Position numbers and translations under genes: made by a program
Part shown: positions 1-64,000 of the stretch, one piece after another
How the letters are laid out: each line of letters begins with the position of its first letter
Position numbering within the stretch: the first letter of the stretch is position 1
Origin: Bacteroidota bacterium
GTDB lineage: Bacteria; Bacteroidota; Bacteroidia; B-17B0; Aurantibacillaceae
Direction of reading: 5' to 3'
DNA length: 64,000 nucleotides
Assembly (NCBI GenBank): GCA_030692515.1
Contig: JAUXZS010000056.1
Coordinates: 310,001-374,000, forward strand
Notes under the pieces: generated by a model
Database searches by the model: none
What the model saw: the letters and a program-made list of their open reading frames with translations, nothing else
Told to the model about the DNA's origin: nothing

Positions 1-853
1 TCTCAAAAATTAAATTCGAATTGTTTTTAATTTTGAGTTGCTTATCGAACTGGAATAAACCTTTAGAATTTTTTACCAACCATAAAACATCGGAACTTGT
101 ATAATATCGAGCATATGAGTTGTTCTTTACCAACTCTTTTGCATCAATTACTTTGTGCAATTTACCTTGCGACTGTGAGTATAATTCTTTGGTTTTTGTG
201 AGGTAAAGATAAAGTTTGTGATTAAATATTAATCCTGAAACTCCAGCAAGCGTATCAACGCCATCAAATATAAATTTTTGATACTTAAAACGGTTGTTCT
301 TTAATTTTACGGCAAGGTAATTTGGGATACCGAAAATTGATATTGAGCTATCTTTTTCTTTAATTAAAAAATGAACATCACCCATTTGATTAACAAATTT
401 ATTCTTGAATACAAAAGGCTTTTTATTTAATTCGACAACAATTATTTTTTTCGATGAAATAATTAAACGATTTAAATTATCTATTTCTATATCAAAATCA
501 GACTGCATCAAAGAATCTGGTATTGTATAATATAAGTTGCACGCGCCATCTTTATACTTAAAAATCTGGCCACTTAGATTAAAAAAGAAGATGTTTCCAG
601 AATAATCCTCAGTTAAATCAAAAATGCCGTTTGAAAGGGCGTTCTCAAGTTTAACGGATTCAAAAGTATAACCATTATAAACAATTAAGCCTTGGTCACT
701 TGCTATGTAAAGGATTTTATCCTTTGATTGATGAAAACAATAAATTTTTGTACCCTCTAATTCATCCCCTCCTAAAGTAAAAAAAGATGGTTGTTGACTT
801 TTAGAAATAAAAAAAGCGAAAACAAAAACGAATATAATTTTTAGTTTTATCAA
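1..853 (-). CDS. Partial periplasmic sensor-like protein with two-component-regulator propeller
   Basis: The C-terminal part lies outside the window; 284 codons are visible. The only start near the signal peptide is a TTG at 853-851, because an in-frame TAG lies four codons upstream and no ATG or GTG falls between. The product opens with a hydrophobic signal peptide (MIKLKIIFVFVFAFFISKSQ) followed by FFTLGGDELEGTKIYCFHQ and LYIASDQGLIVYNGYTFE. This pattern is typical of the first blade of Reg_prop (two-component regulator propeller) sensor domains. Such proteins usually continue into a transmembrane helix and a histidine kinase or a DNA-binding domain, none of which can be seen here. The assignment of the N-terminal propeller is fair; the full architecture is unknown. 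Confidence 0.6.
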   Translation of the reverse strand, partial: MIKLKIIFVFVFAFFISKSQQPSFFTLGGDELEGTKIYCFHQSKDKILYIASDQGLIVYNGYTFESVKLENALSNGIFDLTEDYSGNIFFFNLSGQIFKYKDGACNLYYTIPDSLMQSDFDIEIDNLNRLIISSKKIIVVELNKKPFVFKNKFVNQMGDVHFLIKEKDSSISIFGIPNYLAVKLKNNRFKYQKFIFDGVDTLAGVSGLIFNHKLYLYLTKTKELYSQSQGKLHKVIDAKELVKNNSYARYYTSSDVLWLVKNSKGLFQFDKQLKIKNNSNLIFE

Positions 854-1012
854 AGCATAAAGCTATAAATGTTTTTTATCATGTCAAGAAAACATCATAA
901 AATATAAATAGGGAAAAGATAAGTTTTAAAAGGATAAGCGTTTTCTGGCAAGAAAAAGTATGAGAGACAGGTTTTATAAGGGACCCCACTTTAGACAATC
1001 AAAAAGATTAAA

Positions 1013-1050
1013 TTAAGCGACAAACATCTGTTTGACTTATCGCGACTTAA
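1013..1050 (-). terminator. Imperfect stem-loop downstream of trpS
   Basis: The arms TTAAGCGA and TCGCGACTTAA flank an inner AAACA/TGTTT repeat, just past the trpS stop. No U-tract follows, so it may act as a transcript end structure rather than a classical intrinsic terminator. Confidence 0.3.
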
Positions 1051-1068
1051 GAATAACTTGTCCTCAGA

Positions 1069-2043
1069 TTAACTATACCCAACAACCTCTCTTACTTGTT
1101 TTAATTTTTCGTTAGCCATTTTAGAAGCTTTTGCTTCGCCTATTGCTAATTCTTTTTCAAGAACTGAAGTGTTGGCCATTAGTTTATCGTAGGCAAGGCG
1201 CTGCTCTTTATAAGTGTCTAAAATTAATTCTAACAGCGCGGTTTTTGCATGACCATAACCAAAGCCGCCTTTAATATAATTTTGGCGCATCTCTTCGGTT
1301 TGTTTTTCGCTGCCTAATAATTTATAAAGTTTAAAAACATTATCTGTTGCGGGGTCTTTTGGCTCTTCTAAACCCTTGCTATCGGTAACAATGCTCATTA
1401 TTACTTTTTTTAATTCTTTTTCGGGTAAAAATAAATTAATAAAGTTGTTATAGGATTTGCTCATTTTTTGTCCGTCTATTCCCGGAACTATCATCACTTT
1501 ATCATCGGTTAAGGCTTCTGGAATAACAAAAATGTCTTTGCCAACTTTATGATTAAACGAACGGGCAATATCTGCAGTAATTTCTAAATGTTGCACCTGG
1601 TCTTTTCCAACCGGTACTTTATGCGCATCGTATAATAAAATATCTGCCGCCATTAAAACGGGGTAAATAAATAAGCCCGCGTTAACATCGCTTAAACGAT
1701 CGCTTTTATCTTTAAACGAATGGGCGTTGGCGAGCATTGGAAAGGGCGTAAAACAATTTAAATACCAGGTAAGCTCGGTTACTTGGGGCACGCGACTTTG
1801 GCGATAAAAAACAGTTTTATTAGTATCAACTCCAAACGCTAACCAGGTTGCCGCAACAGCATTGGTGCTTTGTTTAATGAATGCAGCGTCTTTTACACTG
1901 GTTAAAGTGTGTAAGTCTGCAATAAACAATAAACTTTCGCTATTGGGTTGTTTACTTAATTCAATTGCTGGTAAAATTGCACCTAAAATATTTCCCAAAT
2001 GAGGAACATTAGTGCTTTGTATGCCGGTTAAAATGCGTGTCAT
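1069..2043 (-). CDS. trpS: Tryptophanyl-tRNA synthetase
   Basis: This cytoplasmic class I aminoacyl-tRNA synthetase charges tRNA-Trp with tryptophan using ATP. The HIGH-like motif reads PHLGN at residues 14-18 and the KMSKS loop is intact at 193-197 (GQKMSKS). GKDQVQHLEITADIAR is the usual TrpRS segment between them. The 324-residue length fits the bacterial TrpRS family. The ATG at 2043 places the first beta strand (MTRILTGIQST) directly before the HIGH motif. It is transcribed on the same strand as the next gene upstream, 42 bp away, but there is no clear functional link. The assignment is very secure. Confidence 0.97.
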   Translation of the reverse strand: MTRILTGIQSTNVPHLGNILGAILPAIELSKQPNSESLLFIADLHTLTSVKDAAFIKQSTNAVAATWLAFGVDTNKTVFYRQSRVPQVTELTWYLNCFTPFPMLANAHSFKDKSDRLSDVNAGLFIYPVLMAADILLYDAHKVPVGKDQVQHLEITADIARSFNHKVGKDIFVIPEALTDDKVMIVPGIDGQKMSKSYNNFINLFLPEKELKKVIMSIVTDSKGLEEPKDPATDNVFKLYKLLGSEKQTEEMRQNYIKGGFGYGHAKTALLELILDTYKEQRLAYDKLMANTSVLEKELAIGEAKASKMANEKLKQVREVVGYS

Positions 2044-2085
2044 AATTTATATATAACAAATTTAGTATTTATTTTTCTATGACGA

Positions 2086-3663
2086 TTAATTTGACATTAT
2101 CATAGATGCACATCTTTCTCCATCCATTGCCGCACTTACAATTCCGCCGGCATAGCCAGCCCCTTCGCCACAGGGAAAAAGATTTTTTAATTGTGGATGA
2201 CAGAGTAATTCTTTGTCTCTTGGAATACGAACAGGTGTTGAGGTTCGGGACTCAACGCCAACGACGATGGCCTCGTTAGTCATATAGCCGCGCATTTTAC
2301 CACCAAAAGCTTTTAAGCCTTCCTTTAATGTTGGGCCAATTAATTTTCCTAATACTTGTTGTAGATCAACACTTTTTACTCCCGGTTGATAGCTGCAATC
2401 GGGCAAAGAAGAGCTAAATTTTCCATTTACAAAATCTTGTAAGCGTTGAGCAGGGGCGGTTTGTGTTTTGCCGCCAAAACTCCAAGCACTTTTTTCTGTT
2501 TGTTTTTGAAACTCTAATCCAGCAAGCGGACCAAAGTCTTTAAAAGCCTCAAAATCTGAAAGCTCTAAACCGACGACAATTCCGCTGTTTGCGTAAGGGT
2601 TGTTGCGTTTACTCGGACTCCAGCCATTAGTAACAATCTCTTGCTGGTTGGTGGCACAAGGCGCAATAATACCGCCCGGACACATACAAAAAGAATAAAC
2701 TCCTCGTCCTTTTACTTGATGCACTAAACTGTAACTTGCCGCTGGTAAATATTCTCTTTTAGCAACAACCTCTTCTAGGTTGCCGCAATGATATTGTATT
2801 TTGTCAATCAAAGTCTGCGGGTGTTCTACTCTTATTCCTAATGCAAATGGTTTAGCTTCCACTAAAACATTTTTCTTGTTAAAAAGCTCGTAAATATCCC
2901 TAGCAGAGTGACCTGTAGCCAATATTAATTTCTGAATTGGCGTTTCTGTTTCACCAGTTTCATTTAGTGTGACAATTGAAGTAATAACATCACCCTTAAT
3001 TTTAAAATCAATTAATTTTGTATTAAACTTTACTTCGCCGCCAAATTTTAAAATGGTTTCTCTTATTTTTTCTATTAGTTGAGGTAATTTATTTGTGCCA
3101 ATATGTGGATGAGCATCCACTAAAATCTCATCGCTTGCGCCATGATAAACTAAAGTTTTTAAAATTTTATCTATATCACCACGTTTATTAGAGCGCGTGT
3201 AAAGTTTACCATCACTATAGGTTCCCGCGCCACCTTCGCCAAAGCAATAGTTACTTTCTGGGTTTACAATTTGGTCTTTGTTTATAATTGCTAGGTCTCT
3301 TCTTCTATCTTTTATATTTTTACCACGCTCTATAATAATTGGTTTAATGCCTAACTCTAAACAACGCAAAGCCGCAAATAAACCAGCGGGGCCACCACCA
3401 ATAATGTGGCAAGTTTCTTTTGCAGAGGATACATCTAAATAATTAAATGCAATTTTTTCTTCTGTAAATTCTTCATCAACAAAAGCTAAAACCGTTAAAT
3501 TAATTTCGATGCTTCTTGAGCGGGCATCAATGCTGCGCTTTAAAACCTTAACAAATAGCTTTGAGTCTTCTTTGAGTTGAAGTTGTTGTTTTACTTCGTC
3601 TTTTAGTTGTTGTTCGTTAAAAGCAATTTGTGGACTTACCTTGAGTTGTAATTTAGTTTGCAT
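2086..3663 (-). CDS. FAD-dependent oxidoreductase, COG2509 family
   Basis: This is a 525-residue flavoprotein of the uncharacterised FAD-dependent dehydrogenase group (COG2509). After a roughly 85-residue N-terminal domain comes a Rossmann dinucleotide-binding motif, GGGPAGLFAA, at about 89-98. Next are the family stretches GEGGAGTYSDGKLYTR and YSFCMCPGG, and a C-terminal FAD motif, LFPCGEGAGYAGGIVSAA. The length and the N-terminal domain match Bacteroidota members. The physiological substrate of the family is not established; the fold and flavin dependence are clear, the reaction is not. It starts with ATG 38 bp from the end of porT on the same strand. Confidence 0.85.
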   Translation of the reverse strand: MQTKLQLKVSPQIAFNEQQLKDEVKQQLQLKEDSKLFVKVLKRSIDARSRSIEINLTVLAFVDEEFTEEKIAFNYLDVSSAKETCHIIGGGPAGLFAALRCLELGIKPIIIERGKNIKDRRRDLAIINKDQIVNPESNYCFGEGGAGTYSDGKLYTRSNKRGDIDKILKTLVYHGASDEILVDAHPHIGTNKLPQLIEKIRETILKFGGEVKFNTKLIDFKIKGDVITSIVTLNETGETETPIQKLILATGHSARDIYELFNKKNVLVEAKPFALGIRVEHPQTLIDKIQYHCGNLEEVVAKREYLPAASYSLVHQVKGRGVYSFCMCPGGIIAPCATNQQEIVTNGWSPSKRNNPYANSGIVVGLELSDFEAFKDFGPLAGLEFQKQTEKSAWSFGGKTQTAPAQRLQDFVNGKFSSSLPDCSYQPGVKSVDLQQVLGKLIGPTLKEGLKAFGGKMRGYMTNEAIVVGVESRTSTPVRIPRDKELLCHPQLKNLFPCGEGAGYAGGIVSAAMDGERCASMIMSN

Positions 3664-3701
3664 AGTTTATGGAAGGATTTTATCCTTCAAGTTTTATAAT
3701 G

Positions 3702-4460
3702 TTATCCCTCAAAAGTAACTGTAAATACAACCATTCGAGAGCGCACCTTATCAATACTATTTGTAAAAATACTATTTTCGGGGCGTAATAAATTTTTGGT
3801 CCCTATTAAGAGTTTTAGTTCTAAACCTAACTTAAAGTATTCTAAATAAAAATCGGTACCGGCGCCGGCACTATAAAAAATATCGTCGCGCTTTAACTTT
3901 ACATTATCATCTAATTGGTTTGGTCCACCGGTGGCAACACCCGCGGCTTTTTTTCTTGATGCAAGGTCTAGAGAATAGCCACCTCCACCAATAACATAAG
4001 CGCTAAAATTACCTAGTCTTTTAGATTGTATTTTTGCCTCAAGTGGAAATAAAATAAAGGCAGATTCAACTAATTTTTGAAACACTTTGGAACTATCCCG
4101 CGCTACGTTTGATAAACGATACTCAATTTTACGAGAAGCAAAGCTAATGCTTGGAGTAAAACGAATTCGTAAATAATCATGTAAACGAGCATCACTTACA
4201 ATACCAATTGCAAAGCCTGGAGCTGGTTGCGAATAAACAGTTCTTATTCTGTATCTGGTTGTTCCAATAACGGTATCTGGAAATTGCGAGTTTGGTTTTG
4301 GATTTATTCTAAAATCTGTAGAGTTGCCCGCAATTGTAAACCCGAAATGTAGCTTTTGCTTATAAAATTTGGGTAAGTGAACACCAAAGCCATCATTTTC
4401 TTGAGAGAAAGAATAGAGGGTAATAAAAAAAAGAATTATTATGAAAACTAGTCTATTCAC
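3702..4460 (-). CDS. porT: T9SS / gliding protein PorT (SprT)
   Basis: This is a predicted outer-membrane beta-barrel protein required for type IX secretion. A signal peptide (LVFIIILFFITLYSFSQ) is followed by the family landmarks KLHFGFTIAGNSTDF, GIVSDARLHDYLRIRFTPS, VESAFILFPLEAKIQSKR, GNFSAYVIGGGGYSLDLAS and GAGTDFYLEYFKLGLELK. The last strand, MVVFTVTFEG, has the aromatic end expected of an outer-membrane barrel. The length of 252 residues agrees with PorT homologues. It belongs with the sorting-domain proteins found later in the window: it is part of their export machinery, and they are the cargo. Other T9SS core genes are not in this window. Confidence 0.85.
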   Translation of the reverse strand: MNRLVFIIILFFITLYSFSQENDGFGVHLPKFYKQKLHFGFTIAGNSTDFRINPKPNSQFPDTVIGTTRYRIRTVYSQPAPGFAIGIVSDARLHDYLRIRFTPSISFASRKIEYRLSNVARDSSKVFQKLVESAFILFPLEAKIQSKRLGNFSAYVIGGGGYSLDLASRKKAAGVATGGPNQLDDNVKLKRDDIFYSAGAGTDFYLEYFKLGLELKLLIGTKNLLRPENSIFTNSIDKVRSRMVVFTVTFEG

Positions 4461-4563
4461 AAATGGTATAACGAATTTTAAGCTTTAAAATTGTGTAAAG
4501 TTATTGATTTTGTTGGGTTTAATGCTGCTAAAAATGAATAATAAACCCTAAATTTACAGCGCT

Positions 4564-4914
4564 ATGGAAATTACAGTTATGAAATCTAAGCTGCACGGCG
4601 TTAGTGTTACGCAGGCCGAATTAGATTATATCGGAAGCGTTACAATTGATGAGGATTTGATGGACGCGGCAAATTTAATTGAAAATGAGCAAGTGCATGT
4701 TTTGAATAAAAACAATGGTGAGCGGTTTATTACTTATGTTATTAAAGGCGAAAGAGGGAGCGGTGTTATTTGTTTAAATGGACCAGCAGCATTGCTTGTT
4801 AAGTTGGGCGATGTTGTTATTATTATTTCATACGCAACTATGGATTTTGAAAAAGCAAAAAGTTTTCGTCCATGGGTTATTTTCCCTGATATTAAAACTA
4901 ATAAATTAAAATAA
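4564..4914 (+). CDS. panD: Aspartate 1-decarboxylase
   Basis: It makes beta-alanine from L-aspartate for pantothenate and coenzyme A synthesis. The proenzyme self-cleaves to create a pyruvoyl group, and the cleavage pair G24-S25 is present in YIGSVTID. R54 and Y58, which act in substrate binding and catalysis in the E. coli enzyme, occupy the same positions here, as does K9 (SKLHGV). This numbering supports the ATG at 4564 over the internal ATG five codons later. The 116-residue length is normal. The next gene starts two bases after the stop, so they are probably cotranscribed. Confidence 0.96.
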
Positions 4915-4915
4915 A

Positions 4916-5953
4916 GTGTCGAAGGTTAAGAAAACTAAATCCATAATACAATTTATTGTTTTACTTAGCATTGGCGTATTATTTATTTGGCTTTCGGTGC
5001 GTGCAATTACCGATGATCAAAAAGAAAAAATTATTGATGCCTTTAAACAAGCCGATTATTTTTGGATTGTTGTTTCGCTGCTAATTTCATGGTTTAGCCA
5101 TTTTCTGAGAGCTTATAGATGGAATTATTTATTAAAACCCACAGGGCACAAAATAAATTTAGTAAATGCCAATTGTTATGTAATGATTGGGTATTTAGCT
5201 AATTATGGTATTCCCAGAATGGGCGAAGTTTCGCGCTGTACACTTGCTCCTAAATATGATAATACTCCATTTGAAGTAGCTTTTGGAACTGTTATTACAG
5301 AACGAATTATTGATTTTATTTTATTTCTAGTAATTTTTGCGCTTACACTTTTAATTCAATTTAATGAGCTTAGTTTTTTAGTAAATAAATATATTTTTGA
5401 TCCACTCATGAATTGGTTAAGTAGACTTACAGAAAGTCCAACACAACTAATAATTTTCGGGGTAATTTTAATTGGCGCATTTGTTGCTTTCTTTTTATTA
5501 AGAAAAAAGTTCTCTTCTCTTTTAAAAGGAAAACTTGGAACCATTATTAAAGGGATGGGTCAAGGGTTGAGCTCAATCGCAAAAACAGACAAACCTTTTC
5601 AATTTATATTTTTGAGCCTATCAATATGGGCTTGCTATTTTTATTCGCTCTATGTTTGTTTTTTTGCTTTAGAAGGAACGTCACGACTTGGGCAATCAGA
5701 ATGTTTAACGCTACTGTTATTTGGAACCTTTGGAGTTATTTTTGCGCCGGGCGGGCTAGGGGCATACCCTGCAATAATAAGTTGGATATTATTTAATACT
5801 TATGGTGTTGATGAAATTTCGTCTTTTGCATTGCCTTGGCTTGCTTGGACAAGTCAGTTTGCCTTAATATTGGTTTTAGGATTAATAAGTTTAGTTATTT
5901 TACCACTTTATAATAGAAATAAAAATGTCGTTTCATCAACAATTAAAAAGTAA
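4916..5953 (+). CDS. Flippase-like integral membrane protein (lysylphosphatidylglycerol synthase TM / UPF0104 family)
   Basis: This polytopic inner-membrane protein of 345 residues has about eight hydrophobic helices, beginning with IQFIVLLSIGVLFIWLSV. The landmarks FLRAYRWNYLL, YLANYGIPRMGEVSRC and FGVIFAPGGLGAYPAII are typical of the lysylphosphatidylglycerol synthase transmembrane-domain family. Members lacking the synthase domain are thought to move or modify lipids; no substrate can be named here. The start is GTG at 4916, one base after the panD stop. The 3' end overlaps rfaE2 by 29 bp, so panD, this gene and rfaE2 look like one transcript. Confidence 0.85.
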   Translation: MSKVKKTKSIIQFIVLLSIGVLFIWLSVRAITDDQKEKIIDAFKQADYFWIVVSLLISWFSHFLRAYRWNYLLKPTGHKINLVNANCYVMIGYLANYGIPRMGEVSRCTLAPKYDNTPFEVAFGTVITERIIDFILFLVIFALTLLIQFNELSFLVNKYIFDPLMNWLSRLTESPTQLIIFGVILIGAFVAFFLLRKKFSSLLKGKLGTIIKGMGQGLSSIAKTDKPFQFIFLSLSIWACYFYSLYVCFFALEGTSRLGQSECLTLLLFGTFGVIFAPGGLGAYPAIISWILFNTYGVDEISSFALPWLAWTSQFALILVLGLISLVILPLYNRNKNVVSSTIKK

Positions 5954-6416
5954 AATAGTATCAAAAGAAACTGCTTTGCAAGCTATTAATTTAGAAAAAA
6001 AGAGCGGAAAAAAAGTTGTTTTTACAAATGGGTGTTTTGATATTATACATCCAGGGCATGTTGACTACTTAGCCAAGGCAAGAGATTTAGGGGATTATTT
6101 AATTTTAGGATTAAATACTGATAAGTCTGTAAGGTTGTTGAATAAAGCGCCAAATAGGCCTTTGAACAATGAGTTTGCAAGAGCTATAGTTTTAGCGGCC
6201 TTTGCTTGTATTGATACTATTGTTTTATTTGATGAACAAACCCCTCTTGAATTAATAAAATTTTTGCGCCCAAATGTTTTAGTTAAAGGAGATGATTATC
6301 AAGTTGAAAAAATTGTTGGTTACGATAGTGTAATTGCAAACGGCGGAACAGTTGTAACCATTCCTTTTTTAGAAGGGTATTCAACCACAAAACTAATCGA
6401 GAAAATTTTATCTTAA
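5925..6416 (+). CDS. rfaE2: D-glycero-beta-D-manno-heptose 1-phosphate adenylyltransferase
   Basis: This cytidylyltransferase-fold enzyme forms ADP-heptose for the lipopolysaccharide core. It corresponds to the C-terminal half of E. coli HldE as a stand-alone protein. FTNGCFDIIHPGH contains the nucleotide-binding HxGH motif at residues 42-45. LGLNTDKSVRLLN, VKGDDYQVEKIVG and the C-terminal GYSTTKLIEKI are family signatures (normally ISTTxII). The length of 163 residues is normal. Its 5' end overlaps the preceding membrane-protein gene by 29 bp. The partner kinase RfaE1 is not in the window. Confidence 0.93.
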   Translation: MSFHQQLKSKIVSKETALQAINLEKKSGKKVVFTNGCFDIIHPGHVDYLAKARDLGDYLILGLNTDKSVRLLNKAPNRPLNNEFARAIVLAAFACIDTIVLFDEQTPLELIKFLRPNVLVKGDDYQVEKIVGYDSVIANGGTVVTIPFLEGYSTTKLIEKILS

Positions 6417-6426
6417 TCGAAATGAT

Positions 6427-6999
6427 TTAATTTCTCTTAAGAGGAATATAAGTTTTTCCGTTTTCAATAATGATGTGGTTGGATTTAGAAAGCACATCAA
6501 TTGCTTCGAGAAATAATTTTTTAAGTATCGCTCTATCTTGTTCCCAAAACTGATCCATCACCGCCTTAAGAGAGTCTTCAATTTTTTCAATTTTACAAGA
6601 GGCAATTCTACCCAAATAAAAAATAACTATTTCTGATTTTAATTTTAACTGACCTTCATCAGTATACAATTCCTCGCTTGTTATTTTAATCGGCGTAACA
6701 GTTTCTTTGAGAATTATTGGCGCTTGTTGTTTTTTAGGCTCGGCCTGTGTGGGTTTATCTATGCGCTTTACAGCCCACCCTTGCCCGTTTACTAACTCGC
6801 CACATGTAAACTTTAAAGCGTGCGTTTTTTCAATATACTTTACTAACGTGCTCGGGCTTGCCTTACGGTTCCAATCTTTTTTTTCAATTAAAACAGCCTC
6901 TCCAACATTAAGATTAACAATAGAATTAAAAATTGGCGAACTTCTGCCTTTTCCTTTTAGTGCCAGGTTGTTAAACTCTTCTTCTTTTAATAATTTCAT
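6427..6999 (-). CDS. Hypothetical protein with conserved N-terminal domain
   Basis: I do not recognise a named family. The 190-residue product lacks a signal peptide or membrane segment. Its N-terminal 80 residues (GRSSPIFNSIVNLNVGEAVL, EKKDWNRKASPSTLVKYIEK, GQGWAVKRID) read like a compact domain seen in other Bacteroidota hypotheticals. A polar linker (TQAEPKKQQAP) leads to a helical C-terminal half with a charged surface. It converges with rfaE2, 10 bp away. Upstream lies a 447-bp gene-poor stretch. Cytoplasmic location is inferred from composition only. Confidence 0.6.
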   Translation of the reverse strand: MKLLKEEEFNNLALKGKGRSSPIFNSIVNLNVGEAVLIEKKDWNRKASPSTLVKYIEKTHALKFTCGELVNGQGWAVKRIDKPTQAEPKKQQAPIILKETVTPIKITSEELYTDEGQLKLKSEIVIFYLGRIASCKIEKIEDSLKAVMDQFWEQDRAILKKLFLEAIDVLSKSNHIIIENGKTYIPLKRN

Positions 7000-7018
7000 A
7001 GTACAACTATTTTTTTGA

Positions 7019-7395
7019 CAGAATTGATGGTTTAATCGTTCAAATTTGTCATATATACAAGGTTTAAACGTTCTTTTTATAAAAAAGTTACGAAATAAAC
7101 ATTATTTTTTCGTTGGAATGATGTCGTATAAATGATGTATAAATAGGTATTAAAAGCGCTTTAAACATGGTTTTTGACTTATAAATATTTAATAATCAGT
7201 AGTATACTCAAGAAAGCTGAAACATTCGCTGACAATTTTTGTAGATTATTCCAGCTGAACTTTTATTTAAAATATTAGTGTAAAAAGCCATTAAAAGGGA
7301 TTATTAAAAAGAAATAGATAAGGATGGCTAATTATATTCTTTCAAAAAGATTGTGCCAGTATGCGCCTCTATTTAAGTAAGAAACTTTTGAAAAC
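7019..7395. other. Gene-poor intergenic stretch
   Basis: This A+T-rich stretch lies between the unknown 190-residue gene and the infB terminator. All frames are broken by stops, and I see no tRNA, riboswitch-like structure or repeat. A promoter for the leftward 190-residue gene should lie near its right-hand start, but no clear TAnnTTTG box was found. Confidence 0.5.
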
Positions 7396-7423
7396 AAAAA
7401 AGTCCGCTTTTAAAGCAGACTTT
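7396..7423 (-). terminator. Intrinsic terminator of the rimP-nusA-infB operon
   Basis: Read on the minus strand it has arms AGTCTGCTTT and AAAGCGGACT (one G-U pair), followed by a run of T. It lies about 24 bp after the infB stop. Confidence 0.8.
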
Positions 7424-7446
7424 CTAAAGTTTTTAATGATTAGAAA

Positions 7447-10248
7447 TTAAAGTTTCGCTTTTATTTCTATCATATCATATCCTTCAATAATGTCACCAAC
7501 TTTAATATCATCAAATTTGTCAATGTTCAATCCGCATTCGTATCCAGCTGAAACTTCTTTAACATCATCTTTAAAGCGCTTTAAAGAGCCAAGCGTGCCC
7601 GTGTGAATAACAATACCCTCACGAATCACACGCACCTTAGTGTTACGGGTTACTTTTCCGTCTAATACATAACAACCGGCAATTGTACCAACCTTTGTAA
7701 TATTAAACACTTCTCTAATTTCAATGTTGCAAACGATTTTTTCTTCAAACTCTGGAGACAACATGCCTTCCATTGCCGCTTTAATTTCATTGATAGCGTC
7801 ATAAATAATAGAATATAAACGAATATCAATTTCCTCAACCTCTGCTAATTTACGAGCGCTTGTACTTGGCCTAACTTGGAAGCCAATAATGATTGCATTA
7901 GAAGCGGAAGCTAATAATACATCACTCTCACTAATTGCTCCAACTGATTTATGAATAATATTTACTGCAACTTTTTCGGTAGATAATTTTAATAATGAAT
8001 CTGATAAAGCTTCAATAGATCCATCCACATCACCTTTTACAATAACATTTAATTCTTTAAAATCACCAATCGCTAAACGACGACCGATTTCATCTAATGT
8101 AATATGCTTATGAGTTCTAATTCCTTGTTCGCGTTGTAACTGTAAACGTTTGTTTGCAATTTCACGCGCCTCACGCTCATCACTCATTACATTAAATTTA
8201 TCGCCAGCTGTTGGCGCACCGCTTAATCCTAAAACTTTAACAGGATGAGAAGGACCAGCATGATCAACTTTTTGTCCGCGCTCATTAAACATAGCACGTA
8301 CACGTCCGCTAAATGAGCCGGCTAACATTACATCACCAATTTTTAATGTTCCGTTTTGAACTAAAATAGTGGCAACGTAACCGCGACCCTCTTCCATACT
8401 TGCTTCTATTACACTTCCAGCAGCATTTTTATTTGGGTTAGCTTTAAGATCCATCATGTCTGCTTCAAGAATAACTTTTTCTAAAAGTAGATCAATGTTT
8501 TTTCCCAGTTTAGCAGATACTTCTTGACACTGATATTTACCGCCCCACTCTTCAACTAAAATATTCATTACCGATAAAGCTTCGCGAATTTTATCAGGAT
8601 TGGCACCAGGCTTATCAATTTTATTTATTGCAAAAATCATTGGTACACCCGCAGCTTGCGCATGATTAATTGCTTCTTTGGTTTGAGGCATAATACTATC
8701 ATCAGCCGCAATTACAATAATGGCAATATCTGTTACCTTAGCTCCACGTGCACGCATTGCAGTAAACGCTTCGTGACCGGGAGTATCTAAAAAAGTCATG
8801 CTTTTGCCATTGGACATTTTTACGTTGTATGCACCAATGTGTTGTGTAATACCACCTGCCTCGCCAGCAACAACATTGGCTTCACGAACAAAGTCAAGCA
8901 ATGATGTTTTACCATGATCAACGTGACCCATAACAGTAACAATAGGAGGGCGTGAGATTAAATCTTCAGGTAAATCTTTTTCTTCTTCCTTAATAGTTTC
9001 AATGTCTTCTGCACTTGCAAACTCAACTTTATAACCAAATTCTTCGGCAACTATTGAAATAGTTTCAGCATCTAAACGTTGGTTGATAGAAACAAATAAA
9101 CCAAGAGACATACAAGTAGAAATAATTTTTGTTACTTGAACATCCATCATGGTTGCTAATTGATTTGCGCTAACAAACTCTGCAACCTTTAAAGTTTTTC
9201 TATCTTCCTCAGCGATAACAGCTTTTTCGGCCATTTTTTCACGAACATCATCACGTTTTTCTCTACGGTATTTTGATGTTTTTGATTTAGTTCCTTTTGC
9301 ACTTAATCTTGCAAGAGTTTCTTTTATTTGTGCTTGAATTTCTTCTTCAGTAAGTTCGTGACGAGGTTTACCAGGCGTAGTAACTGGTTTTTTTGCACGT
9401 GGATCGCCATATTTTTCTTTAGCTTTTTCACGGGCTATGGCAGACTGCTCTTTACCAACTTTTTTAATTTCCTCTTGAGAAAGACCACCTTTACGAATTC
9501 GTTTACGTTTTTTCTTATCTGCATTAGGATCAATAACCGGTTTTTTTGATTGCTCTTTAATAACCGGCAACTCAATACTTCTTAAAATTTTAGGCCCCTC
9601 AAGTTTTTCGTACTTAGTTTCTAAAAACTCTTCTTTAACCTCTTCTTTTGCAGAAGGAATTTCAATCTCATTTGCAACTGGTAGTTCTATTTTTTCCTCA
9701 ACTTTTGGCAGATCTTTAGTACTCTTTTTTCCTGTAGCTTCTTTTTTATCTACTTCTTTTTTTCCTTTTTTATCTGGCTTAGTTTTTAGATTCATAGAAT
9801 CTAAGTCAAGTTTACCAACAACTTTTGGACCATCAGTGTTAGGCAGAGTCGGTTTTTCAACTTCTAATTCTTCTGTTTTAGAATCCTCCTTTGTCACTTC
9901 AGTTTTTTCAGGAGCAACGGTATTAGATTTAGGAGCTAGGTCCTTAATCATAAACTCTTGAGCTTCAGCTTCTTCCTTTTGTTTTTTTGCCTTAACATCA
10001 GAGAGTAAAATTGTTTCGCGTTTTACTTTCGTAATGTTTTGCGCTACATTTTCCGCTTCTTCTCTAGCTGTTTTATCGCCCGAAAATTCTTTCAGCAATA
10101 GATTGTATTCGCTATCGCCTATTTTGGCGTTAGGATTACTTTCTGTTTGATGGCCTTTGGAGGCAAGAAATTCCACTATCTTTCCTAAAGACAGGTTAAA
10201 TTCTTTTGCCACTTTGCTTAATCGAAGTGTTTTAGCTCCTTCTGACAT
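7447..10248 (-). CDS. infB: Translation initiation factor IF-2
   Basis: This GTPase brings initiator tRNA to the 30S subunit and promotes subunit joining. The 933-residue protein starts with an IF2_N helical domain ([20 protein letters not shown]). A long Lys/Glu-rich, presumably unstructured linker of about 300 residues follows, then a second IF2_N-like piece ([18 protein letters not shown]). The G domain carries [21 protein letters not shown] and NKIDKPGAN, and domains II-IV end in [12 protein letters not shown]. The long charged linker accounts for the size and is usual in Bacteroidota. It is the last gene of the rimP-nusA-infB operon, with 82 bp between nusA and infB. Confidence 0.98.
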
Positions 10249-10330
10249 ATTTTAGTTATTCTTTTTATTTATTTTTATTTCGCGCGAAAAATAAGGCGTT
10301 TCGCAAATCCATCCGTCAATTCATAAGCCG

Positions 10331-11590
10331 TTAGTCTTCAAACTCAGAAGCTAATACGTCACGCACACTTTGAATAGCTTCTTCAGCAATTCCTGTACGA
10401 CGAACTAGCTCTTCGTTACTTAACTCTAAAACAGCTTTTGCAGTATCGCAACCAATTGTTTTTAATTGCTCAATAATATCTGCATCAATTTCATCTGAAA
10501 ACTCTTCTAAGTCTACATCTTCTGTTTCAACATCAATATCTGTATCTCTAAACACATCAATTTCATAACCCGTTAATTTACCGGCTAATTTAATATTAAA
10601 ACCGCCTTTACCAATTGCCAAACTAATTTGGTCGGGCTTTAAGAAAACTTCAGCACGTTTAGTGTCTTCGTCAATTTTTATAGACGTAATTTTAGCAGGA
10701 CTTAACGTACGTTGAATTAATAATTGTGCATTTGTAGTATAATTAATTACATCAATATTTTCATTTTTCAACTCGCGAACAATTCCATGAATACGAGAAC
10801 CCTTCATTCCAACACAAGCTCCAACAGGGTCAATTCTATCATCATAAGATTCAACTGCAACTTTAGCTCTTTCACCTGGCTCACGAACAATCTTTTTAAT
10901 AGTAATTAAACCGTCAAAAATTTCGGGAACTTCATTTTCAAATAAACGCTCTAAAAACACAGGCGAAGTTCTTGAAACAATAATAGATGGCGTTCCGTTT
11001 TTAAGATCAACTTTAGAAACAACAGCTTTTACGGTATCTCCCTTTTTGAAAAAATCTGAAGGAATTTGTTCCGTTTTAGGCAACAATAACTCATTACCCT
11101 CATCATCCATTAACATAATTTCTTTTTTCCAAACCTGATATACTTCAGCAGTAATAATATCTCCAACCTTTTCTTTGTACTTATTATAAATTTCGCTTTT
11201 TTCTAATTCAAGAATTTTTTGAACTAAATTTTGACGAACGGATAAAACAGCACGGCGACCAAAGTCTTCTAATTTTACTTTTTCAGATAAATCTTCTCCA
11301 ATTTCAAAATCAGGTTCAATTTTTTGTGCTGCAGAAAAACTAATGTGTTTATTCTCATCATAATCAAAAGAATCGTCGGCAAACTCATCGTCTACAATCT
11401 TACGATTTTTATATATTTCTACGTCACCTTTATCGGGGTTAACGATGATGTCAAAATTTTTATCGCTGCCATATTTTTTTATCAGCATACTTCTAAAAAC
11501 ATCTTCAATTATGCTCATTAATGTGGCACGATCGATGTTTTTATTGTCTTTAAATTCTGAAAACGATTCAATTAGGTTAACGGCTTCCAT
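10331..11590 (-). CDS. nusA: Transcription termination/antitermination factor NusA
   Basis: This RNA-polymerase-associated factor modulates pausing, termination and antitermination. The N-terminal domain (about 1-125) is followed by an S1 domain (about 130-200) and two KH domains carrying VGACVGMKGSRI and LAIGKGGFNIKLAGKL. A short helical C-terminal module (IIEQLKTIGCDTAKAVLE, RRTGIAEEAIQSVRDVL) resembles a single helix-hairpin-helix repeat rather than the two long acidic repeats of E. coli. This explains the 419-residue length and is normal for the phylum. The acidic stretch before it (VETEDVDLEEFSDEIDAD) is typical. It sits 11 bp after rimP. Confidence 0.97.
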   Translation of the reverse strand: MEAVNLIESFSEFKDNKNIDRATLMSIIEDVFRSMLIKKYGSDKNFDIIVNPDKGDVEIYKNRKIVDDEFADDSFDYDENKHISFSAAQKIEPDFEIGEDLSEKVKLEDFGRRAVLSVRQNLVQKILELEKSEIYNKYKEKVGDIITAEVYQVWKKEIMLMDDEGNELLLPKTEQIPSDFFKKGDTVKAVVSKVDLKNGTPSIIVSRTSPVFLERLFENEVPEIFDGLITIKKIVREPGERAKVAVESYDDRIDPVGACVGMKGSRIHGIVRELKNENIDVINYTTNAQLLIQRTLSPAKITSIKIDEDTKRAEVFLKPDQISLAIGKGGFNIKLAGKLTGYEIDVFRDTDIDVETEDVDLEEFSDEIDADIIEQLKTIGCDTAKAVLELSNEELVRRTGIAEEAIQSVRDVLASEFED

Positions 11591-11601
11591 GTTTTTTCTT
11601 T

Positions 11602-12066
11602 TTAAAATTTGAGTTTAACTTTTGATTCTTTTATTTGATTGTATTTTATTATTTGTTGTTTTGTTACGGTAATTTTTCCTTTGCCAATAGGCTTGTTTTC
11701 TCTAACGCTGCTCTCTAAAATTATTTCGTCGCCATTAAATTCAACTAAGCTTCCTTCAGTTTTAGTGCCGTCTTCTAACTTTATTTCAAACTCGCGGCCA
11801 ATATGTTTTTTATATTGCCTCGGTAAGATTAGAGGAGTTGTTGCGCCATGTGAGCTAACATCTAAAGCATAATATGTTTTTTGTTCATCTAAACTTTTTT
11901 CTATATGTCTGCTAAGGGATACGCAATCTTTTATTGTAACGCCCTCGTCTCCATCCAAAAAAACATTTATTTGATTGTCAGAGCTAATTCTTAAACCGGT
12001 AACAAAAATAGGCCCGTTGCCCAAGTGCTCGGCTATCAGTATTAAAATATTTTCTTTAGTAATCAA
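11602..12066 (-). CDS. rimP: Ribosome maturation factor RimP
   Basis: It helps assemble the 30S subunit. The 154-residue protein shows the RimP N-terminal alpha/beta domain (GVTIKDCVSLSRHIEKSL, YYALDVSSHGATTPL) and a C-terminal SH3-like domain (IGREFEIKLEDGTKTEGSLV). The start is TTG at 12066-12064; no ATG lies nearby in frame, and the next residues (MITKENILILIAEHL) fit the first helix of the family. It is the first gene of the rimP-nusA-infB operon. Only about 60 nt separate its predicted transcription start from the start codon, and most of that leader is a terminator-like hairpin. Confidence 0.93.
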   Translation of the reverse strand: MITKENILILIAEHLGNGPIFVTGLRISSDNQINVFLDGDEGVTIKDCVSLSRHIEKSLDEQKTYYALDVSSHGATTPLILPRQYKKHIGREFEIKLEDGTKTEGSLVEFNGDEIILESSVRENKPIGKGKITVTKQQIIKYNQIKESKVKLKF

Positions 12067-12081
12067 ATTTTTTACAATAAA

Positions 12082-12112
12082 AGAGGGGACAATAGCCCCC
12101 TCTTTTTCCTTT
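12082..12112 (-). promoter_or_regulatory. Terminator-like hairpin in the rimP leader (possible attenuator)
   Basis: Read on the minus strand, AGAGGGG and CCCCTCT form a 7-bp G+C-rich stem with a 7-nt loop, followed by TTTTATT, and the TTG start of rimP comes shortly after. The genes on both sides point away from this spot, so it cannot be a terminator between converging or tandem genes. It is more likely an element in the operon leader. Confidence 0.5.
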
Positions 12113-12127
12113 TTATTTTCGTGGAGA

Positions 12128-12135
12128 CAAATGTA
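12128..12135 (-). promoter_or_regulatory. Candidate -7 box of the rimP operon promoter
   Basis: On the minus strand it reads TACATTTG, a perfect match to the Bacteroidota TAnnTTTG box. A TTTG lies upstream, though with a gap of about 24 nt rather than the usual 19 or so. Transcription would begin around 12121-12124. Confidence 0.5.
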
Positions 12136-12186
12136 AGCATTAAATATTTAATAAAAAAACAAAAAAAACGCTAATTAGGCACATTT

Positions 12187-12218
12187 CTTGCCAACTATAA
12201 TACAGTTATATACGTTTA
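12187..12218 (+). promoter_or_regulatory. Candidate promoter of the 101-residue membrane protein gene
   Basis: CTTG at 12187-12190 and TACGTTTA at 12211-12218 are separated by 20 nt. Each has one mismatch to the Bacteroidota TTTG / TAnnTTTG consensus. The gene starts 30 bp downstream. Confidence 0.45.
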
Positions 12219-12248
12219 GATAAGTAGAAACAATTAAAATCGAATCAT

Positions 12249-12554
12249 ATGAAAACAACAAATTTTAAAGCCTTTGCGACCTTAGTTGGGTTGTTGCTTT
12301 TAAACATTCAAAACATGAATGCCGGAGTAGTGGATAAAGTGCAAAAATTTGCCGGAGACCAGGTCTCAAATTTTAATATCTTAGGATTATTAGTAATTGG
12401 AGGAATAGTTGGGGCAAGTTTGGTAATTTATATTATTTCAAACCACTTAATCAAAGACAAAGAAGATGACGTTACGGTGCAAACTGGACACACAAGACGA
12501 CAAAGTCATCAAAGACATCATCACGCACGACAAATCGTTAAAAAAACTTCTTAG
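12249..12554 (+). CDS. Small unknown membrane protein with His/Arg-rich tail
   Basis: I do not recognise a family. The 101-residue product has a cleavable-looking signal peptide (FATLVGLLLLNIQNMNAG). It also has one hydrophobic helix (LGLLVIGGIVGASLVIYIIS at about 45-65), then a charged stretch (IKDKEDD) and a basic tail rich in His and Arg (RRQSHQRHHHARQ). The topology suggests a small inner-membrane protein with the tail on the cytoplasmic side. A plausible promoter precedes it and the gene diverges from rimP. Codon use and the clear signal peptide argue that it is real. The His cluster could bind metal, but that is only inference. Confidence 0.65.
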   Translation: MKTTNFKAFATLVGLLLLNIQNMNAGVVDKVQKFAGDQVSNFNILGLLVIGGIVGASLVIYIISNHLIKDKEDDVTVQTGHTRRQSHQRHHHARQIVKKTS

Positions 12555-12656
12555 AAACTGGGTTTTGTTAATTACTAGTTCTCAATCAGTTAGCCTGTTT
12601 TTAACGTTAGTATCTAAGAAATTATCAAAAAAAAGAAGTTATTTTTGAGTTTAAAT

Positions 12657-12686
12657 TTTGTTTTAACTGCGATATAATTATTTTTG
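12657..12686 (+). promoter_or_regulatory. Promoter of the acpP operon
   Basis: TTTG at 12657-12660 and TATTTTTG at 12679-12686, 18 nt apart, match the Bacteroidota consensus (TTTG, about 19 nt, TAnnTTTG). The predicted 5' untranslated region is about 20 nt. Confidence 0.7.
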
Positions 12687-12710
12687 TGCCAAATTTAAAA
12701 AAGAATTATA

Positions 12711-12950
12711 ATGTCAGACATTGCAAACAAAGTAAAATCAATCATCGTTGATAAATTAGGCGTTGATGAGAAAGAAGTAACACCAACAGCTAGCTTTACT
12801 AATGATTTAGGAGCTGATTCGTTAGATACTGTTGAATTAATTATGGAATTTGAAAAAGAATTCAATATTGCTATTCCTGACGAACAGGCTGAAAAGATTG
12901 GAACAGTTGGAGATGCAATTGCTTATATTGAGGCAAACGCAAAAAACTAA
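12711..12950 (+). CDS. acpP: Acyl carrier protein
   Basis: It carries growing fatty-acid chains on a phosphopantetheine arm. The 79-residue acidic protein contains the attachment motif [12 protein letters not shown] with the modified serine at position 37. The helix II recognition surface ([13 protein letters not shown]) and helix III ([15 protein letters not shown]) are intact. It has its own well-matched promoter and is followed 9 bp later by fabF, which uses it as substrate. The pairing of acpP and fabF is common across bacteria. Confidence 0.98.
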
Positions 12951-12959
12951 TTATATTTT

Positions 12960-14213
12960 ATGCAATTAAAACGTGTAGTGGTTACTGGCCTTGGCGCCAT
13001 AACTCCTTTGGGCAATAATGTTAACGACTATTGGACTAATCTCATTAATGGAGTTAGCGGAGCTGCGCCTATTACACGTTTTGATGCATCAAAATTTAAA
13101 ACCAGATTTGCTTGCGAAGTAAAAGATTTTAATACCGATGATTACTTTGATAAAAAAGAAGCGCGGAAATTAGATACTTATTCTTGGTATGGCATTGCTG
13201 CTAGTGTTCAAGCTGTTGCAGATAGCGGTATTGATGCAGAAGGAATTGATAAAAATGAAATCGGAGTTATTTGGGGAAGCGGTATTGGAGGTTTAGATAC
13301 TTTCCAAAACGAAACTTTTGCTTTTGCAAAAGGAGACGGAACGCCGCGATTTAACCCCTTTTTTATACCAAAAATGATTGCAGATATTTGCAGTGGTCAT
13401 ATTTCAATTCGTTTTGGCTTTAGAGGACCAAATTTTACAACGGTTTCTGCTTGCGCATCTTCTACAAATGCTTTAATTGATGCATTTAACTATATCCGCT
13501 TAGGCAAAGCAAACGCCATTATAAGTGGAGGAAGTGAAGCTGCAATTAACGAAAGTGGTATTGGCGGTTTTAATGCTTGTCAAGCGATGAGCACAAGAAA
13601 CGATGAGCCTTCAAAAGCCTCACGCCCATATGATAAAGACAGAGATGGATTTGTTTTAGGCGAAGGTGCAGGAGCTATAGTTTTAGAAGAACTTGAACAT
13701 GCTTTAGCGCGTGGTGCAAAAATTTATGCTGAAATTATTGGCGGCGGCATGAGTGCCGATGCCCACCACATAACTGCTCCCCATCCAGAGGGATTAGGAG
13801 CAAACTTAGTAATGACTCGTGCCTTAAAAGACGCAAACATTAATCCTACAGAGGTAGATTATATTAACACACACGGCACAAGCACTCCGCTTGGCGACAC
13901 GGCTGAATTAAAAGCCATCGTAAATGTTTTTGGAGAAAATGCCTATAAACTAAATATTAGCTCTACTAAAAGCATGACCGGCCACCTATTAGGTGCAGCC
14001 GGAGCAATAGAGGGTATTGCCGCTATATTAGCCGTACAAAATGATATTATTCCTCCAACTATAAACCATACAACACCAGACCCTGAAATAGACCCAAAAC
14101 TAAACCTTACTCTAAATAAAATGCAGAAGCGTGTAGTTAATGTGGCAATCAGCAATACGTTTGGTTTTGGCGGACACAACGCCGCAGTTGTAATCAAAAA
14201 ATTTAACCCATAA
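12960..14213 (+). CDS. fabF: 3-oxoacyl-ACP synthase II
   Basis: This condensing enzyme elongates acyl-ACP with malonyl-ACP in fatty-acid synthesis. The thiolase-fold catalytic triad is complete: C165 in TTVSACASSTN, H305 in NTHGTSTPLGD and H342 in TGHLLGAAGAIE, with the conserved lysine in TKSMTGH. The C-terminal Gly-rich loop NTFGFGGHNA is present. The length of 417 residues is standard. It lies between acpP and rnc with gaps of 9 and 4 bp, so these genes are translated from one message. Confidence 0.98.
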   Translation: MQLKRVVVTGLGAITPLGNNVNDYWTNLINGVSGAAPITRFDASKFKTRFACEVKDFNTDDYFDKKEARKLDTYSWYGIAASVQAVADSGIDAEGIDKNEIGVIWGSGIGGLDTFQNETFAFAKGDGTPRFNPFFIPKMIADICSGHISIRFGFRGPNFTTVSACASSTNALIDAFNYIRLGKANAIISGGSEAAINESGIGGFNACQAMSTRNDEPSKASRPYDKDRDGFVLGEGAGAIVLEELEHALARGAKIYAEIIGGGMSADAHHITAPHPEGLGANLVMTRALKDANINPTEVDYINTHGTSTPLGDTAELKAIVNVFGENAYKLNISSTKSMTGHLLGAAGAIEGIAAILAVQNDIIPPTINHTTPDPEIDPKLNLTLNKMQKRVVNVAISNTFGFGGHNAAVVIKKFNP

Positions 14214-14217
14214 AGTT

Positions 14218-14958
14218 TTGACTATAAAAAAGTTATTATCGCAAATTAAGTTTGTTAAAACTAAAAGCGATAAGAATTTTAAAACGTGGATTAAAACAAC
14301 AATTGGTTTCACCCCAAAAAATTTAACCTTATACCAACAGGCATTCTTGCACAGTAGTGCGGCCGCAAAACGAGACAATCAGCCAATCAGCAACGAGAGA
14401 CTTGAATTTTTAGGTGATGCGGTACTAGGAGCGATTATTGCCGAACACTTATTTAAAATATATCCTTATAAAGACGAGGGCTTTTTAACTCAGTTACGAA
14501 GCAAAATTGTAAATGGTCAAATTTTGAAAGAACTTTCTTTAAAATTCGGATTTAATTTACAATTAAAAGCCAATCTTACTAAAGACGAAAAACTAAAGTC
14601 AAGCGCTTATGGCGATGCCTTTGAGGCCTTTATTGGAGCGGTTTATCTAGATCTTGGGTATGAAAAAACGAAAAAATTTATCACGTCAAAAATTATTAAA
14701 TTTCATATCGACATTTCAGAATTAGTAAATACCGATAACGACTTTAAAAGTCAACTTCAAATTTATTGTCAAAAAAATAAATTAGTTTTAGAATACAAAT
14801 TATTAAGTGAGGAAAAACTAGGCGCAAATAAACTATACGTTATTCAGGTTTTAATAAATGAAAAAGCGTATATAAAATTTGAGAACTTTAGTAAGCGAGT
14901 GGCCGAGCAAAAGGCTGCGCAACTCACGTTAGAAGAATTACAGAAAGAAATTGGCTAA
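14218..14958 (+). CDS. rnc: Ribonuclease III
   Basis: It cleaves double-stranded RNA in rRNA and mRNA processing. The signature NERLEFLGDAVLG at about 59-71 carries the catalytic Glu and Asp residues. The second acidic cluster, SAYGDAFEAFIGAVYLD, follows near residue 135. A double-stranded RNA-binding domain occupies about 175-246 (DFKSQLQIYCQKNKLVLEY, RVAEQKAAQLTLEEL). The start is a TTG only 4 bp after the fabF stop. The 246-residue length fits Bacteroidota RNase III, which has an N-terminal extension relative to E. coli. Confidence 0.95.
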   Translation: MTIKKLLSQIKFVKTKSDKNFKTWIKTTIGFTPKNLTLYQQAFLHSSAAAKRDNQPISNERLEFLGDAVLGAIIAEHLFKIYPYKDEGFLTQLRSKIVNGQILKELSLKFGFNLQLKANLTKDEKLKSSAYGDAFEAFIGAVYLDLGYEKTKKFITSKIIKFHIDISELVNTDNDFKSQLQIYCQKNKLVLEYKLLSEEKLGANKLYVIQVLINEKAYIKFENFSKRVAEQKAAQLTLEELQKEIG

Positions 14959-15436
14959 ACACACTTTAAATACCACCGACGAAGATTTTGACTTTGTTTT
15001 AATAGGCCTTGTCTGTTTAGAAAATCAATACCATGTTATAAGTAATGTAAACCAAGCGCTAAAAATAAATTTAGTGCTCTCTGATTACTTGCCCTTTAAT
15101 TTAAAAGGCGGAAAGCTTTTTAATTTCTCCCTATACCATTTTTTAGATGAAGCGTTGGGCATAGAATATTCCCTAATACCTAACACAAGTAATTTTGACG
15201 AGCCTGATACTAACCAAAATAAAACAAAAGACCTTTTTGCAGAAATTGATGTTGACGAGAGCGTAAAGCTTATAAAAGAACTTCCAAAAACAGATTATTT
15301 TATTTTGTTAAAAGGCGAAGACCTCCATAACTATCGATATAAAATAATTGATTTACTAAAAACCATACCAGACATCATACAAGTTCAATCTATCGAAGCA
15401 AGTGAATTAGCTAGCAAACGAAATTTAATTTTTTAA
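14951..15436 (+). CDS. IPExxxVDY family protein
   Basis: This 161-residue protein belongs to a Bacteroidota family named for a C-terminal motif and commonly encoded beside rnc. Here the C-terminal region reads IPDIIQVQSIEASELASKRN, a recognisable variant of the motif. The N-terminal part (TDEDFDFVLIGLVCLENQYH) matches the family start. No signal or membrane segment is present and the function is unknown. The TTG start at 14951 overlaps the end of rnc by 8 bp, which suggests translational coupling and a link to RNA metabolism by association only. Confidence 0.75.
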   Translation: MAKHTLNTTDEDFDFVLIGLVCLENQYHVISNVNQALKINLVLSDYLPFNLKGGKLFNFSLYHFLDEALGIEYSLIPNTSNFDEPDTNQNKTKDLFAEIDVDESVKLIKELPKTDYFILLKGEDLHNYRYKIIDLLKTIPDIIQVQSIEASELASKRNLIF

Positions 15437-15540
15437 CTTTCAAATTTGCTCCAAAAAGCCATTTCAAACAATTATTCTCAAAAAACTTGTAAAATTTCGC
15501 AACCTTTTTCTTTAGTTAAATTTCTCCTTACATTTACAAT

Positions 15541-16191
15541 ATGCAGGATTTAAAAAATCACATTACTAAATTAAGAGAAGATTTTACAAAAGGCACTTTA
15601 AGTGAATCCGATGTAAACAAAAACCCGGATATTCAATTTGAAAAATGGCTTCAACAAGCTGTAGATTCAAAAGTTGACGAGGTGCAGGCAATGACATTGT
15701 GCACGGTTTCACAAGAAGGAAAGCCTTCTTCAAGAATTGTTTATTTACGTGAGTTTCAAAACAACAGTTATTTTTTTTACACCAATTATAATTCTAAAAA
15801 AGCAAAACAATTATTAAAAAATCCCAACGCATCTATTTCTTTTTTTTGGCCACAATTAGAAAGACAAATAATAATAGAAGGCACTGTTGAAAAAGGTACT
15901 GCAGAGCAAGCCGATGCTTATTATAATAACAGACCGTACGATTCAAAAGTTGGTACTTGGGCAAGTAATCAAAGTCAAAAATTAGTTTCTCGCAATGAGT
16001 TAGAAAATAAAGTTGAAGAAATAAAAAAACAATTTAGCCCCGAATCAATTAAACGACCTGATTTTTGGGGAGGCTTTGTTTTAAAAGCAAATTATTATGA
16101 ATTTTGGCAAGGAAGAAAAAGCCGTTTGCACGATAGAATTTGCTATGAAACAATAAACAACGAATGGATAATTAATAGAATTGCTCCTTAA
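15541..16191 (+). CDS. pdxH: Pyridoxamine 5'-phosphate oxidase
   Basis: This FMN enzyme makes pyridoxal 5'-phosphate from pyridoxine or pyridoxamine phosphate. The N-terminal helix (HITKLREDFTKGTLSESDV), MTLCTVSQEGKPSSRIVYLR and NSKKAKQLLKNPNASISFFWP match the family. The C-terminal signature EFWQGRKSRLHDRI is the PROSITE-type PdxH pattern, with the substrate-binding Arg and His. The length of 216 residues is standard. It is followed after 3 bp by the agmatinase-family gene, which shares no obvious pathway. Confidence 0.96.
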   Translation: MQDLKNHITKLREDFTKGTLSESDVNKNPDIQFEKWLQQAVDSKVDEVQAMTLCTVSQEGKPSSRIVYLREFQNNSYFFYTNYNSKKAKQLLKNPNASISFFWPQLERQIIIEGTVEKGTAEQADAYYNNRPYDSKVGTWASNQSQKLVSRNELENKVEEIKKQFSPESIKRPDFWGGFVLKANYYEFWQGRKSRLHDRICYETINNEWIINRIAP

Positions 16192-16194
16192 ATT

Positions 16195-17253
16195 ATGACT
16201 AAAGAAGATAAAATAAAAAATTTTGATTCAAATGGTATTGGCCAATTAAATGATGGCCTTTTTGGCTTACCATTCACTCTTGAAGAATGCGAAACTGTAT
16301 TAATTCCTGTGCCTTGGGAAGTTACAGTTAGTTATGGTGGAGGCACTGCAAATGGTCCTGCAGCTATAACTGAAGCGAGTTACCAGGTAGATTTATATGA
16401 TCCGATAGTGAAAGATGCTTGGAAGAAAGGCATCGCGATGGATGAAATAAATCTTGAAGTTAAGAACAAAAGTGTAGATTTACGTCAATCTGCCGAGCGT
16501 TATATAACAGCGTTGGCAAATGGTGCCGATGAAAAAAACAAAGAGTTAACGGAAATCTCTCGAAAAATTACCAAAGAATGTTTATGGTTAAATAATTGGG
16601 TTAAATCACGCGCCTTACATTTTTTAAATCAGAATAAATCTATAGGTTTAGTTGGCGGAGATCACTCTACACCATTGGGAATGATGCAGGCGTTGGCTGA
16701 AAAAGTTGATAGTTTCGCGGTACTTCAAATAGATGCGCACGCTGATTTACGCGATGCATATGAGGGATTTGAATTTTCACACGCTTCAATCATGTTTAAT
16801 GCTTTAAAAATTAAGCAAGTCGAAAAACTAGTGCAAGTTGGTATTCGCGATTATTGCGAAGAAGAATTAAATTTAATTAATAATAGTAAAGGAAGAATAA
16901 AGACTTTTTTTGACCGCGACATTAAATATGCGCAATATAATGGAGATAGTTGGGATAGAATTTGTAATAGGATTATTACAGAATTACCTCAAAATATTTA
17001 TTTAAGTTTTGATATTGATGGTTTAGACCCAAAATTATGTCCACACACCGGAACTCCCGTTGCTGGGGGGTTTGAAACCGAACAAATTTTATTTTTATTA
17101 GAAAAAATAGTTAAAAGCGGCCGAAAAATTATTGCATTTGATATTAATGAAGTTACTCCCGGACCAGATGGCGATGATTGGGACGCAAACGTTGCTGCAC
17201 GTTTATTATTTAGAATCGCAAATTTAGCAGCTATGAGTAAGGGTAATACATAA
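16195..17253 (+). CDS. Arginase/agmatinase family ureohydrolase
   Basis: This 352-residue binuclear-manganese hydrolase keeps all metal-ligand motifs: GGDHSTPLG, DAHADLR and SFDIDGLDP. FDINEVTPG completes the family core. The size is above a typical 300-residue agmatinase because of an inserted helical segment at about 95-150. This is usual in the group annotated as agmatinase-like in Bacteroidota. Substrate specificity (agmatine, formimidoylglutamate or another guanidino compound) cannot be settled from the sequence. No polyamine or histidine-degradation genes are nearby to help. Confidence 0.85.
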   Translation: MTKEDKIKNFDSNGIGQLNDGLFGLPFTLEECETVLIPVPWEVTVSYGGGTANGPAAITEASYQVDLYDPIVKDAWKKGIAMDEINLEVKNKSVDLRQSAERYITALANGADEKNKELTEISRKITKECLWLNNWVKSRALHFLNQNKSIGLVGGDHSTPLGMMQALAEKVDSFAVLQIDAHADLRDAYEGFEFSHASIMFNALKIKQVEKLVQVGIRDYCEEELNLINNSKGRIKTFFDRDIKYAQYNGDSWDRICNRIITELPQNIYLSFDIDGLDPKLCPHTGTPVAGGFETEQILFLLEKIVKSGRKIIAFDINEVTPGPDGDDWDANVAARLLFRIANLAAMSKGNT

Positions 17254-17319
17254 TTGCCGCCAAATAGTACAAAATGTTTAATTACTAAAGGGAAAAAACC
17301 TGGCAAATTAATTATTTAG

Positions 17320-18546
17320 ATGCGCTCATCAAAAATTATATATCTTTTCATTTTAATTAGTGCAACTATGTTTTCAAAAAAACTAAAGGAAGGTAGTTAT
17401 CGCGCAGTTTTAATTTTAAACGAAGAAAAAGGCATTGAATTGCCTTTTAATTTTGATGTAAAATACAAAGGAAAAAAGCCAACCATTATTATTAAAAATG
17501 CAGATGAAAGGATTGTTGTTAATGAAATAACTATTAAAGGAGACTCTGTAAATTTTAAAATGCCGGTTTTTGATACGGAGTTTAAAACAGTTTTTGTTAA
17601 TGACAATTTAGAAGGCCTTTGGATAAATAACTACAAAACAGCAAATAATAAAATAAAATTTAAAGCTACTTATGGCGAAACAAATCGTTTTCCTTTTGTG
17701 CCAGGGAAAGCTAATCCTTATTTTGAAGGGCGTTGGGAAACTACATTTTCTCCAAATACAAAAGATAGTACTAAGGCAATTGGCATTTTTCATCATATAG
17801 AACAAACCGATTATGTTACAGGAACATTTTTAACAGAAACCGGAGATTATCGTTATTTGGAAGGAATGAAGAACGGAAATAAATTGTACTTGTCTTGTTT
17901 TGATGGAAGCCACGCTTTTTTATTTATTGCAGAATTAAAAAACGAAACATTATCAGGAATGTTTTATAGCGGCGCAACTTGGCAAGAACCATGGGAAGCA
18001 AAACTTAACGAAAAGTTTGAGCTTGCAAATGCAGATGAAATTACTTTTTTGAAAAACAAAGATGAAAAATTAAACTTTTCTTTCCCCGATTTAAATAAAA
18101 AACTAATTAGTTTAAGCGATAAAAAATTTGAAAACAAACCCGTAATAATTCAGGTTATGGGTAGTTGGTGTCCTAATTGCATGGACGAGAGTAGATATTT
18201 AGCAGATGTTTATAATAAATATAAAAACGAGGGCTTAGAAATAATTGCTCTGGCTTTTGAAAAATCAACCGGCTTTGAAAAATCAAAAAGCCAATTACTG
18301 CGATTAAAGAAAAAATTGAATATTGAATATGATATATTGATTACTCAAAAAGTTGGCAAAGATAAAGCTAGCGAAACATTATCTGCACTTAATAAAATTG
18401 TAGCTTTTCCTACAACTCTTTTTTTAAACAAGAAACATCAAGTAGTAAAAATTAACACAGGCTTTAGTGGCCCTGCAACAGGCAAGGCTTACGAAAAATT
18501 TAAAGAAGATACCGAAGCTTTAATAAAAAATTTATTGAAAGAATAA
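17320..18546 (+). CDS. TlpA-like thioredoxin-fold protein
   Basis: This predicted periplasmic thiol-disulfide protein of 408 residues begins with a hydrophobic signal sequence (IIYLFILISATMFS). Next is a roughly 230-residue beta-rich domain (GRWETTFSPN, GTFLTETGDYRYLEG, YLSCFDGSHAFLF). The C-terminal TlpA/AhpC domain carries the redox site W-C-P-N-C at 283-287 and a cis-Pro segment, VAFPTTLFLNKK. The N-terminal domain recurs with TlpA-like proteins in Bacteroidota. Its redox partner is unknown. It sits 66 bp after the ureohydrolase and 28 bp before ribE. Confidence 0.85.
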   Translation: MRSSKIIYLFILISATMFSKKLKEGSYRAVLILNEEKGIELPFNFDVKYKGKKPTIIIKNADERIVVNEITIKGDSVNFKMPVFDTEFKTVFVNDNLEGLWINNYKTANNKIKFKATYGETNRFPFVPGKANPYFEGRWETTFSPNTKDSTKAIGIFHHIEQTDYVTGTFLTETGDYRYLEGMKNGNKLYLSCFDGSHAFLFIAELKNETLSGMFYSGATWQEPWEAKLNEKFELANADEITFLKNKDEKLNFSFPDLNKKLISLSDKKFENKPVIIQVMGSWCPNCMDESRYLADVYNKYKNEGLEIIALAFEKSTGFEKSKSQLLRLKKKLNIEYDILITQKVGKDKASETLSALNKIVAFPTTLFLNKKHQVVKINTGFSGPATGKAYEKFKEDTEALIKNLLKE

Positions 18547-18574
18547 ATTACGAAAAAAGAATTAACTTTAATTT

Positions 18575-19159
18575 ATGTTTACAGGAATAATAGAAACACT
18601 TGCAAGGGTTGAGAAAATTGAGAAAGATGGCTCGAATGTGCATTTTACATTTTCTTGTAGTTTAACTAACGAATTTAAAATTGACCAAAGCGTTGCTCAT
18701 AATGGTGTATGTTTAACAGTTGTAAAAATTACAGAAGATAATTATACAGTTACAGCGATAGACGAAACACTTAAACGAACTAATTTAAACGAATTAAAAG
18801 TTGGTGATTTTGTAAATTTAGAACGTTGTATGCCGACTAACGGAAGGTTTGACGGACATATTGTGCAAGGGCATGTTGATACAACAGGGAAATGTGTTGC
18901 AATTAACGATTTAAATGGAAGTTGGGAATTTGCGTTTGAACACGAAAAAAATAAAAATTTTATTACGGTAGAAAAGGGGAGCATTACAATTAACGGAGTA
19001 AGCTTAACCGTTGTAAAAAGTACCGACACCACATTTTCGGTTCATATTATTCCATACACGTATGAGCATACTAATTTTAAGGATTTAAAAGTGGGAAGTA
19101 GTATTAATTTGGAGTTTGATATAATTGGAAAATATGTCGCTAAGATATTATCACAATAA
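18575..19159 (+). CDS. ribE: Riboflavin synthase, alpha subunit
   Basis: It dismutates two 6,7-dimethyl-8-ribityllumazine molecules to riboflavin. The two internal lumazine-binding repeats are visible. The first begins MFTGIIETLARVEKI and contains VAHNGVCLTVV and DGHIVQGHVD. The second contains ITINGVSLTVV and HIIPYTYEHTNF. The MFTGIIE start is nearly invariant in the family and fixes the ATG. The length of 194 residues is normal. No FMN riboswitch-like sequence precedes it; it probably shares a transcript with the upstream TlpA-like gene. Confidence 0.96.
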   Translation: MFTGIIETLARVEKIEKDGSNVHFTFSCSLTNEFKIDQSVAHNGVCLTVVKITEDNYTVTAIDETLKRTNLNELKVGDFVNLERCMPTNGRFDGHIVQGHVDTTGKCVAINDLNGSWEFAFEHEKNKNFITVEKGSITINGVSLTVVKSTDTTFSVHIIPYTYEHTNFKDLKVGSSINLEFDIIGKYVAKILSQ

Positions 19160-19254
19160 TTTTTTTATTGTCGCCTAAAGTAACATAGATGTTTTAAAAT
19201 CCGGCAAAAGCTATTGATGAGTTTGATAAATTTTCTAACGTTTTTGTAAAATGC

Positions 19255-19854
19255 TTATCCTCTTCTTCTTTCTAAAAGAATCATCATCATTAAGCCAAGA
19301 ACAATACGTTCTTCTTCGCCAGTTTTAAAATCGGCTAGTTGTGTTACAGTAAATTGTCTTCCTAAAAACGAAGACTCTTTTTTAAGACGGACTAATTGAG
19401 TGCCATCCGCGCGTGAAACAATATATGACGGATGAAAAACATATCCTGTAAAAATTCCGATGATTGGAATCTCACTAAAAAGAGCATCGCTCACTTTAAC
19501 CCATGGCTTTTCTTCACGCACAATCATATCATTTACTGCGTTCTTATCAAAGATTTCATAATGAGCTTTCCAGATAGAAGCCCAGCCTTTACGAGCAATT
19601 TTACCAATCTCAAGACCCGAAGAAACAGCCATAAAATTATATGCTGCTGAAAAATCTATCCATTTATTCGCTTTTAAAGTATATAAGGTTTCTGATTTCG
19701 ACTCATTATTAAAAACAACAATCTCATCAATTAATTTCAACATTTTTTGTCTAACATAGGCAATTGTATTTCCGCTTGCATCTTTCGCTACAAAATCATT
19801 TGAAAGCGTTGAAATTTTAAAACTGAAATTTAAAGGAAATTGATTTTTTTGCAT
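19255..19854 (-). CDS. LURP-one-related / scramblase-like protein
   Basis: This 199-residue protein has the Tubby-like beta-barrel pattern of the LURP-one-related family: FSFKISTLSNDFVAKDASGN, AYVRQKMLKLIDEIVVFNN, SIWKAHYEIFD, and a final hydrophobic helix (VLGLMMMILLERRRG). The conserved R-Q-K-x-L-K core is present. Biological function in bacteria is unknown; related folds bind phospholipids or membranes. It has no signal peptide. It is isolated, pointing towards the end of ribE. Confidence 0.7.
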   Translation of the reverse strand: MQKNQFPLNFSFKISTLSNDFVAKDASGNTIAYVRQKMLKLIDEIVVFNNESKSETLYTLKANKWIDFSAAYNFMAVSSGLEIGKIARKGWASIWKAHYEIFDKNAVNDMIVREEKPWVKVSDALFSEIPIIGIFTGYVFHPSYIVSRADGTQLVRLKKESSFLGRQFTVTQLADFKTGEEERIVLGLMMMILLERRRG

Positions 19855-19963
19855 AATGTGGGTTTACTGTATGAACCATAAATATACAATTATATTAAGG
19901 AGAAACTATTCATTGCCTTTTCTCCAAAAAACAAATTTATTTATATTTATCTCAGAACTAATT

Positions 19964-20392
19964 TTACTCTGCGGAATGTAACAAAAGACTACTTTTATTA
20001 TTTTTCAATAGGATCAAATTAAAAAAAGTCAATTCATTTTGCTTTAGAGCTGTAGCAATATCATCTACATGCATGCCGTTTTTTACTTTAATAAATTCGT
20101 GAGAACTAAATTTGTGTTGGGCACTTAGCGTATCAAAAAACCTATTCGATTTATTAATTGAAGCGCTTATGTTTTCAATGTCTTTCGATAAAAGAATCAG
20201 TGTATTTACTATACTGTCAATTTCATTTGGATTAATTTTAATACCAATAGTTTGGTTGCTATCTTGATTTAGTAATTTAATTCTATTACCAATTTCCATA
20301 TTAAACGAGCCATCAATTTTTCTGTTTTTATTTTCGCTAACCGAACAGGCCAAAAAAAAGGAAATAGTTAATAGGACTAAGACTTGTTTCAT
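19964..20392 (-). CDS. Small unknown lipoprotein
   Basis: The 142-residue product has a lipoprotein signal, VLVLLTISFFLACS, with the cysteine at about residue 16. The mature part is polar and likely helical (NEIDSIVNTLILLSKDIENI). I recognise no domain. It starts 15 bp after the cysteine-cluster gene stop on the same strand, so the two are probably cotranscribed. Envelope location is inferred from the lipobox. Confidence 0.65.
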   Translation of the reverse strand: MKQVLVLLTISFFLACSVSENKNRKIDGSFNMEIGNRIKLLNQDSNQTIGIKINPNEIDSIVNTLILLSKDIENISASINKSNRFFDTLSAQHKFSSHEFIKVKNGMHVDDIATALKQNELTFFNLILLKNNKSSLLLHSAE

Positions 20393-20407
20393 AAATTTTC
20401 CTGAGTT

Positions 20408-20899
20408 TTATAGGTCTAATTTCTTTTTTAATTCCTCCGTAATCTGCAAAACAGCCGGGCAAACCAATGTGTTTTTATAAGTGAGGTCTAAAATTTGTTG
20501 CATTTTTTTTCGGTTGGTGTGCGGATATTCTCTGCAAGCATTTGGCCTATCATTATAAATAGAACAATAATTATCTGAATTTAAAAAAACGCAGGGCGCT
20601 TGTTGTAAAACAAAATCCTGGTCTTCATCTATGCGCAAATATTTTTCAATAAACGCTCCCGGCTTTATTTTAAGAGCTTTGGAGGCCCTTTCAATATCGC
20701 GCTGATAAAATATCGGCGAAGTGGTTTTGCAGCAGTTAGCGCAGGCTAAACAGTCGATTTTTTCAAATACTGTTTGGTGCGCCTCATGAAATAAATTATC
20801 TAAATTTTTTGGTGAACGATTTGTTAATCTTTTATAGAAATTCTGATTATCCTTTTTTTGGATTTGGGCTTTTTTATTGAAGTCAGAAATGTTCATCAA
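20408..20899 (-). CDS. YkgJ family cysteine-cluster protein
   Basis: This 163-residue protein carries the characteristic clustered cysteines CLACANCCKTTSP and, further on, APCVFLNSDNYCSIYNDRPN followed by CREYP. The spacing matches the YkgJ / Fe-S oxidoreductase-like zinc- or iron-chelating family (formerly UPF0153). The late cysteine in TLVCPAV is also typical. Metal binding is well supported by the pattern; the biochemical role of the family is not established. The start is ATG at 20899. Confidence 0.85.
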   Translation of the reverse strand: MMNISDFNKKAQIQKKDNQNFYKRLTNRSPKNLDNLFHEAHQTVFEKIDCLACANCCKTTSPIFYQRDIERASKALKIKPGAFIEKYLRIDEDQDFVLQQAPCVFLNSDNYCSIYNDRPNACREYPHTNRKKMQQILDLTYKNTLVCPAVLQITEELKKKLDL

Positions 20900-20965
20900 T
20901 AACTGTTTCTTTCGTTAGAATGAGACTAATTAAAAAAATAATTTTTTGTTGGGCGATAGTTAAAA

Positions 20966-21001
20966 CAAAAGAGCCGTCAAATATTTGACGGCTCTTTTGT
21001 T
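20966..21001 (-). terminator. Strong terminator of the bTHX gene
   Basis: A near-perfect palindrome (arms AGAGCCGTCAAAT and ATTTGACGGCTCT) is flanked by A-rich and T-rich runs on both sides, so it can work in both directions. It lies 11 bp after the bTHX stop. Confidence 0.85.
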
Positions 21002-21011
21002 TTATAATTTT

Positions 21012-21182
21012 TTATTCAGCCTTTTTTGCTGCTTTTTTCGGCGCTGCTTTTTTAGCTGCTGCTTTTTTCGGCGCTGCCTTAGTTGCTGTTTTTGTTACAG
21101 TTTTTTTCTTTTTTTGGCGAACAACGCCTGTCGAACCAATATGAATTTTGCCACGTTTAGTTCTTTTATCACCTTTTCCCAT
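21012..21182 (-). CDS. Ribosomal protein bTHX with Lys/Ala-rich tail
   Basis: This 56-residue protein starts MGKGDKRTKRGKIHIGSTGV, the conserved core of the small-subunit protein THX (bTHX), which binds at the top of the 30S head in Thermus. The core is followed by a tail built of A-A-P-K-K and A-A-K-K units (about residues 35-56) that could contact rRNA. The gene is easily overlooked because of its length. The opposite frame here is open only because of this simple composition. A strong terminator follows directly, and rnpA lies divergently upstream. Confidence 0.9.
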   Translation of the reverse strand: MGKGDKRTKRGKIHIGSTGVVRQKKKKTVTKTATKAAPKKAAAKKAAPKKAAKKAE

Positions 21183-21345
21183 AATTAATTTTTTTGTTTA
21201 TGTGTGTAAAAGTAAAAAATTATCTTTACCAATCAAACAATTGAATTAGAGGTACTCATATTTTATGAAAAGAAGGCTAATTTGGGCGAAAGTAATTTAA
21301 AAACAGAAATAACAAATCGAAAAAAATTTTAATAAACAGGAGCGT

Positions 21346-21699
21346 TTGTGTAGTAAAAAGCAGATTGATTTATTGTTCTTAAAAGGCAATAATGCAATAT
21401 CTTTTCCTTTAAAGTTAATTTATTTAGAGACAGACGTTGGATACGTTAACCCTTGCCAGGCCATGTTTGTTGTGCCTAAAAGAGCATTTAAAAGAGCCCA
21501 CGACAGAAATAAACTAAAACGAAGAATGCGTGAAGCGTATAGATTAAATAAAGCATCTTTTTATGAAGTACTTAGCTCAAACAACAAAAAAATTATTTTA
21601 TCGTTTTTATTTGTAGGAAAGAAAAGCGAAGACTATAGCTTGATAGAATCGGCCATAATAAACCATCTTAAAAGAATAGAATTAGCCATTAGCAAATAA
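21346..21699 (+). CDS. rnpA: Ribonuclease P protein component
   Basis: It assists the catalytic RNA in maturing tRNA 5' ends. The basic core KRAHDRNKLKRRMREAYRLNK contains the RNR motif, and FVVPKRAFKRAH precedes it. The stated start is a TTG giving MCSKKQID. However, the same frame is open further upstream and encodes NFNKQERL, which matches the conserved N-terminus of RnpA (Phe, then ERL). Translation may therefore start at the ATC at 21316, or the TTG form may lack the first strand. An AGGAG at 21338-21342 is too close to the TTG to be a good ribosome-binding site. Confidence 0.92.
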   Translation: MCSKKQIDLLFLKGNNAISFPLKLIYLETDVGYVNPCQAMFVVPKRAFKRAHDRNKLKRRMREAYRLNKASFYEVLSSNNKKIILSFLFVGKKSEDYSLIESAIINHLKRIELAISK

Positions 21700-21701
21700 A
21701 A

Positions 21702-22847
21702 TTATCTTTTGTTGGCTTCTTTTAAATAAGAGTCAATAGCGCCAGACATACTTGGATTTTGAGGGTTTGGCGCAAAAACATCTAATCTGAAACCCAAATC
21801 TTTCATTAATAAAGCGGCTGCATGACCAAAAGCTGCAATGCGAGTGTTACCTTGTTTAAAGCCAGGAAAATTTTGTTTAAGAGACTTAATGCCTGCAGGA
21901 GTAAAAAACACTAGCATATCAAACTCGCTTAATGATTTTATGTCACTTAAATTTGCGCTAACAGTTTTATAGAAAATTCCTTTAGTGTAAGTTATTTTTA
22001 GCTCATCTAAAAAATCCATAATCTGTTCTTTAGTCACATCACTAGATGGTAACAAAAACTTTTCATCTTTATTTTTTCTAATAACGTCAACCAAATCAAG
22101 AATTGTACCGTGTCCAAAAAATATTTTGCGTTTACGGTATTGAATATATTTTTGCAAATAATAGGCGGTTTGCTCGTTGATGCAAAAATATTTCATGCTT
22201 TCAGGAACTGTAATTCGCATTTCATTACAAAGTCTAAAATAGTGGTCTACAGACAAACGACTTGTTAAAATCACTGCTCCGTGCTCCAAAATATCAATCC
22301 GTTGCGCTCTAAAATCTTGCGAGTTTAAACCTTCTATTTTTATAAATTGCCTAAACGTAATGTTTAAATTATATTTTTTCCCAAGGTCTAAATATGGATT
22401 TTTGTCTCCATCTAAAGGTTTTGGTTGAGATATTAAAACACTTTTTACTTTATTTTTAGGATAAGTACTTACCTCTATTTTTGGAGGTGGGGGTAAGGTA
22501 ATGAGCGGTTTTTTTGAGGACTTGCGAGGACGTTTCGTTGAAACAGCCTTCTCTATGTTTTCTTGAATATTATTATTTACTAAAACCTTTTTTTCTTTAA
22601 CCGCTTTAACTTTTTTCTCAATAGTTTTTATTAAAGGCTTAGCAATAATTTTTTTGGCTTTTTTAGCCGGTTTTTTTACTACGGCTTTGGGCTTGCTAAT
22701 TTTTTTTGCAACAGGCTTAGGCTTTTTTGAGATTGGCTTTTTTTTAATAATCTTTTTGATTGAAGAAGATTTTTTAGCTGAAGCTTTTGATTTTTTAATG
22801 AGCTTTTTAACTAACTTTTTTTTAACTAACTTTTTCTTCGCTGACAT
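21702..22847 (-). CDS. hemD: Uroporphyrinogen-III synthase (HemD) with lysine-rich N-terminal extension
   Basis: The C-terminal 250 residues match the Bacteroidota HemD family: KVKSVLISQPKPLDGDKNPY, HGAVILTSRLSVDHYFRL, YFCINEQTAYYLQKY, LLPSSDVTKEQIMDFL and MLVFFTPAGIKSL. It closes hydroxymethylbilane to uroporphyrinogen III for heme synthesis. Residues 1 to about 130 are an extremely Lys/Ala/Pro-rich region (KKLVKK, KKPKPVAKK, VVKKPAKKAKK) like a histone H1 tail, followed by a proline run (LPPPPK). No ATG, GTG or TTG lies at the domain boundary, so the extension appears to be translated. The gene is last in the mutY to hemD run and starts 12 bp after DUF4271. Confidence 0.85.
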   Translation of the reverse strand: MSAKKKLVKKKLVKKLIKKSKASAKKSSSIKKIIKKKPISKKPKPVAKKISKPKAVVKKPAKKAKKIIAKPLIKTIEKKVKAVKEKKVLVNNNIQENIEKAVSTKRPRKSSKKPLITLPPPPKIEVSTYPKNKVKSVLISQPKPLDGDKNPYLDLGKKYNLNITFRQFIKIEGLNSQDFRAQRIDILEHGAVILTSRLSVDHYFRLCNEMRITVPESMKYFCINEQTAYYLQKYIQYRKRKIFFGHGTILDLVDVIRKNKDEKFLLPSSDVTKEQIMDFLDELKITYTKGIFYKTVSANLSDIKSLSEFDMLVFFTPAGIKSLKQNFPGFKQGNTRIAAFGHAAALLMKDLGFRLDVFAPNPQNPSMSGAIDSYLKEANKR

Positions 22848-22859
22848 TAACTAAGCCGT

Positions 22860-23585
22860 TTAAAATGTTTCAATAATATACTTTACCAACACAATAACTG
22901 GTAATATTTCCAGAGCGCAAAAGTATGCAAAAGTTTGTAATAATCCTACTCTTTCTTCTATAAGACTAATTATTATGCCACGATACCATTTATACAAGAA
23001 AGAAAGCATCAAAACAACAAAAGCTCCCGAAATAAAAACGAGTGAATTAAATCGCGTTAGCTCAGATAAAATTAACCAAGGAAACAGAAACACGCCAAAA
23101 GTTTGACTAATTATTAATGAGTTATAACCGTAATCTGATAGGGTTTTATAATTATTAGTTAAAAAACATATAAATTGATTTAGTAGGCTTTTTAGACCAA
23201 CAAAAAGTAAAACCAATAAAAGAATAAATGAAAATTGAACAAATAAGTCTTGCTCGGTAAAAACAAATTTATAAAACGAATTTAACTTGTAAAGGAGAAA
23301 CGAAATGTTTAAAAAATAAAAAAGAGATAATAAAAGAGAGTGTAGCTTAAAGCTCTTTGTTTCTTCCCTTTCTAATTCATGTAAGGCATTTGAATTAAAG
23401 GTGGACTGGATGATTTTTAAAACCTTTGAGTAAGATGTAACCTTAATAAAAACTAATAAACCAAAACAAAACAGAAAAAACAAAGACGTCCAAACAATGT
23501 AAGGGTTGTTTTTTAATAATGGAGTTAAGTGTTGTTTTTGTAAAAGATGATTGTAAAAAAGATGATTATTCAGTTCTAAATCCAA
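22860..23585 (-). CDS. DUF4271 integral membrane protein
   Basis: This 241-residue protein has about six hydrophobic helices (IVWTSLFFLFCFGLLVFIKV, LLLSLFYFLNISFLLYKL, FSFILLLVLLFVGLKSLL, FGVFLFPWLILSEL, LVFISGAFVVLMLSFLYKW, ILPVIVLVKYI). This pattern and its place next to hemD fit DUF4271, a Bacteroidota membrane family of unknown function. It starts with ATG three bases from the end of the DUF5777 gene. A membrane role linked to tetrapyrrole synthesis is suggested only by the conserved neighbourhood. Confidence 0.75.
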   Translation of the reverse strand: MDLELNNHLFYNHLLQKQHLTPLLKNNPYIVWTSLFFLFCFGLLVFIKVTSYSKVLKIIQSTFNSNALHELEREETKSFKLHSLLLSLFYFLNISFLLYKLNSFYKFVFTEQDLFVQFSFILLLVLLFVGLKSLLNQFICFLTNNYKTLSDYGYNSLIISQTFGVFLFPWLILSELTRFNSLVFISGAFVVLMLSFLYKWYRGIIISLIEERVGLLQTFAYFCALEILPVIVLVKYIIETF

Positions 23586-23588
23586 TTT

Positions 23589-24539
23589 TTATAAGGCAAA
23601 TGTCCGTGAGATGCAGAAACCAAACTTAACTTGTCCTTTAGCCCAACTATCGGTTGTGTATGGAATAAAATTGTTTTCGATTAAACCGCCAGCGTTTGTA
23701 AAAAACAAACTAAAAACATGCCCACCTGTTTCAATTTCAAAACCTAAAGCCAAAGGATTAAATGCTTTAATATTATTCTGATAAAAAGGAGTAACGTTAT
23801 AAAAGTAATCACCAATAAAACTTAAGCGCTTAGTTAATTTAATTCGACCACCAAAACCAATACTAATAAAACCATTAACATCATAAGAACCGTTATTGGT
23901 ATTTAATTTTTCTTTAATAAAATTACGGTGCATGTAACTAGGTAAAATTTCTAACGACAACCAATTATTAATTTTACTGGCAATAATAAGTTGATTAAAA
24001 TAATTTAAACGGTGAAGTTCGTTTGTTTCAAAATCTTTAACAATGCCACTATAAATTGTTGAGGGTAAATCATGAGTATAACCAGTGCTTGAGAAAAAGG
24101 CTAGCGATATTGGCATACTAAAGTTTGCGGTTTGTTTTAATATTTTCCACTTTAAACTTCCGTCAACAATATGATTCATTCTGCTTCTACCAATTCCTAT
24201 GGTAATGTCGTCGGTAACACCGTAATCAAAACTAAATCTAATATCATTTGCGCCTTCAAAACCTAAAAAAGTTTGCCCAGTTGTATTAATTGGGTTAGGA
24301 AGGTCTGCGTTATATATGTTGCCAAAACGATGACTAGTTCTAAAGTCCAAATGCTTCTTTTTTACAGTTTCAATGGTTTGTGCATTACCAATACGCATTG
24401 TTTTAAACGTTGCATAAACTTTTTGAACAGGTTCATCTTTATTCTCAGTAACTAAGTCTAAAAGATCATCTTGTGAAAAACATGCGCCAGAATAAAGGGC
24501 TAGCGCCAGAATAAAAAGTGAGTTTTTTAAAGTAATCAT
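23589..24539 (-). CDS. DUF5777 beta-barrel-like outer membrane protein
   Basis: The 316-residue product has a signal peptide (SLFILALALYSGACFSQ) and then the DUF5777 hallmarks: VYATFKTMRIGNAQTIETVK and KKHLDFRTSHRFGNI. Alternating strands (FSFDYGVTDDITIGIGRSR, LSLEILPSYMHRNF) follow, and it ends FGFCISRTFAL with a terminal hydrophobic position as in outer-membrane barrels. It is downstream of the YceI gene with 13 bp between them. The pair often travels together in Bacteroidota, where a link to c-type cytochrome or quinone-type electron carriers has been suggested but not shown here. Confidence 0.75.
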   Translation of the reverse strand: MITLKNSLFILALALYSGACFSQDDLLDLVTENKDEPVQKVYATFKTMRIGNAQTIETVKKKHLDFRTSHRFGNIYNADLPNPINTTGQTFLGFEGANDIRFSFDYGVTDDITIGIGRSRMNHIVDGSLKWKILKQTANFSMPISLAFFSSTGYTHDLPSTIYSGIVKDFETNELHRLNYFNQLIIASKINNWLSLEILPSYMHRNFIKEKLNTNNGSYDVNGFISIGFGGRIKLTKRLSFIGDYFYNVTPFYQNNIKAFNPLALGFEIETGGHVFSLFFTNAGGLIENNFIPYTTDSWAKGQVKFGFCISRTFAL

Positions 24540-24552
24540 AATGGAAGTGGAA

Positions 24553-25110
24553 TTATTTTTTTACAAATGGCTCAAGTGTGCTGGTTAATGTCACATCAAC
24601 AATTTCTGCAATATTTTTTACATAAAGGGATGGAACTTTAATATCATAATCGGCAACTTTAATTTGAAATTTGGTGTCAATAATTATTTCAGAACCTTTT
24701 TTGGTTAACATTCCATCAAGGGTTACTTCTTTTGTTACCCCGTGTAGTTCCATTTTACCGGTTACTGACACTTTATTTTCACCATCTTTCGTAAAATCCA
24801 CTTTTTCATTGATTTTACCTTTAAAAACGCAATTTGGGAATTTTGTTGATTCTAAATAATTTTCATTAAAATGCTCTTCCATCAAGCCATTTTTAAACTT
24901 AAAATTTTGAATGGTAACTCTTACTTGAATATCGCCAGAAGTGGTATTTAAAACAATAATTGCGCCCTTGTTTGAAGCGTCAATATCCTCTAATGGCGAT
25001 TTAGAATAGAAGTGTATTAAGGTTGTTCCGTCTTTGGCTTTAAATATTTGGGAAAACCCTGATAAGGATAAAAATAACGCGGCAACAAATAATAGGTTCT
25101 TCATAAGCAT
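24553..25110 (-). CDS. YceI family periplasmic protein
   Basis: This 185-residue secreted protein has a signal peptide ending at GFSQ. Its lipocalin-like YceI domain is marked by TTLIHFYSKSPLEDIDASNK, FKNGLMEEHFNENYLES and TGKMELHGVTKEVTLDG. YceI proteins bind polyisoprenoid or other hydrophobic molecules in a barrel. Here the protein is probably periplasmic. It lies 16 bp after mutY and 13 bp before the DUF5777 barrel gene, suggesting these two envelope proteins act together. A second, larger YceI-like lipoprotein is encoded at 52.5 kb. Confidence 0.85.
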   Translation of the reverse strand: MLMKNLLFVAALFLSLSGFSQIFKAKDGTTLIHFYSKSPLEDIDASNKGAIIVLNTTSGDIQVRVTIQNFKFKNGLMEEHFNENYLESTKFPNCVFKGKINEKVDFTKDGENKVSVTGKMELHGVTKEVTLDGMLTKKGSEIIIDTKFQIKVADYDIKVPSLYVKNIAEIVDVTLTSTLEPFVKK

Positions 25111-25126
25111 AATATTTTAATCAAAT

Positions 25127-26188
25127 TTAAACTATTTCTTTTAAATCGCAATCATTTAAAAACTTTTCTGTTAATCTGGAAAATGCAAAATTGTTTAAAT
25201 TGTTTATTTTGGAAGTTGTTAGTGTGTTAGAAATAATTGATGCGGCTTTTATAACATAGAATTTCGCGTATAAATGTTGATGACTTAAAATGTGCTTGTA
25301 GTTTTTTGAAGAGTGTAATAATTTAAATTTTGAAGTAGCGATTTTATTAAATTCGGGCGTTTTAAATAATTTATCTATAGAAATTTCTTTTTTACTTTCG
25401 ATTAAGTAGAACTCATATAATCCTTTCCAAATGTCACTTTCCGCTCTCTTATTCAATAGCACATTATTGTTTTTATCCACTATAACAACATAATTTAAAA
25501 AGCGATTGGAAATTTTTATTTTTTTGGATTTAATTGGTAATTCTTTAACGCGATTAGTTTTAAACGCCAAACATTTCGAATTAAAAATACAGTTTTCGCA
25601 ATCTGGATTGTTAGGTTTGCAAAATTGAGAACCAAATTCCATAATAGCTTGATTGTGTTCTGCCGGATTTTTTTTATCCAACAATTCATTTGCAAGTGCT
25701 TGAAACTCTTTTTTGCCTACTCCAGAGTCAATAGGAGTGTCAATCCCAAATAAACGGCTCAAAAGTCTATAAACGTTGCCATCAACTACGGCAAAAGGTA
25801 AATTGTAGGCAAAACTGCTAATTGCTGAAGCTGTGTAATCACCAATACCTTTTAATGCCCTTATTTCTTCATAAGTTGAAGGAAAAACACCGGCATAGTT
25901 GCTTTTAATGATTTTTGCCGTTGCATGTAGGTTGCGTGCTCGCGAATAATAGCCTAAGCCCTGCCAAAGCTTTAATACCTCATCTTCGTTTGCAGATGCC
26001 AGATTACCAGCTTTTGGGTATTTTGCGATAAATTTTAAGTAATAACTTGTGCCCTGAGCAACCTGAGTTTGCTGTAAAATTATCTCAGAAAGCCATATTT
26101 TGTATGGGTCTGTTTCTGAGCGCCACGGCAAATCGCGCTTATTTTGTTTGTACCACTTTGTTAAACCCTTACTAAACCAACTCTCCAT
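25127..26188 (-). CDS. mutY: A/G-specific adenine glycosylase
   Basis: It removes adenine mispaired with 8-oxoguanine. The catalytic Glu is E35 (WLSEIILQQTQV) and the catalytic Asp is D136 (VVDGNVYR), after the helix-hairpin-helix ALKGIGDYTASAI. The [4Fe-4S] cluster ligands are C190, C197, C200 and C206 in the C-x6-C-x2-C-x5-C spacing. A C-terminal NUDIX-like domain (about 230-353) recognises the oxidised base. The length of 353 residues is typical. The HU-family gene diverges from it, as commonly seen in the phylum. Confidence 0.96.
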   Translation of the reverse strand: MESWFSKGLTKWYKQNKRDLPWRSETDPYKIWLSEIILQQTQVAQGTSYYLKFIAKYPKAGNLASANEDEVLKLWQGLGYYSRARNLHATAKIIKSNYAGVFPSTYEEIRALKGIGDYTASAISSFAYNLPFAVVDGNVYRLLSRLFGIDTPIDSGVGKKEFQALANELLDKKNPAEHNQAIMEFGSQFCKPNNPDCENCIFNSKCLAFKTNRVKELPIKSKKIKISNRFLNYVVIVDKNNNVLLNKRAESDIWKGLYEFYLIESKKEISIDKLFKTPEFNKIATSKFKLLHSSKNYKHILSHQHLYAKFYVIKAASIISNTLTTSKINNLNNFAFSRLTEKFLNDCDLKEIV

Positions 26189-26251
26189 ATTTGGGTAAAA
26201 TTAAGGCTTAAAGCCCCTAGTAGCACAAAAAACAGCTAAATTTTAAAAAAA

Positions 26252-26282
26252 TTTTCAATTAATAATAATAATACTATCTTTG
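26252..26282 (+). promoter_or_regulatory. Promoter of the HU-family gene
   Basis: TTTT at 26252-26255 (one mismatch to TTTG), 19 nt, then TATCTTTG at 26275-26282, a perfect TAnnTTTG box. The start codon is 46 bp further on. Confidence 0.65.
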
Positions 26283-26328
26283 CTGCCCGTTTTAAAATAC
26301 AATTAATTGATTTTAAATAGTTTGTAAA

Positions 26329-26643
26329 ATGACCAAAGCAGATATTGTTAACGAAATTTCAGAAAAAACAGGCATAGAAAAGATGGCTGTACAAGCCACG
26401 GTAGAAGCGTTTATGAAAACTATTCGCAACTCCATGGTAGAAGGTAAAAATGTTTACTTAAGAGGTTTTGGAACCTTTGTAGTAAAAAGACGCGCCGAAA
26501 AAATAGGCCGAAACATTTCAAAAAATACAACTGTAGTAATTCCAGCGCATTACATCCCTGCATTTAAAGCCTCAAAAACTTTTTCTGACAGAGTAAAACG
26601 CAATGTAAAAGCTGCTGAACCGATACAAAAAAACATGGATTAA
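26329..26643 (+). CDS. HU/IHF family DNA-binding protein
   Basis: This 104-residue nucleoid protein shows the family order: helices MTKADIVNEISEKTGI and MAVQATVEAFMKTIRNSM, and the beta turn VYLRGFGTFVVKRRAEKIGRN. The DNA-gripping arm ends in HYIPAFKASKTF, with the conserved proline. It bends DNA as a dimer. The C-terminal 12 residues extend past the usual HU end. It is followed after 8 bp by a TPR gene and diverges from mutY. Confidence 0.95.
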   Translation: MTKADIVNEISEKTGIEKMAVQATVEAFMKTIRNSMVEGKNVYLRGFGTFVVKRRAEKIGRNISKNTTVVIPAHYIPAFKASKTFSDRVKRNVKAAEPIQKNMD

Positions 26644-26651
26644 AATAAACC

Positions 26652-27476
26652 ATGAGCGTAAAAAAAACACATGTAGTTTTAATTGTTTGCGCACTGGTTT
26701 TATTCGTTCTTTTATTTATTGCACCAAAAATTGCTCCTAAACATACCGACGGAGATGGACACGATCACTCAGGGAAATCTAAAAACCTTTCGAGCGACGC
26801 CACTTTAGATGTATATCTAAATTTAGCCTTAAAAAATTTAGAGCCAAATAAAAAGGTACTGTACGACAAGTTTCTATCAATAAAAGAAATAGATAGTATA
26901 ATAGTTTTTTGGGACAAGCTAAAACGCCCCGATCTTGCTGCTCATTTTACCGAGGAGTTGGCAAAAAAGGAAAATAACGCTGCTAATTGGCTTAAAGCAG
27001 GTAACCGCTATTATTACGCCATTCAATTTGTTCAAGATAAAACAGCAATTCCTATTCTGTATCAATCTGCAACACGTTGTTTTGGCAAAGGCTTAGAGTT
27101 AGAGCCAAATAATGTAGACGCTAAAATAATGTTAGCATCTTGTTATGTAGAAGGTTCTGAAGATCCAATGGAGGGAATAAAAAGATTAAGGGAAATAGAA
27201 AAAATAGATAGTAATAATGTTAAACTACAATTAACCTTTGCTTTTTTCTCGGTTAAAAGCGGACAGTTAGATAAAGCAATTAGTAGGTTTAATAATGTAC
27301 TTAAAATAGATAGTAATTATATTGAAGCTTATTTGCATTTAGCAGATGCTTACGAGCAAAAAAATGATACTGAAAAAACGATTGAAATGTTAGAAAAATA
27401 TTCGGCAAAAACAACAGATGTAACTGCTCGAATAGAAATAAATAAATATATACAACAATTAAAAAATAAAAATTAA
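26652..27476 (+). CDS. TPR-repeat membrane-anchored protein
   Basis: This 274-residue protein has an N-terminal membrane anchor (VVLIVCALVLFVLLFIAPKI) and a short His/Asp-rich linker (HTDGDGHDHSGK). Its solenoid shows tetratricopeptide repeats: NWLKAGNRYYYAI, ATRCFGKGLELEPNNVDAKI, AISRFNNVLKIDSNYIEAYLHLADAYEQK. It most likely projects into the periplasm. The partner is unknown. The position directly after HU and before the COX24-type gene and RNase G is a conserved Bacteroidota arrangement in my recollection. Confidence 0.75.
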   Translation: MSVKKTHVVLIVCALVLFVLLFIAPKIAPKHTDGDGHDHSGKSKNLSSDATLDVYLNLALKNLEPNKKVLYDKFLSIKEIDSIIVFWDKLKRPDLAAHFTEELAKKENNAANWLKAGNRYYYAIQFVQDKTAIPILYQSATRCFGKGLELEPNNVDAKIMLASCYVEGSEDPMEGIKRLREIEKIDSNNVKLQLTFAFFSVKSGQLDKAISRFNNVLKIDSNYIEAYLHLADAYEQKNDTEKTIEMLEKYSAKTTDVTARIEINKYIQQLKNKN

Positions 27477-27494
27477 CCATTTAAAATAAATATT

Positions 27495-27584
27495 ATGCCA
27501 AGCGGAAAAAAAAGAAAAAGACATAAAATGGCGACTCACAAACGCAAAAAACGTTTGAGAAAAAATCGTCATAAGAAAAAATAA
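27495..27584 (+). CDS. AURKAIP1/COX24-domain small basic protein
   Basis: This 29-residue protein, MPSGKKRKRHKMATHKRKKR at its start, is almost entirely Lys, Arg and His. It matches the tiny Bacteroidota protein annotated as AURKAIP1/COX24 domain, related to mitochondrial ribosomal protein mS38 and the bacterial bS22-like proteins. It is therefore probably a small-subunit ribosomal component. The gene is well below common length cut-offs. A hairpin begins at its stop codon and a second palindrome follows about 40 bp later, so the gene ends a transcript cleanly. Confidence 0.85.
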   Translation: MPSGKKRKRHKMATHKRKKRLRKNRHKKK

Positions 27585-27608
27585 TTAGCCTCAGGCTAAT
27601 TATTTTTT
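27582..27608 (+). terminator. Terminator overlapping the COX24-type gene stop
   Basis: TAATTAGCC, loop TCA, GGCTAATTA, followed by TTTTTT. The 9-bp stem starts at the stop codon itself. Confidence 0.8.
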
Positions 27609-27622
27609 AGTAAAAAATTTTT

Positions 27623-27652
27623 AAAACAGAAAGTAAATTTACTTTCTGTTTT
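27623..27652. terminator. Second, perfect 30-bp palindrome
   Basis: The arms AAAACAGAAAGTAAA and TTTACTTTCTGTTTT are exact inverse complements with no loop bases. The flanking A and T runs would allow termination in either direction; it backs up the hairpin 15 bp upstream. Confidence 0.6.
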
Positions 27653-27781
27653 ACTAGTTTATTTATTATAATAAATAGACAATTGATAATTGCATCCAAG
27701 TCATAAAACAAATTGATTTGCTTGCGGCTATTTACTATTTGTTATAACCACATACTAATAATAATTTAAAACATTAAGCGC

Positions 27782-29338
27782 GTGAATCAAGAATTAATAA
27801 TTAATTCCACGCCTAACGAAGTTGTTATAGCGCTACTGCACGATAAACGTTTAGTAGAACTACACCGCGAAAAGAATAATTCAAAATTTTCGGTAGGCGA
27901 TATTTACTTAGGCAAAGCTAAAAAGGTTATGACTGGCCTTAATGCTGCTTTTGTTGATGTTGGATACGAAAAAGATGCTTTTCTGCATTACCTCGATTTA
28001 GGCCCCCAAGCAAATTCATTACTAAAATACGTTGAGCAAACCCAAAACGGAAAGCAAAACGTTAGTAATTTGATGTACTTTAAAAATGAGCCAGAAATTA
28101 AAAAAGATGGCAAAATTAATGAAATCATTAGGTCAGGACAAAATGTTTTAGTTCAAGTTGCTAAAGAACCTATTAGTGCAAAAGGCCCTAGAATTACTAC
28201 CGAAATTAGTTTAGCAGGAAGATACTTAGTGTTAATTCCTTTTTCAGATAAAATTTCGGTGTCTTCTAAACTTAGAAACTTTGATGAAAAAAAGAGACTA
28301 AAAGATTTAATGCAAACAATAAAGCCTAAAAACTTTGGAGTTATTGTTCGTACTGTTGCAGAAAATAAACCCGTAGCAGATTTAGAAGCAGATTTAAATG
28401 ATTTAGTAAAACGTTGGGACGATTGTTTTAATATGCTTAAAACGGGGCATCCACCTTTAAGAGTTTTAGGCGAGGTTGATAGAACGAACGCAATATTAAG
28501 AGATTTTTTAAACGCTTCTTTTAATGCAATTCATGTTAACGACACTAAAGTTTATGAAGATTTAAAACTTTACATAAAAACGATTTCTCCGGATAAATTA
28601 GATATTTTAAAACTATATAACGGTAAACTACCAATTTTTGATGCTTATGGAATTGAAAAACAAATAAAGAGTTTGTTTGGAAAAACCATTCACATGAAAA
28701 GCGGTGCTTATTTAGTTGTTGAGCATACCGAAGCTTTACACGTAATTGATGTAAACAGCGGTAACCGTGCTAAAAGCGATAGTAGCCAAGAAGAAAATGC
28801 ATTAGAAGTAAATATAGAATCTGCAATTGAAGTTGCTCGCCAGTTACGTTTACGTGATATGGGAGGAATAATTGTTGTTGATTTTATTGACATGCACAAC
28901 CCCGAGAACCGTAAGCTTCTTTTTGATAAGTTAAAAGAAGAGATGAAGAGCGATAGGGCAAAGCATAATATTTTGCCTCCAAGTAAATTCGGTTTAATTC
29001 AAATTACTCGCCAGCGCTTACGTCCAGAGGTTAATGTTGAGGTTTTAGAAACTTGCCCAAGCTGCAATGGTACAGGTAAAGTTCAACCAAGTATTTTGTT
29101 TGTTGATCAAATAGAAAACACTTTACGGTTTATTTTAAAGGAACAAAACCAAAAACACATTACTTTAAACGTTCATCCATATATCGAAGCATTTATTACC
29201 AAAGGCGGTTTCTTAAAAAGCAAGCAATGGAAATGGTATTTCGAGCACAAACAGTGGATAAAAGTATTAGGCATGGCAAGCCAAAGTTTTATGGAATTTA
29301 AATTCTTTAATAAAGATGGTGATGAGATAGTGGTTTAG
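27782..29338 (+). CDS. rng: Ribonuclease G/E family endoribonuclease
   Basis: This 518-residue cytoplasmic ribonuclease acts in rRNA and mRNA processing. An S1 domain (SVGDIYLGKAKKVMTGLNAA, GYEKDAFLHYLDL) is followed by the catalytic domain with the metal-binding aspartates in ALHVIDVNSGNR and IIVVDFIDMH. The Zn-link CPSCNGTGKV, which joins subunits, comes next. There is no long C-terminal scaffold, so it is of RNase G size. The start is GTG at 27782 (MNQELIINSTPNEVVIALL), matching the usual family beginning. A terminator lies at 29504-29528. Confidence 0.95.
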   Translation: MNQELIINSTPNEVVIALLHDKRLVELHREKNNSKFSVGDIYLGKAKKVMTGLNAAFVDVGYEKDAFLHYLDLGPQANSLLKYVEQTQNGKQNVSNLMYFKNEPEIKKDGKINEIIRSGQNVLVQVAKEPISAKGPRITTEISLAGRYLVLIPFSDKISVSSKLRNFDEKKRLKDLMQTIKPKNFGVIVRTVAENKPVADLEADLNDLVKRWDDCFNMLKTGHPPLRVLGEVDRTNAILRDFLNASFNAIHVNDTKVYEDLKLYIKTISPDKLDILKLYNGKLPIFDAYGIEKQIKSLFGKTIHMKSGAYLVVEHTEALHVIDVNSGNRAKSDSSQEENALEVNIESAIEVARQLRLRDMGGIIVVDFIDMHNPENRKLLFDKLKEEMKSDRAKHNILPPSKFGLIQITRQRLRPEVNVEVLETCPSCNGTGKVQPSILFVDQIENTLRFILKEQNQKHITLNVHPYIEAFITKGGFLKSKQWKWYFEHKQWIKVLGMASQSFMEFKFFNKDGDEIVV

Positions 29339-29415
29339 TTAAGCCACGAATTGCACGAATTAACACTAATTTATTTATACCAATTACATTCATAAATCAA
29401 ATCTAATTACTATTT

Positions 29416-29472
29416 GTCATCCTGACGAAGGAAGGATCTTTATAAAGAGATTTCTCCTGTCGTCGAAATGAC
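29416..29472. repeat. REP-like imperfect palindrome, copy 1
   Basis: The ends GTCATCCTGACGA and TCGTCGAAATGAC are imperfect inverse complements enclosing AAGGATCTTTATAAAGAGAT. A related copy lies at 37466-37520. Confidence 0.65.
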
Positions 29473-29503
29473 ATTTGAATTATAAAATAGTTGTATTTAT
29501 TTT

Positions 29504-29528
29504 AAAGCCTCTGTAAAGAGGCTTTTTT
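29504..29528 (+). terminator. Terminator of rng
   Basis: AAAGCCTC, loop TGTAAA, GAGGCTTT followed by T residues; the stem is 8 bp. Confidence 0.8.
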
Positions 29529-29600
29529 GTTGAAGGCAAACTAACGAGAAGTTTTTAAAGCAGAAACCTTATATCTGTGTTATCTGAGAAATCTGTGGCT

Positions 29601-31067
29601 CTATGTTTTTCTTGGTAACGCTAACTGCTTAACAAATAATTTTTTCATAAAGGGAAGACAAATAATAAAAAGTATTATTGGAACCCACTTGCAAAGCATA
29701 AACCAAAAATCATATTCTTCTTGCCAATAGCTATATAAATATTGGTCTAAATAGTAGTTATAATCAAGTGCCTGCGTTTCTTGACCTTCAACATATGCAG
29801 AGGCTTTCATGCTATCATAACCATAATTGTACGAGGTATAATTATGAAAAACCGAAGTGTAACGCCTTAAATAATTAACAATAATCATGGGCATAAAAAT
29901 AATTAGCAGAAAAAACAATTGATTAAGAACATTAAAAAAGGGTTTAAAAATTGTTTGGTTTTTGGCAGTAATAAATAGACTTATTATTGAGGAAACAAAT
30001 AATAAAAAAACAAAACATTGAAAAGCATTTTCTGCAGATGAATGCTTAAATAATATTTGTGATAAAATATAAATAAACAAAGGGTATAAAGCCAAAACAA
30101 TCATGGTAATTAAAAATTGTTTCCAATAATTTAATTTAAACAACACCAACAATAAACTTAACGAAAAAATAAAGTAAAACATTCCCCATAAAAAATCTTT
30201 TTTCCAAAGAAACAGTGTTCCAAACTTTGCTTCAAACAAATTATTAAAAGCAATTCGCATTTCTTCTTTATAGTAATCGTTACCAAAATTTATCTCTTGC
30301 ACATCCATCCACCCAGCTTTTTGAGCTTTAATATAAATAGCAGCCATTTCGTTTTCGTTAAAACTCGGATGCACGCCATACTTTTCACAAATAGAAATAT
30401 GCAGTGCAACTTTAGATTTCACAAAATTAAAATCAGTAGAGGGTTTATAAGAAACTAAAAGTTTATAATTGCTTAACACCATCGGAAAATTTACGGTATC
30501 ATTTAAGTAACGCCAAGGTGTATAGTTGTTGTAAGAAGTAATTTTATTAATATTAAAATAGGTTTGTTTTTTTAAAGTATCATAAGTGTTTTCGTATGAA
30601 TAATAGCTTGTAGGAACAAATGGCTCGGTCTCATTAAGCGTATTTATATCTTGTACCACTTCGTCGTCTGTAAAAAGATGCGCCATTTTAGTATTATAGC
30701 TCACAACAAATGGAGAAGCAAACCAAGCAAATATCGCTATACTAAAAAACACTAAAAGGAAATTCTTGTATTCGTCGCTAAAATTTAAATTGCCAAAGTT
30801 TTTTTCTTTGTTAAAAATAATATAACGATAGCCCCAAAACCAAGAAAGTATAAAAGCCAATACACTTAATAAAACAAACCACAAACCATCGTCGGCCCTG
30901 CTCGTTAAATTTATTGGAACTAAAAAACCTATAATTGCTGAGCTTACGTACAACAGCAATCCAAACCACAACAAATAATGAATTTTGCTAATCCAAATAA
31001 TTGGATATTTAGTAAGCAAGTAAGTGTCTAATCGGTTTAAAAAACCGGGCGCAAATTTTTTAAACAT
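29601..31067 (-). CDS. Large membrane protein, probable partner of an ABC ATPase
   Basis: This 488-residue polytopic protein has N-terminal helices (IHYLLWFGLLLYVSSAIIGF, GLWFVLLSVLAFILSWFWGY, NFLLVFFSIAIFAWFASPFV). A soluble loop of about 190 residues follows, then a further cluster of helices from about 290 (FIFSLSLLLVLFKL) to the end. It lies two bases downstream of an ABC ATPase gene on the same strand, so it is most likely the membrane component of that transporter. I do not recognise the family and no substrate can be inferred. Confidence 0.6.
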   Translation of the reverse strand: MFKKFAPGFLNRLDTYLLTKYPIIWISKIHYLLWFGLLLYVSSAIIGFLVPINLTSRADDGLWFVLLSVLAFILSWFWGYRYIIFNKEKNFGNLNFSDEYKNFLLVFFSIAIFAWFASPFVVSYNTKMAHLFTDDEVVQDINTLNETEPFVPTSYYSYENTYDTLKKQTYFNINKITSYNNYTPWRYLNDTVNFPMVLSNYKLLVSYKPSTDFNFVKSKVALHISICEKYGVHPSFNENEMAAIYIKAQKAGWMDVQEINFGNDYYKEEMRIAFNNLFEAKFGTLFLWKKDFLWGMFYFIFSLSLLLVLFKLNYWKQFLITMIVLALYPLFIYILSQILFKHSSAENAFQCFVFLLFVSSIISLFITAKNQTIFKPFFNVLNQLFFLLIIFMPMIIVNYLRRYTSVFHNYTSYNYGYDSMKASAYVEGQETQALDYNYYLDQYLYSYWQEEYDFWFMLCKWVPIILFIICLPFMKKLFVKQLALPRKT

Positions 31068-31068
31068 T

Positions 31069-32265
31069 TTAAATATCTTTATGGAATAATTGACGAGTAC
31101 TTTGACTTATGTCTCTATAATAATTTAATTCTAAACCACATTTTTGAATAGTTGATAAAACATCAAACCATTTTACATCAACACTACAAGAAATAATAAA
31201 GGCCGTTCCGGCATCTTCAATTTTATAACCGCCGGTTTCAGGCAAACAGTTTTGTAATTCTTGTAACGAGAATGTTCCGGCAACCTCAAAATTATTTACA
31301 GCTCTGTTAATTCCAAAATCAATTTGTTTGCCATTATAAATGGTTTTGCCCTGACGGATAAAAATAATATTATCAGCAATTCTTTCAATTTCGTGAAGTT
31401 GTTGCGAGCTTAAAATAATCGCTAAAGGATTACTTTGCGATTGTGCAAAAAAACGTAAGTCCTGCAAAAATAATTGTTGCGCATTAATATCTAAGTTGGC
31501 TAAAGGCTCATCTAGAATTAATAAGTGTGGACGCCATAATAACATCTTAGCCAATTCAAAACGCATTCTGTAACCACTCGAAATTTGGCTCCAAGTTAAA
31601 TCACGAAATTTATCAAGCCCTAAACGAAATAAAATATAATCTATTTGTTTTAAATTTTGTTCTCCTGTAATACCATGAATGCTAGCGAAGAAAAGTAAAT
31701 TCTCTAATAAAGTTCCGTGCCATTTTGGAATACGTTGAGGTATAAAAGCAAATTTATTTTTGGCTTGATACCAATTGTATGAAAATGCACCAAGAGCAGG
31801 AAATTCAATAGTGCCCGTGTCTGTGGAAAGTTGTCCAGATATTATTCGTAATAAAGTTGTTTTTCCATTTCCATTTTCGCCAACAACGCCGGTAATTTCG
31901 CCAGCTTTTAATTCAAACGAAATTGGGTGTAATTTAAAAGGAGAGCGGCCGCTGTGAAATTGTTTTGTAATATCTGTAGCTTTAAAAACACAATCAGAAA
32001 TTTTTTCTGGAGAATTCGACAATGAAAAGTCTTGCGATTTTAATTTTTCTAAAACTACAGCTGCTTCATTAGCTACTAATTCTTGCTGAGTTGGATTTAT
32101 ATCTATAATAGATAAATAGTTTTTTCTGAGTTCAAAAACTTGATTTACTAATTCGGATGGTAAAACATAGTCGTTCGTAAAATCCAAACAACGGCGTGTA
32201 AACAAACTATAATCTTTTGATTTAAAAGAATCTTCGAGTTGTTGCGTAAATTTATTTTGAATCAT
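31069..32265 (-). CDS. ABC transporter ATP-binding protein with N-terminal extension
   Basis: This is a 398-residue ATPase. The first 95 residues are a helical, non-ABC region (QQLEDSFKSKDYSLFTRRCL). The ABC domain has Walker A GENGNGKTT at 129-137, a Q-loop region (FAFIPQRIPKWH), a degenerate signature (SSGYRMRFELAKML instead of LSGGQ) and Walker B LLILDEPLANLD. The H-loop position falls in AIILSSQQLHEIE, which has Gln where His is usual. A roughly 75-residue C-terminal domain follows. The missing H-loop His and altered signature are unusual. It is encoded directly before the membrane protein. Confidence 0.85.
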   Translation of the reverse strand: MIQNKFTQQLEDSFKSKDYSLFTRRCLDFTNDYVLPSELVNQVFELRKNYLSIIDINPTQQELVANEAAVVLEKLKSQDFSLSNSPEKISDCVFKATDITKQFHSGRSPFKLHPISFELKAGEITGVVGENGNGKTTLLRIISGQLSTDTGTIEFPALGAFSYNWYQAKNKFAFIPQRIPKWHGTLLENLLFFASIHGITGEQNLKQIDYILFRLGLDKFRDLTWSQISSGYRMRFELAKMLLWRPHLLILDEPLANLDINAQQLFLQDLRFFAQSQSNPLAIILSSQQLHEIERIADNIIFIRQGKTIYNGKQIDFGINRAVNNFEVAGTFSLQELQNCLPETGGYKIEDAGTAFIISCSVDVKWFDVLSTIQKCGLELNYYRDISQSTRQLFHKDI

Positions 32266-32380
32266 AATTTAATAACGCTTAATGTTTGAGAATAGTATTC
32301 ATTAAAATATAATTTTCTGTATTCGGAAAATTGTATTAAATTTAATTAAAGGTTCTGAATATTCAATAAAAAATATTTTT

Positions 32381-34564
32381 ATGAAAAAGAGGTTTTATGT
32401 TACGCTAGTAATTTTATTTTGGACTTCCTTGATAGTGGCTTCCCCAACTGTAACGGTTCAATTTATTAAAACAGACCAGTTTGGATATAAACTAACCGCG
32501 CAAAAAATCGCAATTATTTCTAATCCAATTACAGGCTATAATAATGGCACACCTTTTGCGCCGGGGGCTACTTACCAGGTGCGCGACTGGTTAACTGATG
32601 CTGTTGTTTATACTTCTAGCATTACACCATGGAGTGCAGGAGCCACTCAAACGCAAAGCGGCGATAAAGTTTGGTGGTTCGATTTTTCTACTTACACAGT
32701 GCAGGGTTCATATTATATCCATGATGTTACCAATAATGTAGGCTCTTATCGGTTTGAGATAAACGATTGTGTTTACAATCCTGTTTTAACGCAAGCCATG
32801 CGTATGTATTATTACGCGCGATGCGGTTCAGCAAAATTGGCCACAAATGCTACTGTTGCCTGGGCCGATGGAAATTGTCATGTAGGCACTCAACAGGATC
32901 TTGATTGTAGGTTATATAACAACACCAATATTTCCACTTCAAAAAATTTAAGCGGTGGCTGGCACGATGCCGGCGACTATAATAAGTATGTGAATTTTAC
33001 ATGGAGTACTTTAACAGATATGTTACTAGCTTATGAAGAAAATCCATTGATCTGGACGGATAATTATAATATTCCGGAAACGGGGAATGGTGTTCCGGAT
33101 CTTTTAGATGAAATAAAATATGAGTTAGACTGGCTTTTAAAAATGCAACAACCTAACGGTTCGGTTCTTTCCGTAGTTGGTGGTGGGGGTGTTAGTCCGC
33201 CAAGTGCCGATGTAGCATTTAGAAGATACGGGCCTGCAAATACTTCTGCAGCTTTAACCTCTGCTGCTATTTTTGCACTGGCGGCAATGCAATTTACTAC
33301 GGCTGCGCAAACGGCCTATTCTAACTCCTTACAAGCTGCGGCAGTAAATGCTTACACCTGGGCAGTGGCAAACCCAAGCGTTACATTTTATAACGCAGGT
33401 TTATTGGCTGCGGGCGAGCAGGAAATATCTGTTTATGAACGCGACGCCCGTAAAGTGTGCGCTGCAATTTATTTATACGCTTTAACAGGAACGGCCTCTT
33501 ATAAAACATTTGTTGATGCTAATTATACTAATGTGCATTTATTAATGTGGACATTTGCTTATCCTTTTGAAGGACCTGAGCAGGATGCTTTATTGTATTA
33601 CACAAAAATTCCGGGGGCTACACCTGCCGTAAAGACAGCTATTTTAAATGCTTACACAAGTTCTATCCAAACCAACAATGTAGATAACCTGCCAGCCTAT
33701 ACTAATAAAACAGATGCTTATAGGGCATGGCTGGCAAATAATAATTATACTTGGAACAGTAACCAAACGAAATCAAAACAGGGAAATATGTTCTTAGCCA
33801 TGAACCAGTATAGTTTAAATGCAATTAACGCAACTAATTATAAAAATGCCGCTTCGGGTTTTGTACATTATATGCATGGCGTTAACCCAAACTCGAAAAC
33901 GTACTTAAGTAATATGGCGATTTATGGTGCAGAAAATTCTGTTTCGCAATTTTATCATGCTTGGTTTCACGATGGTAGTGCGCTTTGGGATGAAGTAGGC
34001 GTGTCAACTTACGGCCCGCCTCCAGGATATATTCCGGGGGGACCAAACCCGGGTTATGCTTTAGACCCTTGCTGTCCGGGCTCTTGCGGAAACCCAACGG
34101 TAAATGCTTTGTGTGCAACAAACGTAACGCCACCAATGGGACAACCTATTCAAAAATCGTACAAAGATTTTAACGACAGTTGGCCATTAAATTCGTGGAC
34201 TATTAGCGAAGCGGGAATATACACCAATGCGGCATACGTTAGGATGCTTTCTAAATTTTGCAGTTCGGTGCCTTGTAGCACAATTACTACTGCTATAAAA
34301 AATAATGACAAAACCGTTTCGGGTTTAATACAAACTATTTACCCACAGCCAGCTGAAAATAAACTAACTATTAAGTTTTTTAATTTAGAAACAAATGCAG
34401 GTTTATTTTTGTACGATGTAAGCGGTAAACAATTATTAGCTAAGAACGAAACTATATCAAATGGTTTAGTAGAAGTTGATCTCTCTAACATTGCAAGCGG
34501 CGTTTATTTTTTAAAAGTGGTTTCTAAAAACAAAACGGAAACAAGGAAGATTGTGAAGGAGTGA
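32381..34564 (+). CDS. Secreted glycoside hydrolase family 9 enzyme with T9SS sorting domain
   Basis: This 727-residue endoglucanase-like enzyme has a signal peptide (YVTLVILFWTSLIVASP) and an Ig-like N-terminal domain (about 25-125, TVQFIKTDQFGY). The (alpha/alpha)6 GH9 domain carries the catalytic aspartates in GGWHDAGDYNKY (D196, D199). The acid/base Glu lies in a SEAGIYTNAAYV segment near residue 620. HYMHGVNPNSKTYLSNM is the conserved substrate-binding His region. The last 75 residues (YPQPAENKLTIKF to KIVKE) form a T9SS type A sorting domain. Beta-1,4-glucan is the likely substrate. The Pro/Gly-rich loop near residue 550 is an insertion. Confidence 0.88.
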   Translation: MKKRFYVTLVILFWTSLIVASPTVTVQFIKTDQFGYKLTAQKIAIISNPITGYNNGTPFAPGATYQVRDWLTDAVVYTSSITPWSAGATQTQSGDKVWWFDFSTYTVQGSYYIHDVTNNVGSYRFEINDCVYNPVLTQAMRMYYYARCGSAKLATNATVAWADGNCHVGTQQDLDCRLYNNTNISTSKNLSGGWHDAGDYNKYVNFTWSTLTDMLLAYEENPLIWTDNYNIPETGNGVPDLLDEIKYELDWLLKMQQPNGSVLSVVGGGGVSPPSADVAFRRYGPANTSAALTSAAIFALAAMQFTTAAQTAYSNSLQAAAVNAYTWAVANPSVTFYNAGLLAAGEQEISVYERDARKVCAAIYLYALTGTASYKTFVDANYTNVHLLMWTFAYPFEGPEQDALLYYTKIPGATPAVKTAILNAYTSSIQTNNVDNLPAYTNKTDAYRAWLANNNYTWNSNQTKSKQGNMFLAMNQYSLNAINATNYKNAASGFVHYMHGVNPNSKTYLSNMAIYGAENSVSQFYHAWFHDGSALWDEVGVSTYGPPPGYIPGGPNPGYALDPCCPGSCGNPTVNALCATNVTPPMGQPIQKSYKDFNDSWPLNSWTISEAGIYTNAAYVRMLSKFCSSVPCSTITTAIKNNDKTVSGLIQTIYPQPAENKLTIKFFNLETNAGLFLYDVSGKQLLAKNETISNGLVEVDLSNIASGVYFLKVVSKNKTETRKIVKE

Positions 34565-34566
34565 TG

Positions 34567-34746
34567 TCATGGCTCATTTTTCTCTCTAGTTCTCTTAATA
34601 AAACTTGTAATTGGAATCTTTGGTAAAACGGCAACAAAGAATTCAGTAATTGCTTTAATCTTGTTTGGTTTCATAAACCCCAAGATTAAAGTCATAATTA
34701 TTATAAAACCTAAAAGGTATATAAATATATCGATCATAATTTTCAT
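34567..34746 (-). CDS. Small single-helix membrane protein (59 residues)
   Basis: The ORF runs from ATG at 34746 to TGA. It encodes a strongly hydrophobic helix (IFIYLLGFIIIMTLILGFM) and then a basic, amphipathic part (KPNKIKAITEFFVAVLPKIP, FIKRTREKNEP). It ends 3 bp from the end of the convergent GH9 gene. I know no family. The clean membrane segment with positive residues on one side suggests a real small inner-membrane protein, although no promoter or homologue can be shown here. Confidence 0.5.
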   Translation of the reverse strand: MKIMIDIFIYLLGFIIIMTLILGFMKPNKIKAITEFFVAVLPKIPITSFIKRTREKNEP

Positions 34747-34905
34747 TTTAGTTATACTTTATTTTTATAAATCTTTTTCACTAAATACTTCTTTCTTTGA
34801 CAAAATTAAACAACGTAGTTTGTGAGTTTAGAAATTGTCACAAAACATTTATATGAGTTTCTCTTTATGTAGCTGGGTAATTTCGCACCTTGATCTTAGT
34901 ATTTA

Positions 34906-35046
34906 TCATGTGTTAAAGTTTCTTGCGCCACTCCAAATGACTTTTATTAGCTCAATAAGGATATGCATTATTGTTTTTTGTTCTATTTTTCCCCACCATT
35001 TTGATGGTGTTATTGTCTTTTTGTTTTTCATTTTCTTTTTTATCAT
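34906..35046 (-). CDS. Possible small basic protein (46 residues)
   Basis: The ORF starts ATG at 35046 (MIKKKMKNKKTITPSKWWGK) and ends at TGA after RNFNT. The product is basic with a short hydrophobic stretch (IMHILIELIKVIW). It points the same way as the 59-residue gene. No domain is recognised and it may be chance; a longer frame on the other strand over the same bases looks less protein-like. Confidence 0.25.
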   Translation of the reverse strand: MIKKKMKNKKTITPSKWWGKIEQKTIMHILIELIKVIWSGARNFNT

Positions 35047-35270
35047 TTGACTATACTATTATATACCTTTTGTTTTCCTTTATTTCTTAAAAAGTAAAAT
35101 TAAAGTGAAAAAACCCTGTAAGTTGTTGATTGTAACATTATTATTTTTCAAAGAAGTGTTAAACGAAAATGGATTTGCGTTCTACACCTGCGGTTTTAAT
35201 AACCCTAAAAATTTATTCAGAATATTCAAGAAGTAGACTCTAAATTAAGTTAAGATTGACGGCAAACAAA

Positions 35271-35298
35271 AAACCCTCACCAATTTGGTGAGGGTTTT
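35271..35298. terminator. Terminator with AAACCCTC core
   Basis: AAACCCTCACCAA and TTTGGTGAGGGTTT form a 13-bp stem. It lies just past the end of the leftward T9SS protein gene. Confidence 0.8.
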
Positions 35299-35324
35299 AC
35301 ATTTTTACTGCTGATGAATTGCGA

Positions 35325-37298
35325 CTATTCTTTAATTAATTTTTTTACATAGGTGGAATTAGAGGTGGTTATTTTTAGTAAATAAACCCCGGCGGTTAAT
35401 TCTTCGATGTTAACCGTTAAATTATCATTTGAATTTACATTAATCGATTTAATTAATTTTTCATTCAAATCATAAATTGAAATATTGGTTGTAATTATTT
35501 CTTTTGATTTAAACGATATAACAACAGTGTTTGTAGCAGGATTTGGAAAAACATTGAGTTTTTCATTTATTTTTAAACCACTTTTTGTTGTGCTGGTTAT
35601 ATTACCAAGTCTTAGAGGACTTGGTTGATAATTTGTAAAATCTACAACCGCTGTAGAGTAAAAATGATCATTTTTAGTTAACTGCGATAGTGGAAATGAA
35701 TTGCTGACTGTTACAGGAACACTAAATGTTACAACAGAAGGTATTGAATTAGCAATAACCGTTGGAGCTATATAATGAAAAAAAGCATTGTTAGGAATTC
35801 TTGGATTTGAGCAAGGAGCAGTTATGTCAATTTCTTCAGAAACCTCATTTGAAACCGCATCCCATGCTCTTAATTTTATATTTGGGAGTTCATTAAAGCA
35901 TGCATTGTTAGTCGTGTTGTTTGTATCAGATTCTGCCCATGAATAAAGAATGTGTTGCCCGCTTGGGCTTCTTCCCGCTTGTATTCTCATGCTTGATGCA
36001 ACCTTGTTGCCATTACCATCAGCATCCCATGGATTGTTATTATAACCCGGAGAAGACAGTAAGTAGCCCGGCGCTTGAGTTCCAACAGAATCAATAATGT
36101 TCCCGTTCCATGTGGTTGTGCCATCACCAAAAAAATCGTAGATATAAGGATAATAAAAATTTGTCATTGGCCAATTGTAGTTTTCTAATGTAAATTGTTG
36201 TGCATAATACAACGAATCGTTGTGGTCTGAATAACTGCTACTAACGGTTCCGATAATGTGTAATTTGTTATTTATATCAACTACACAAGACATCCCTTCA
36301 TTATCTCTATAGAAGGGTTTAGTTAATACAGAATTATTATTTACCGAACTCAAGGAAGCTTTCACACCATTACATATTGGGGAATTAAAATTGATTGAAT
36401 TTACTTGCGCCCAACTTGTTCCTGAATTTGTTGTTTTATAAATAATAGGTTGAGGCGCTCTATTAGAACCTGTTGCATTTGCCAGAACACCAAGCATCAC
36501 AACGTATCCAACCGTGCCGCTTTCATTCCAGGCTTGGTATCCCGAAGTGTTGATGTATTTTGTACCAGACCAATCAACTACAGTATTTGGCACAAAAGAA
36601 TCAGTTTTCCAAACCATGGCGCCAGCATTAAATACACCTGTAACAAGCATAACACCTCTAGGGCCTGAGTTTGATGCGTTTACATCAGCGTAAATTCCTG
36701 CCACACTTCTAACTTTGCCATCATCAGTGGCAACAAAGCTATTACGCGAAAGAGAATGCTTCGCCTGTGTAGCAGGGTATGATGAAAGCATATCAGATAA
36801 GTACTGTTGATCAATCCCGGGTGTATTTGTTCCTGCTCCGCTGAGGGATTTACTTGCGTAAAAATTACCATCCCAACCCGATGGGCCAAAACTAGGCCCC
36901 GTTGATACAATATATGAATTATTAAAATTTGTGTTTCCCATTGGGTTGTAAATTCCGCCTTGTGGGTACCTTCCAAGTTGCGTCGAGTTTGTCCAGACAC
37001 AGGTGCTATCCCAAAGTGTTCCAAAATTTTTTCCAATCATGGCAACAATGCTGCCTGAATTACTATTAGGGAATGAAATATAGGTCGGACTTTTTCTGTG
37101 AATAAACGACACAACATTTAAATTGTCGTTATACTGTAAAGGAGAACTACTACTATATAATGATGTATAAATATTTTCTGAAGAAGAAATGTAATTAAAA
37201 TTAGCATTGACTATTGGATTAATAGTTGGCTTTAACTGCGCTTGTAGCGAAGTTAAACTGCTAATTAGCATTGCGGAAAAGAAAAGTAAATTTTTCAT
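35325..37298 (-). CDS. T9SS-exported protein of unknown function
   Basis: The 657-residue product has a signal peptide (LLFFSAMLISSLTSLQAQ). Its long beta-rich middle region contains KTTNSGTSWAQVNSI, an Asp-box-like motif of sialidase or BNR propellers, and VATDDGKVRSVAGIYADVN. A C-terminal T9SS type A sorting domain follows (FPNPATNTVVISFKS to YVKKLIKE). The Asp-box and blade-like repeats suggest a beta-propeller exposed on the surface or released. No catalytic residues can be assigned. It has its own terminator. Confidence 0.75.
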   Translation of the reverse strand: MKNLLFFSAMLISSLTSLQAQLKPTINPIVNANFNYISSSENIYTSLYSSSSPLQYNDNLNVVSFIHRKSPTYISFPNSNSGSIVAMIGKNFGTLWDSTCVWTNSTQLGRYPQGGIYNPMGNTNFNNSYIVSTGPSFGPSGWDGNFYASKSLSGAGTNTPGIDQQYLSDMLSSYPATQAKHSLSRNSFVATDDGKVRSVAGIYADVNASNSGPRGVMLVTGVFNAGAMVWKTDSFVPNTVVDWSGTKYINTSGYQAWNESGTVGYVVMLGVLANATGSNRAPQPIIYKTTNSGTSWAQVNSINFNSPICNGVKASLSSVNNNSVLTKPFYRDNEGMSCVVDINNKLHIIGTVSSSYSDHNDSLYYAQQFTLENYNWPMTNFYYPYIYDFFGDGTTTWNGNIIDSVGTQAPGYLLSSPGYNNNPWDADGNGNKVASSMRIQAGRSPSGQHILYSWAESDTNNTTNNACFNELPNIKLRAWDAVSNEVSEEIDITAPCSNPRIPNNAFFHYIAPTVIANSIPSVVTFSVPVTVSNSFPLSQLTKNDHFYSTAVVDFTNYQPSPLRLGNITSTTKSGLKINEKLNVFPNPATNTVVISFKSKEIITTNISIYDLNEKLIKSINVNSNDNLTVNIEELTAGVYLLKITTSNSTYVKKLIKE

Positions 37299-37427
37299 GC
37301 CAAAGAATTTTAGTTGTTAAACAAAATGTTAAATGAATTTAACAACAACCATGCCAGTAAAAATTTACAATCTCTTGAGTTAAAGAATTATGTGTGTAAA
37401 AAATAAAGTAGGTGCGTAAAAACAAAA

Positions 37428-37453
37428 AACCCTCACCAAACTGGCGAGGGTTT
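37428..37453 (-). terminator. Terminator of the AsmA-like gene
   Basis: Arms AAACCCTC and GAGGGTTT with an interrupted inner stem (CCA/TGG); nearly the same core as the hairpin at 35271. Confidence 0.75.
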
Positions 37454-37465
37454 TTAATTTATTTT

Positions 37466-37520
37466 GTCATGCGGACGAAGGAAGCATCTGTGTACGAGAT
37501 CCCTCCTTTGTCGCAATAAC
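37466..37520. repeat. REP-like imperfect palindrome, copy 2
   Basis: GTCATGCGGACGAAGGAAGC to TGTCGCAATAAC aligns with the copy at 29416-29472 over the whole length and is more diverged at its right end. It lies between the AsmA-like gene stop and its terminator. Confidence 0.6.
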
Positions 37521-37526
37521 GGTTAT

Positions 37527-40358
37527 TTACTTCTTACTTTCTGCAGCTTTTGCGGCAGCTTTTACTTGCGCTTCTTCAATTGATTTTTGGCATTTTGCTT
37601 CCGCATCATCAACGATTTTTTGAACTTTTTCGTCCACTTTTTTCTTTGCAGCTTCTGCCGCTTTTTTAGCGGCAATTTTTGCAATTGGGTTACCAGCTTG
37701 CTCTACTAATTTATCAGCTTCTGCATAACCATCTACTTTTGTTTTATCTGCATTTACCTGTGCTTCTGCCTTTTGTTTTGCGCATTGTGCTTTGGCATCT
37801 TCTAATATTTTTTGTGCTTCTTCGGCAGCCTTATCAATACCAGCATTTAATGCTTGCGTGGTTACTGTCGAAACAGCACTTTTTGCTTCGTCTTTTAAAC
37901 TAGTTTTAACGGTTGGTTTCATAACTGTTCCGCCAAACAAAGCAGTTACATTTATTTTTTCACCAACAGTTACATTGGTTCCCGCTGCTGCATTACCTTG
38001 AGCTAATAAACTTGTTAGTGCAGAATTTGCTGCGCCGCCAAACATTGCCTTTGGTATTACCATTTTCCATTTGTAATCTATGGTTTGGTCAAAGCCTGTG
38101 CTTCCTTCAATGTTAGTTGGAATGTTACTGATTTTTGTATCAAAGGGTGCCATAACAACCCTACCATCTTTAATTTGATAATTAACCAGCAGGTTGCTTA
38201 CATCCATACTTTTTAATTGTTCCATTTTTAAAGCTTCACCCAATTTCATAAATGGAGGGAAACCACCAACATTTACTTTATCAGTTTTAAACACACCGTT
38301 TGCTTTAACAGCATTTAAATCCGGCTCCATGTTTTCATTTAAGGATGTATTAAAGTTTTCTAAACTTGCAGTAAATTTACCTGTTGCATACTGACCAACT
38401 GGCGCTAGTTTTTGAACGGTATTAAACGATTTAAAAGTTTCTTGAATATCAAAATTCTCAACTTTTAAATTTAAACCTGTAGTTGGTTTTTTAATGTTAG
38501 ATGTTTCGTAAAAACCATTAATGGTTAAAGCACCACCCATGGTATTCATTCTTAAATTAGTCATGTCTACCTTTTGATTTCTTACAACAATGTTTCCGGC
38601 CATATTATCTAAAATTAAATTGGTATAAATAACTTTTCCAATTTTAGCATCTAAATTAAAATCAATATTTGCAGGCACTGCAGCTACACCTGTTGAAGCC
38701 GTTGATGTTGGAGCCGCAGTACTACTTGCTGTTGCAGATTCTGTTGCAGCAGCCTCCGGTCCCATTAATTCGTTTAAATCCATTAATTTACTAGTAATGC
38801 CAAACGAGCCTTTTATTAAATCATCTTTAAAAACATATTGCATAAAGTTTTCAATTTTACCACTTGCTTGAATATCACTTTTTCCCATTTTAACATCAAA
38901 GGCTGCTAACTCAACATATTGAGTTGTGAATTTTAAAATCATCGAATTTAAAAATACTTCGTACGGAAGTGTGGCTGTTTTGTAATTCATTTTATCAATT
39001 TCTAAAGAGCCACTAGCTTTAAACTTATCGTATTCTTTTTTATCAATGGCGCTCATATTACCTGCAATACTGATATCAGACTTAATTATACCACTTAAAT
39101 CATCGCCTTTTTCTGTAGGAATAAATTCTTTTACGCTTCCTAAATTGATTGTGCCTTTTAATTCTGCTCTTAAACCTGGATCAGATATTGGAGTTTTAAC
39201 ATGCGCAGTAATATCAATTGGATTACCCGCTAACTCAACATGAAATCTATTTACATCAATCGTTGTTGCATCTAAAACACCCGTTGGGTTTAACACTTTT
39301 ACATCAATATTAATATTGTTAACAGATTTTGGTAACGATGGGTATTTAAACATGGCATCCTTAATGCTTAAATTAATACCAAATGCGGGCATCTGCGAAG
39401 CGTTATACGTGCCATTTGCATAACCATCTATAGCAAACTTACCAGATGTTTTTATGGAAGCGAAATCTTTTGAGTAAACACTAGGAATTAAAGATAAAAT
39501 AGATTTAAACTCGGTTTGGTTTGCTTTAAATTTTATATCCATTTTAATGTTTGTATCAGGCATTTCAACAAAACCATCAAAGCCCAAAGTCAAGTCATTT
39601 AAACTAAACTCATTTTCCTTAAAGGTAAATTTCATTTTAGGCATATCCATATCTAAATCTGCTTTTAAGTGAGTGTGTACTTCGTTTAAATAAGCAACCC
39701 CATCCATTTTAAAAGTTGTTTTAGCAATATCTAATAAATTATTTAAAACAAAATTATCTTGTGTAAAATCTCCGTTTAAGTCATAATTAAAATTATCAAG
39801 TTTTGCGTACATGCCTCCTTGTTGATCGTCATAAACAATGTAAGCCTCTTTAATTTTAAACTCTTTTAATTTCATAGCAAACTTAGTTGGCTCGGTAGAT
39901 TCTGGTGTTGGCGCTCCTGTTGAATCTGCACTTGGTTTTGCAATATCCCAATTGGCTTTACCGTCTTTTAAAACTTTGCCTAAAATGCGGGCCTTATCTA
40001 TTACTATGGAATTAATACCATACGGACCACCACTTAATACACTCTTTAAATTAATGTCTGTACTTAAGTTGGTGATAAACGCGAGTGTATCATCTTTAAA
40101 CTCATTGACACCTATAACGCTTACGTTGTTAATTTTAAATCGAAAATCTGGGAAAGAAGATATAAGTGTTAAATCAAATTCGCCAAAATCTACTTTAGCA
40201 TTCAAATTATTGTTGGCTTGTTCTTTAACAATTGCAATAATTTTATCCTTAAAAATAAAAGGCGCAGCAATTAATAATATAATAATTAATAAAATTGAAA
40301 TGCCGCTCCATTTAAGGATTCTGCGTAAAAGTGATTTTTTTGGTTTCGTAGTTGTCAT
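37527..40358 (-). CDS. AsmA-like envelope protein with Ala/Lys coiled-coil tail
   Basis: This 943-residue protein is anchored by one N-terminal helix (ISILLIIILLIAAPFIF). The AsmA N-terminal signature follows (NNLNAKVDFGEFDLTLISSF, NNVSVIGVNEF), then long repeated beta strands of the bridge-like lipid-transfer type (VDMTNLRMNTMGGALTINGF). Near the end a shorter AsmA_2-like region is followed by about 120 residues rich in Ala, Lys and Glu (AAEEAQKILEDAKAQCAKQK) that should form a coiled coil. AsmA-family proteins are thought to bridge inner and outer membranes for lipid traffic. The coiled-coil tail is an addition to the basic fold. Confidence 0.8.
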   Translation of the reverse strand: MTTTKPKKSLLRRILKWSGISILLIIILLIAAPFIFKDKIIAIVKEQANNNLNAKVDFGEFDLTLISSFPDFRFKINNVSVIGVNEFKDDTLAFITNLSTDINLKSVLSGGPYGINSIVIDKARILGKVLKDGKANWDIAKPSADSTGAPTPESTEPTKFAMKLKEFKIKEAYIVYDDQQGGMYAKLDNFNYDLNGDFTQDNFVLNNLLDIAKTTFKMDGVAYLNEVHTHLKADLDMDMPKMKFTFKENEFSLNDLTLGFDGFVEMPDTNIKMDIKFKANQTEFKSILSLIPSVYSKDFASIKTSGKFAIDGYANGTYNASQMPAFGINLSIKDAMFKYPSLPKSVNNINIDVKVLNPTGVLDATTIDVNRFHVELAGNPIDITAHVKTPISDPGLRAELKGTINLGSVKEFIPTEKGDDLSGIIKSDISIAGNMSAIDKKEYDKFKASGSLEIDKMNYKTATLPYEVFLNSMILKFTTQYVELAAFDVKMGKSDIQASGKIENFMQYVFKDDLIKGSFGITSKLMDLNELMGPEAAATESATASSTAAPTSTASTGVAAVPANIDFNLDAKIGKVIYTNLILDNMAGNIVVRNQKVDMTNLRMNTMGGALTINGFYETSNIKKPTTGLNLKVENFDIQETFKSFNTVQKLAPVGQYATGKFTASLENFNTSLNENMEPDLNAVKANGVFKTDKVNVGGFPPFMKLGEALKMEQLKSMDVSNLLVNYQIKDGRVVMAPFDTKISNIPTNIEGSTGFDQTIDYKWKMVIPKAMFGGAANSALTSLLAQGNAAAGTNVTVGEKINVTALFGGTVMKPTVKTSLKDEAKSAVSTVTTQALNAGIDKAAEEAQKILEDAKAQCAKQKAEAQVNADKTKVDGYAEADKLVEQAGNPIAKIAAKKAAEAAKKKVDEKVQKIVDDAEAKCQKSIEEAQVKAAAKAAESKK

Positions 40359-40425
40359 GTCTCAATTAATTTGATTATAAAAATAAGAAGAATTTATAAA
40401 AGTAACTCTGTTCTTAATTTGTGAT

Positions 40426-40459
40426 TTTGATTTATTTAAATTATTTTTTAGTATATTTG
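40426..40459 (+). promoter_or_regulatory. Candidate promoter of the 330-residue T9SS gene
   Basis: TTTG at 40426-40429 and TATATTTG at 40452-40459 with 22 nt between; the -7 box is a perfect consensus. The gene starts 40 bp further on. Confidence 0.55.
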
Positions 40460-40498
40460 AATGTATAGCACTTATTTATTAATTAAAAATTATTACTT

Positions 40499-41491
40499 AT
40501 GAAAAAAATCTTTACTTTAATTGCAGCTATAACCTTTACCGGCGTGGCTGTTGGCCAAACAATTTTGTTAGCGAATACATATTCGTTAGTTACACACCCA
40601 GGGCAAGGTGCTGCTGGAAAAGATGTTTCTGCAACACAAACATCTCTAGGAGCTACTCTTTATGGTTCAGGTCAAAATCGTAATACCGGATATTGGATGG
40701 CGTCTAAAATTGTTGTTCCTGCATCTGGCTGGTATATTGATTCTTTAATAACTTATGGTTATCAAACTGGTTCAGGTACGGTATCTACTATGACTGGTTT
40801 ATATTGCTATATTAGTGCTGATAGTTCTAGTAGACCAAGTTCTACCGTTGTTATTGGAAGCAAATCAGTTAATGCTTTATTAACCTCAAATTGGACTAAT
40901 ATATATCGTACACCAAACGATGCTGGCCCATTTGTAGAAACAGACCGTCCAATCATGAAAACAAAATCAAATCTTACAGGTACAATTCCTCCGGGAACTC
41001 ATTGGGTAGTTTGGAGCGCTACAGGGTCTTTAGGATCAGGACCATGGAATCCACCATCTACTGTATTAGGGTCATTAGCTACCGGAACCAACTCTTATCA
41101 GTACGTTCCTACCGGAACTTTAGTGGGCTGGAATGGTACAAAAGACGGAACTAGCCAAATAGAAATGCCTTTTAAATTGTGGGGAAAAATTTCGACTCCA
41201 ACAGGTTTAAAGGAAGAGGTTTTAGTTAGTTCGGTTTCAATTGCTCCAAACCCAGTCTTCAATTCTGCAACTGTTAAAATTGAACTTGAAAAAACTGCTG
41301 GAATAAACGTTAGCGATTTAAGTTTTATGGTTTATGATCAGTTAGGAAGAGAAGTTATGAATTACTCTAATATTTCATCTTCAACTTTTAATATTGAAAA
41401 AGGAAATCTTGCTGTTGGAAATTATTTTTATAAAGTGATTAATAAAAACGATCAGGCCTCATTAAAAACCGGAAAAATTATCTTTCAATAA
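40499..41491 (+). CDS. Small T9SS-exported protein of unknown function
   Basis: The 330-residue product has a signal peptide (LIAAITFTGVAVGQTI). A single beta-rich region of about 210 residues (GYWMASKIVVPASGWYIDSL, IPPGTHWVVWSATGSLGSGP) resembles choice-of-anchor or lectin-like domains. A T9SS type A sorting domain follows from about 245 (IAPNPVFNSATVKIELEKTA to KTGKIIFQ). No enzymatic motif is visible. It has its own promoter and terminator, so it is a single-gene unit. Confidence 0.75.
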   Translation: MKKIFTLIAAITFTGVAVGQTILLANTYSLVTHPGQGAAGKDVSATQTSLGATLYGSGQNRNTGYWMASKIVVPASGWYIDSLITYGYQTGSGTVSTMTGLYCYISADSSSRPSSTVVIGSKSVNALLTSNWTNIYRTPNDAGPFVETDRPIMKTKSNLTGTIPPGTHWVVWSATGSLGSGPWNPPSTVLGSLATGTNSYQYVPTGTLVGWNGTKDGTSQIEMPFKLWGKISTPTGLKEEVLVSSVSIAPNPVFNSATVKIELEKTAGINVSDLSFMVYDQLGREVMNYSNISSSTFNIEKGNLAVGNYFYKVINKNDQASLKTGKIIFQ

Positions 41492-41513
41492 ATTTGAAAT
41501 TTAATAAATTAAT

Positions 41514-41548
41514 AACCCTCTTGATGTAAATTGAGAGGGTTTTTTTTG
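41514..41548 (+). terminator. Terminator of the 330-residue T9SS gene
   Basis: AACCCTCTT and GAGAGGGTT with a short AT loop, then a run of eight T residues. Confidence 0.85.
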
Positions 41549-41586
41549 ATTATTACCCAATAAAAATCGCGATTAAAACAAATATC

Positions 41587-41618
41587 ATTGTTTAATTCTT
41601 TTATATATTTTAAATTTG
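41587..41618 (+). promoter_or_regulatory. Promoter of the universal stress protein gene
   Basis: ATTG at 41587-41590, 20 nt, then TAAATTTG at 41611-41618 (perfect TAnnTTTG). The start codon is 32 bp downstream. Confidence 0.6.
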
Positions 41619-41649
41619 ACTGAGATAACATACCCATAAAAAAATTACT

Positions 41650-42582
41650 ATGAAAAAATCAAGAACAAAACCTAAACTAACAGCTACAAAAATTAAAAGA
41701 ATTTTAGTTCCATTTGATTTTTCAGAACATTCATCAAACGCATTGCGACAAGCTATTTTTATGGCAAAGTGTTTTACTGCGGAGATTGATTTACTGCATG
41801 TTGTGGCACCGGTTTATGCCACGCCAACATATGCTGGATTAATGCCGGTTAACGATGCTTTTTATGACAAACAAATAAAAAACATCAATAATAGCTTAAA
41901 AAAAATAGCAACGGATGCGAGCACAAAAGAAGGTGTAACTATTAATTATAAAGCCAGCCTTAATGTTATTCATAGGGAAATATTGGATTACGCAAAAAAA
42001 AGGAAAACAGATTTAATTATTATGGGTACGCATGGAGTATCTGGGGTGGTGGAGTTTTTTGCAGGTAGCAACGCATTTAGAGTTGTTAGCGAATCAAAAT
42101 GTCCGGTTATTACTGTGCAGAAACGTTCTGCAGCAAAAGGGTTTAAAAAAATTATATTACCTGTTCGGTCAGAATTAAATTCAAGACAAAAAGTAAATTT
42201 AGTTGCAACTCTTGCAAAAACATTTAATGCAGAGATTTATGTTGTAGGATATGTGGAAAATTCAGACAAAACTGAAAAAACAAAAGTAGTGAGTTACGTA
42301 AAACAGGTAGTAAATTTCTTGAAACAAGAATCTATTTCACATCAAACCTCTATAATAACAGATTCAAATTTTACTAAAGCAATACTTAAGCTTGCCAACG
42401 AACAAAAAGCGGATTTGGTAGCGGTTATGACATCTCATGATTTTAGTTTAGATCAAATATTTAGCGGAACATACTCACAGCAATTTGTAAACCATTCAAA
42501 AATACCAGTTTTAAGCATACCTAATACATTGGAATTTGAATATAGTTATGCTAACCCTTTAACAGGAGGAATGACCGCATAA
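41650..42582 (+). CDS. Universal stress protein with two Usp domains
   Basis: This 310-residue cytoplasmic protein consists of two tandem Usp domains. The first begins KRILVPFDFSEHSSNALRQA and carries the ATP-binding G-2x-G-9x-G(S/T)-like loop, MGTHGVSGVVEFFAGSNAF. The second (about 168-295) starts FKKIILPVRSELN and has a degenerate loop (VAVMTSHDFSLDQIFSGTYS), so it may not bind nucleotide. Tandem Usp proteins are frequent in Bacteroidota and respond to stress or starvation. It lies between its own promoter and terminator. Confidence 0.92.
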   Translation: MKKSRTKPKLTATKIKRILVPFDFSEHSSNALRQAIFMAKCFTAEIDLLHVVAPVYATPTYAGLMPVNDAFYDKQIKNINNSLKKIATDASTKEGVTINYKASLNVIHREILDYAKKRKTDLIIMGTHGVSGVVEFFAGSNAFRVVSESKCPVITVQKRSAAKGFKKIILPVRSELNSRQKVNLVATLAKTFNAEIYVVGYVENSDKTEKTKVVSYVKQVVNFLKQESISHQTSIITDSNFTKAILKLANEQKADLVAVMTSHDFSLDQIFSGTYSQQFVNHSKIPVLSIPNTLEFEYSYANPLTGGMTA

Positions 42583-42626
42583 ATTATTTTTTTAAAATCG
42601 ACGTTCAATAAACCTTAATGCAATTA

Positions 42627-42662
42627 AAAACCCTCTTGATATTAAATCGAGAGGGTTTTTTT
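42627..42662. terminator. Bidirectional terminator between the Usp gene and rpoD
   Basis: AAACCCTCTTGAT and ATCGAGAGGGTTT with loop ATTAA, A-rich before and T-rich after. It serves two convergent genes. Confidence 0.85.
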
Positions 42663-42703
42663 GGCAACTACCCTATGAAAATAGAAACCAACACAAACTA
42701 TCT

Positions 42704-43570
42704 TTATCCTAAGTAGGCCTTTAATAAACGACTTCTACTGCCATGCTTTAATCTACGCACAGCTTTTTCCTTTATTTGGCGAACGCGTTCGCGAGTAAGG
42801 TCAAATTTTTCGCCAATTTCTTCCAAAGAGTGAGCATGTTTTCCTGCTAAACCAAAAAATAATTTTACCACATCTGCTTCCCTCTCAGTTAATGTAGACA
42901 AAGCACGTGTAATTTCTAATTGTAAGCTTTCACCAATTAATTGTTTATCCGGACTAAGCGAACTTTCGTTTTGCATTAAGTCGTACATACTTCCACCATC
43001 TTCTCCCAAAGTTAACGGAGCATCCATACTTAAATGGCGGTTGTTATTGCGCATCGTGTCGCGTATATCTTGGGGTGCCATTTCTAAAATTTCTCCTATT
43101 TCATCATAACTGGGCTCTCTTTCAAGATCCTGTTCCATTTTAGAAAGCGCTTTGTTTATTTTATTAATGGCGCCAATTTTATTTAATGGCAAGCGTACTA
43201 TTCGACTTTGTTCTGCTAACGCCTGTAAAATACTTTGACGAATCCACCAAACTGCGTACGAAATAAATTTAAATCCACGTGTCTCATCAAAACGTTGAGC
43301 AGCTTTAATTAGACCTAAATTGCCCTCGTTAATTAAATCAGGCAAACTTAAGCCTTGGTTTTGGTATTGTTTACTAACCGAAACCACAAAACGCAAATTA
43401 GCTCTCACTAATTTATCTAAAGCACGCTGATCGCCCGCTTTAATTTTTTGAGCTAAAATAACTTCTTCTTCAGCCGTTATTAATTCTACCCGGCCGATAT
43501 CATGCAAATACATATCTAACGAGGCGGTTTCACGATTTGTGATTTGTTTAGTTATTTTGAGTTGTCTCAT
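42704..43570 (-). CDS. rpoD: Primary sigma factor (RpoD/SigA)
   Basis: This 288-residue housekeeping sigma factor lacks region 1.1, as usual in Bacteroidota. Region 1.2 ([20 protein letters not shown]), region 2 ([32 protein letters not shown]), region 3 and region 4 with its helix-turn-helix ([19 protein letters not shown]) are all complete. It directs RNA polymerase to the unusual TTTG / TAnnTTTG promoters found in this window. It ends at a terminator shared with the convergent Usp gene. Confidence 0.96.
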
Positions 43571-43766
43571 AAGTTGGGGTATTTTAGTATTTATACGTAC
43601 GCATTAACTAATGAGTTGGGTTAAAAGTTTAGATAAATCAAAAAAGGATGAAATATTGAGTTAAGAGCAATTCTTATTGAGTGAAGTCCTCAAAACTGTT
43701 GAAAATAAACATTGATTTTGTGGGAAAAGGGCTTTTTTAACTGTGCAATTTGTGCGAAATTGGCAC

Positions 43767-45422
43767 ATGCTTAAACGGTTATATATTAGCAATTTTGCCT
43801 TAATAAACGAAATGGATGTTTCTTTTCCAGGAAAACTATCTGTAATAACTGGCGAAACAGGCGCGGGAAAATCTATTTTTTTAGAAGCGCTTGGTTTGGT
43901 TCTCGGAAATAGGGCTGATTTGGCCACACTTCAAAATAAAAACAAAAAATGTATAATCGAAGCCGAGTTTGAAACAAAAGGTTTGGAGCTAAAAAGTTTT
44001 TTCGAAGAAAACGATTTGGATTACGACTCAACAATATTACTAAGAAGAGAAATTAGCACAGAAGGAAAATCGCGTAGTTTTTTAAATGACACTCCAGTTG
44101 GTTTAAACACCTTAAAATTACTATCCGAAAAGCTAATCGACATTCATTCGCAACATCAAACTTTATTGTTAAATCAAACTAATTTTCAGCTAGAAGTTTT
44201 AGATGCTTTTGCCGGAAGTTTAAATGAGTTTAAAGAATATAAAAATGAGTATTCGAAATTAAATAAGTTAAACGGCGTTTTAAAAAATTTAAAAGAGCAA
44301 GAAACTCAAGCTAAAAAAGAACTGGATTACTTTCAGTTTTCATTTAACGAATTAGAGGAAACAGAAATTAAAAAAGACGGACTTAAATTATTAGAAGAAG
44401 AAAGCGCTACACTAGAAAATGCAGAAACAATAAAAAGCACCTTGCTTAACACAGTTAATGCTATTAACGGAGGCGAGGTTAATTTACTTTCTGCGTTGTC
44501 AATCGCAAAACAAAACCTACAAGGACTTTCAAAATACGGGAAAAATTATTTGGAATTTTTTGAAAGAATAAATTCTGCCTATATCGAATTAAAAGACATT
44601 GCAATAGAGCTTGAAAATGCCGAAGGCGAAATAAGTTTTGATACAATAAAATTAAGCGAAATAAACGCCAAAATGGATAAGTTAAATCGCTTACTAAAAA
44701 AACACAATGTATCCAACGAAGAAGAATTAATAAGTGTTAAGAATGATATTGAAAATAAGCTAGCTAAATTTGAATCTATTGAAAATGATATTAACGAAAC
44801 CCAAAAACAAATTGATAAGTTAAATAGTAAATGCAGCGACTCAGCAAAAAAATTATCCAAGACGAGATTAAGTTCTATTTCTGAAATAGAGAAAAAAGTA
44901 AAAGAGGTGTTAGCGGATTTATCGATGCAAAATGCCAATTTTAAAATCGACATTAGTCAAACAAAAGAACTTACACCAACAGGTTTCGATCAAGTTAAAT
45001 TTTTATTTTCAGCCAATAAAGGAGCGTCGTTAAATGAATTAAATAAAGTCGCAAGCGGCGGAGAATTATCGCGATTGATGTTGTGTTTAAAAGCCCTGTT
45101 AGCTTCAAAAAAACAATTACCAACTATTATTTTTGATGAAATAGATACAGGAGTTAGCGGCGATGTTGCCGATAAAATAGGATCAATTTTATTAAAAATG
45201 GGAAAAACAATGCAGGTTGTTGCAATTACACACTTGCCTCAAATGGCAAGCAAAGGCGATCATCATTTGTTTGTTTATAAAGAGGATGATACAGATGTTA
45301 CCATATCTCATATCAAACAGCTTAGCAAGGACGAACGCATAAACGAAATTGCAAAAATGTTAAGCACAGGCAATCCAACAGCAACCGCTTTAAAAAACGC
45401 TAAGGAATTATTAAATGCTTGA
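43767..45422 (+). CDS. recN: DNA repair protein RecN
   Basis: This SMC-like ATPase acts in double-strand break repair. The Walker A GETGAGKS follows LYISNFALINEMDVSFPGK. A central coiled coil spans about 150-370. The C-terminal half has the signature ASGGELSRLMLCLKAL and Walker B PTIIFDEIDTGVSG. I chose the ATG at 43767 (MLKRLYISNFALI, the usual RecN start) over a GTG eight codons upstream, which adds residues with no family match. The 551-residue length is normal. It overlaps the next gene by 8 bp. Confidence 0.96.
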   Translation: MLKRLYISNFALINEMDVSFPGKLSVITGETGAGKSIFLEALGLVLGNRADLATLQNKNKKCIIEAEFETKGLELKSFFEENDLDYDSTILLRREISTEGKSRSFLNDTPVGLNTLKLLSEKLIDIHSQHQTLLLNQTNFQLEVLDAFAGSLNEFKEYKNEYSKLNKLNGVLKNLKEQETQAKKELDYFQFSFNELEETEIKKDGLKLLEEESATLENAETIKSTLLNTVNAINGGEVNLLSALSIAKQNLQGLSKYGKNYLEFFERINSAYIELKDIAIELENAEGEISFDTIKLSEINAKMDKLNRLLKKHNVSNEEELISVKNDIENKLAKFESIENDINETQKQIDKLNSKCSDSAKKLSKTRLSSISEIEKKVKEVLADLSMQNANFKIDISQTKELTPTGFDQVKFLFSANKGASLNELNKVASGGELSRLMLCLKALLASKKQLPTIIFDEIDTGVSGDVADKIGSILLKMGKTMQVVAITHLPQMASKGDHHLFVYKEDDTDVTISHIKQLSKDERINEIAKMLSTGNPTATALKNAKELLNA

Positions 45423-47364
45423 TAAATTAATTGAAAAAATTCCGGCGCACATAAAAATTTTAATAAAACTTTATTTATTAAATCTAATTCTGTTTTTTCT
45501 TATCCGAATAATTTTTTACAACATTAATAAATCTTCAGATGTTGAAACAGCCTCTGTGTTTGAAAGATTTTGGGCTTTTAGAATGGGCTTAGAGTTCGAT
45601 ACCGCCGTATTTTGCTGGATTGCATTTTTACCAACATTAATTTTTTCGATAAGTCATTTTCTAAACCATAAAATAAAAAAGCTTTATGTTTTTGGGTTTT
45701 ACTCATTTCTTATTTTAGAACTCATTTATTTTTTTGTTGCTATTGCAAACATTCCTTATTTCTCACAATTTGGAAATCATTTAAATAAAAATGCTTTGTT
45801 GTGGAGCGAAAACCCCGGTTTTGTTGTAAGTATGATTTTTGGAAGTTTTTCGTATTGGGGATATTTGTTATTGTATTTTGTAATAGCATTTATGTTTGTA
45901 AAAATTTCGAGACAACTCTTCAATACGTTTAAAATAAAAATGGCAACCGAGCAAAAGATGAATTTAATTTTTGTTGCAATAATTTTTATAGTGTTTTCGG
46001 CCATTGTAACATTAGGCGCCAGAGGCAGAGCATCAGATAGGAGCGGGCTTCATGAGGGACTCTCAATTGTATCGCAAAACAATTTTGTTAATCAAGTTGC
46101 TATAAACCCAAATTTTACTTTTTGGAAAACTGTTTTTTATACCAAAAATAATCAGGCCTATGTAGTGCCAAAAAATATTAATGAGCAGATGGCATTTACA
46201 AGAAACTATTTGGGAGTTAAAGCACCTTTCGAACAAAACATTAACCGCCTAATAACCGATTCGCTAAATAAAAAATACAATTTTGTTATTGTAGTTATGG
46301 AGAGCATGTCTGTTTTTAAAATGGGATATTACAATGGTAAAAAGCTGACTCCAAATTTTGATAATTTAATTAAAGAGTCGGTGTTCTTCGATAATTTTTT
46401 CTCTTCAGGTATACATACGTTTAACGGTTTGTTTTCTACAACAACTGGTTTTCCTAGTATTTTGGCCGAAAAGTCCATGAAAAGTTATGTCAAAAAATCT
46501 TTTAATGGAATAGGACCATTGCTTAACGAAAAAGGTTACGACACCTATTTTTACACAACGCACGACCCGCATTTTGATAACATGGAGGGCTTTTTTAAAA
46601 TAAATAAGTTTAAACATTTTATTAGTCAATATGATTTTGATTTTTCAGAAGCAGAAAGTTCTTTAGGTGTTCCCGATCATTTATTGTTTGATAAACTAAT
46701 TGAGGTAACAAATGCTAGAAAAACAAACGAACCTTTTTTATCTGTATTGATGACAGCCTCTGACCATGGTCCTTGGTGTGTACCACAAAACATTCAGTTT
46801 AATCCTAATGGTGCAAACCAACAAGATAATTGTACGCTTTATGCAGATTGGGCAATTGGCAGATTTATGGAGCAAGCAAAAAAATTACCTTGGTACAATA
46901 ACACTATATTTATGTTTTTGGGAGATCATGGTTTGTCTATGGGACATACTTACGAAATGCCGCTATCTTATAATCATGTTCCTTTTGTAATTCATCAACC
47001 AAATTTATTTAAACCCGATACAATTTCTTATCCATCTTATCAACCAGATATTCCCGCAACTGTTATGGGAATAATTGGTGGCACTTACACAAATACAACT
47101 TTTGGGATTAATATTTTAAAAGAAAAGCATCCTTTTGTTGTATTTTCTGCAGATGATAAAGTTGGCTGTATTGATAGTTCGGGCTTCTATTATTATAAAA
47201 CACTAAACAACAACCAAAGCTATTTAAGAAAATATAAAAACTTAGATTCTAAAAATTACATAACTCAATACAAAAGTAAAAGCGATAGTTTAGAAAAAAA
47301 CATGATGATGATTTATGAATCGGCAAATTATTTAATAAGGAAAGATTATTTTTTATTTGAATAA
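45415..47364 (+). CDS. LTA synthase-like membrane sulfatase / phosphoglycerol transferase
   Basis: This 649-residue protein has about five N-terminal membrane helices, then a large periplasmic alkaline-phosphatase-fold domain. It shows the sulfatase-family sites YNFVIVVMESMSVFKMG, the presumed nucleophile Thr in SGIHTFNGLFSTTTGFPS, and the metal-binding FLGDHGLSMGHTYE. In Gram-negative bacteria such LTA-synthase-like proteins add phosphoglycerol or related groups to envelope glycans; the exact acceptor is unknown. It starts inside the recN stop region, an 8-bp overlap. Confidence 0.85.
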   Translation: MLDKLIEKIPAHIKILIKLYLLNLILFFLIRIIFYNINKSSDVETASVFERFWAFRMGLEFDTAVFCWIAFLPTLIFSISHFLNHKIKKLYVFGFYSFLILELIYFFVAIANIPYFSQFGNHLNKNALLWSENPGFVVSMIFGSFSYWGYLLLYFVIAFMFVKISRQLFNTFKIKMATEQKMNLIFVAIIFIVFSAIVTLGARGRASDRSGLHEGLSIVSQNNFVNQVAINPNFTFWKTVFYTKNNQAYVVPKNINEQMAFTRNYLGVKAPFEQNINRLITDSLNKKYNFVIVVMESMSVFKMGYYNGKKLTPNFDNLIKESVFFDNFFSSGIHTFNGLFSTTTGFPSILAEKSMKSYVKKSFNGIGPLLNEKGYDTYFYTTHDPHFDNMEGFFKINKFKHFISQYDFDFSEAESSLGVPDHLLFDKLIEVTNARKTNEPFLSVLMTASDHGPWCVPQNIQFNPNGANQQDNCTLYADWAIGRFMEQAKKLPWYNNTIFMFLGDHGLSMGHTYEMPLSYNHVPFVIHQPNLFKPDTISYPSYQPDIPATVMGIIGGTYTNTTFGINILKEKHPFVVFSADDKVGCIDSSGFYYYKTLNNNQSYLRKYKNLDSKNYITQYKSKSDSLEKNMMMIYESANYLIRKDYFLFE

Positions 47365-47372
47365 AATTTTAC

Positions 47373-47502
47373 CGCAGATTTCACAAATCCCAAAGAAATT
47401 CCATCTGCGATACGTGCATAAAATAAATGCTTAGTAGTATGTGAAAAGTTATAATATTATTATTTTTTGTTTATATCCGTGTGAATCAGAGAAATCTGAG
47501 AC
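47373..47502. repeat. Intergenic element with inverted arms
   Basis: The left arm CGCAGATTTCACAAATC (47373-47390) and the inverse complement of the right arm (47474-47502, containing CTCAGATTTCTCTGATTCAC) are similar. The right arm also resembles 29571-29599 (both ATATCnGTGT then GAGAAATCTG). It lies between the LTA-synthase-like gene and fabI. Confidence 0.5.
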
Positions 47503-47572
47503 TAAATTATTTATTTGTGAGACCATAATTTCGCCATAAATCGTATATTTACGCAACTAAAAACACACAAAA

Positions 47573-48382
47573 ATGGCACACAATTTACTAAAAGGAAAAC
47601 GTGGAATTATTACCGGAGCATTAGACGAAAATTCAATTGCTTGGAAAGTTGCTTTACGCGCGCATGAAGAAGGCGCAACATTTGTTTTAACTAATGCGCC
47701 AATTGCAATGCGTATGGGCGAAATAAATAAGTTGGCTGCCCAAACAAACTCAAAAATTATTCCCGCAGATGCAACGAGTGTAGAGGATATAGAAAAATTG
47801 TATACAGAAGCAATGGCTCATTTAGGAGGAAAAATTGATTTTGTATTGCACTCAATTGGAATGAGTGTTAATATCAGAAAAAATATTCCTTACCCAGAAT
47901 TAAATTACGACTATTTTAATAAAGGTGTTGATGTTTCAGCATTTTCGTTTCATAAATTATTAGCGGTAGCTTATAAATTAGATGCTTTAAATGAGCACGC
48001 TTCAGTTGTTGCGCTTTCATATATTGCAGCACAAAGAGCTTATCCATTTTACACTGATATGGCAGATATTAAAGCCATGTTAGAAAGTATTGCTCGTACG
48101 TTTGGTTATCATTATGGCAAACATAAAAAAGTTCGTGTAAATACAATTTCACAATCTCCAACCCGCACAACGGCAGGAAGTGGAATTAAAGGATTCAGCG
48201 ATTTTTACGACTTTGCAGAAAAGCAATCTCCATTAGGAAATGCCAGCGCTGAAGATTGTGCCAATTATACAATTAGTTTATTTAGCGATTTCACAAGAAT
48301 GGTAACTATGCAAAATCTTTATCATGATGGTGGTTACTCATCTACAGGAGTTAGCCAAGAACAACTAGACGCCATGAAATAA
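47573..48382 (+). CDS. fabI: Enoyl-ACP reductase (NADH), FabI type
   Basis: This 269-residue enzyme performs the last reduction in each round of fatty-acid elongation and is the usual triclosan-target type. The N-terminal LKGKRGIITGALDENSIAWK is the FabI nucleotide-binding start. DFVLHSIGMS and the SDR-type Tyr-x6-Lys (YTDMADIK) supply the active site. VNTISQSPTRTTAGSGI is the substrate-binding loop. It works with the acpP and fabF products encoded 35 kb away. DUF420 follows 12 bp later. Confidence 0.94.
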   Translation: MAHNLLKGKRGIITGALDENSIAWKVALRAHEEGATFVLTNAPIAMRMGEINKLAAQTNSKIIPADATSVEDIEKLYTEAMAHLGGKIDFVLHSIGMSVNIRKNIPYPELNYDYFNKGVDVSAFSFHKLLAVAYKLDALNEHASVVALSYIAAQRAYPFYTDMADIKAMLESIARTFGYHYGKHKKVRVNTISQSPTRTTAGSGIKGFSDFYDFAEKQSPLGNASAEDCANYTISLFSDFTRMVTMQNLYHDGGYSSTGVSQEQLDAMK

Positions 48383-48394
48383 AAAATTTAAATA

Positions 48395-48985
48395 ATGATT
48401 GCACTAAATAAATTCCAAGAAAAGGGAGTAAAATCAACTATTTATATTACAACAATTGCAGTTTGCGCATTGGTTGTTGTTTTAAACCAAAAGTGGATTC
48501 CCCACCCAGACAGTTTTCCAAGCTTTATTTATAAGTTGCCAATGGTAAACGCCTTTTTAAATGGATGTTGCACTATTCTTTTAGTACTCTCTTTATGGGC
48601 AATAAAAAACAAGAATATTCAATTACATAAAAAATTAAATCTAACAGCTTTTATTTTTAGCTCTGTTTTTTTATTGTGTTATGTTACTGCTCATTATTTT
48701 ATACCTGACACAAAGTATGGAGATATAGACCACGACGGCATAATGAGCGTATCAGAAAGCGCAGCAGTGTCTGGGATTAAACCAATATACGTGATTATTT
48801 TATTATCGCATATTTTTTTAGCGGTTGCGGTATTGCCGATGATATTATTATCTTTTTACTATGGGCTAACAGACCAACGCGAGAAGCACAAAAAATTAAC
48901 GCGCTTTAGTTATCCTATTTGGTTATATGTTACTATTACGGGCGTAGTTGTTTATTTGATGGTTTCGCCATATTATAATTACTAG
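48395..48985 (+). CDS. DUF420 membrane protein with an EF-hand-like loop
   Basis: This 196-residue inner-membrane protein has about five helices and the DUF420 landmarks (LPMVNAFLNGCCTILLVLS, LHKKLNLTAFIFSSVFLLC, HIFLAVAVLPMILLSFYYGL, HKKLTRFSYPIWLYVTITG). DUF420 relatives such as CtaM help cytochrome oxidase assembly. Between helices lies DIDHDGIMSVSE, which has Asp at positions 1, 3 and 5, Gly at 6 and Glu at 12, as in a calcium-binding EF-hand loop. Whether this binds calcium is unknown. The heme lipoprotein gene follows 13 bp downstream. Confidence 0.85.
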   Translation: MIALNKFQEKGVKSTIYITTIAVCALVVVLNQKWIPHPDSFPSFIYKLPMVNAFLNGCCTILLVLSLWAIKNKNIQLHKKLNLTAFIFSSVFLLCYVTAHYFIPDTKYGDIDHDGIMSVSESAAVSGIKPIYVIILLSHIFLAVAVLPMILLSFYYGLTDQREKHKKLTRFSYPIWLYVTITGVVVYLMVSPYYNY

Positions 48986-48998
48986 TTCTTCTGTATAT

Positions 48999-50393
48999 TT
49001 GAAGATACAAAAAACAAAAAAATATTTTTATTTAATTTTCTCAATTTTAATTTATTCGTGTGCACCAAATCCAAGCACAGACGAAATAAATTTAAATGCC
49101 GATAAAATTTCTTGGAGCCAAAACATCGGGCCAATAATTTTTAAGAATTGTACGCCTTGTCATCGTCCGGGCGAAAGCGGACCATTTAATTTATTAAGCT
49201 ATTACGATGCGGTTAAAAAAGCGAGGCTTATAAAATTTGTTACGCAAACAAATTATATGCCGCCTTGGCCTGCCGACGCCAGTTATACCCATTTTATCGG
49301 CGAAACTGTTTTAACCAAAACAGAAAAAGAACAAATAAAAATTTGGGTAGAAAACAACTGCCCGCGGGGTGACAGTTTATTAGAACCAAAAACACCAATT
49401 TATTATATTGGCTCTTATTTCGGAAAACCCGATTTGGTAATTCGTGCACAAAAATCTTATTCAATAAAAGGAAATGGCACCGACGCTTTTTTAATTATGA
49501 AATTTCCATATCAAATAGAAAAAGATACCATAATTGATTTTGTAGAGTTTGTTCCTAATCAACGTAAATTAATTCATCATGTTAACGGCCATTTAATTAG
49601 TTACGATAACAACCGAAAATTTAATTATTTATCTGGAGAATCTATTCATGAAGACACCAAAGCACAATTATTAGATGTCTATTCGCAAATGCATATTCCA
49701 TATACTGATAAATTGCAACCGCAATTTCCAACGCTTACACCAAATGTTGTTTATTATTTGCCGGGATATATTCCTCCCTCTTACCCAAAAGAAATTGGGG
49801 GCTATAAATTTAAAAAGAATGGCGCTTTTTTATTAAACAATATCCATTACGGGCCAAGCAACACTGGCCTTTCTGATAGTAGCTATATAAATGTGTTTTA
49901 TAGGAAATCGCCAATTAAAAGACCAGTAATAGAAAAACAACTCGGCACTTTTGGAATTTCAAAAATAGAGCCCGAATTTATTATTCCACCAAATCAAGTA
50001 AAAACTTTTCGTACACAAACCACTTTATCGCAACCCATTTCTTTATTATCCGTAAATCCACACATGCATTTAATTGGAAAAACTTTTTGGGCCTTTGCAA
50101 TAAAACAAAATGGCGACACTATCCCTTTAATTAAAATTAATAAATGGGATTTTAGATGGCAGTATTATTATACCTACAAGCACCCAGTTAAATTGGATAA
50201 AGGCACTACCATATTTGTTTATGGTACTTTTGATAATACAAATAAAAATTCTAATAATCCTTTTAGTCCACCACAAACTATAACACAAGGTAATGGAGTT
50301 GAGAGTATGAAAACAACCGAAGAAATGTTTCAGTTTATTTTCACCTATGTGCCATATAAAGAAGGCGATGAATTGATTAACCTTGAACGTTAA
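48999..50393 (+). CDS. Heme-binding lipoprotein with monooxygenase-like C-terminal region
   Basis: This 464-residue envelope protein starts at TTG. Its lipoprotein signal (YFYLIFSILIYSCAPN) places Cys21 for lipidation. A CxxCH heme site (CTPCHRPGESGPFNLLSYYD, C51/C54/H55) marks a c-type cytochrome domain. The rest has paired His motifs (LIHHVNGHLIS; NPHMHLIGKTFWAF) like copper type II ascorbate-dependent monooxygenases. A terminal electron-transfer or oxidative function is plausible. It follows DUF420 by 13 bp and converges with the SBBP-repeat gene. Confidence 0.75.
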   Translation: MKIQKTKKYFYLIFSILIYSCAPNPSTDEINLNADKISWSQNIGPIIFKNCTPCHRPGESGPFNLLSYYDAVKKARLIKFVTQTNYMPPWPADASYTHFIGETVLTKTEKEQIKIWVENNCPRGDSLLEPKTPIYYIGSYFGKPDLVIRAQKSYSIKGNGTDAFLIMKFPYQIEKDTIIDFVEFVPNQRKLIHHVNGHLISYDNNRKFNYLSGESIHEDTKAQLLDVYSQMHIPYTDKLQPQFPTLTPNVVYYLPGYIPPSYPKEIGGYKFKKNGAFLLNNIHYGPSNTGLSDSSYINVFYRKSPIKRPVIEKQLGTFGISKIEPEFIIPPNQVKTFRTQTTLSQPISLLSVNPHMHLIGKTFWAFAIKQNGDTIPLIKINKWDFRWQYYYTYKHPVKLDKGTTIFVYGTFDNTNKNSNNPFSPPQTITQGNGVESMKTTEEMFQFIFTYVPYKEGDELINLER

Positions 50394-50424
50394 ATGTTTA
50401 TTAGTTGTTTATTGTCTGATACAA

Positions 50425-52095
50425 TTAATTTACTATTATTCTTCCGGTGTGAACCGCTTTTTTCTCACTAATCACACGATACAAATAAACACCTTTGGCC
50501 TGTGAGGAAAAATCAAAATAATTTACGCTGTTTAAATTTTCGGTTAATAAAATTTCACCAAGCGAGTTATACAAAATAATTTGGCCGTCTCCATTAACTG
50601 TAAATTTGCCCTCATTAGGATTCGGATAAACGGTTAGTTGGTTTTTTATAAACTCTTCCTTAAAGCCAACGGATGATGAGCCTAAGAGTTTAGCTACAAA
50701 TACATCATCGCCGCAACCTTTAAATATGCTATTAGCACCAAATGAAACTGATGGACTATTAAACATGCCACCCACATATATTTCTGTTCCATTATTATTA
50801 ACTGCAATTGAGTTGCCAACCTCATCATAAGACCCTCCCAATGCAGTTGCAGCCCAGGCCACATTTCCATTTGGGCCGTGTGCTGTTACAAAAAGATCAC
50901 GATAACCAGGAGAAGGGTTCGTAAATGAAAAGCTTCCAAAATTAATACTGTTACTTATATAAAATCCCGTAACAAAAGCACTTCCACCTGCGTTTGTGCT
51001 CACACAATTACCAGCTTCTGAATCAGCGTCTCCATATCTGTTTGCCCATATCATGTTTCCGTTCAAATCAAATTTTGTCAAAAACACGTCGCTAGTGCCG
51101 GTTGTATTATTATTTAAGCTTGTGGCGGCAAAAGTTATTGAGGCACTACTAAACCCTCCGGTTACAAAAACGCTATTTTTTTTCACAGCAATTCCATTTC
51201 CTGTATCATCCAAACTTCCGCCCGCGCGAGTTGACCAAACTGCAGTTCCAGAACCGTTATACTTTACTACAAAAATATCTTGTGTTCCTGATGTTGAGTT
51301 ATTTAGTGCCCCCAATCCAAAATTAATGGAAGAACTTGAAAAAACACCAGTGGCATAAACATTACCCAAAGAGTCGGTAGCGGCAGAATAGCCAACGTCC
51401 GCATTTGTTCCCCCAGCATTTTTTGCCCACAGATTATTTCCATTAGAATCGTGTTTAGTAATAAAAAAGTCGTTGGTTGCGCCTGCGTTCGTTAAGTTTC
51501 CGCTTCCAAAATTAATAGTTGCGCTGCTAAAGCCACCTGTTGTAAAAACATTCCCCGAAGCATCTAATGTAATACCATAACCTCTATCTGTTGCTGAACC
51601 ACCAACGCTCTTTGCCCAAATTTCGTTTCCAGACGGATTGAGTTTAACAATGAACACATCACTGCTTGCCGACCCTGCATTTGTAAGCGTTGTGGTTCCA
51701 AAATTTATGGTTGGACTTGCATACCATCCAGTTATATATATATTTCCTGAAGCGTCAACTGCAATACCGTTACCAATGTCGCCCTCTGTTCCACCAAATG
51801 TTTTTGCCCAAAGAACGTTTCCTGTTGCGTCATACTTTACCAAAAAGATGTCGCCTGTCCCAACTCCAGGATTAGTTAATGTAATCGATCCAAATGTTAG
51901 ATTTATGCTAGTATACCATCCTATAACATACAAGTTGCCGCTGGCATCAAGTGCTGTTCCCATAGCGGCTTCACTTCCGGTTGAGCCTGCACTTTTTGCC
52001 CATTGCCATGTTGGACTTTGCGCAACCATTTTTTGCGTTTGTAAATATGTTACAAGAGCAAGAGATAATGCAAAAATTTTAGTGGTTGTTTTCAT
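50425..52095 (-). CDS. SBBP-repeat beta-propeller with T9SS sorting domain
   Basis: This 556-residue secreted protein has a signal peptide (FALSLALVTYLQTQKMVAQ). Seven repeats of about 60 residues follow, of the form GG...GNGIAVDASGNIYITG...INFG...DVFIVKY...GN.IWAK. Seven blades would close a beta-propeller. A T9SS type A sorting domain completes it (about 490-556, YPNPNEGKFTVNGDG to HTGRIIVN). The repeats are also visible at DNA level. No catalytic residue is known for SBBP proteins; adhesion or surface display is likely. Confidence 0.85.
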   Translation of the reverse strand: MKTTTKIFALSLALVTYLQTQKMVAQSPTWQWAKSAGSTGSEAAMGTALDASGNLYVIGWYTSINLTFGSITLTNPGVGTGDIFLVKYDATGNVLWAKTFGGTEGDIGNGIAVDASGNIYITGWYASPTINFGTTTLTNAGSASSDVFIVKLNPSGNEIWAKSVGGSATDRGYGITLDASGNVFTTGGFSSATINFGSGNLTNAGATNDFFITKHDSNGNNLWAKNAGGTNADVGYSAATDSLGNVYATGVFSSSSINFGLGALNNSTSGTQDIFVVKYNGSGTAVWSTRAGGSLDDTGNGIAVKKNSVFVTGGFSSASITFAATSLNNNTTGTSDVFLTKFDLNGNMIWANRYGDADSEAGNCVSTNAGGSAFVTGFYISNSINFGSFSFTNPSPGYRDLFVTAHGPNGNVAWAATALGGSYDEVGNSIAVNNNGTEIYVGGMFNSPSVSFGANSIFKGCGDDVFVAKLLGSSSVGFKEEFIKNQLTVYPNPNEGKFTVNGDGQIILYNSLGEILLTENLNSVNYFDFSSQAKGVYLYRVISEKKAVHTGRIIVN

Positions 52096-52147
52096 CTTCT
52101 TTTTTTATAGAACGAAGGTTATTTTTTTGCTTCATTCATTATTTTTT

Positions 52148-52540
52148 TTATTCTAATACAATATTCACTTCTAAGTTCTTTTTTTTATTCTCGAAGGTTA
52201 AACCAACACCTGAATTTGTATAACTAAAACCATTAACATCGGTATAACCTGCTTTTATAAAATAGTCGCCTTTGTTTAATCCTTCAATCTTGTAGCTTCC
52301 ACTAGCATCTGTTAAAATAGTTTGATCAAATGACGACGTTGCTTCGTTTGTTCCGTAGGCAATTGATACCCAAGCCAACGGCGCAGCTTCATTATTTCCA
52401 CTCGTGCCATTCTTAAAATTTATTGTGCCGCTAATACTGTTCTTTCCACCTACACCAGCAGCCTTTTTTTTACAGCCTCCTATTAAAATAAAAAATATTA
52501 AAAAACTAAACGCTATAATTATTTTCATTTTCATACTCAA
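52148..52540 (-). CDS. Lipoprotein with carboxypeptidase-regulatory-like domain
   Basis: This 130-residue lipoprotein has the lipobox ILIGGCKKK. A beta-sandwich like the carboxypeptidase D regulatory domain follows (SISGTINFKNGTSG, ILTDASGSYKIEGLNKGDYF, NLEVNIVLE). Its start overlaps the stop of the YceI-like gene by 4 bp (ATGA), a sign of translational coupling. The two lipoproteins are probably a functional pair on the outer membrane or periplasmic face, but the role is unknown. Confidence 0.7.
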   Translation of the reverse strand: MSMKMKIIIAFSFLIFFILIGGCKKKAAGVGGKNSISGTINFKNGTSGNNEAAPLAWVSIAYGTNEATSSFDQTILTDASGSYKIEGLNKGDYFIKAGYTDVNGFSYTNSGVGLTFENKKKNLEVNIVLE

Positions 52541-53358
52541 TGGTTTTTGTAAAATTGAGCGTTAAAACTAAAACTCATTTCATCGGCAATGTTGGTGGTC
52601 CATACACCATAGGTTTTATTATTAGCCGCACTTATATTACCTGTTTGGTCAGCAAGTGTTGGAACAGGAACCCATTGTACAGTTGATTTTGTATCAATAA
52701 AATCAGATCTTTTAAATTTTAGCTTGGCGCTAAACGATGCGCGGTATCTATCGTTAACTTGGTCTCCATTATTATCAAAATCGTTTGTTCCATTATATAC
52801 CAAATACATAATTGCAGGTTTTATAATTGGTGTTCCATCTGGAAATCCGCTAGGCGCACGATATTTATTAAATCGTAAGTTTCCAAAAACCACGTAACCG
52901 CTTCCTGACTTTACAAAACTTGAGCTGTTGAACCAGGCTGAATCACTATTCGGATTAGTTATCGTTTTCATCGAATCTAAATAAGTAATTCCCATATAAC
53001 TTCGAATACATTTTCCAATGCCATCCCTTCCGGGTTCGCCCGAATCAATCGATGAAAGTTGAACCCAAGCGCTTATACTGCATTTACTAAGATCGGATTG
53101 ATTAAATATAAATTTTGGATTGAAATTAAAGTTGTTGAAACGCCCGTTAAGCATCCCGGCAGACCAATCTAAATATTTTGATTCCCATGTAACATTACTG
53201 TGTGCTTTATCAAATGTCCAGGAAACATCCACAGATCCAGTTCCTGTAACAAGAGAGCTTTCAATTGGTGAAACCGAATCAATTTTTCGACAATTAATAA
53301 ATAAAACATTCACGATTAAACAAAATGATAACGCTATTATAAGTTTTTTGGTGTTCAT
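52537..53358 (-). CDS. YceI-like lipoprotein
   Basis: This 273-residue lipoprotein has a signal (LIIALSFCLIVNVLFINC) with Cys at about residue 23. A YceI-like barrel follows: WTFDKAHSNVTWESKYLDWS, MLNGRFNNFNF, SISAWVQLSSIDSGEPGRD, then GYVVFGNLRFNKY and FSAKLKFKRSDF. The inserted region at about 165-210 (DNNGDQVNDRYR) contains an Asp/Asn-rich loop. YceI proteins carry hydrophobic ligands; ligand and role here are unknown. It is coupled to the following lipoprotein by a 4-bp overlap. Confidence 0.75.
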   Translation of the reverse strand: MNTKKLIIALSFCLIVNVLFINCRKIDSVSPIESSLVTGTGSVDVSWTFDKAHSNVTWESKYLDWSAGMLNGRFNNFNFNPKFIFNQSDLSKCSISAWVQLSSIDSGEPGRDGIGKCIRSYMGITYLDSMKTITNPNSDSAWFNSSSFVKSGSGYVVFGNLRFNKYRAPSGFPDGTPIIKPAIMYLVYNGTNDFDNNGDQVNDRYRASFSAKLKFKRSDFIDTKSTVQWVPVPTLADQTGNISAANNKTYGVWTTNIADEMSFSFNAQFYKNH

Positions 53359-53383
53359 GAAATTTAATACCTATGGAAAATAA

Positions 53384-53679
53384 AGATAATTTATTCTAAT
53401 GGATAAACAAAAAACTTCAGAAAGGGTCTAGGATAAATTATTAAGTCATATAAGGTTTGCGACAAGCTTTTTAATTAGGGCGCTGTGAACAAAAATCTTT
53501 TTTTATGGTAGCTTCATGCCTACGTTGAAATATTTGTTTTATATATTTTATAATACCTGGAATGAAAAATGTTGATTTTTAGCGAAAAAAGCGAGTAATA
53601 TTAAAATATATAATTACCTTAGCATCTTATTTGATACCAACTAGTTATAAAAATCTAAATCCATTTAAAATTAACAAGC
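53384..53679. other. Gene-free interval before the PNGase F-like gene
   Basis: This A+T-rich interval has stops in all frames and no convincing hairpin or repeat. It presumably holds the divergent promoters of the YceI-like lipoprotein gene and the PNGase F-like gene, but no clear TAnnTTTG box was found. Confidence 0.4.
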
Positions 53680-56600
53680 ATGAAAAAATTTATCTTATAC
53701 ATTCTGCTCTTTTTTGCAGCTTTAAATAGTAACGCGCAAGTACCGGGCGATACAATTAAAGTAAAGGCGTTTAAATATGGTAGCGCAACACGCGATACGG
53801 TAATTAATTTTCCAAACAACTCGCTTACTTATGAAAAAATAATTTTAAAATATAATATGCGTTGTAAAAATGCACTTATCTCTACTCAGTCGGCTCCAAA
53901 TCAAGGTTGCGGCGAATGGGATTATTCTTGTAATACATATATTGTCGATTCATCAAAAATCGAAAATTCTTTAAACTTACAGCCTAGTCACGTTATTTCA
54001 AATTTTTCTGGCACAACGTTTAATTATGTATCTCAACCAATTTATGATTATTATAATTATAGTCAGAACAATGTTGTGTTAAATAATATTGTTTCTGAAA
54101 ATCAATACACGGTTGGCGCTGGCACTTCTTCTATTCCAAATTTGCTTAAATCTGATGAGAAATCTGGAAAATCTCAGATACTTTACACCGCCGCAGAATT
54201 AACTTCTGCAGGATTTGTTGCCGGAAATATTGATGGAATTTTATTAAACGTGGCTAATGCAGGAGGAACAGTAAACTTTTTTAAAGTGGGCATACAACAT
54301 AGTGCTGCTAATACTTTAAATTCTAGCACCGTTGCAGTTAGCGGTTTTACAAACGTATTTAATAGTAATTATTCTTTCGCAACCGGAAGTAATAGAATTC
54401 AATTTCATACTCCTTTTGTTTGGAACGGAACAAGTAATGTACTTATAGAATTTTCTTTTACCAACACGCAGCCAAGTACGCCAATTGTTTTTAGCGGGGC
54501 GGCAACAAGTTCTACAATGGCTTTGTACACAAAAAATAATTATGCTTTAAATTTATCTTCGTTTGGGCATGTTCCATTAAACACATCACTATTTTCAACC
54601 ATCAATAATGAAATTACTGTTTCGTTTTGGGTGTTTGGCGATGCTTCTCAATTACCAACCAACACTGCTTTATTGGAAGGATACTCTGCAATACCAAATG
54701 CTAGAAATTTAAATCTTCATATGCCTTGGGGCGACAACAATATATATTTTGATTGTGGGAACAGTAGTAATTCATATGACAGAATTAACAAAGTTGCTAC
54801 AGCCGCAGAACAGGGCGGACAGTGGAATCATTGGGCATTTACAAAAAATGCAACCACAGGAAACATGAAAATTTATTTAAACGGATTGCTTTGGAGTTCT
54901 GGAACAGGAAAAACAAAACCAATTTCGATTGTAAATTTAATTTTAGGAAAATCACAAAGCTTTACAAATAATTACAAAGGAAAAATAAATGAATTATCAA
55001 TTTGGGATAAAGAATTATCGCTTGCGGATATTCAAACTTGGATGAATAAACCTATTGATGCAAGTCATCCTTTTTATGGCAACTTAATAGGTTATTATAA
55101 AATGAATGAAGGCAACGGTTTAAACATTACCGATTCAAAAAACAATTTAGTTTCTGCAGGCGTAAATTTACAATGGACTTATGATGCAGGAAATAATTTA
55201 TCAAGAATGTTTTCCGAAACCAATCTTCGTCCAAACATTGTGTTTTTAAACGGCAACTATGCGTTAACAACCACAAGCGTTATCACAAAAGATTCAGTTG
55301 CTAGAAATCCAAATGTGGTACAACAGTATTCTATAACATCTAATGCAACGGTTACCCCAATGGCACATGATGTTGTTGCATTAGTTTCCACAACAAACTT
55401 ATACGAAGCGCTTCCACAAAAAGTTTATGATGGTAATACTAATGTGTTAACTGGTACAATAGCGGTTGTTCCAACTGGCGTTATAAATATTACTAATTTA
55501 AATTATTATAGAAGATTCCCTTTTTATAACGAGATAATGTCATTTGTAACACCCTACGGAAAAGGCCTGGATTTGGGGCCAAATGGTAAAACATGGTACT
55601 ATGATTTAACTGATTATACTCCAATTTTAAAAGGACCAAAAAGATTAATGATGAGTTTAGGTGGACAAAATCAAGAACAAATGGATTTGGATTTTTTATT
55701 TATTGTTGGAACACCACCAAGAAATGTTTTAGAATTTAATCAATTATGGCAAGGAGCCGCAAGAGATGGTGCCGCTGCAATTGCAAGCATTACAAACGAC
55801 ACACGATTTAATACTTTAAATGTACCCATGCATGTTAACGGGCAGGCGTTTAAAGTTCGCTCAACAATTACTGGCCATGGTGCGCAAGGAGAGTTTCACC
55901 AAAACGGTGGATTAATTAATCATTACTTTAATGTTGGAGGCGGACCAAACGAATTTTCTTGGCAAATTACACAAGAGTGTTCAACAAATCCAATCTTCCC
56001 GCAGGGAGGCACTTGGCTGTATGATAGACAAGGATGGTGTCCTGGCGAAACATCGTTAACAAAAGAATTAAATGTTACGCCTTTTGTTACTCCAGGCTCA
56101 ACAGTTACCTTAGATTATAATTGCTCAAATGCCCCTAGTCCAACCGGCGACTACAGATACATTGTTGCGAATCAACTAATAACCTATGGTGCGGCAAACC
56201 ATTCAAACGATGCAAGCATAATTGATGTTTTAAAGCCAAGCAATAAAGTTCTCTATTCAAGAAATAATCCTATTTGTTCTAATCCTGTTATTCTTGTACA
56301 AAACACAGGTTCAAACGTATTAACAAGTTTAGATATTGATTATTGGGTGAACAATACAACCACTAAACAAACTTTTAATTGGACAGGTAATTTAGCTTTT
56401 ATGGATACAACTCGAATTGTTTTACCAATAAATTCATTGTGGTTATCAGGTATACAAACGTCAAACAATAAATTTAATGTTGAATTAAAAAAAGCAAACG
56501 GTGTAGTGGATGATTATTCATTCAATAATGTTTACAGCTCTCCGTTTGTTGTTCCTGGGGTAGTACCAAGTCATTTTTCAATTGAATTTAAAACAAATAA

Positions 56601-57144
56601 TTACCCAACACACAACACGTATAAAATTATTGATGAGGCCGGAAACATTGTTGGCTCTAGCAATTTTACAGATCCAAATACAATATACGAGGACTACTAC
56701 ATTTTATATGGTTGTTATAAATTAATTGTTGAAGATACTGGTGGCGATGGCTTATCTTGGTGGGCAAATACTGCGCAAGGCTCTGGCTATGTTAGATTAA
56801 AGGATAACTGGAATGTTGTAATCAAAACATTTCAGCCAGATTTTGGAAGTAGATTTGAATATAGTTTTACAATAGATTCTCCCTTGTCATTAAATAAAAA
56901 TAATCTTGATGCCGCGTTAAATTTATATCCAAATCCATCGCATAATAAATTTATTCTTGATGGAAATGAATTGGAGGGGGCTGAAATTAATTGTACAAAT
57001 ATTTTAGGACAAACAGTTACCATTCCATTTATAAAAAGCGAAAATAAAATGGACTTTAATACAACCAATACAATTCCTGGAGTTTATTTTATTACCATCA
57101 CTAAAAACGGTAATACAGCGACTAAAAAAGTAATTATTTACTAG
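53680..57144 (+). CDS. PNGase F-like secreted protein interrupted by a LamG-containing insertion, with T9SS domain
   Basis: This 1154-residue protein has a signal peptide ending SNAQ. Parts match peptide-N-glycosidase F: CGEWDYSCNTYIV (D81 equals the catalytic Asp of the CDEWDRYANVYV motif). FVTPYGKGLDLG then LTDYTPILKG and DLDFLFIVGTPP follow from about 622 onward. Then comes GHGAQGEF (E738 at the catalytic Glu position), and CSTNPIFPQGG with YDRQGWCPGE matches the PNGase F CSANPI and DRAGWCPG blocks. Between residues about 100 and 605 lies an insertion with a T9SS-cargo beta domain (about 160-290) and a LamG domain (305-455). A sorting domain ends it. N-glycan release from glycoproteins is the inferred activity. 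Confidence 0.8.
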   Translation: MKKFILYILLFFAALNSNAQVPGDTIKVKAFKYGSATRDTVINFPNNSLTYEKIILKYNMRCKNALISTQSAPNQGCGEWDYSCNTYIVDSSKIENSLNLQPSHVISNFSGTTFNYVSQPIYDYYNYSQNNVVLNNIVSENQYTVGAGTSSIPNLLKSDEKSGKSQILYTAAELTSAGFVAGNIDGILLNVANAGGTVNFFKVGIQHSAANTLNSSTVAVSGFTNVFNSNYSFATGSNRIQFHTPFVWNGTSNVLIEFSFTNTQPSTPIVFSGAATSSTMALYTKNNYALNLSSFGHVPLNTSLFSTINNEITVSFWVFGDASQLPTNTALLEGYSAIPNARNLNLHMPWGDNNIYFDCGNSSNSYDRINKVATAAEQGGQWNHWAFTKNATTGNMKIYLNGLLWSSGTGKTKPISIVNLILGKSQSFTNNYKGKINELSIWDKELSLADIQTWMNKPIDASHPFYGNLIGYYKMNEGNGLNITDSKNNLVSAGVNLQWTYDAGNNLSRMFSETNLRPNIVFLNGNYALTTTSVITKDSVARNPNVVQQYSITSNATVTPMAHDVVALVSTTNLYEALPQKVYDGNTNVLTGTIAVVPTGVINITNLNYYRRFPFYNEIMSFVTPYGKGLDLGPNGKTWYYDLTDYTPILKGPKRLMMSLGGQNQEQMDLDFLFIVGTPPRNVLEFNQLWQGAARDGAAAIASITNDTRFNTLNVPMHVNGQAFKVRSTITGHGAQGEFHQNGGLINHYFNVGGGPNEFSWQITQECSTNPIFPQGGTWLYDRQGWCPGETSLTKELNVTPFVTPGSTVTLDYNCSNAPSPTGDYRYIVANQLITYGAANHSNDASIIDVLKPSNKVLYSRNNPICSNPVILVQNTGSNVLTSLDIDYWVNNTTTKQTFNWTGNLAFMDTTRIVLPINSLWLSGIQTSNNKFNVELKKANGVVDDYSFNNVYSSPFVVPGVVPSHFSIEFKTNNYPTHNTYKIIDEAGNIVGSSNFTDPNTIYEDYYILYGCYKLIVEDTGGDGLSWWANTAQGSGYVRLKDNWNVVIKTFQPDFGSRFEYSFTIDSPLSLNKNNLDAALNLYPNPSHNKFILDGNELEGAEINCTNILGQTVTIPFIKSENKMDFNTTNTIPGVYFITITKNGNTATKKVIIY

Positions 57145-57159
57145 AAAATTAAAATTAAA

Positions 57160-57194
57160 AAAGCCCCAATTAAATTTTAGTTGGGGCTTTTTTT
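57160..57194. terminator. Bidirectional terminator between the PNGase F-like and chitinase genes
   Basis: AAGCCCCAA and TTGGGGCTT with A-rich and T-rich flanks. It ends both converging transcripts. Confidence 0.85.
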
Positions 57195-57204
57195 TGAAGC
57201 TAAA

Positions 57205-59013
57205 TTATTCCGAATAAATTATTTTCTTAAAAACCACCCGCTCATTGGCTTGTGTTAACCTAATAAAGAATAAACCCTTTGTTACGTTTAATAATTTAAA
57301 ATCTAAAATATTATCGTTTTCAGAATCTATCTCTTTACTTAATATTAATTTTCCTTGTGCATCAAACAATTGAAATGATTTTATTTTTTGTACATCTAAA
57401 AATAATTTTCCGTTGGTTGGATTTGGATATAGTAATAGGTCGGCATAAAATTCATTTTGATTAACACCAGTTACAATAATTTGAGGTGTACATGACTTTA
57501 TTGCTTTAAATCCAAAAGCAACAGTTGCTCCATCGCTCTTAAATCTTAAGGTTAAATTTTGCCCTGTTGAGGTAACGGTTCCGGGACTGTTGGTTCCGGT
57601 ATAAGAACCAATTAAAGGTGCGGCAGTTGAAGCACCGTTATAAATAAACAAAGAATCGTACCCTTGTTCCGTACCAAAACTTTTAAACTGCAACTTTACT
57701 AAACTCCCTGTTGGCGCTGCAAGTGTGTAAGTATACTTTTCATTATCATAATAATTACGCATGGGGCCACCCATATCAAAAATACTATCATTGCAAACAA
57801 TCGGCGCACAATCAGTAAATTTATCTTGCAATAACGTCCAATAATTTGTTATTCCCGCATCATAGCCTAAAGCCCAAATTGCTATCCCGCCAAGCCCACG
57901 TTGGTTTACCATGTCATATCTTCTGCCTAAACTATAAACATCATCAATAAAACATTGTCTCCAATTACTTGAGTTTTGATAGGCGTAATAAGGCGTATAA
58001 CTAATGCCATCCCACTTTTTATTGGCTGCGCTATAGGTTGCGCTGTTATTATTAATATAGGCCAATGTGCGTGATGATGTATAATTACCGGTTGTATTTG
58101 CCGGCAATGTATTTGCTACAACCTCCCATTCTTGTCCGTAATAAGGCAATCCCATTAAAAGTTTGCTTGGAGTTGCGCCGGCTTTTAAATAATAGGTAAT
58201 TGTTTTTGAAAGCGTATAATTATAAGTTGTTTGAAAATTATATAAGGGGTCAGAAGGCCCGGCTTGCGAGCTACCGCTGTAATAATACGCATAACCCATA
58301 ATCGTATAGTCATCAACAATTGTGTTTAACGCAGGAATATCGAAAGCAACGCTCCAATCTACAGCATACAAACAAACCGATAATTTATAATTTGGGTTAG
58401 CGGTATTTAACGCATTATTTAAATTGGTCATAAATGTAGTAAATGGAATTTTATCTGAAGAGCCCATGCCTTCAAAGTCAATGTTTACGCCATCTCCACC
58501 TCTCGCATTTAATAATGAAACAATGTTATTAATGAAAGTTGTTTGAGCTGTTGAGCTTGCCCAAAAAGTTGAGTGGCCACTAAATAATGTTGCGCAAATA
58601 TGAATTTTTACGCCATTATTTTTTGCAACAGTTACAACGCTAGCAGTTGTCCATGCAAAAGATGTGTTTGTATTGTTACCAGTTGTTGGTGATACATCAT
58701 AACTAAAGTAACACAAATCGCTTAACAAATTCCATTGATAGGCAGTATATGCTGTGCCTACCCAATACGGGTGCCAACCAAAAACTTTTTTAGTTAAAGT
58801 GCAGGTTGATGAACTAGCGGTTCCAAGTTTTTGGGTTGATAAGCCTGCCGAATTATTTTCCACATCTCTTAAACTATCAAATTGAGCATCTGTTTTAAGG
58901 TTGAGGGCTCGGTAATGCTCACTTTGCTCTTGCATAATCGACACATGATTTTCGTTTTGAGAAAATGCATTATTAAAAAGCAATAAAAATAAAAAGGGTA
59001 TAATTCGTTTCAT
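57205..59013 (-). CDS. Secreted GH18 chitinase with CUB and T9SS domains
   Basis: This 602-residue enzyme has a signal peptide (IIPFLFLLLFNNAFSQ). The GH18 barrel spans about 75-400, with the active site GGDGVNIDFEGM: catalytic Glu181 and Asp179 are present, and the first Asp of DxDxE is Asn177. GLPYYGQEWEV and GGIAIWALGYDAG are further family landmarks. A CUB domain (about 410-515, YDSLFIYNGASTAAPLIGSY) and a T9SS type A sorting domain follow (LYPNPTNGKLFLDVQ to VFKKIIYSE). Beta-1,4-GlcNAc (chitin or peptidoglycan-like) cleavage is expected. Confidence 0.9.
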   Translation of the reverse strand: MKRIIPFLFLLLFNNAFSQNENHVSIMQEQSEHYRALNLKTDAQFDSLRDVENNSAGLSTQKLGTASSSTCTLTKKVFGWHPYWVGTAYTAYQWNLLSDLCYFSYDVSPTTGNNTNTSFAWTTASVVTVAKNNGVKIHICATLFSGHSTFWASSTAQTTFINNIVSLLNARGGDGVNIDFEGMGSSDKIPFTTFMTNLNNALNTANPNYKLSVCLYAVDWSVAFDIPALNTIVDDYTIMGYAYYYSGSSQAGPSDPLYNFQTTYNYTLSKTITYYLKAGATPSKLLMGLPYYGQEWEVVANTLPANTTGNYTSSRTLAYINNNSATYSAANKKWDGISYTPYYAYQNSSNWRQCFIDDVYSLGRRYDMVNQRGLGGIAIWALGYDAGITNYWTLLQDKFTDCAPIVCNDSIFDMGGPMRNYYDNEKYTYTLAAPTGSLVKLQFKSFGTEQGYDSLFIYNGASTAAPLIGSYTGTNSPGTVTSTGQNLTLRFKSDGATVAFGFKAIKSCTPQIIVTGVNQNEFYADLLLYPNPTNGKLFLDVQKIKSFQLFDAQGKLILSKEIDSENDNILDFKLLNVTKGLFFIRLTQANERVVFKKIIYSE

Positions 59014-59083
59014 AGGCTATTCGAATGTAGCGCCTTATTCTTAATAAAACCTACAAAAAGCAACAAAAAGGGCGGCTTTTTAG

Positions 59084-59091
59084 TATATTTG
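59084..59091 (+). promoter_or_regulatory. Candidate -7 box of the lepA promoter
   Basis: TATATTTG is a perfect TAnnTTTG box, 37 bp before the lepA ATG. No good TTTG box lies at the expected distance upstream. Confidence 0.5.
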
Positions 59092-59128
59092 CGGCTAAAT
59101 TAATTTAGAGAAAGTTTAGAATTTAAAA

Positions 59129-60919
59129 ATGAAAAACATACGCAACTTTTGTATTATTGCACACATCGATCATGGTAAAAGCACCTTGGCCGACCGTTTA
59201 TTAGAATTTACTGGAGCAGTTAGTAAGCGAGACATGCAAGCGCAAGTTTTGGACGATATGGATTTAGAGAAAGAGCGTGGCATCACTATTAAAAGCCATG
59301 CTATTCAGATGGATTATGAATACAAAGGCGAAAAATTTGTTTTAAATTTAATTGATACTCCCGGCCATGTTGATTTTAGTTATGAAGTCTCACGTTCTAT
59401 TGCTGCTTGCGAAGGCGCATTGCTTATTGTAGATGCAGCGCAAGGAATTCAAGCGCAAACAATTTCAAATTTATATTTAGCACTTGATCACGACTTAACT
59501 ATCATTCCTATTTTAAATAAAATGGATTTGCCGAGTGCAGAACCCGAAATGGTGATGGATCAAATTATTGATTTAATAGGTTGCGAAAAAAGTGATATCA
59601 TTCCTGCAAGTGGAAAAACCGGAATGGGAATTGAAGATATTTTGGCAGCTATTATCGAAAGAATAAAAGCCCCTGTAGGAGACCCTAACGCGCCTCTTCA
59701 AGCTTTGATTTTTGATAGTGTGTTTAATTCCTTTAGAGGAATTATTGCCTATTTTAAAATTATTAACGGCACAATAAAAAAAGGCGAAAAGGTAAAATTT
59801 GTAAATACAGGAGCATTTTATAATGCCGATGAAGTAGGCGTTTTAAAACTAAAACCAGAACCTCGTCCGCAATTAAGTACCGGCGATGTAGGCTATATTA
59901 TTTCAGGAATTAAAAGCGCTAAAGAAGTAAAAGTAGGCGATACCATTACTCATTTTGATAAACCTTGTGCCGAAGGAATACATGGTTTTGAAGAAGTTAA
60001 ACCTATGGTTTTTGCTGGAATTTATCCGGTAGATACCGAAGATTTTGAGGAGCTACGTTACAGTATGGAAAAGTTGCAGCTTAATGATGCATCTTTAACT
60101 TGGGAGCCAGAATCTTCAATGGCGCTAGGTTTTGGATTCCGTTGTGGATTTTTAGGAATGTTGCACATGGAAATTGTGCAAGAGCGTTTAGAGCGTGAGT
60201 TTAACATGACTGTTATTACAACTGTTCCTAACGTTTCTTATATTGCCTACCAAACAAATGGCGATGTTGTTACAGTTAATAACCCAAGTGATTTACCTGA
60301 CCCGGGGCGTATTGATTATATTGAAGAACCATACATTAAAGCAAACATTATTACTAAATCCGATTTTATTGGTCCGGTAATGAGTTTATGTATCGAGAAA
60401 AGAGGACAAATTGTTACTCAAAATTATTTAACGGCAGAGCGCGTAGAGTTAGTTTTTGAAATGCCTTTGGGCGAAGTTGTTTTTGATTTCTTCGACCGTT
60501 TAAAATCTATTTCTAAAGGCTATGCTTCTTTTGATTACCATCCAATTGGTATGCGCGAATCTGATTTAGTAAAATTAGACATCCTTTTAAAGGGAGAACC
60601 TGTTGATGCTTTATCATGTTTAATTCACAGAAGCAATTCATATCAATTTGGAAAAAAAATCTGCGAAAAATTAAAAGAATTAATTCCAAAACAACAATTC
60701 GAAATTCCTATTCAAGCAGCAATTGGTGCAAAAATTATTTCTCGCGAAACTATTAGCGCTATGCGCAAAGATGTGACTGCTAAATGCTATGGTGGCGATA
60801 TTAGTCGTAAGCGTAAGTTATTAGAGAAACAAAAAGAAGGTAAAAAAAGAATGAAGCAAGTAGGAAATGTTGAAATTCCACAAAGTGCATTTATGGCGGT
60901 TTTAAAGTTGAATGATTAG
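59129..60919 (+). CDS. lepA: Elongation factor 4 (LepA)
   Basis: This ribosome-associated GTPase back-translocates or remodels stalled ribosomes. The 596-residue protein begins [20 protein letters not shown] (G1), with [12 protein letters not shown] (switch I), DTPGHVDF (G3) and NKMDLP (G4). The LepA-specific C-terminal domain follows: [39 protein letters not shown] and [21 protein letters not shown]. Length and all motifs are standard. GH16 follows 6 bp downstream on the same strand without any functional link known. Confidence 0.98.
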
Positions 60920-60925
60920 TATTTC

Positions 60926-62161
60926 ATGAAAACAAAACTTTTTTTAATTAGTAGTTTATTTTTGCTTTTAAATATAAGGGCACAAGTAATGTGGCAAATT
61001 AATAAAGACACAGTTGTTACATGGTATTATTCAGATGGCGATGAGTTTAACACAAACAAACTCAATACAGATAAATGGAATTATAGTTACGGATGGGCTC
61101 GTTCTATTTATGCAAATAAAGAGCAACAATATTACACTGATGGAAAAAACCATTTGCTAAATGGGAGCACTCTTAAATTAACTGCTAAGAAAGAAAATAT
61201 AACCGCCAGAATTATTGATCAATACAGCGATAACGATACAATAAAAAACAATGGAAAATTTTATAGCTTAAATAAAACAGACTTTAATTATTCTGCGGGG
61301 ATGATTCAAAGCAAAACAAAATTTAATAAGGGATATTTTGAGTGTAGAGTTAAGTTACCAAAACAAGATGGGTATTGGCCCGCATTTTGGTTATACGGTG
61401 GTTCTCCTAACGAAGAAATTGACATGTTGGAAGGAAAAACTGAAAGAAAAAATCAAATTCATATCGATACACATTGTCCAAACAAATGTGATTTAGTGAA
61501 TTTATTTTTGCAAAAGAAAAGTTATGGAGGTTGGGTAAAAACAGAATATAATTTCACAGAGGAGTTTAATATTATTGCTTGTGATTGGGATGATGAAAAA
61601 ATAAAGTTTTATTTAAATGGCGAGTGCATAGGGATTGTAAACGTAAAATTTAATGCTGAAAAACATATTGTGTTTAATGTTGCTGTGCCAAGTAATGATG
61701 GACCGTTTCATCCTGGCCCTGATGTTAAAGACACTACAACCGCTCATTTTGAAATTGATTATGTAAGAGTTTGGAGAAAAGTAAAACCTGAAAATCAACA
61801 AAGTAAGCAATTGAATAACTTAAATATTGCAACAAGTGTTGAAAACTCGAAACCAATTCTTATTGAAAAAAAGTCAAAAACAAAAGGCAAACTTACTTAT
61901 GGAAAAAAAGACGAGCATAAAAACGAAGATGTTTTTATTAGTTGTTTTGAAAATGGAAATAACATACAGATTTCCGCACTGGGTATTTTTGGCGATAATA
62001 AACCTACATATACAATTTCTGATACTATAAAAACATATCTTTCAGGCACAATTGACAAACAAATAGTTGATATAAATACAGCTATGCTGCCCAAAGGCGA
62101 ATATAGCCTTAACATTACAGTGAAGGGAAAATCCATTTCCAAAAAAATCAAGATTAATTAA
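60926..62161 (+). CDS. Secreted GH16 beta-glucanase (laminarinase type)
   Basis: This 411-residue enzyme has a signal peptide (LFLISSLFLLLNIRAQ). The GH16 jelly-roll carries the active site EEIDMLEG (nucleophile E164, D166, acid/base E169, the ExDxxE variant of laminarinases). GYFECRVKLPKQDGYWPAFW precedes it and AHFEIDYVRVWRK closes the domain (about 35-285). A C-terminal region ends in GEYSLNITVKGK and then KKIKIN, which resembles a T9SS sorting domain though less strictly. Beta-1,3 or mixed-linkage glucan is the expected substrate. It begins 6 bp after lepA. Confidence 0.85.
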   Translation: MKTKLFLISSLFLLLNIRAQVMWQINKDTVVTWYYSDGDEFNTNKLNTDKWNYSYGWARSIYANKEQQYYTDGKNHLLNGSTLKLTAKKENITARIIDQYSDNDTIKNNGKFYSLNKTDFNYSAGMIQSKTKFNKGYFECRVKLPKQDGYWPAFWLYGGSPNEEIDMLEGKTERKNQIHIDTHCPNKCDLVNLFLQKKSYGGWVKTEYNFTEEFNIIACDWDDEKIKFYLNGECIGIVNVKFNAEKHIVFNVAVPSNDGPFHPGPDVKDTTTAHFEIDYVRVWRKVKPENQQSKQLNNLNIATSVENSKPILIEKKSKTKGKLTYGKKDEHKNEDVFISCFENGNNIQISALGIFGDNKPTYTISDTIKTYLSGTIDKQIVDINTAMLPKGEYSLNITVKGKSISKKIKIN

Positions 62162-62269
62162 TCTCTGTTAATTAAAATAAAACAGCACTCTCACTTTTCA
62201 ACCAAACTATTGTTCACAAAAGGTGTAACTAAAGTATATCTTGAGCATTATACTGTTTAAATTTACTAG

Positions 62270-64000
62270 ATGCGTTTTTTAATATTTATTTCCCTTTTCT
62301 CGATTAGCTTTTCTGTATCCTCACAATTAAAAAAAGAGTATTACGATGCTAAAGAATCCCAATTAAAATCCGAAACAGATTACTACAAGGGTATGCCGCA
62401 CGGCGCTTATACCGAGTATTATCAAAATGGTAAAGTATTATCAAAAGGCTATTATTATTCTGGCAAATTAAACCAGTTTCTTGGAAAAGAAGACAGTATT
62501 TGGACTTTTTATTACGAAGATGGAACCAAAAAAGCTGTTGAGCGTTATGATAAGGGCAAAAAAAACGGCACCAACATTTATTATTTTAAATCCGGCAAAG
62601 TTTCTCAGAAGACTAAGTTTTTAGATAACAAAGCTGATAGTACTTGGACATCTTACCATGAAAATGGAAAAGTAAAAAGTCGAGAAAATTTTGAAAAAGG
62701 CTTAAAAGAAGGCGAATGGACCTATTTTTTTGATAATGGTCAAATAGAAAGCAAAGGAACTTTCGAAAAAGATAAACGTCAGGGTAAAGTAGAAACCTAT
62801 TCTAAAACTGGAAAACTAATTGCTATTCAAAATTATTGCGCTGGTAAACCGTGTAACCATTGGGAAGAGTTTTATGATAACGGACAAAAAAAATTCGTAA
62901 AAGAATATAAGGACAGCACCTTGTATTTAATTGATTTATGGAACAATCAAGGAAAACAGCTGGTTTCTGGCGGAAACGGCAGTATTACTGCTAATTATGA
63001 TAACGGTGTTATTAGGGCAATGGGTTTTTATAAGGATGGATTGCAAGATGGTGTTTGGAGGTTTTTTCATGCGAATGGAGAATTAGATTACGAAGCAACT
63101 TACGAAGCAGGAGGATTAAATGGATATTACTCGTCTTACTTTGCAAACCATAAAATAAAAAGCGAAGGCAATTTTATAAATAACAAAAAAAATGGTGTTT
63201 GGAAGTTTTATACCGTAGAAGGAAAGCCTGAAATGATTGGCACTTTAAAGGATGATTTGCGAGAAGATAAATGGACCTATTACTATTCTAACGGAAAAGT
63301 TGAAAGCGAAGGGTTTTATTTAAATGACAAACAAAATGCAACCTGGAATTATTTTTACAAAGGCGGAGAAAAATGGCGACAAGGAAATTATGATAACGGT
63401 TTAAGAACAGGGGTTTGGACAACTTGGTTTGAAAATGGAAAAAAACTTCAAGAAGGACCTTATGTTTCTGGCAAAGAAAATGGTTTGTGGACCAGCTGGT
63501 GGGATAACGGAACCAAAAAAGATGAGGGCACTTTTAAAGATGCAGTATTGGTTGATTTATGGCAAGGCTGGTATTCAAACGAAAAACCAAATTATGCTGG
63601 GAAATATAATAGCAAAGGAAAAAAAACCGGTAAGTGGAATTATTATTACCAAAGTGGGAAGCCAAGAGAAATTAGTTCTTACGTTAATGGTATAAAGCAT
63701 GGAAATTATATTCAATGGTTTGAAAAAGGTGGTTTTATTGATACAAAAGGAAAATATCGTAAAGGACATCAAACCGGAGAATGGACATATTATTACGAAA
63801 CAGGAGGCATAAACAGGATACAACACTTTAAAAACGGCAAATTAAACGGGAAAAGCCTTTCTTATTACACAAATTCAAAACTACAAAGCGAGTGTAATTA
63901 TAAAATTATTAATGATACTAGAAAAGGCAAAGTACAAAGTGTTCCCCATGGATTATGGTTGTTTTATGACAAAAGCGGGAAAGAAATTAATCGAATTTTG
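62270..64000 (+). CDS. Partial long MORN/YwqK-repeat protein
   Basis: The frame is open to the window end (577 codons), so the C-terminus is missing. A signal peptide (FLIFISLFSISFSVSSQ) is followed by roughly twenty imperfect 23-residue repeats, for example GVWTTWFENGKKLQEGPYVS and GEWTYYYETGGINRIQHFKN. The repeat core is G-x-W-x-x-Y/F-x-x-N-G-K-x-x-x-x-x-x-F/Y. Shorter proteins of this type are annotated as YwqK-family antitoxins or MORN-like repeats. The role of a secreted version is unknown, but a surface or periplasmic scaffold is plausible. Confidence 0.8.
   Translation, partial: MRFLIFISLFSISFSVSSQLKKEYYDAKESQLKSETDYYKGMPHGAYTEYYQNGKVLSKGYYYSGKLNQFLGKEDSIWTFYYEDGTKKAVERYDKGKKNGTNIYYFKSGKVSQKTKFLDNKADSTWTSYHENGKVKSRENFEKGLKEGEWTYFFDNGQIESKGTFEKDKRQGKVETYSKTGKLIAIQNYCAGKPCNHWEEFYDNGQKKFVKEYKDSTLYLIDLWNNQGKQLVSGGNGSITANYDNGVIRAMGFYKDGLQDGVWRFFHANGELDYEATYEAGGLNGYYSSYFANHKIKSEGNFINNKKNGVWKFYTVEGKPEMIGTLKDDLREDKWTYYYSNGKVESEGFYLNDKQNATWNYFYKGGEKWRQGNYDNGLRTGVWTTWFENGKKLQEGPYVSGKENGLWTSWWDNGTKKDEGTFKDAVLVDLWQGWYSNEKPNYAGKYNSKGKKTGKWNYYYQSGKPREISSYVNGIKHGNYIQWFEKGGFIDTKGKYRKGHQTGEWTYYYETGGINRIQHFKNGKLNGKSLSYYTNSKLQSECNYKIINDTRKGKVQSVPHGLWLFYDKSGKEINRIL

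Follow-up and report, generated by a model that had tools for sequence, protein, structure and literature searches.

The gene at 21702-22847 of the window (the whole stretch of Bacteroidota DNA analysed, 64,000 nucleotides in length) is most likely a Bacteroidota paralog of the uroporphyrinogen-III synthase (UROS) fold, of the type of PG0202 of P. gingivalis, and not the HemD of the heme pathway. Its protein carries a lysine-rich N-terminal tail that is evidently translated and under selection, as judged from its reading frame, and that may act as an electrostatic tether to a polyanion; for this proposal, taken together with the assignment of the core, the chances appear about even. The lysine tail described in the initial annotation, which presented the gene as a HemD fusion, is real but not a one-off, because tails occur on the same paralog in five families or more, at the N-terminus in some and at the C-terminus in others.

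The reading frame and its lysine-rich extension

The initially annotated coordinates of the ORF were borne out, and the strand is minus. Its parts and flanking genes are as follows.

21702-22847, minus strand: UROS-fold paralog ORF, 381 aa
22608..22847, minus strand: lysine-rich, predicted disordered tail, residues 1-80 (35/80 Lys; pLDDT block means 45-55; dN/dS roughly 0.33)
22458..22607, minus strand: second part of the extension, residues 81-130 (dN/dS 0.05; pLDDT 43-45 for residues 81-110, 68 for 111-120, and 87 for 121-130)
within 22458..22607, minus strand: proline-rich linker, residues 105-130, KRPRKSSKKPLITLPPPPKIEVSTYP, conserved in the 24-sequence alignment
21702..22457, minus strand: HEM4 core, residues 131-381 and stop (Pfam HEM4, 93.7 bits; pLDDT mostly >90)
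22125..22136, minus strand: paralog-specific RKRK motif, residues 238-241, invariant in 52/52 paralogs
22860..23585, minus strand: DUF4271 membrane protein gene, 12 bases upstream (Pfam PF14093, 91.4 bits)
21346..21699, plus strand: rnpA (RNase P protein), convergent neighbour (Pfam PF00825, 45.1 bits)

Residues 1-130 include 45 K, 14 I, 13 P, 12 S, 11 V, 10 A, 7 L, 5 E, and 2 R, giving a pI of 10.9 and a net charge of +42. Lys, Ala, Pro, Val, and Ile, said earlier to make up almost all of this region, account for 93 of its 130 residues (72%), so that the description was slightly overstated, Ser being about as frequent as Val. The Lys share of the extension is 34.6%, compared with a mean of 14.7% (SD, 3.2; maximum, 25.0%) in 2000 draws of random DNA of equal base composition. 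When searched against Pfam, the tail matched no histone H1-like or other named lysine-rich family, the best hit being CofD at 14.2 bits (cut-off, 30).

Among the ORFs of at least 80 aa in 461 kb sampled from the same genome (window included), Lys-rich termini, defined by ≥23% K in the first or last 60 residues, were found in 6 of 355. The window ORF has the most Lys-rich N-terminus of the 355, and one other ORF is richer, at its C-terminus. The most Lys-rich terminus of the sample belongs to a 268-aa ORF (L153:99-905, plus strand), the last 60 residues of which are 47% Lys. A small protein with a signal-like start and KDGKCGEKKA-type repeats, possibly metal-binding, is encoded at L146:10580-10966 (plus strand). 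In the window itself, the ORF at 21012-21182 (minus strand) corresponds to the small ribosomal protein Thx (Pfam, 29.3 bits, just below the 29.7 cut-off); it has a Lys/Ala-rich C-terminal tail and lies two genes from the lysine-tailed paralog.

The 130-residue extension was initially treated as uniform. It is polybasic and evidently translated, but only the part before approximately residue 105 is of low complexity, and residues 105-130 form a conserved and partly ordered linker. The alignment of 24 same-genus proteins contains a variable lysine stretch followed by the conserved sequence KRxRKSSKKPxITLPPPPxIEVSNxP right before the core. In the AlphaFold2 prediction (input, a 49-row alignment; alignment A2 consists of 48 of the 80 pattern-search loci and the window), block means of pLDDT were 43-55 for residues 1-110, 68 for 111-120, 87 for 121-130, and mostly >90 in the core. 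In this model, the extension appears to end in an ordered linker of about 20 residues, which probably lies on the core.

Evidence for translation and selection of the tail

Comparison of N-termini across related genomes, proposed earlier as a check on the extension, supports it. Each of the 24 other same-genus genomes covered by the first search had a paralog match, and the tail was read in 23 of them; the 24th (G003) yielded a 42-residue fragment in an open frame of 162 aa and was left out of the tail count. A wider search added five same-genus genomes, of which three (G064, G137, and G353) were read and are all tailed; G336, in which the contig start cuts the gene (46 aa read), and G104 stand outside the tail counts. 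The tail is also present in 5 of the 5 genomes read from four other genera of the window's family (f1). The 38 distinct f1 tails range from 92 to 172 aa in length, from 23 to 36% in Lys content, and from +22 to +50 in net charge. The composition of the tail is thus retained while its sequence changes.

Among six close species, dN/dS was 0.052 for residues 81-130, 0.029 for the core, and 0.33 for residues 1-80, the last value being rough because the alignment of the tail is loose. As initially noted, there is no alternative start at the core boundary, ATG, GTG, and TTG all being absent in frame between codons 1 and 187. The segment VKSVLISQPKP also corresponds, as previously proposed, to the ordinary start of the protein, since untailed relatives begin with KVKSxLVSQPKP. 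The ATG of the tail lies 12 bases after the DUF4271 stop codon, and the median gap between DUF4271 and the paralog is 16 in 22 tailed loci versus 31.5 in 52 untailed loci. That the tail is untranslated and the real start lies nearer to the core would be difficult to reconcile with a first in-frame ATG, GTG, or TTG after codon 1 no earlier than codon 187, with the closeness of the tail ATG to the preceding stop codon, and with purifying selection in the tail reading frame, and it seems extremely improbable.

Identity of the core

The core matches Pfam HEM4 at 93.7 bits, against a cut-off of 27.5. Foldseek ranked UROS structures at positions 1 to 13 (11-18% identity), with 1jr2 as the best match (E = 2e-11, 18% identity) and 4es6 at E = 1e-10. 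A single-sequence search for a close solved relative of the window protein found none; its calsequestrin matches were taken as chance.

The same genome encodes a separate HemC-HemD open frame of 535 aa (L146, C41, about 4532-6136), the HemC part of which passes TIGR00212 (286.7 bits; cut-off, 164). HemC matches in many other genomes likewise sit in open frames of about 520-560 aa, and the lengths of these frames suggest that the HemC-HemD fusion is widespread in the class. A third HEM4 gene of the genome (L165, C66:16028-16615, minus strand) encodes a protein of about 230 aa, and extra HEM4 matches are present in only some of the same-genus genomes. In a tree of 42 paralogs (chosen from 152 extracted cores; L170 lies outside the core extraction) and 8 HemD-type sequences, the two groups were split by a long branch with support of 100/99.

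The two groups also differ in sequence motifs. RKRK (238-241) is present in 52 of the 52 paralogs compared and in 0 of 7 HemD-type sequences, position 240 being R or K in all seven; tailed families are over-represented among the 52 paralogs, many loci having been retrieved for the length of their open frames, and conservation of the motif was judged on loci from other searches because the peptide patterns of one search included RKRKIFFG. Y293 of the window protein is the Tyr aligned with human Y168, and the position of human T228 is occupied by A344 in the window and by Thr in 44 of 52 paralogs and 7 of 7 HemD-type sequences; we take Y168 and T228 to be active-site residues of human UROS in this numbering. 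Catalysis by the window paralog appears doubtful but is conceivable, because Y293 is retained and Thr occupies the T228 position in 44 of the 52 paralogs.

Two further arguments were dropped. The window protein scores far below the NCBIfam UROS equivalog cut-off (29.8 bits against 275), but the HemC-HemD fusion of the same genome (60.6/275) and the HemD of G028 (70.0/365), used as controls, are also below, and the test is neutral because the fusion fails the same cut-offs. The high pI of the core (median, 9.15; n = 152) was considered as a sign of nucleic-acid binding and set aside, the HemD part of the fusion being equally basic (about 9.4).

Distribution of the paralog and of HemC

The paralog was matched in all 41 genomes of the first search (own genome included; G003 by its fragment), 7 of which have no HemC match. 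In the class as a whole, it was matched in 392 of 396 genomes, and a second query gave an equal count. HemC was found in 85 of the 119 genomes that are at least 95% complete and was not found in 34; the 20 of these 34 that were listed all matched the paralog, weakly in two cases (f42 and f50, in which the best E values are about 1e-27 to 1e-44). In one genome in which HemC was not found (G093), the paralog is lysine-tailed. In the control set, Bacteroides ihuae has HEM4 and no HemC. Two records titled Candidatus Saccharibacteria and Glaciecola amylolytica (L086 and L131) place the paralog deep inside the Bacteroidota part of the tree, and they are probably mislabelled or mixed.

The initial assignment to HemD was therefore right as regards the fold (UROS, Pfam HEM4), but the separate HemC-HemD fusion in the genome and the separate clade, which occurs also in genomes without HemC, argue that the gene is not the HemD of the heme pathway, and the name is probably wrong. 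A working pathway HemD, with a tail that gathers heme enzymes, would explain the UROS fold, the HEM4 match, and the retained Tyr293; it would leave unexplained why the genome has a HemC-HemD fusion besides, why the paralog is matched in genomes without a HemC match, why the window protein has A344 where 7/7 HemD-type sequences have Thr, and why DUF4271 and rnpA, rather than heme genes, are its constant neighbours. We consider this explanation very unlikely.

Neighbouring genes

The adjacent gene had been named as DUF4271, and Pfam confirms this (PF14093, 91.4 bits; cut-off, 29.7). The neighbourhood was surveyed at 78 of 80 loci, two (L099 and L101) being left out because no frame was found. 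The most constant neighbour found is DUF4271, which directly precedes the paralog on its own strand in 77 of the 78. rnpA lies downstream of the paralog in 48 loci, within 450 bases in 46, and 30 have no rnpA match. In 39 loci it shares the strand of the paralog; in the other 9, which come from close relatives of the window, it is convergent, suggesting that a local inversion took place in the window's lineage. With matches in 392 of 396 class genomes, DUF4271 beside it, and often rnpA as well, the paralog fits the PG0202 type of Bacteroidetes HEM4 protein, with which it was compared by gene order. In a literature search of partial coverage, the papers that mention DUF4271 were, by title, on animals.

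The main rival to a polyanion tether is that the tail attaches the protein to the acidic lipids of the inner membrane or to the adjacent DUF4271 membrane protein, the latter having been suggested initially. Polylysine is generally known to bind acidic lipids. The constancy of DUF4271 directly upstream (77/78 loci) is in keeping with this reading, but DUF4271 is equally constant beside untailed paralogs. The last 40 DUF4271 residues have a median charge of 0 beside tailed paralogs (22 loci) and of +2 beside untailed ones (52 loci), a slight drop in basicity, but this end is not clearly acidic, and charge compensation by DUF4271 ends was set aside for these reasons. No amphipathic helix signal was found: at the tail starts, 2 of 38 reached a shuffle p ≤ 0.05, which is about chance, and the best amphipathic window over the whole tail gave p = 0.157 against shuffles. 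An amphipathic membrane helix in the tail was accordingly rejected, and attachment to the membrane or to DUF4271, although possible, appears unlikely.

Recurrence of lysine tails across families

N-terminal tails were found in f1 and in one genus of f28 (4/4 read, L191-L194), two other f28 genomes having short open frames. C-terminal tails were found in three families. In f6, both of the genomes seen are tailed. In f29, the tail is present in 8 of 16 genomes and was read in every one of the eight; it reaches about 243 aa, and one partly masked tail was counted on its readable portion. In f9, where the C-terminus was read in 11 genomes, five are tailed, namely G405, G427, G436, G428, and G304. 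The f29 untailed set of eight comprises three that were read and five judged by frame length. In many other families, open frames are too short for a long tail among the matches listed. Long open frames in f20 and in several genomes of f9 (L031, L196-L198, L200, L201, and L204) were rejected as lysine tails, the upstream stretch containing 0-5% Lys.

The f28 tail starts with LKAKNILV in three loci and with LKAKKNLV in L193, and this start resembles the first strand of the core, KVKSILV. The sequences look as though the start had been duplicated and a lysine-rich stretch placed between the two copies.

On a core-only tree of 74 paralogs (chosen from 152 cores; L170 outside the core extraction; bootstrap not fully settled), the fewest changes that explain the distribution are 2 for the N-terminal tail and 6 for the C-terminal tail, and well-supported branches force 2 and 4 changes, respectively; these counts do not separate gain from loss. 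Drift towards lysine driven by AT content was rejected as the cause of the tails, because the f9 tails persist at 57-64% GC with AAG exceeding AAA in 5 of 5 tails; the Lys content of the window's extension is also above all random draws.

Neutral expansion of a low-complexity sequence with no particular role would agree with the fast turnover of residues 1-80 in sequence and length (92-172 aa in f1) and with the existence of related lineages without the tail, 8 of 16 f29 genomes showing no long tail. Against it, dN/dS is 0.33 and 0.05 in the two parts of the extension and not near 1 (with the tail alignment loose), and Lys is held at 23-36% across the 38 distinct tails. Furthermore, separate lineages carry tails on this one protein, some at its N-terminus and others at its C-terminus, tails are present at high GC too, and Lys-rich termini are rare in the sampled proteome (6/355). 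A neutral origin of this kind thus seems quite improbable.

Proposed role of the tail

The reading that we prefer is that of a polyanion tether on a PG0202-type paralog. A predicted disordered polycation under selection is joined to an orphan UROS-fold core in several separate lineages. The tail would raise the affinity of the protein for a polyanion, of which RNA, ribosomes, and DNA are the likeliest, and the core, which has an invariant RKRK motif of its own, would thereby be concentrated where it acts. These three are preferred because the core has that invariant basic motif, because the genomic setting is that of rnpA/yidD, and because HupB and TopA, with their lysine tails, provide an analogy. 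The charge of the 38 f1 tails (+22 to +50), the presence of RKRK in 52/52 paralogs, and the close downstream position of rnpA in 46/78 loci support the polyanion side, although the nearness of rnpA alone is weak evidence for RNA binding. The published P. gingivalis data given below, on PG_0202 and, if it is the PG0202 ortholog, on PGN_0310, point the same way. Of the two kinds of tethering first suggested for the tail, to nucleic acid and to DUF4271, both are possible. Many families have no long tail, and the tail is therefore not essential to the shared function.

A broader and rather unlikely scenario can also be drawn by analogy. Basic tails on Oxa1/YidC insertases offer a parallel for tethering to ribosomes or RNA at the membrane. 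A tetrapyrrole-enzyme fold might have been turned into a translation- or RNA-linked factor, working with the DUF4271 membrane protein and the rnpA-yidD cluster across nearly all sampled Bacteroidia, including heme auxotrophs, and tails might later have tethered it, several times, to membrane-side ribosomes or RNA.

The label HemD or uroporphyrinogen-III synthase is given to PG0202-type proteins even in P. gingivalis, a heme auxotroph for which it makes little sense. The recurrent polycationic tails provide a natural clue to what this orphan paralog touches. Identifying the target of the tail would open to testing the role of a protein that nearly every genome of the class encodes, and would correct heme-pathway reconstructions that count the paralog as HemD.

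Comparison with known systems

The phylum-specific HEM4 signature has been in print since 2007 and is, like lysine tails on DNA proteins, already known. The listing of Bacteroidetes signatures that contains PG0202 is reportedly that of Gupta and Lorenzini (2007). In its entry there, PG0202, ‘HemD, putative’, is a HEM4 signature protein of 165 aa that is specific to Bacteroidetes and missing in S. ruber (PMC1887533). The locus tags of PG_0200 (YidD), PG_0201 (RNase P protein), and PG_0202 are consecutive, and the three genes are jointly upregulated in a P. gingivalis mutant (PMC10101095). P. gingivalis is described as lacking the full heme pathway and keeping homologues of HemD, HemN, HemG, and HemH (PMC13227078). 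PGN_0310, annotated as uroporphyrinogen-III synthase and inferred here to be the ortholog of PG0202, is listed as upregulated 1.90-fold with ribosomal protein genes in a ppGpp-null mutant (PMC6994654). Both PG0202 and the window paralog are HEM4 proteins, and PG0202 lies beside rnpA and yidD by locus tag (PMC1887533, PMC10101095). The entry for PG0202 describes no tail and gives 165 aa (PMC1887533), whereas the window paralog is tailed and has 381 aa; the two are likened by description and gene order.

In literature searches of partial coverage, no paper pairing uroporphyrinogen-III synthase with ‘lysine-rich’ was found, nor was a recurrent lysine tail on the paralog or a statement that the tailed protein is not the pathway HemD.

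UROS/HemD (1jr2, 4es6) shares its fold with the window core. It differs in its identity of 11-18%, in its separate clade, and in that the window paralog is not in a heme operon; RKRK, the linker, and the tail are features of the window paralog that are absent from the HemD-type sequences compared. In the actinobacterial HEM4 and winged-helix regulators (NnaR/Rv0260c), a HEM4 core is joined to a nucleic-acid-binding part. That part is a folded DNA-binding domain in another phylum, whereas the window paralog has a predicted disordered tail.

In HupB and TopA, a folded core is extended by a lysine-rich tail or by lysine repeats. They represent the lysine-tailed DNA proteins of mycobacteria and actinobacteria, respectively (PMC5676037, PMC7398561). 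Their cores are DNA proteins, whereas the window core has a tetrapyrrole-enzyme fold. HupB and TopA may nevertheless serve as a model for how a lysine tail acts, the likeness being the addition of a lysine-rich segment to a folded core.
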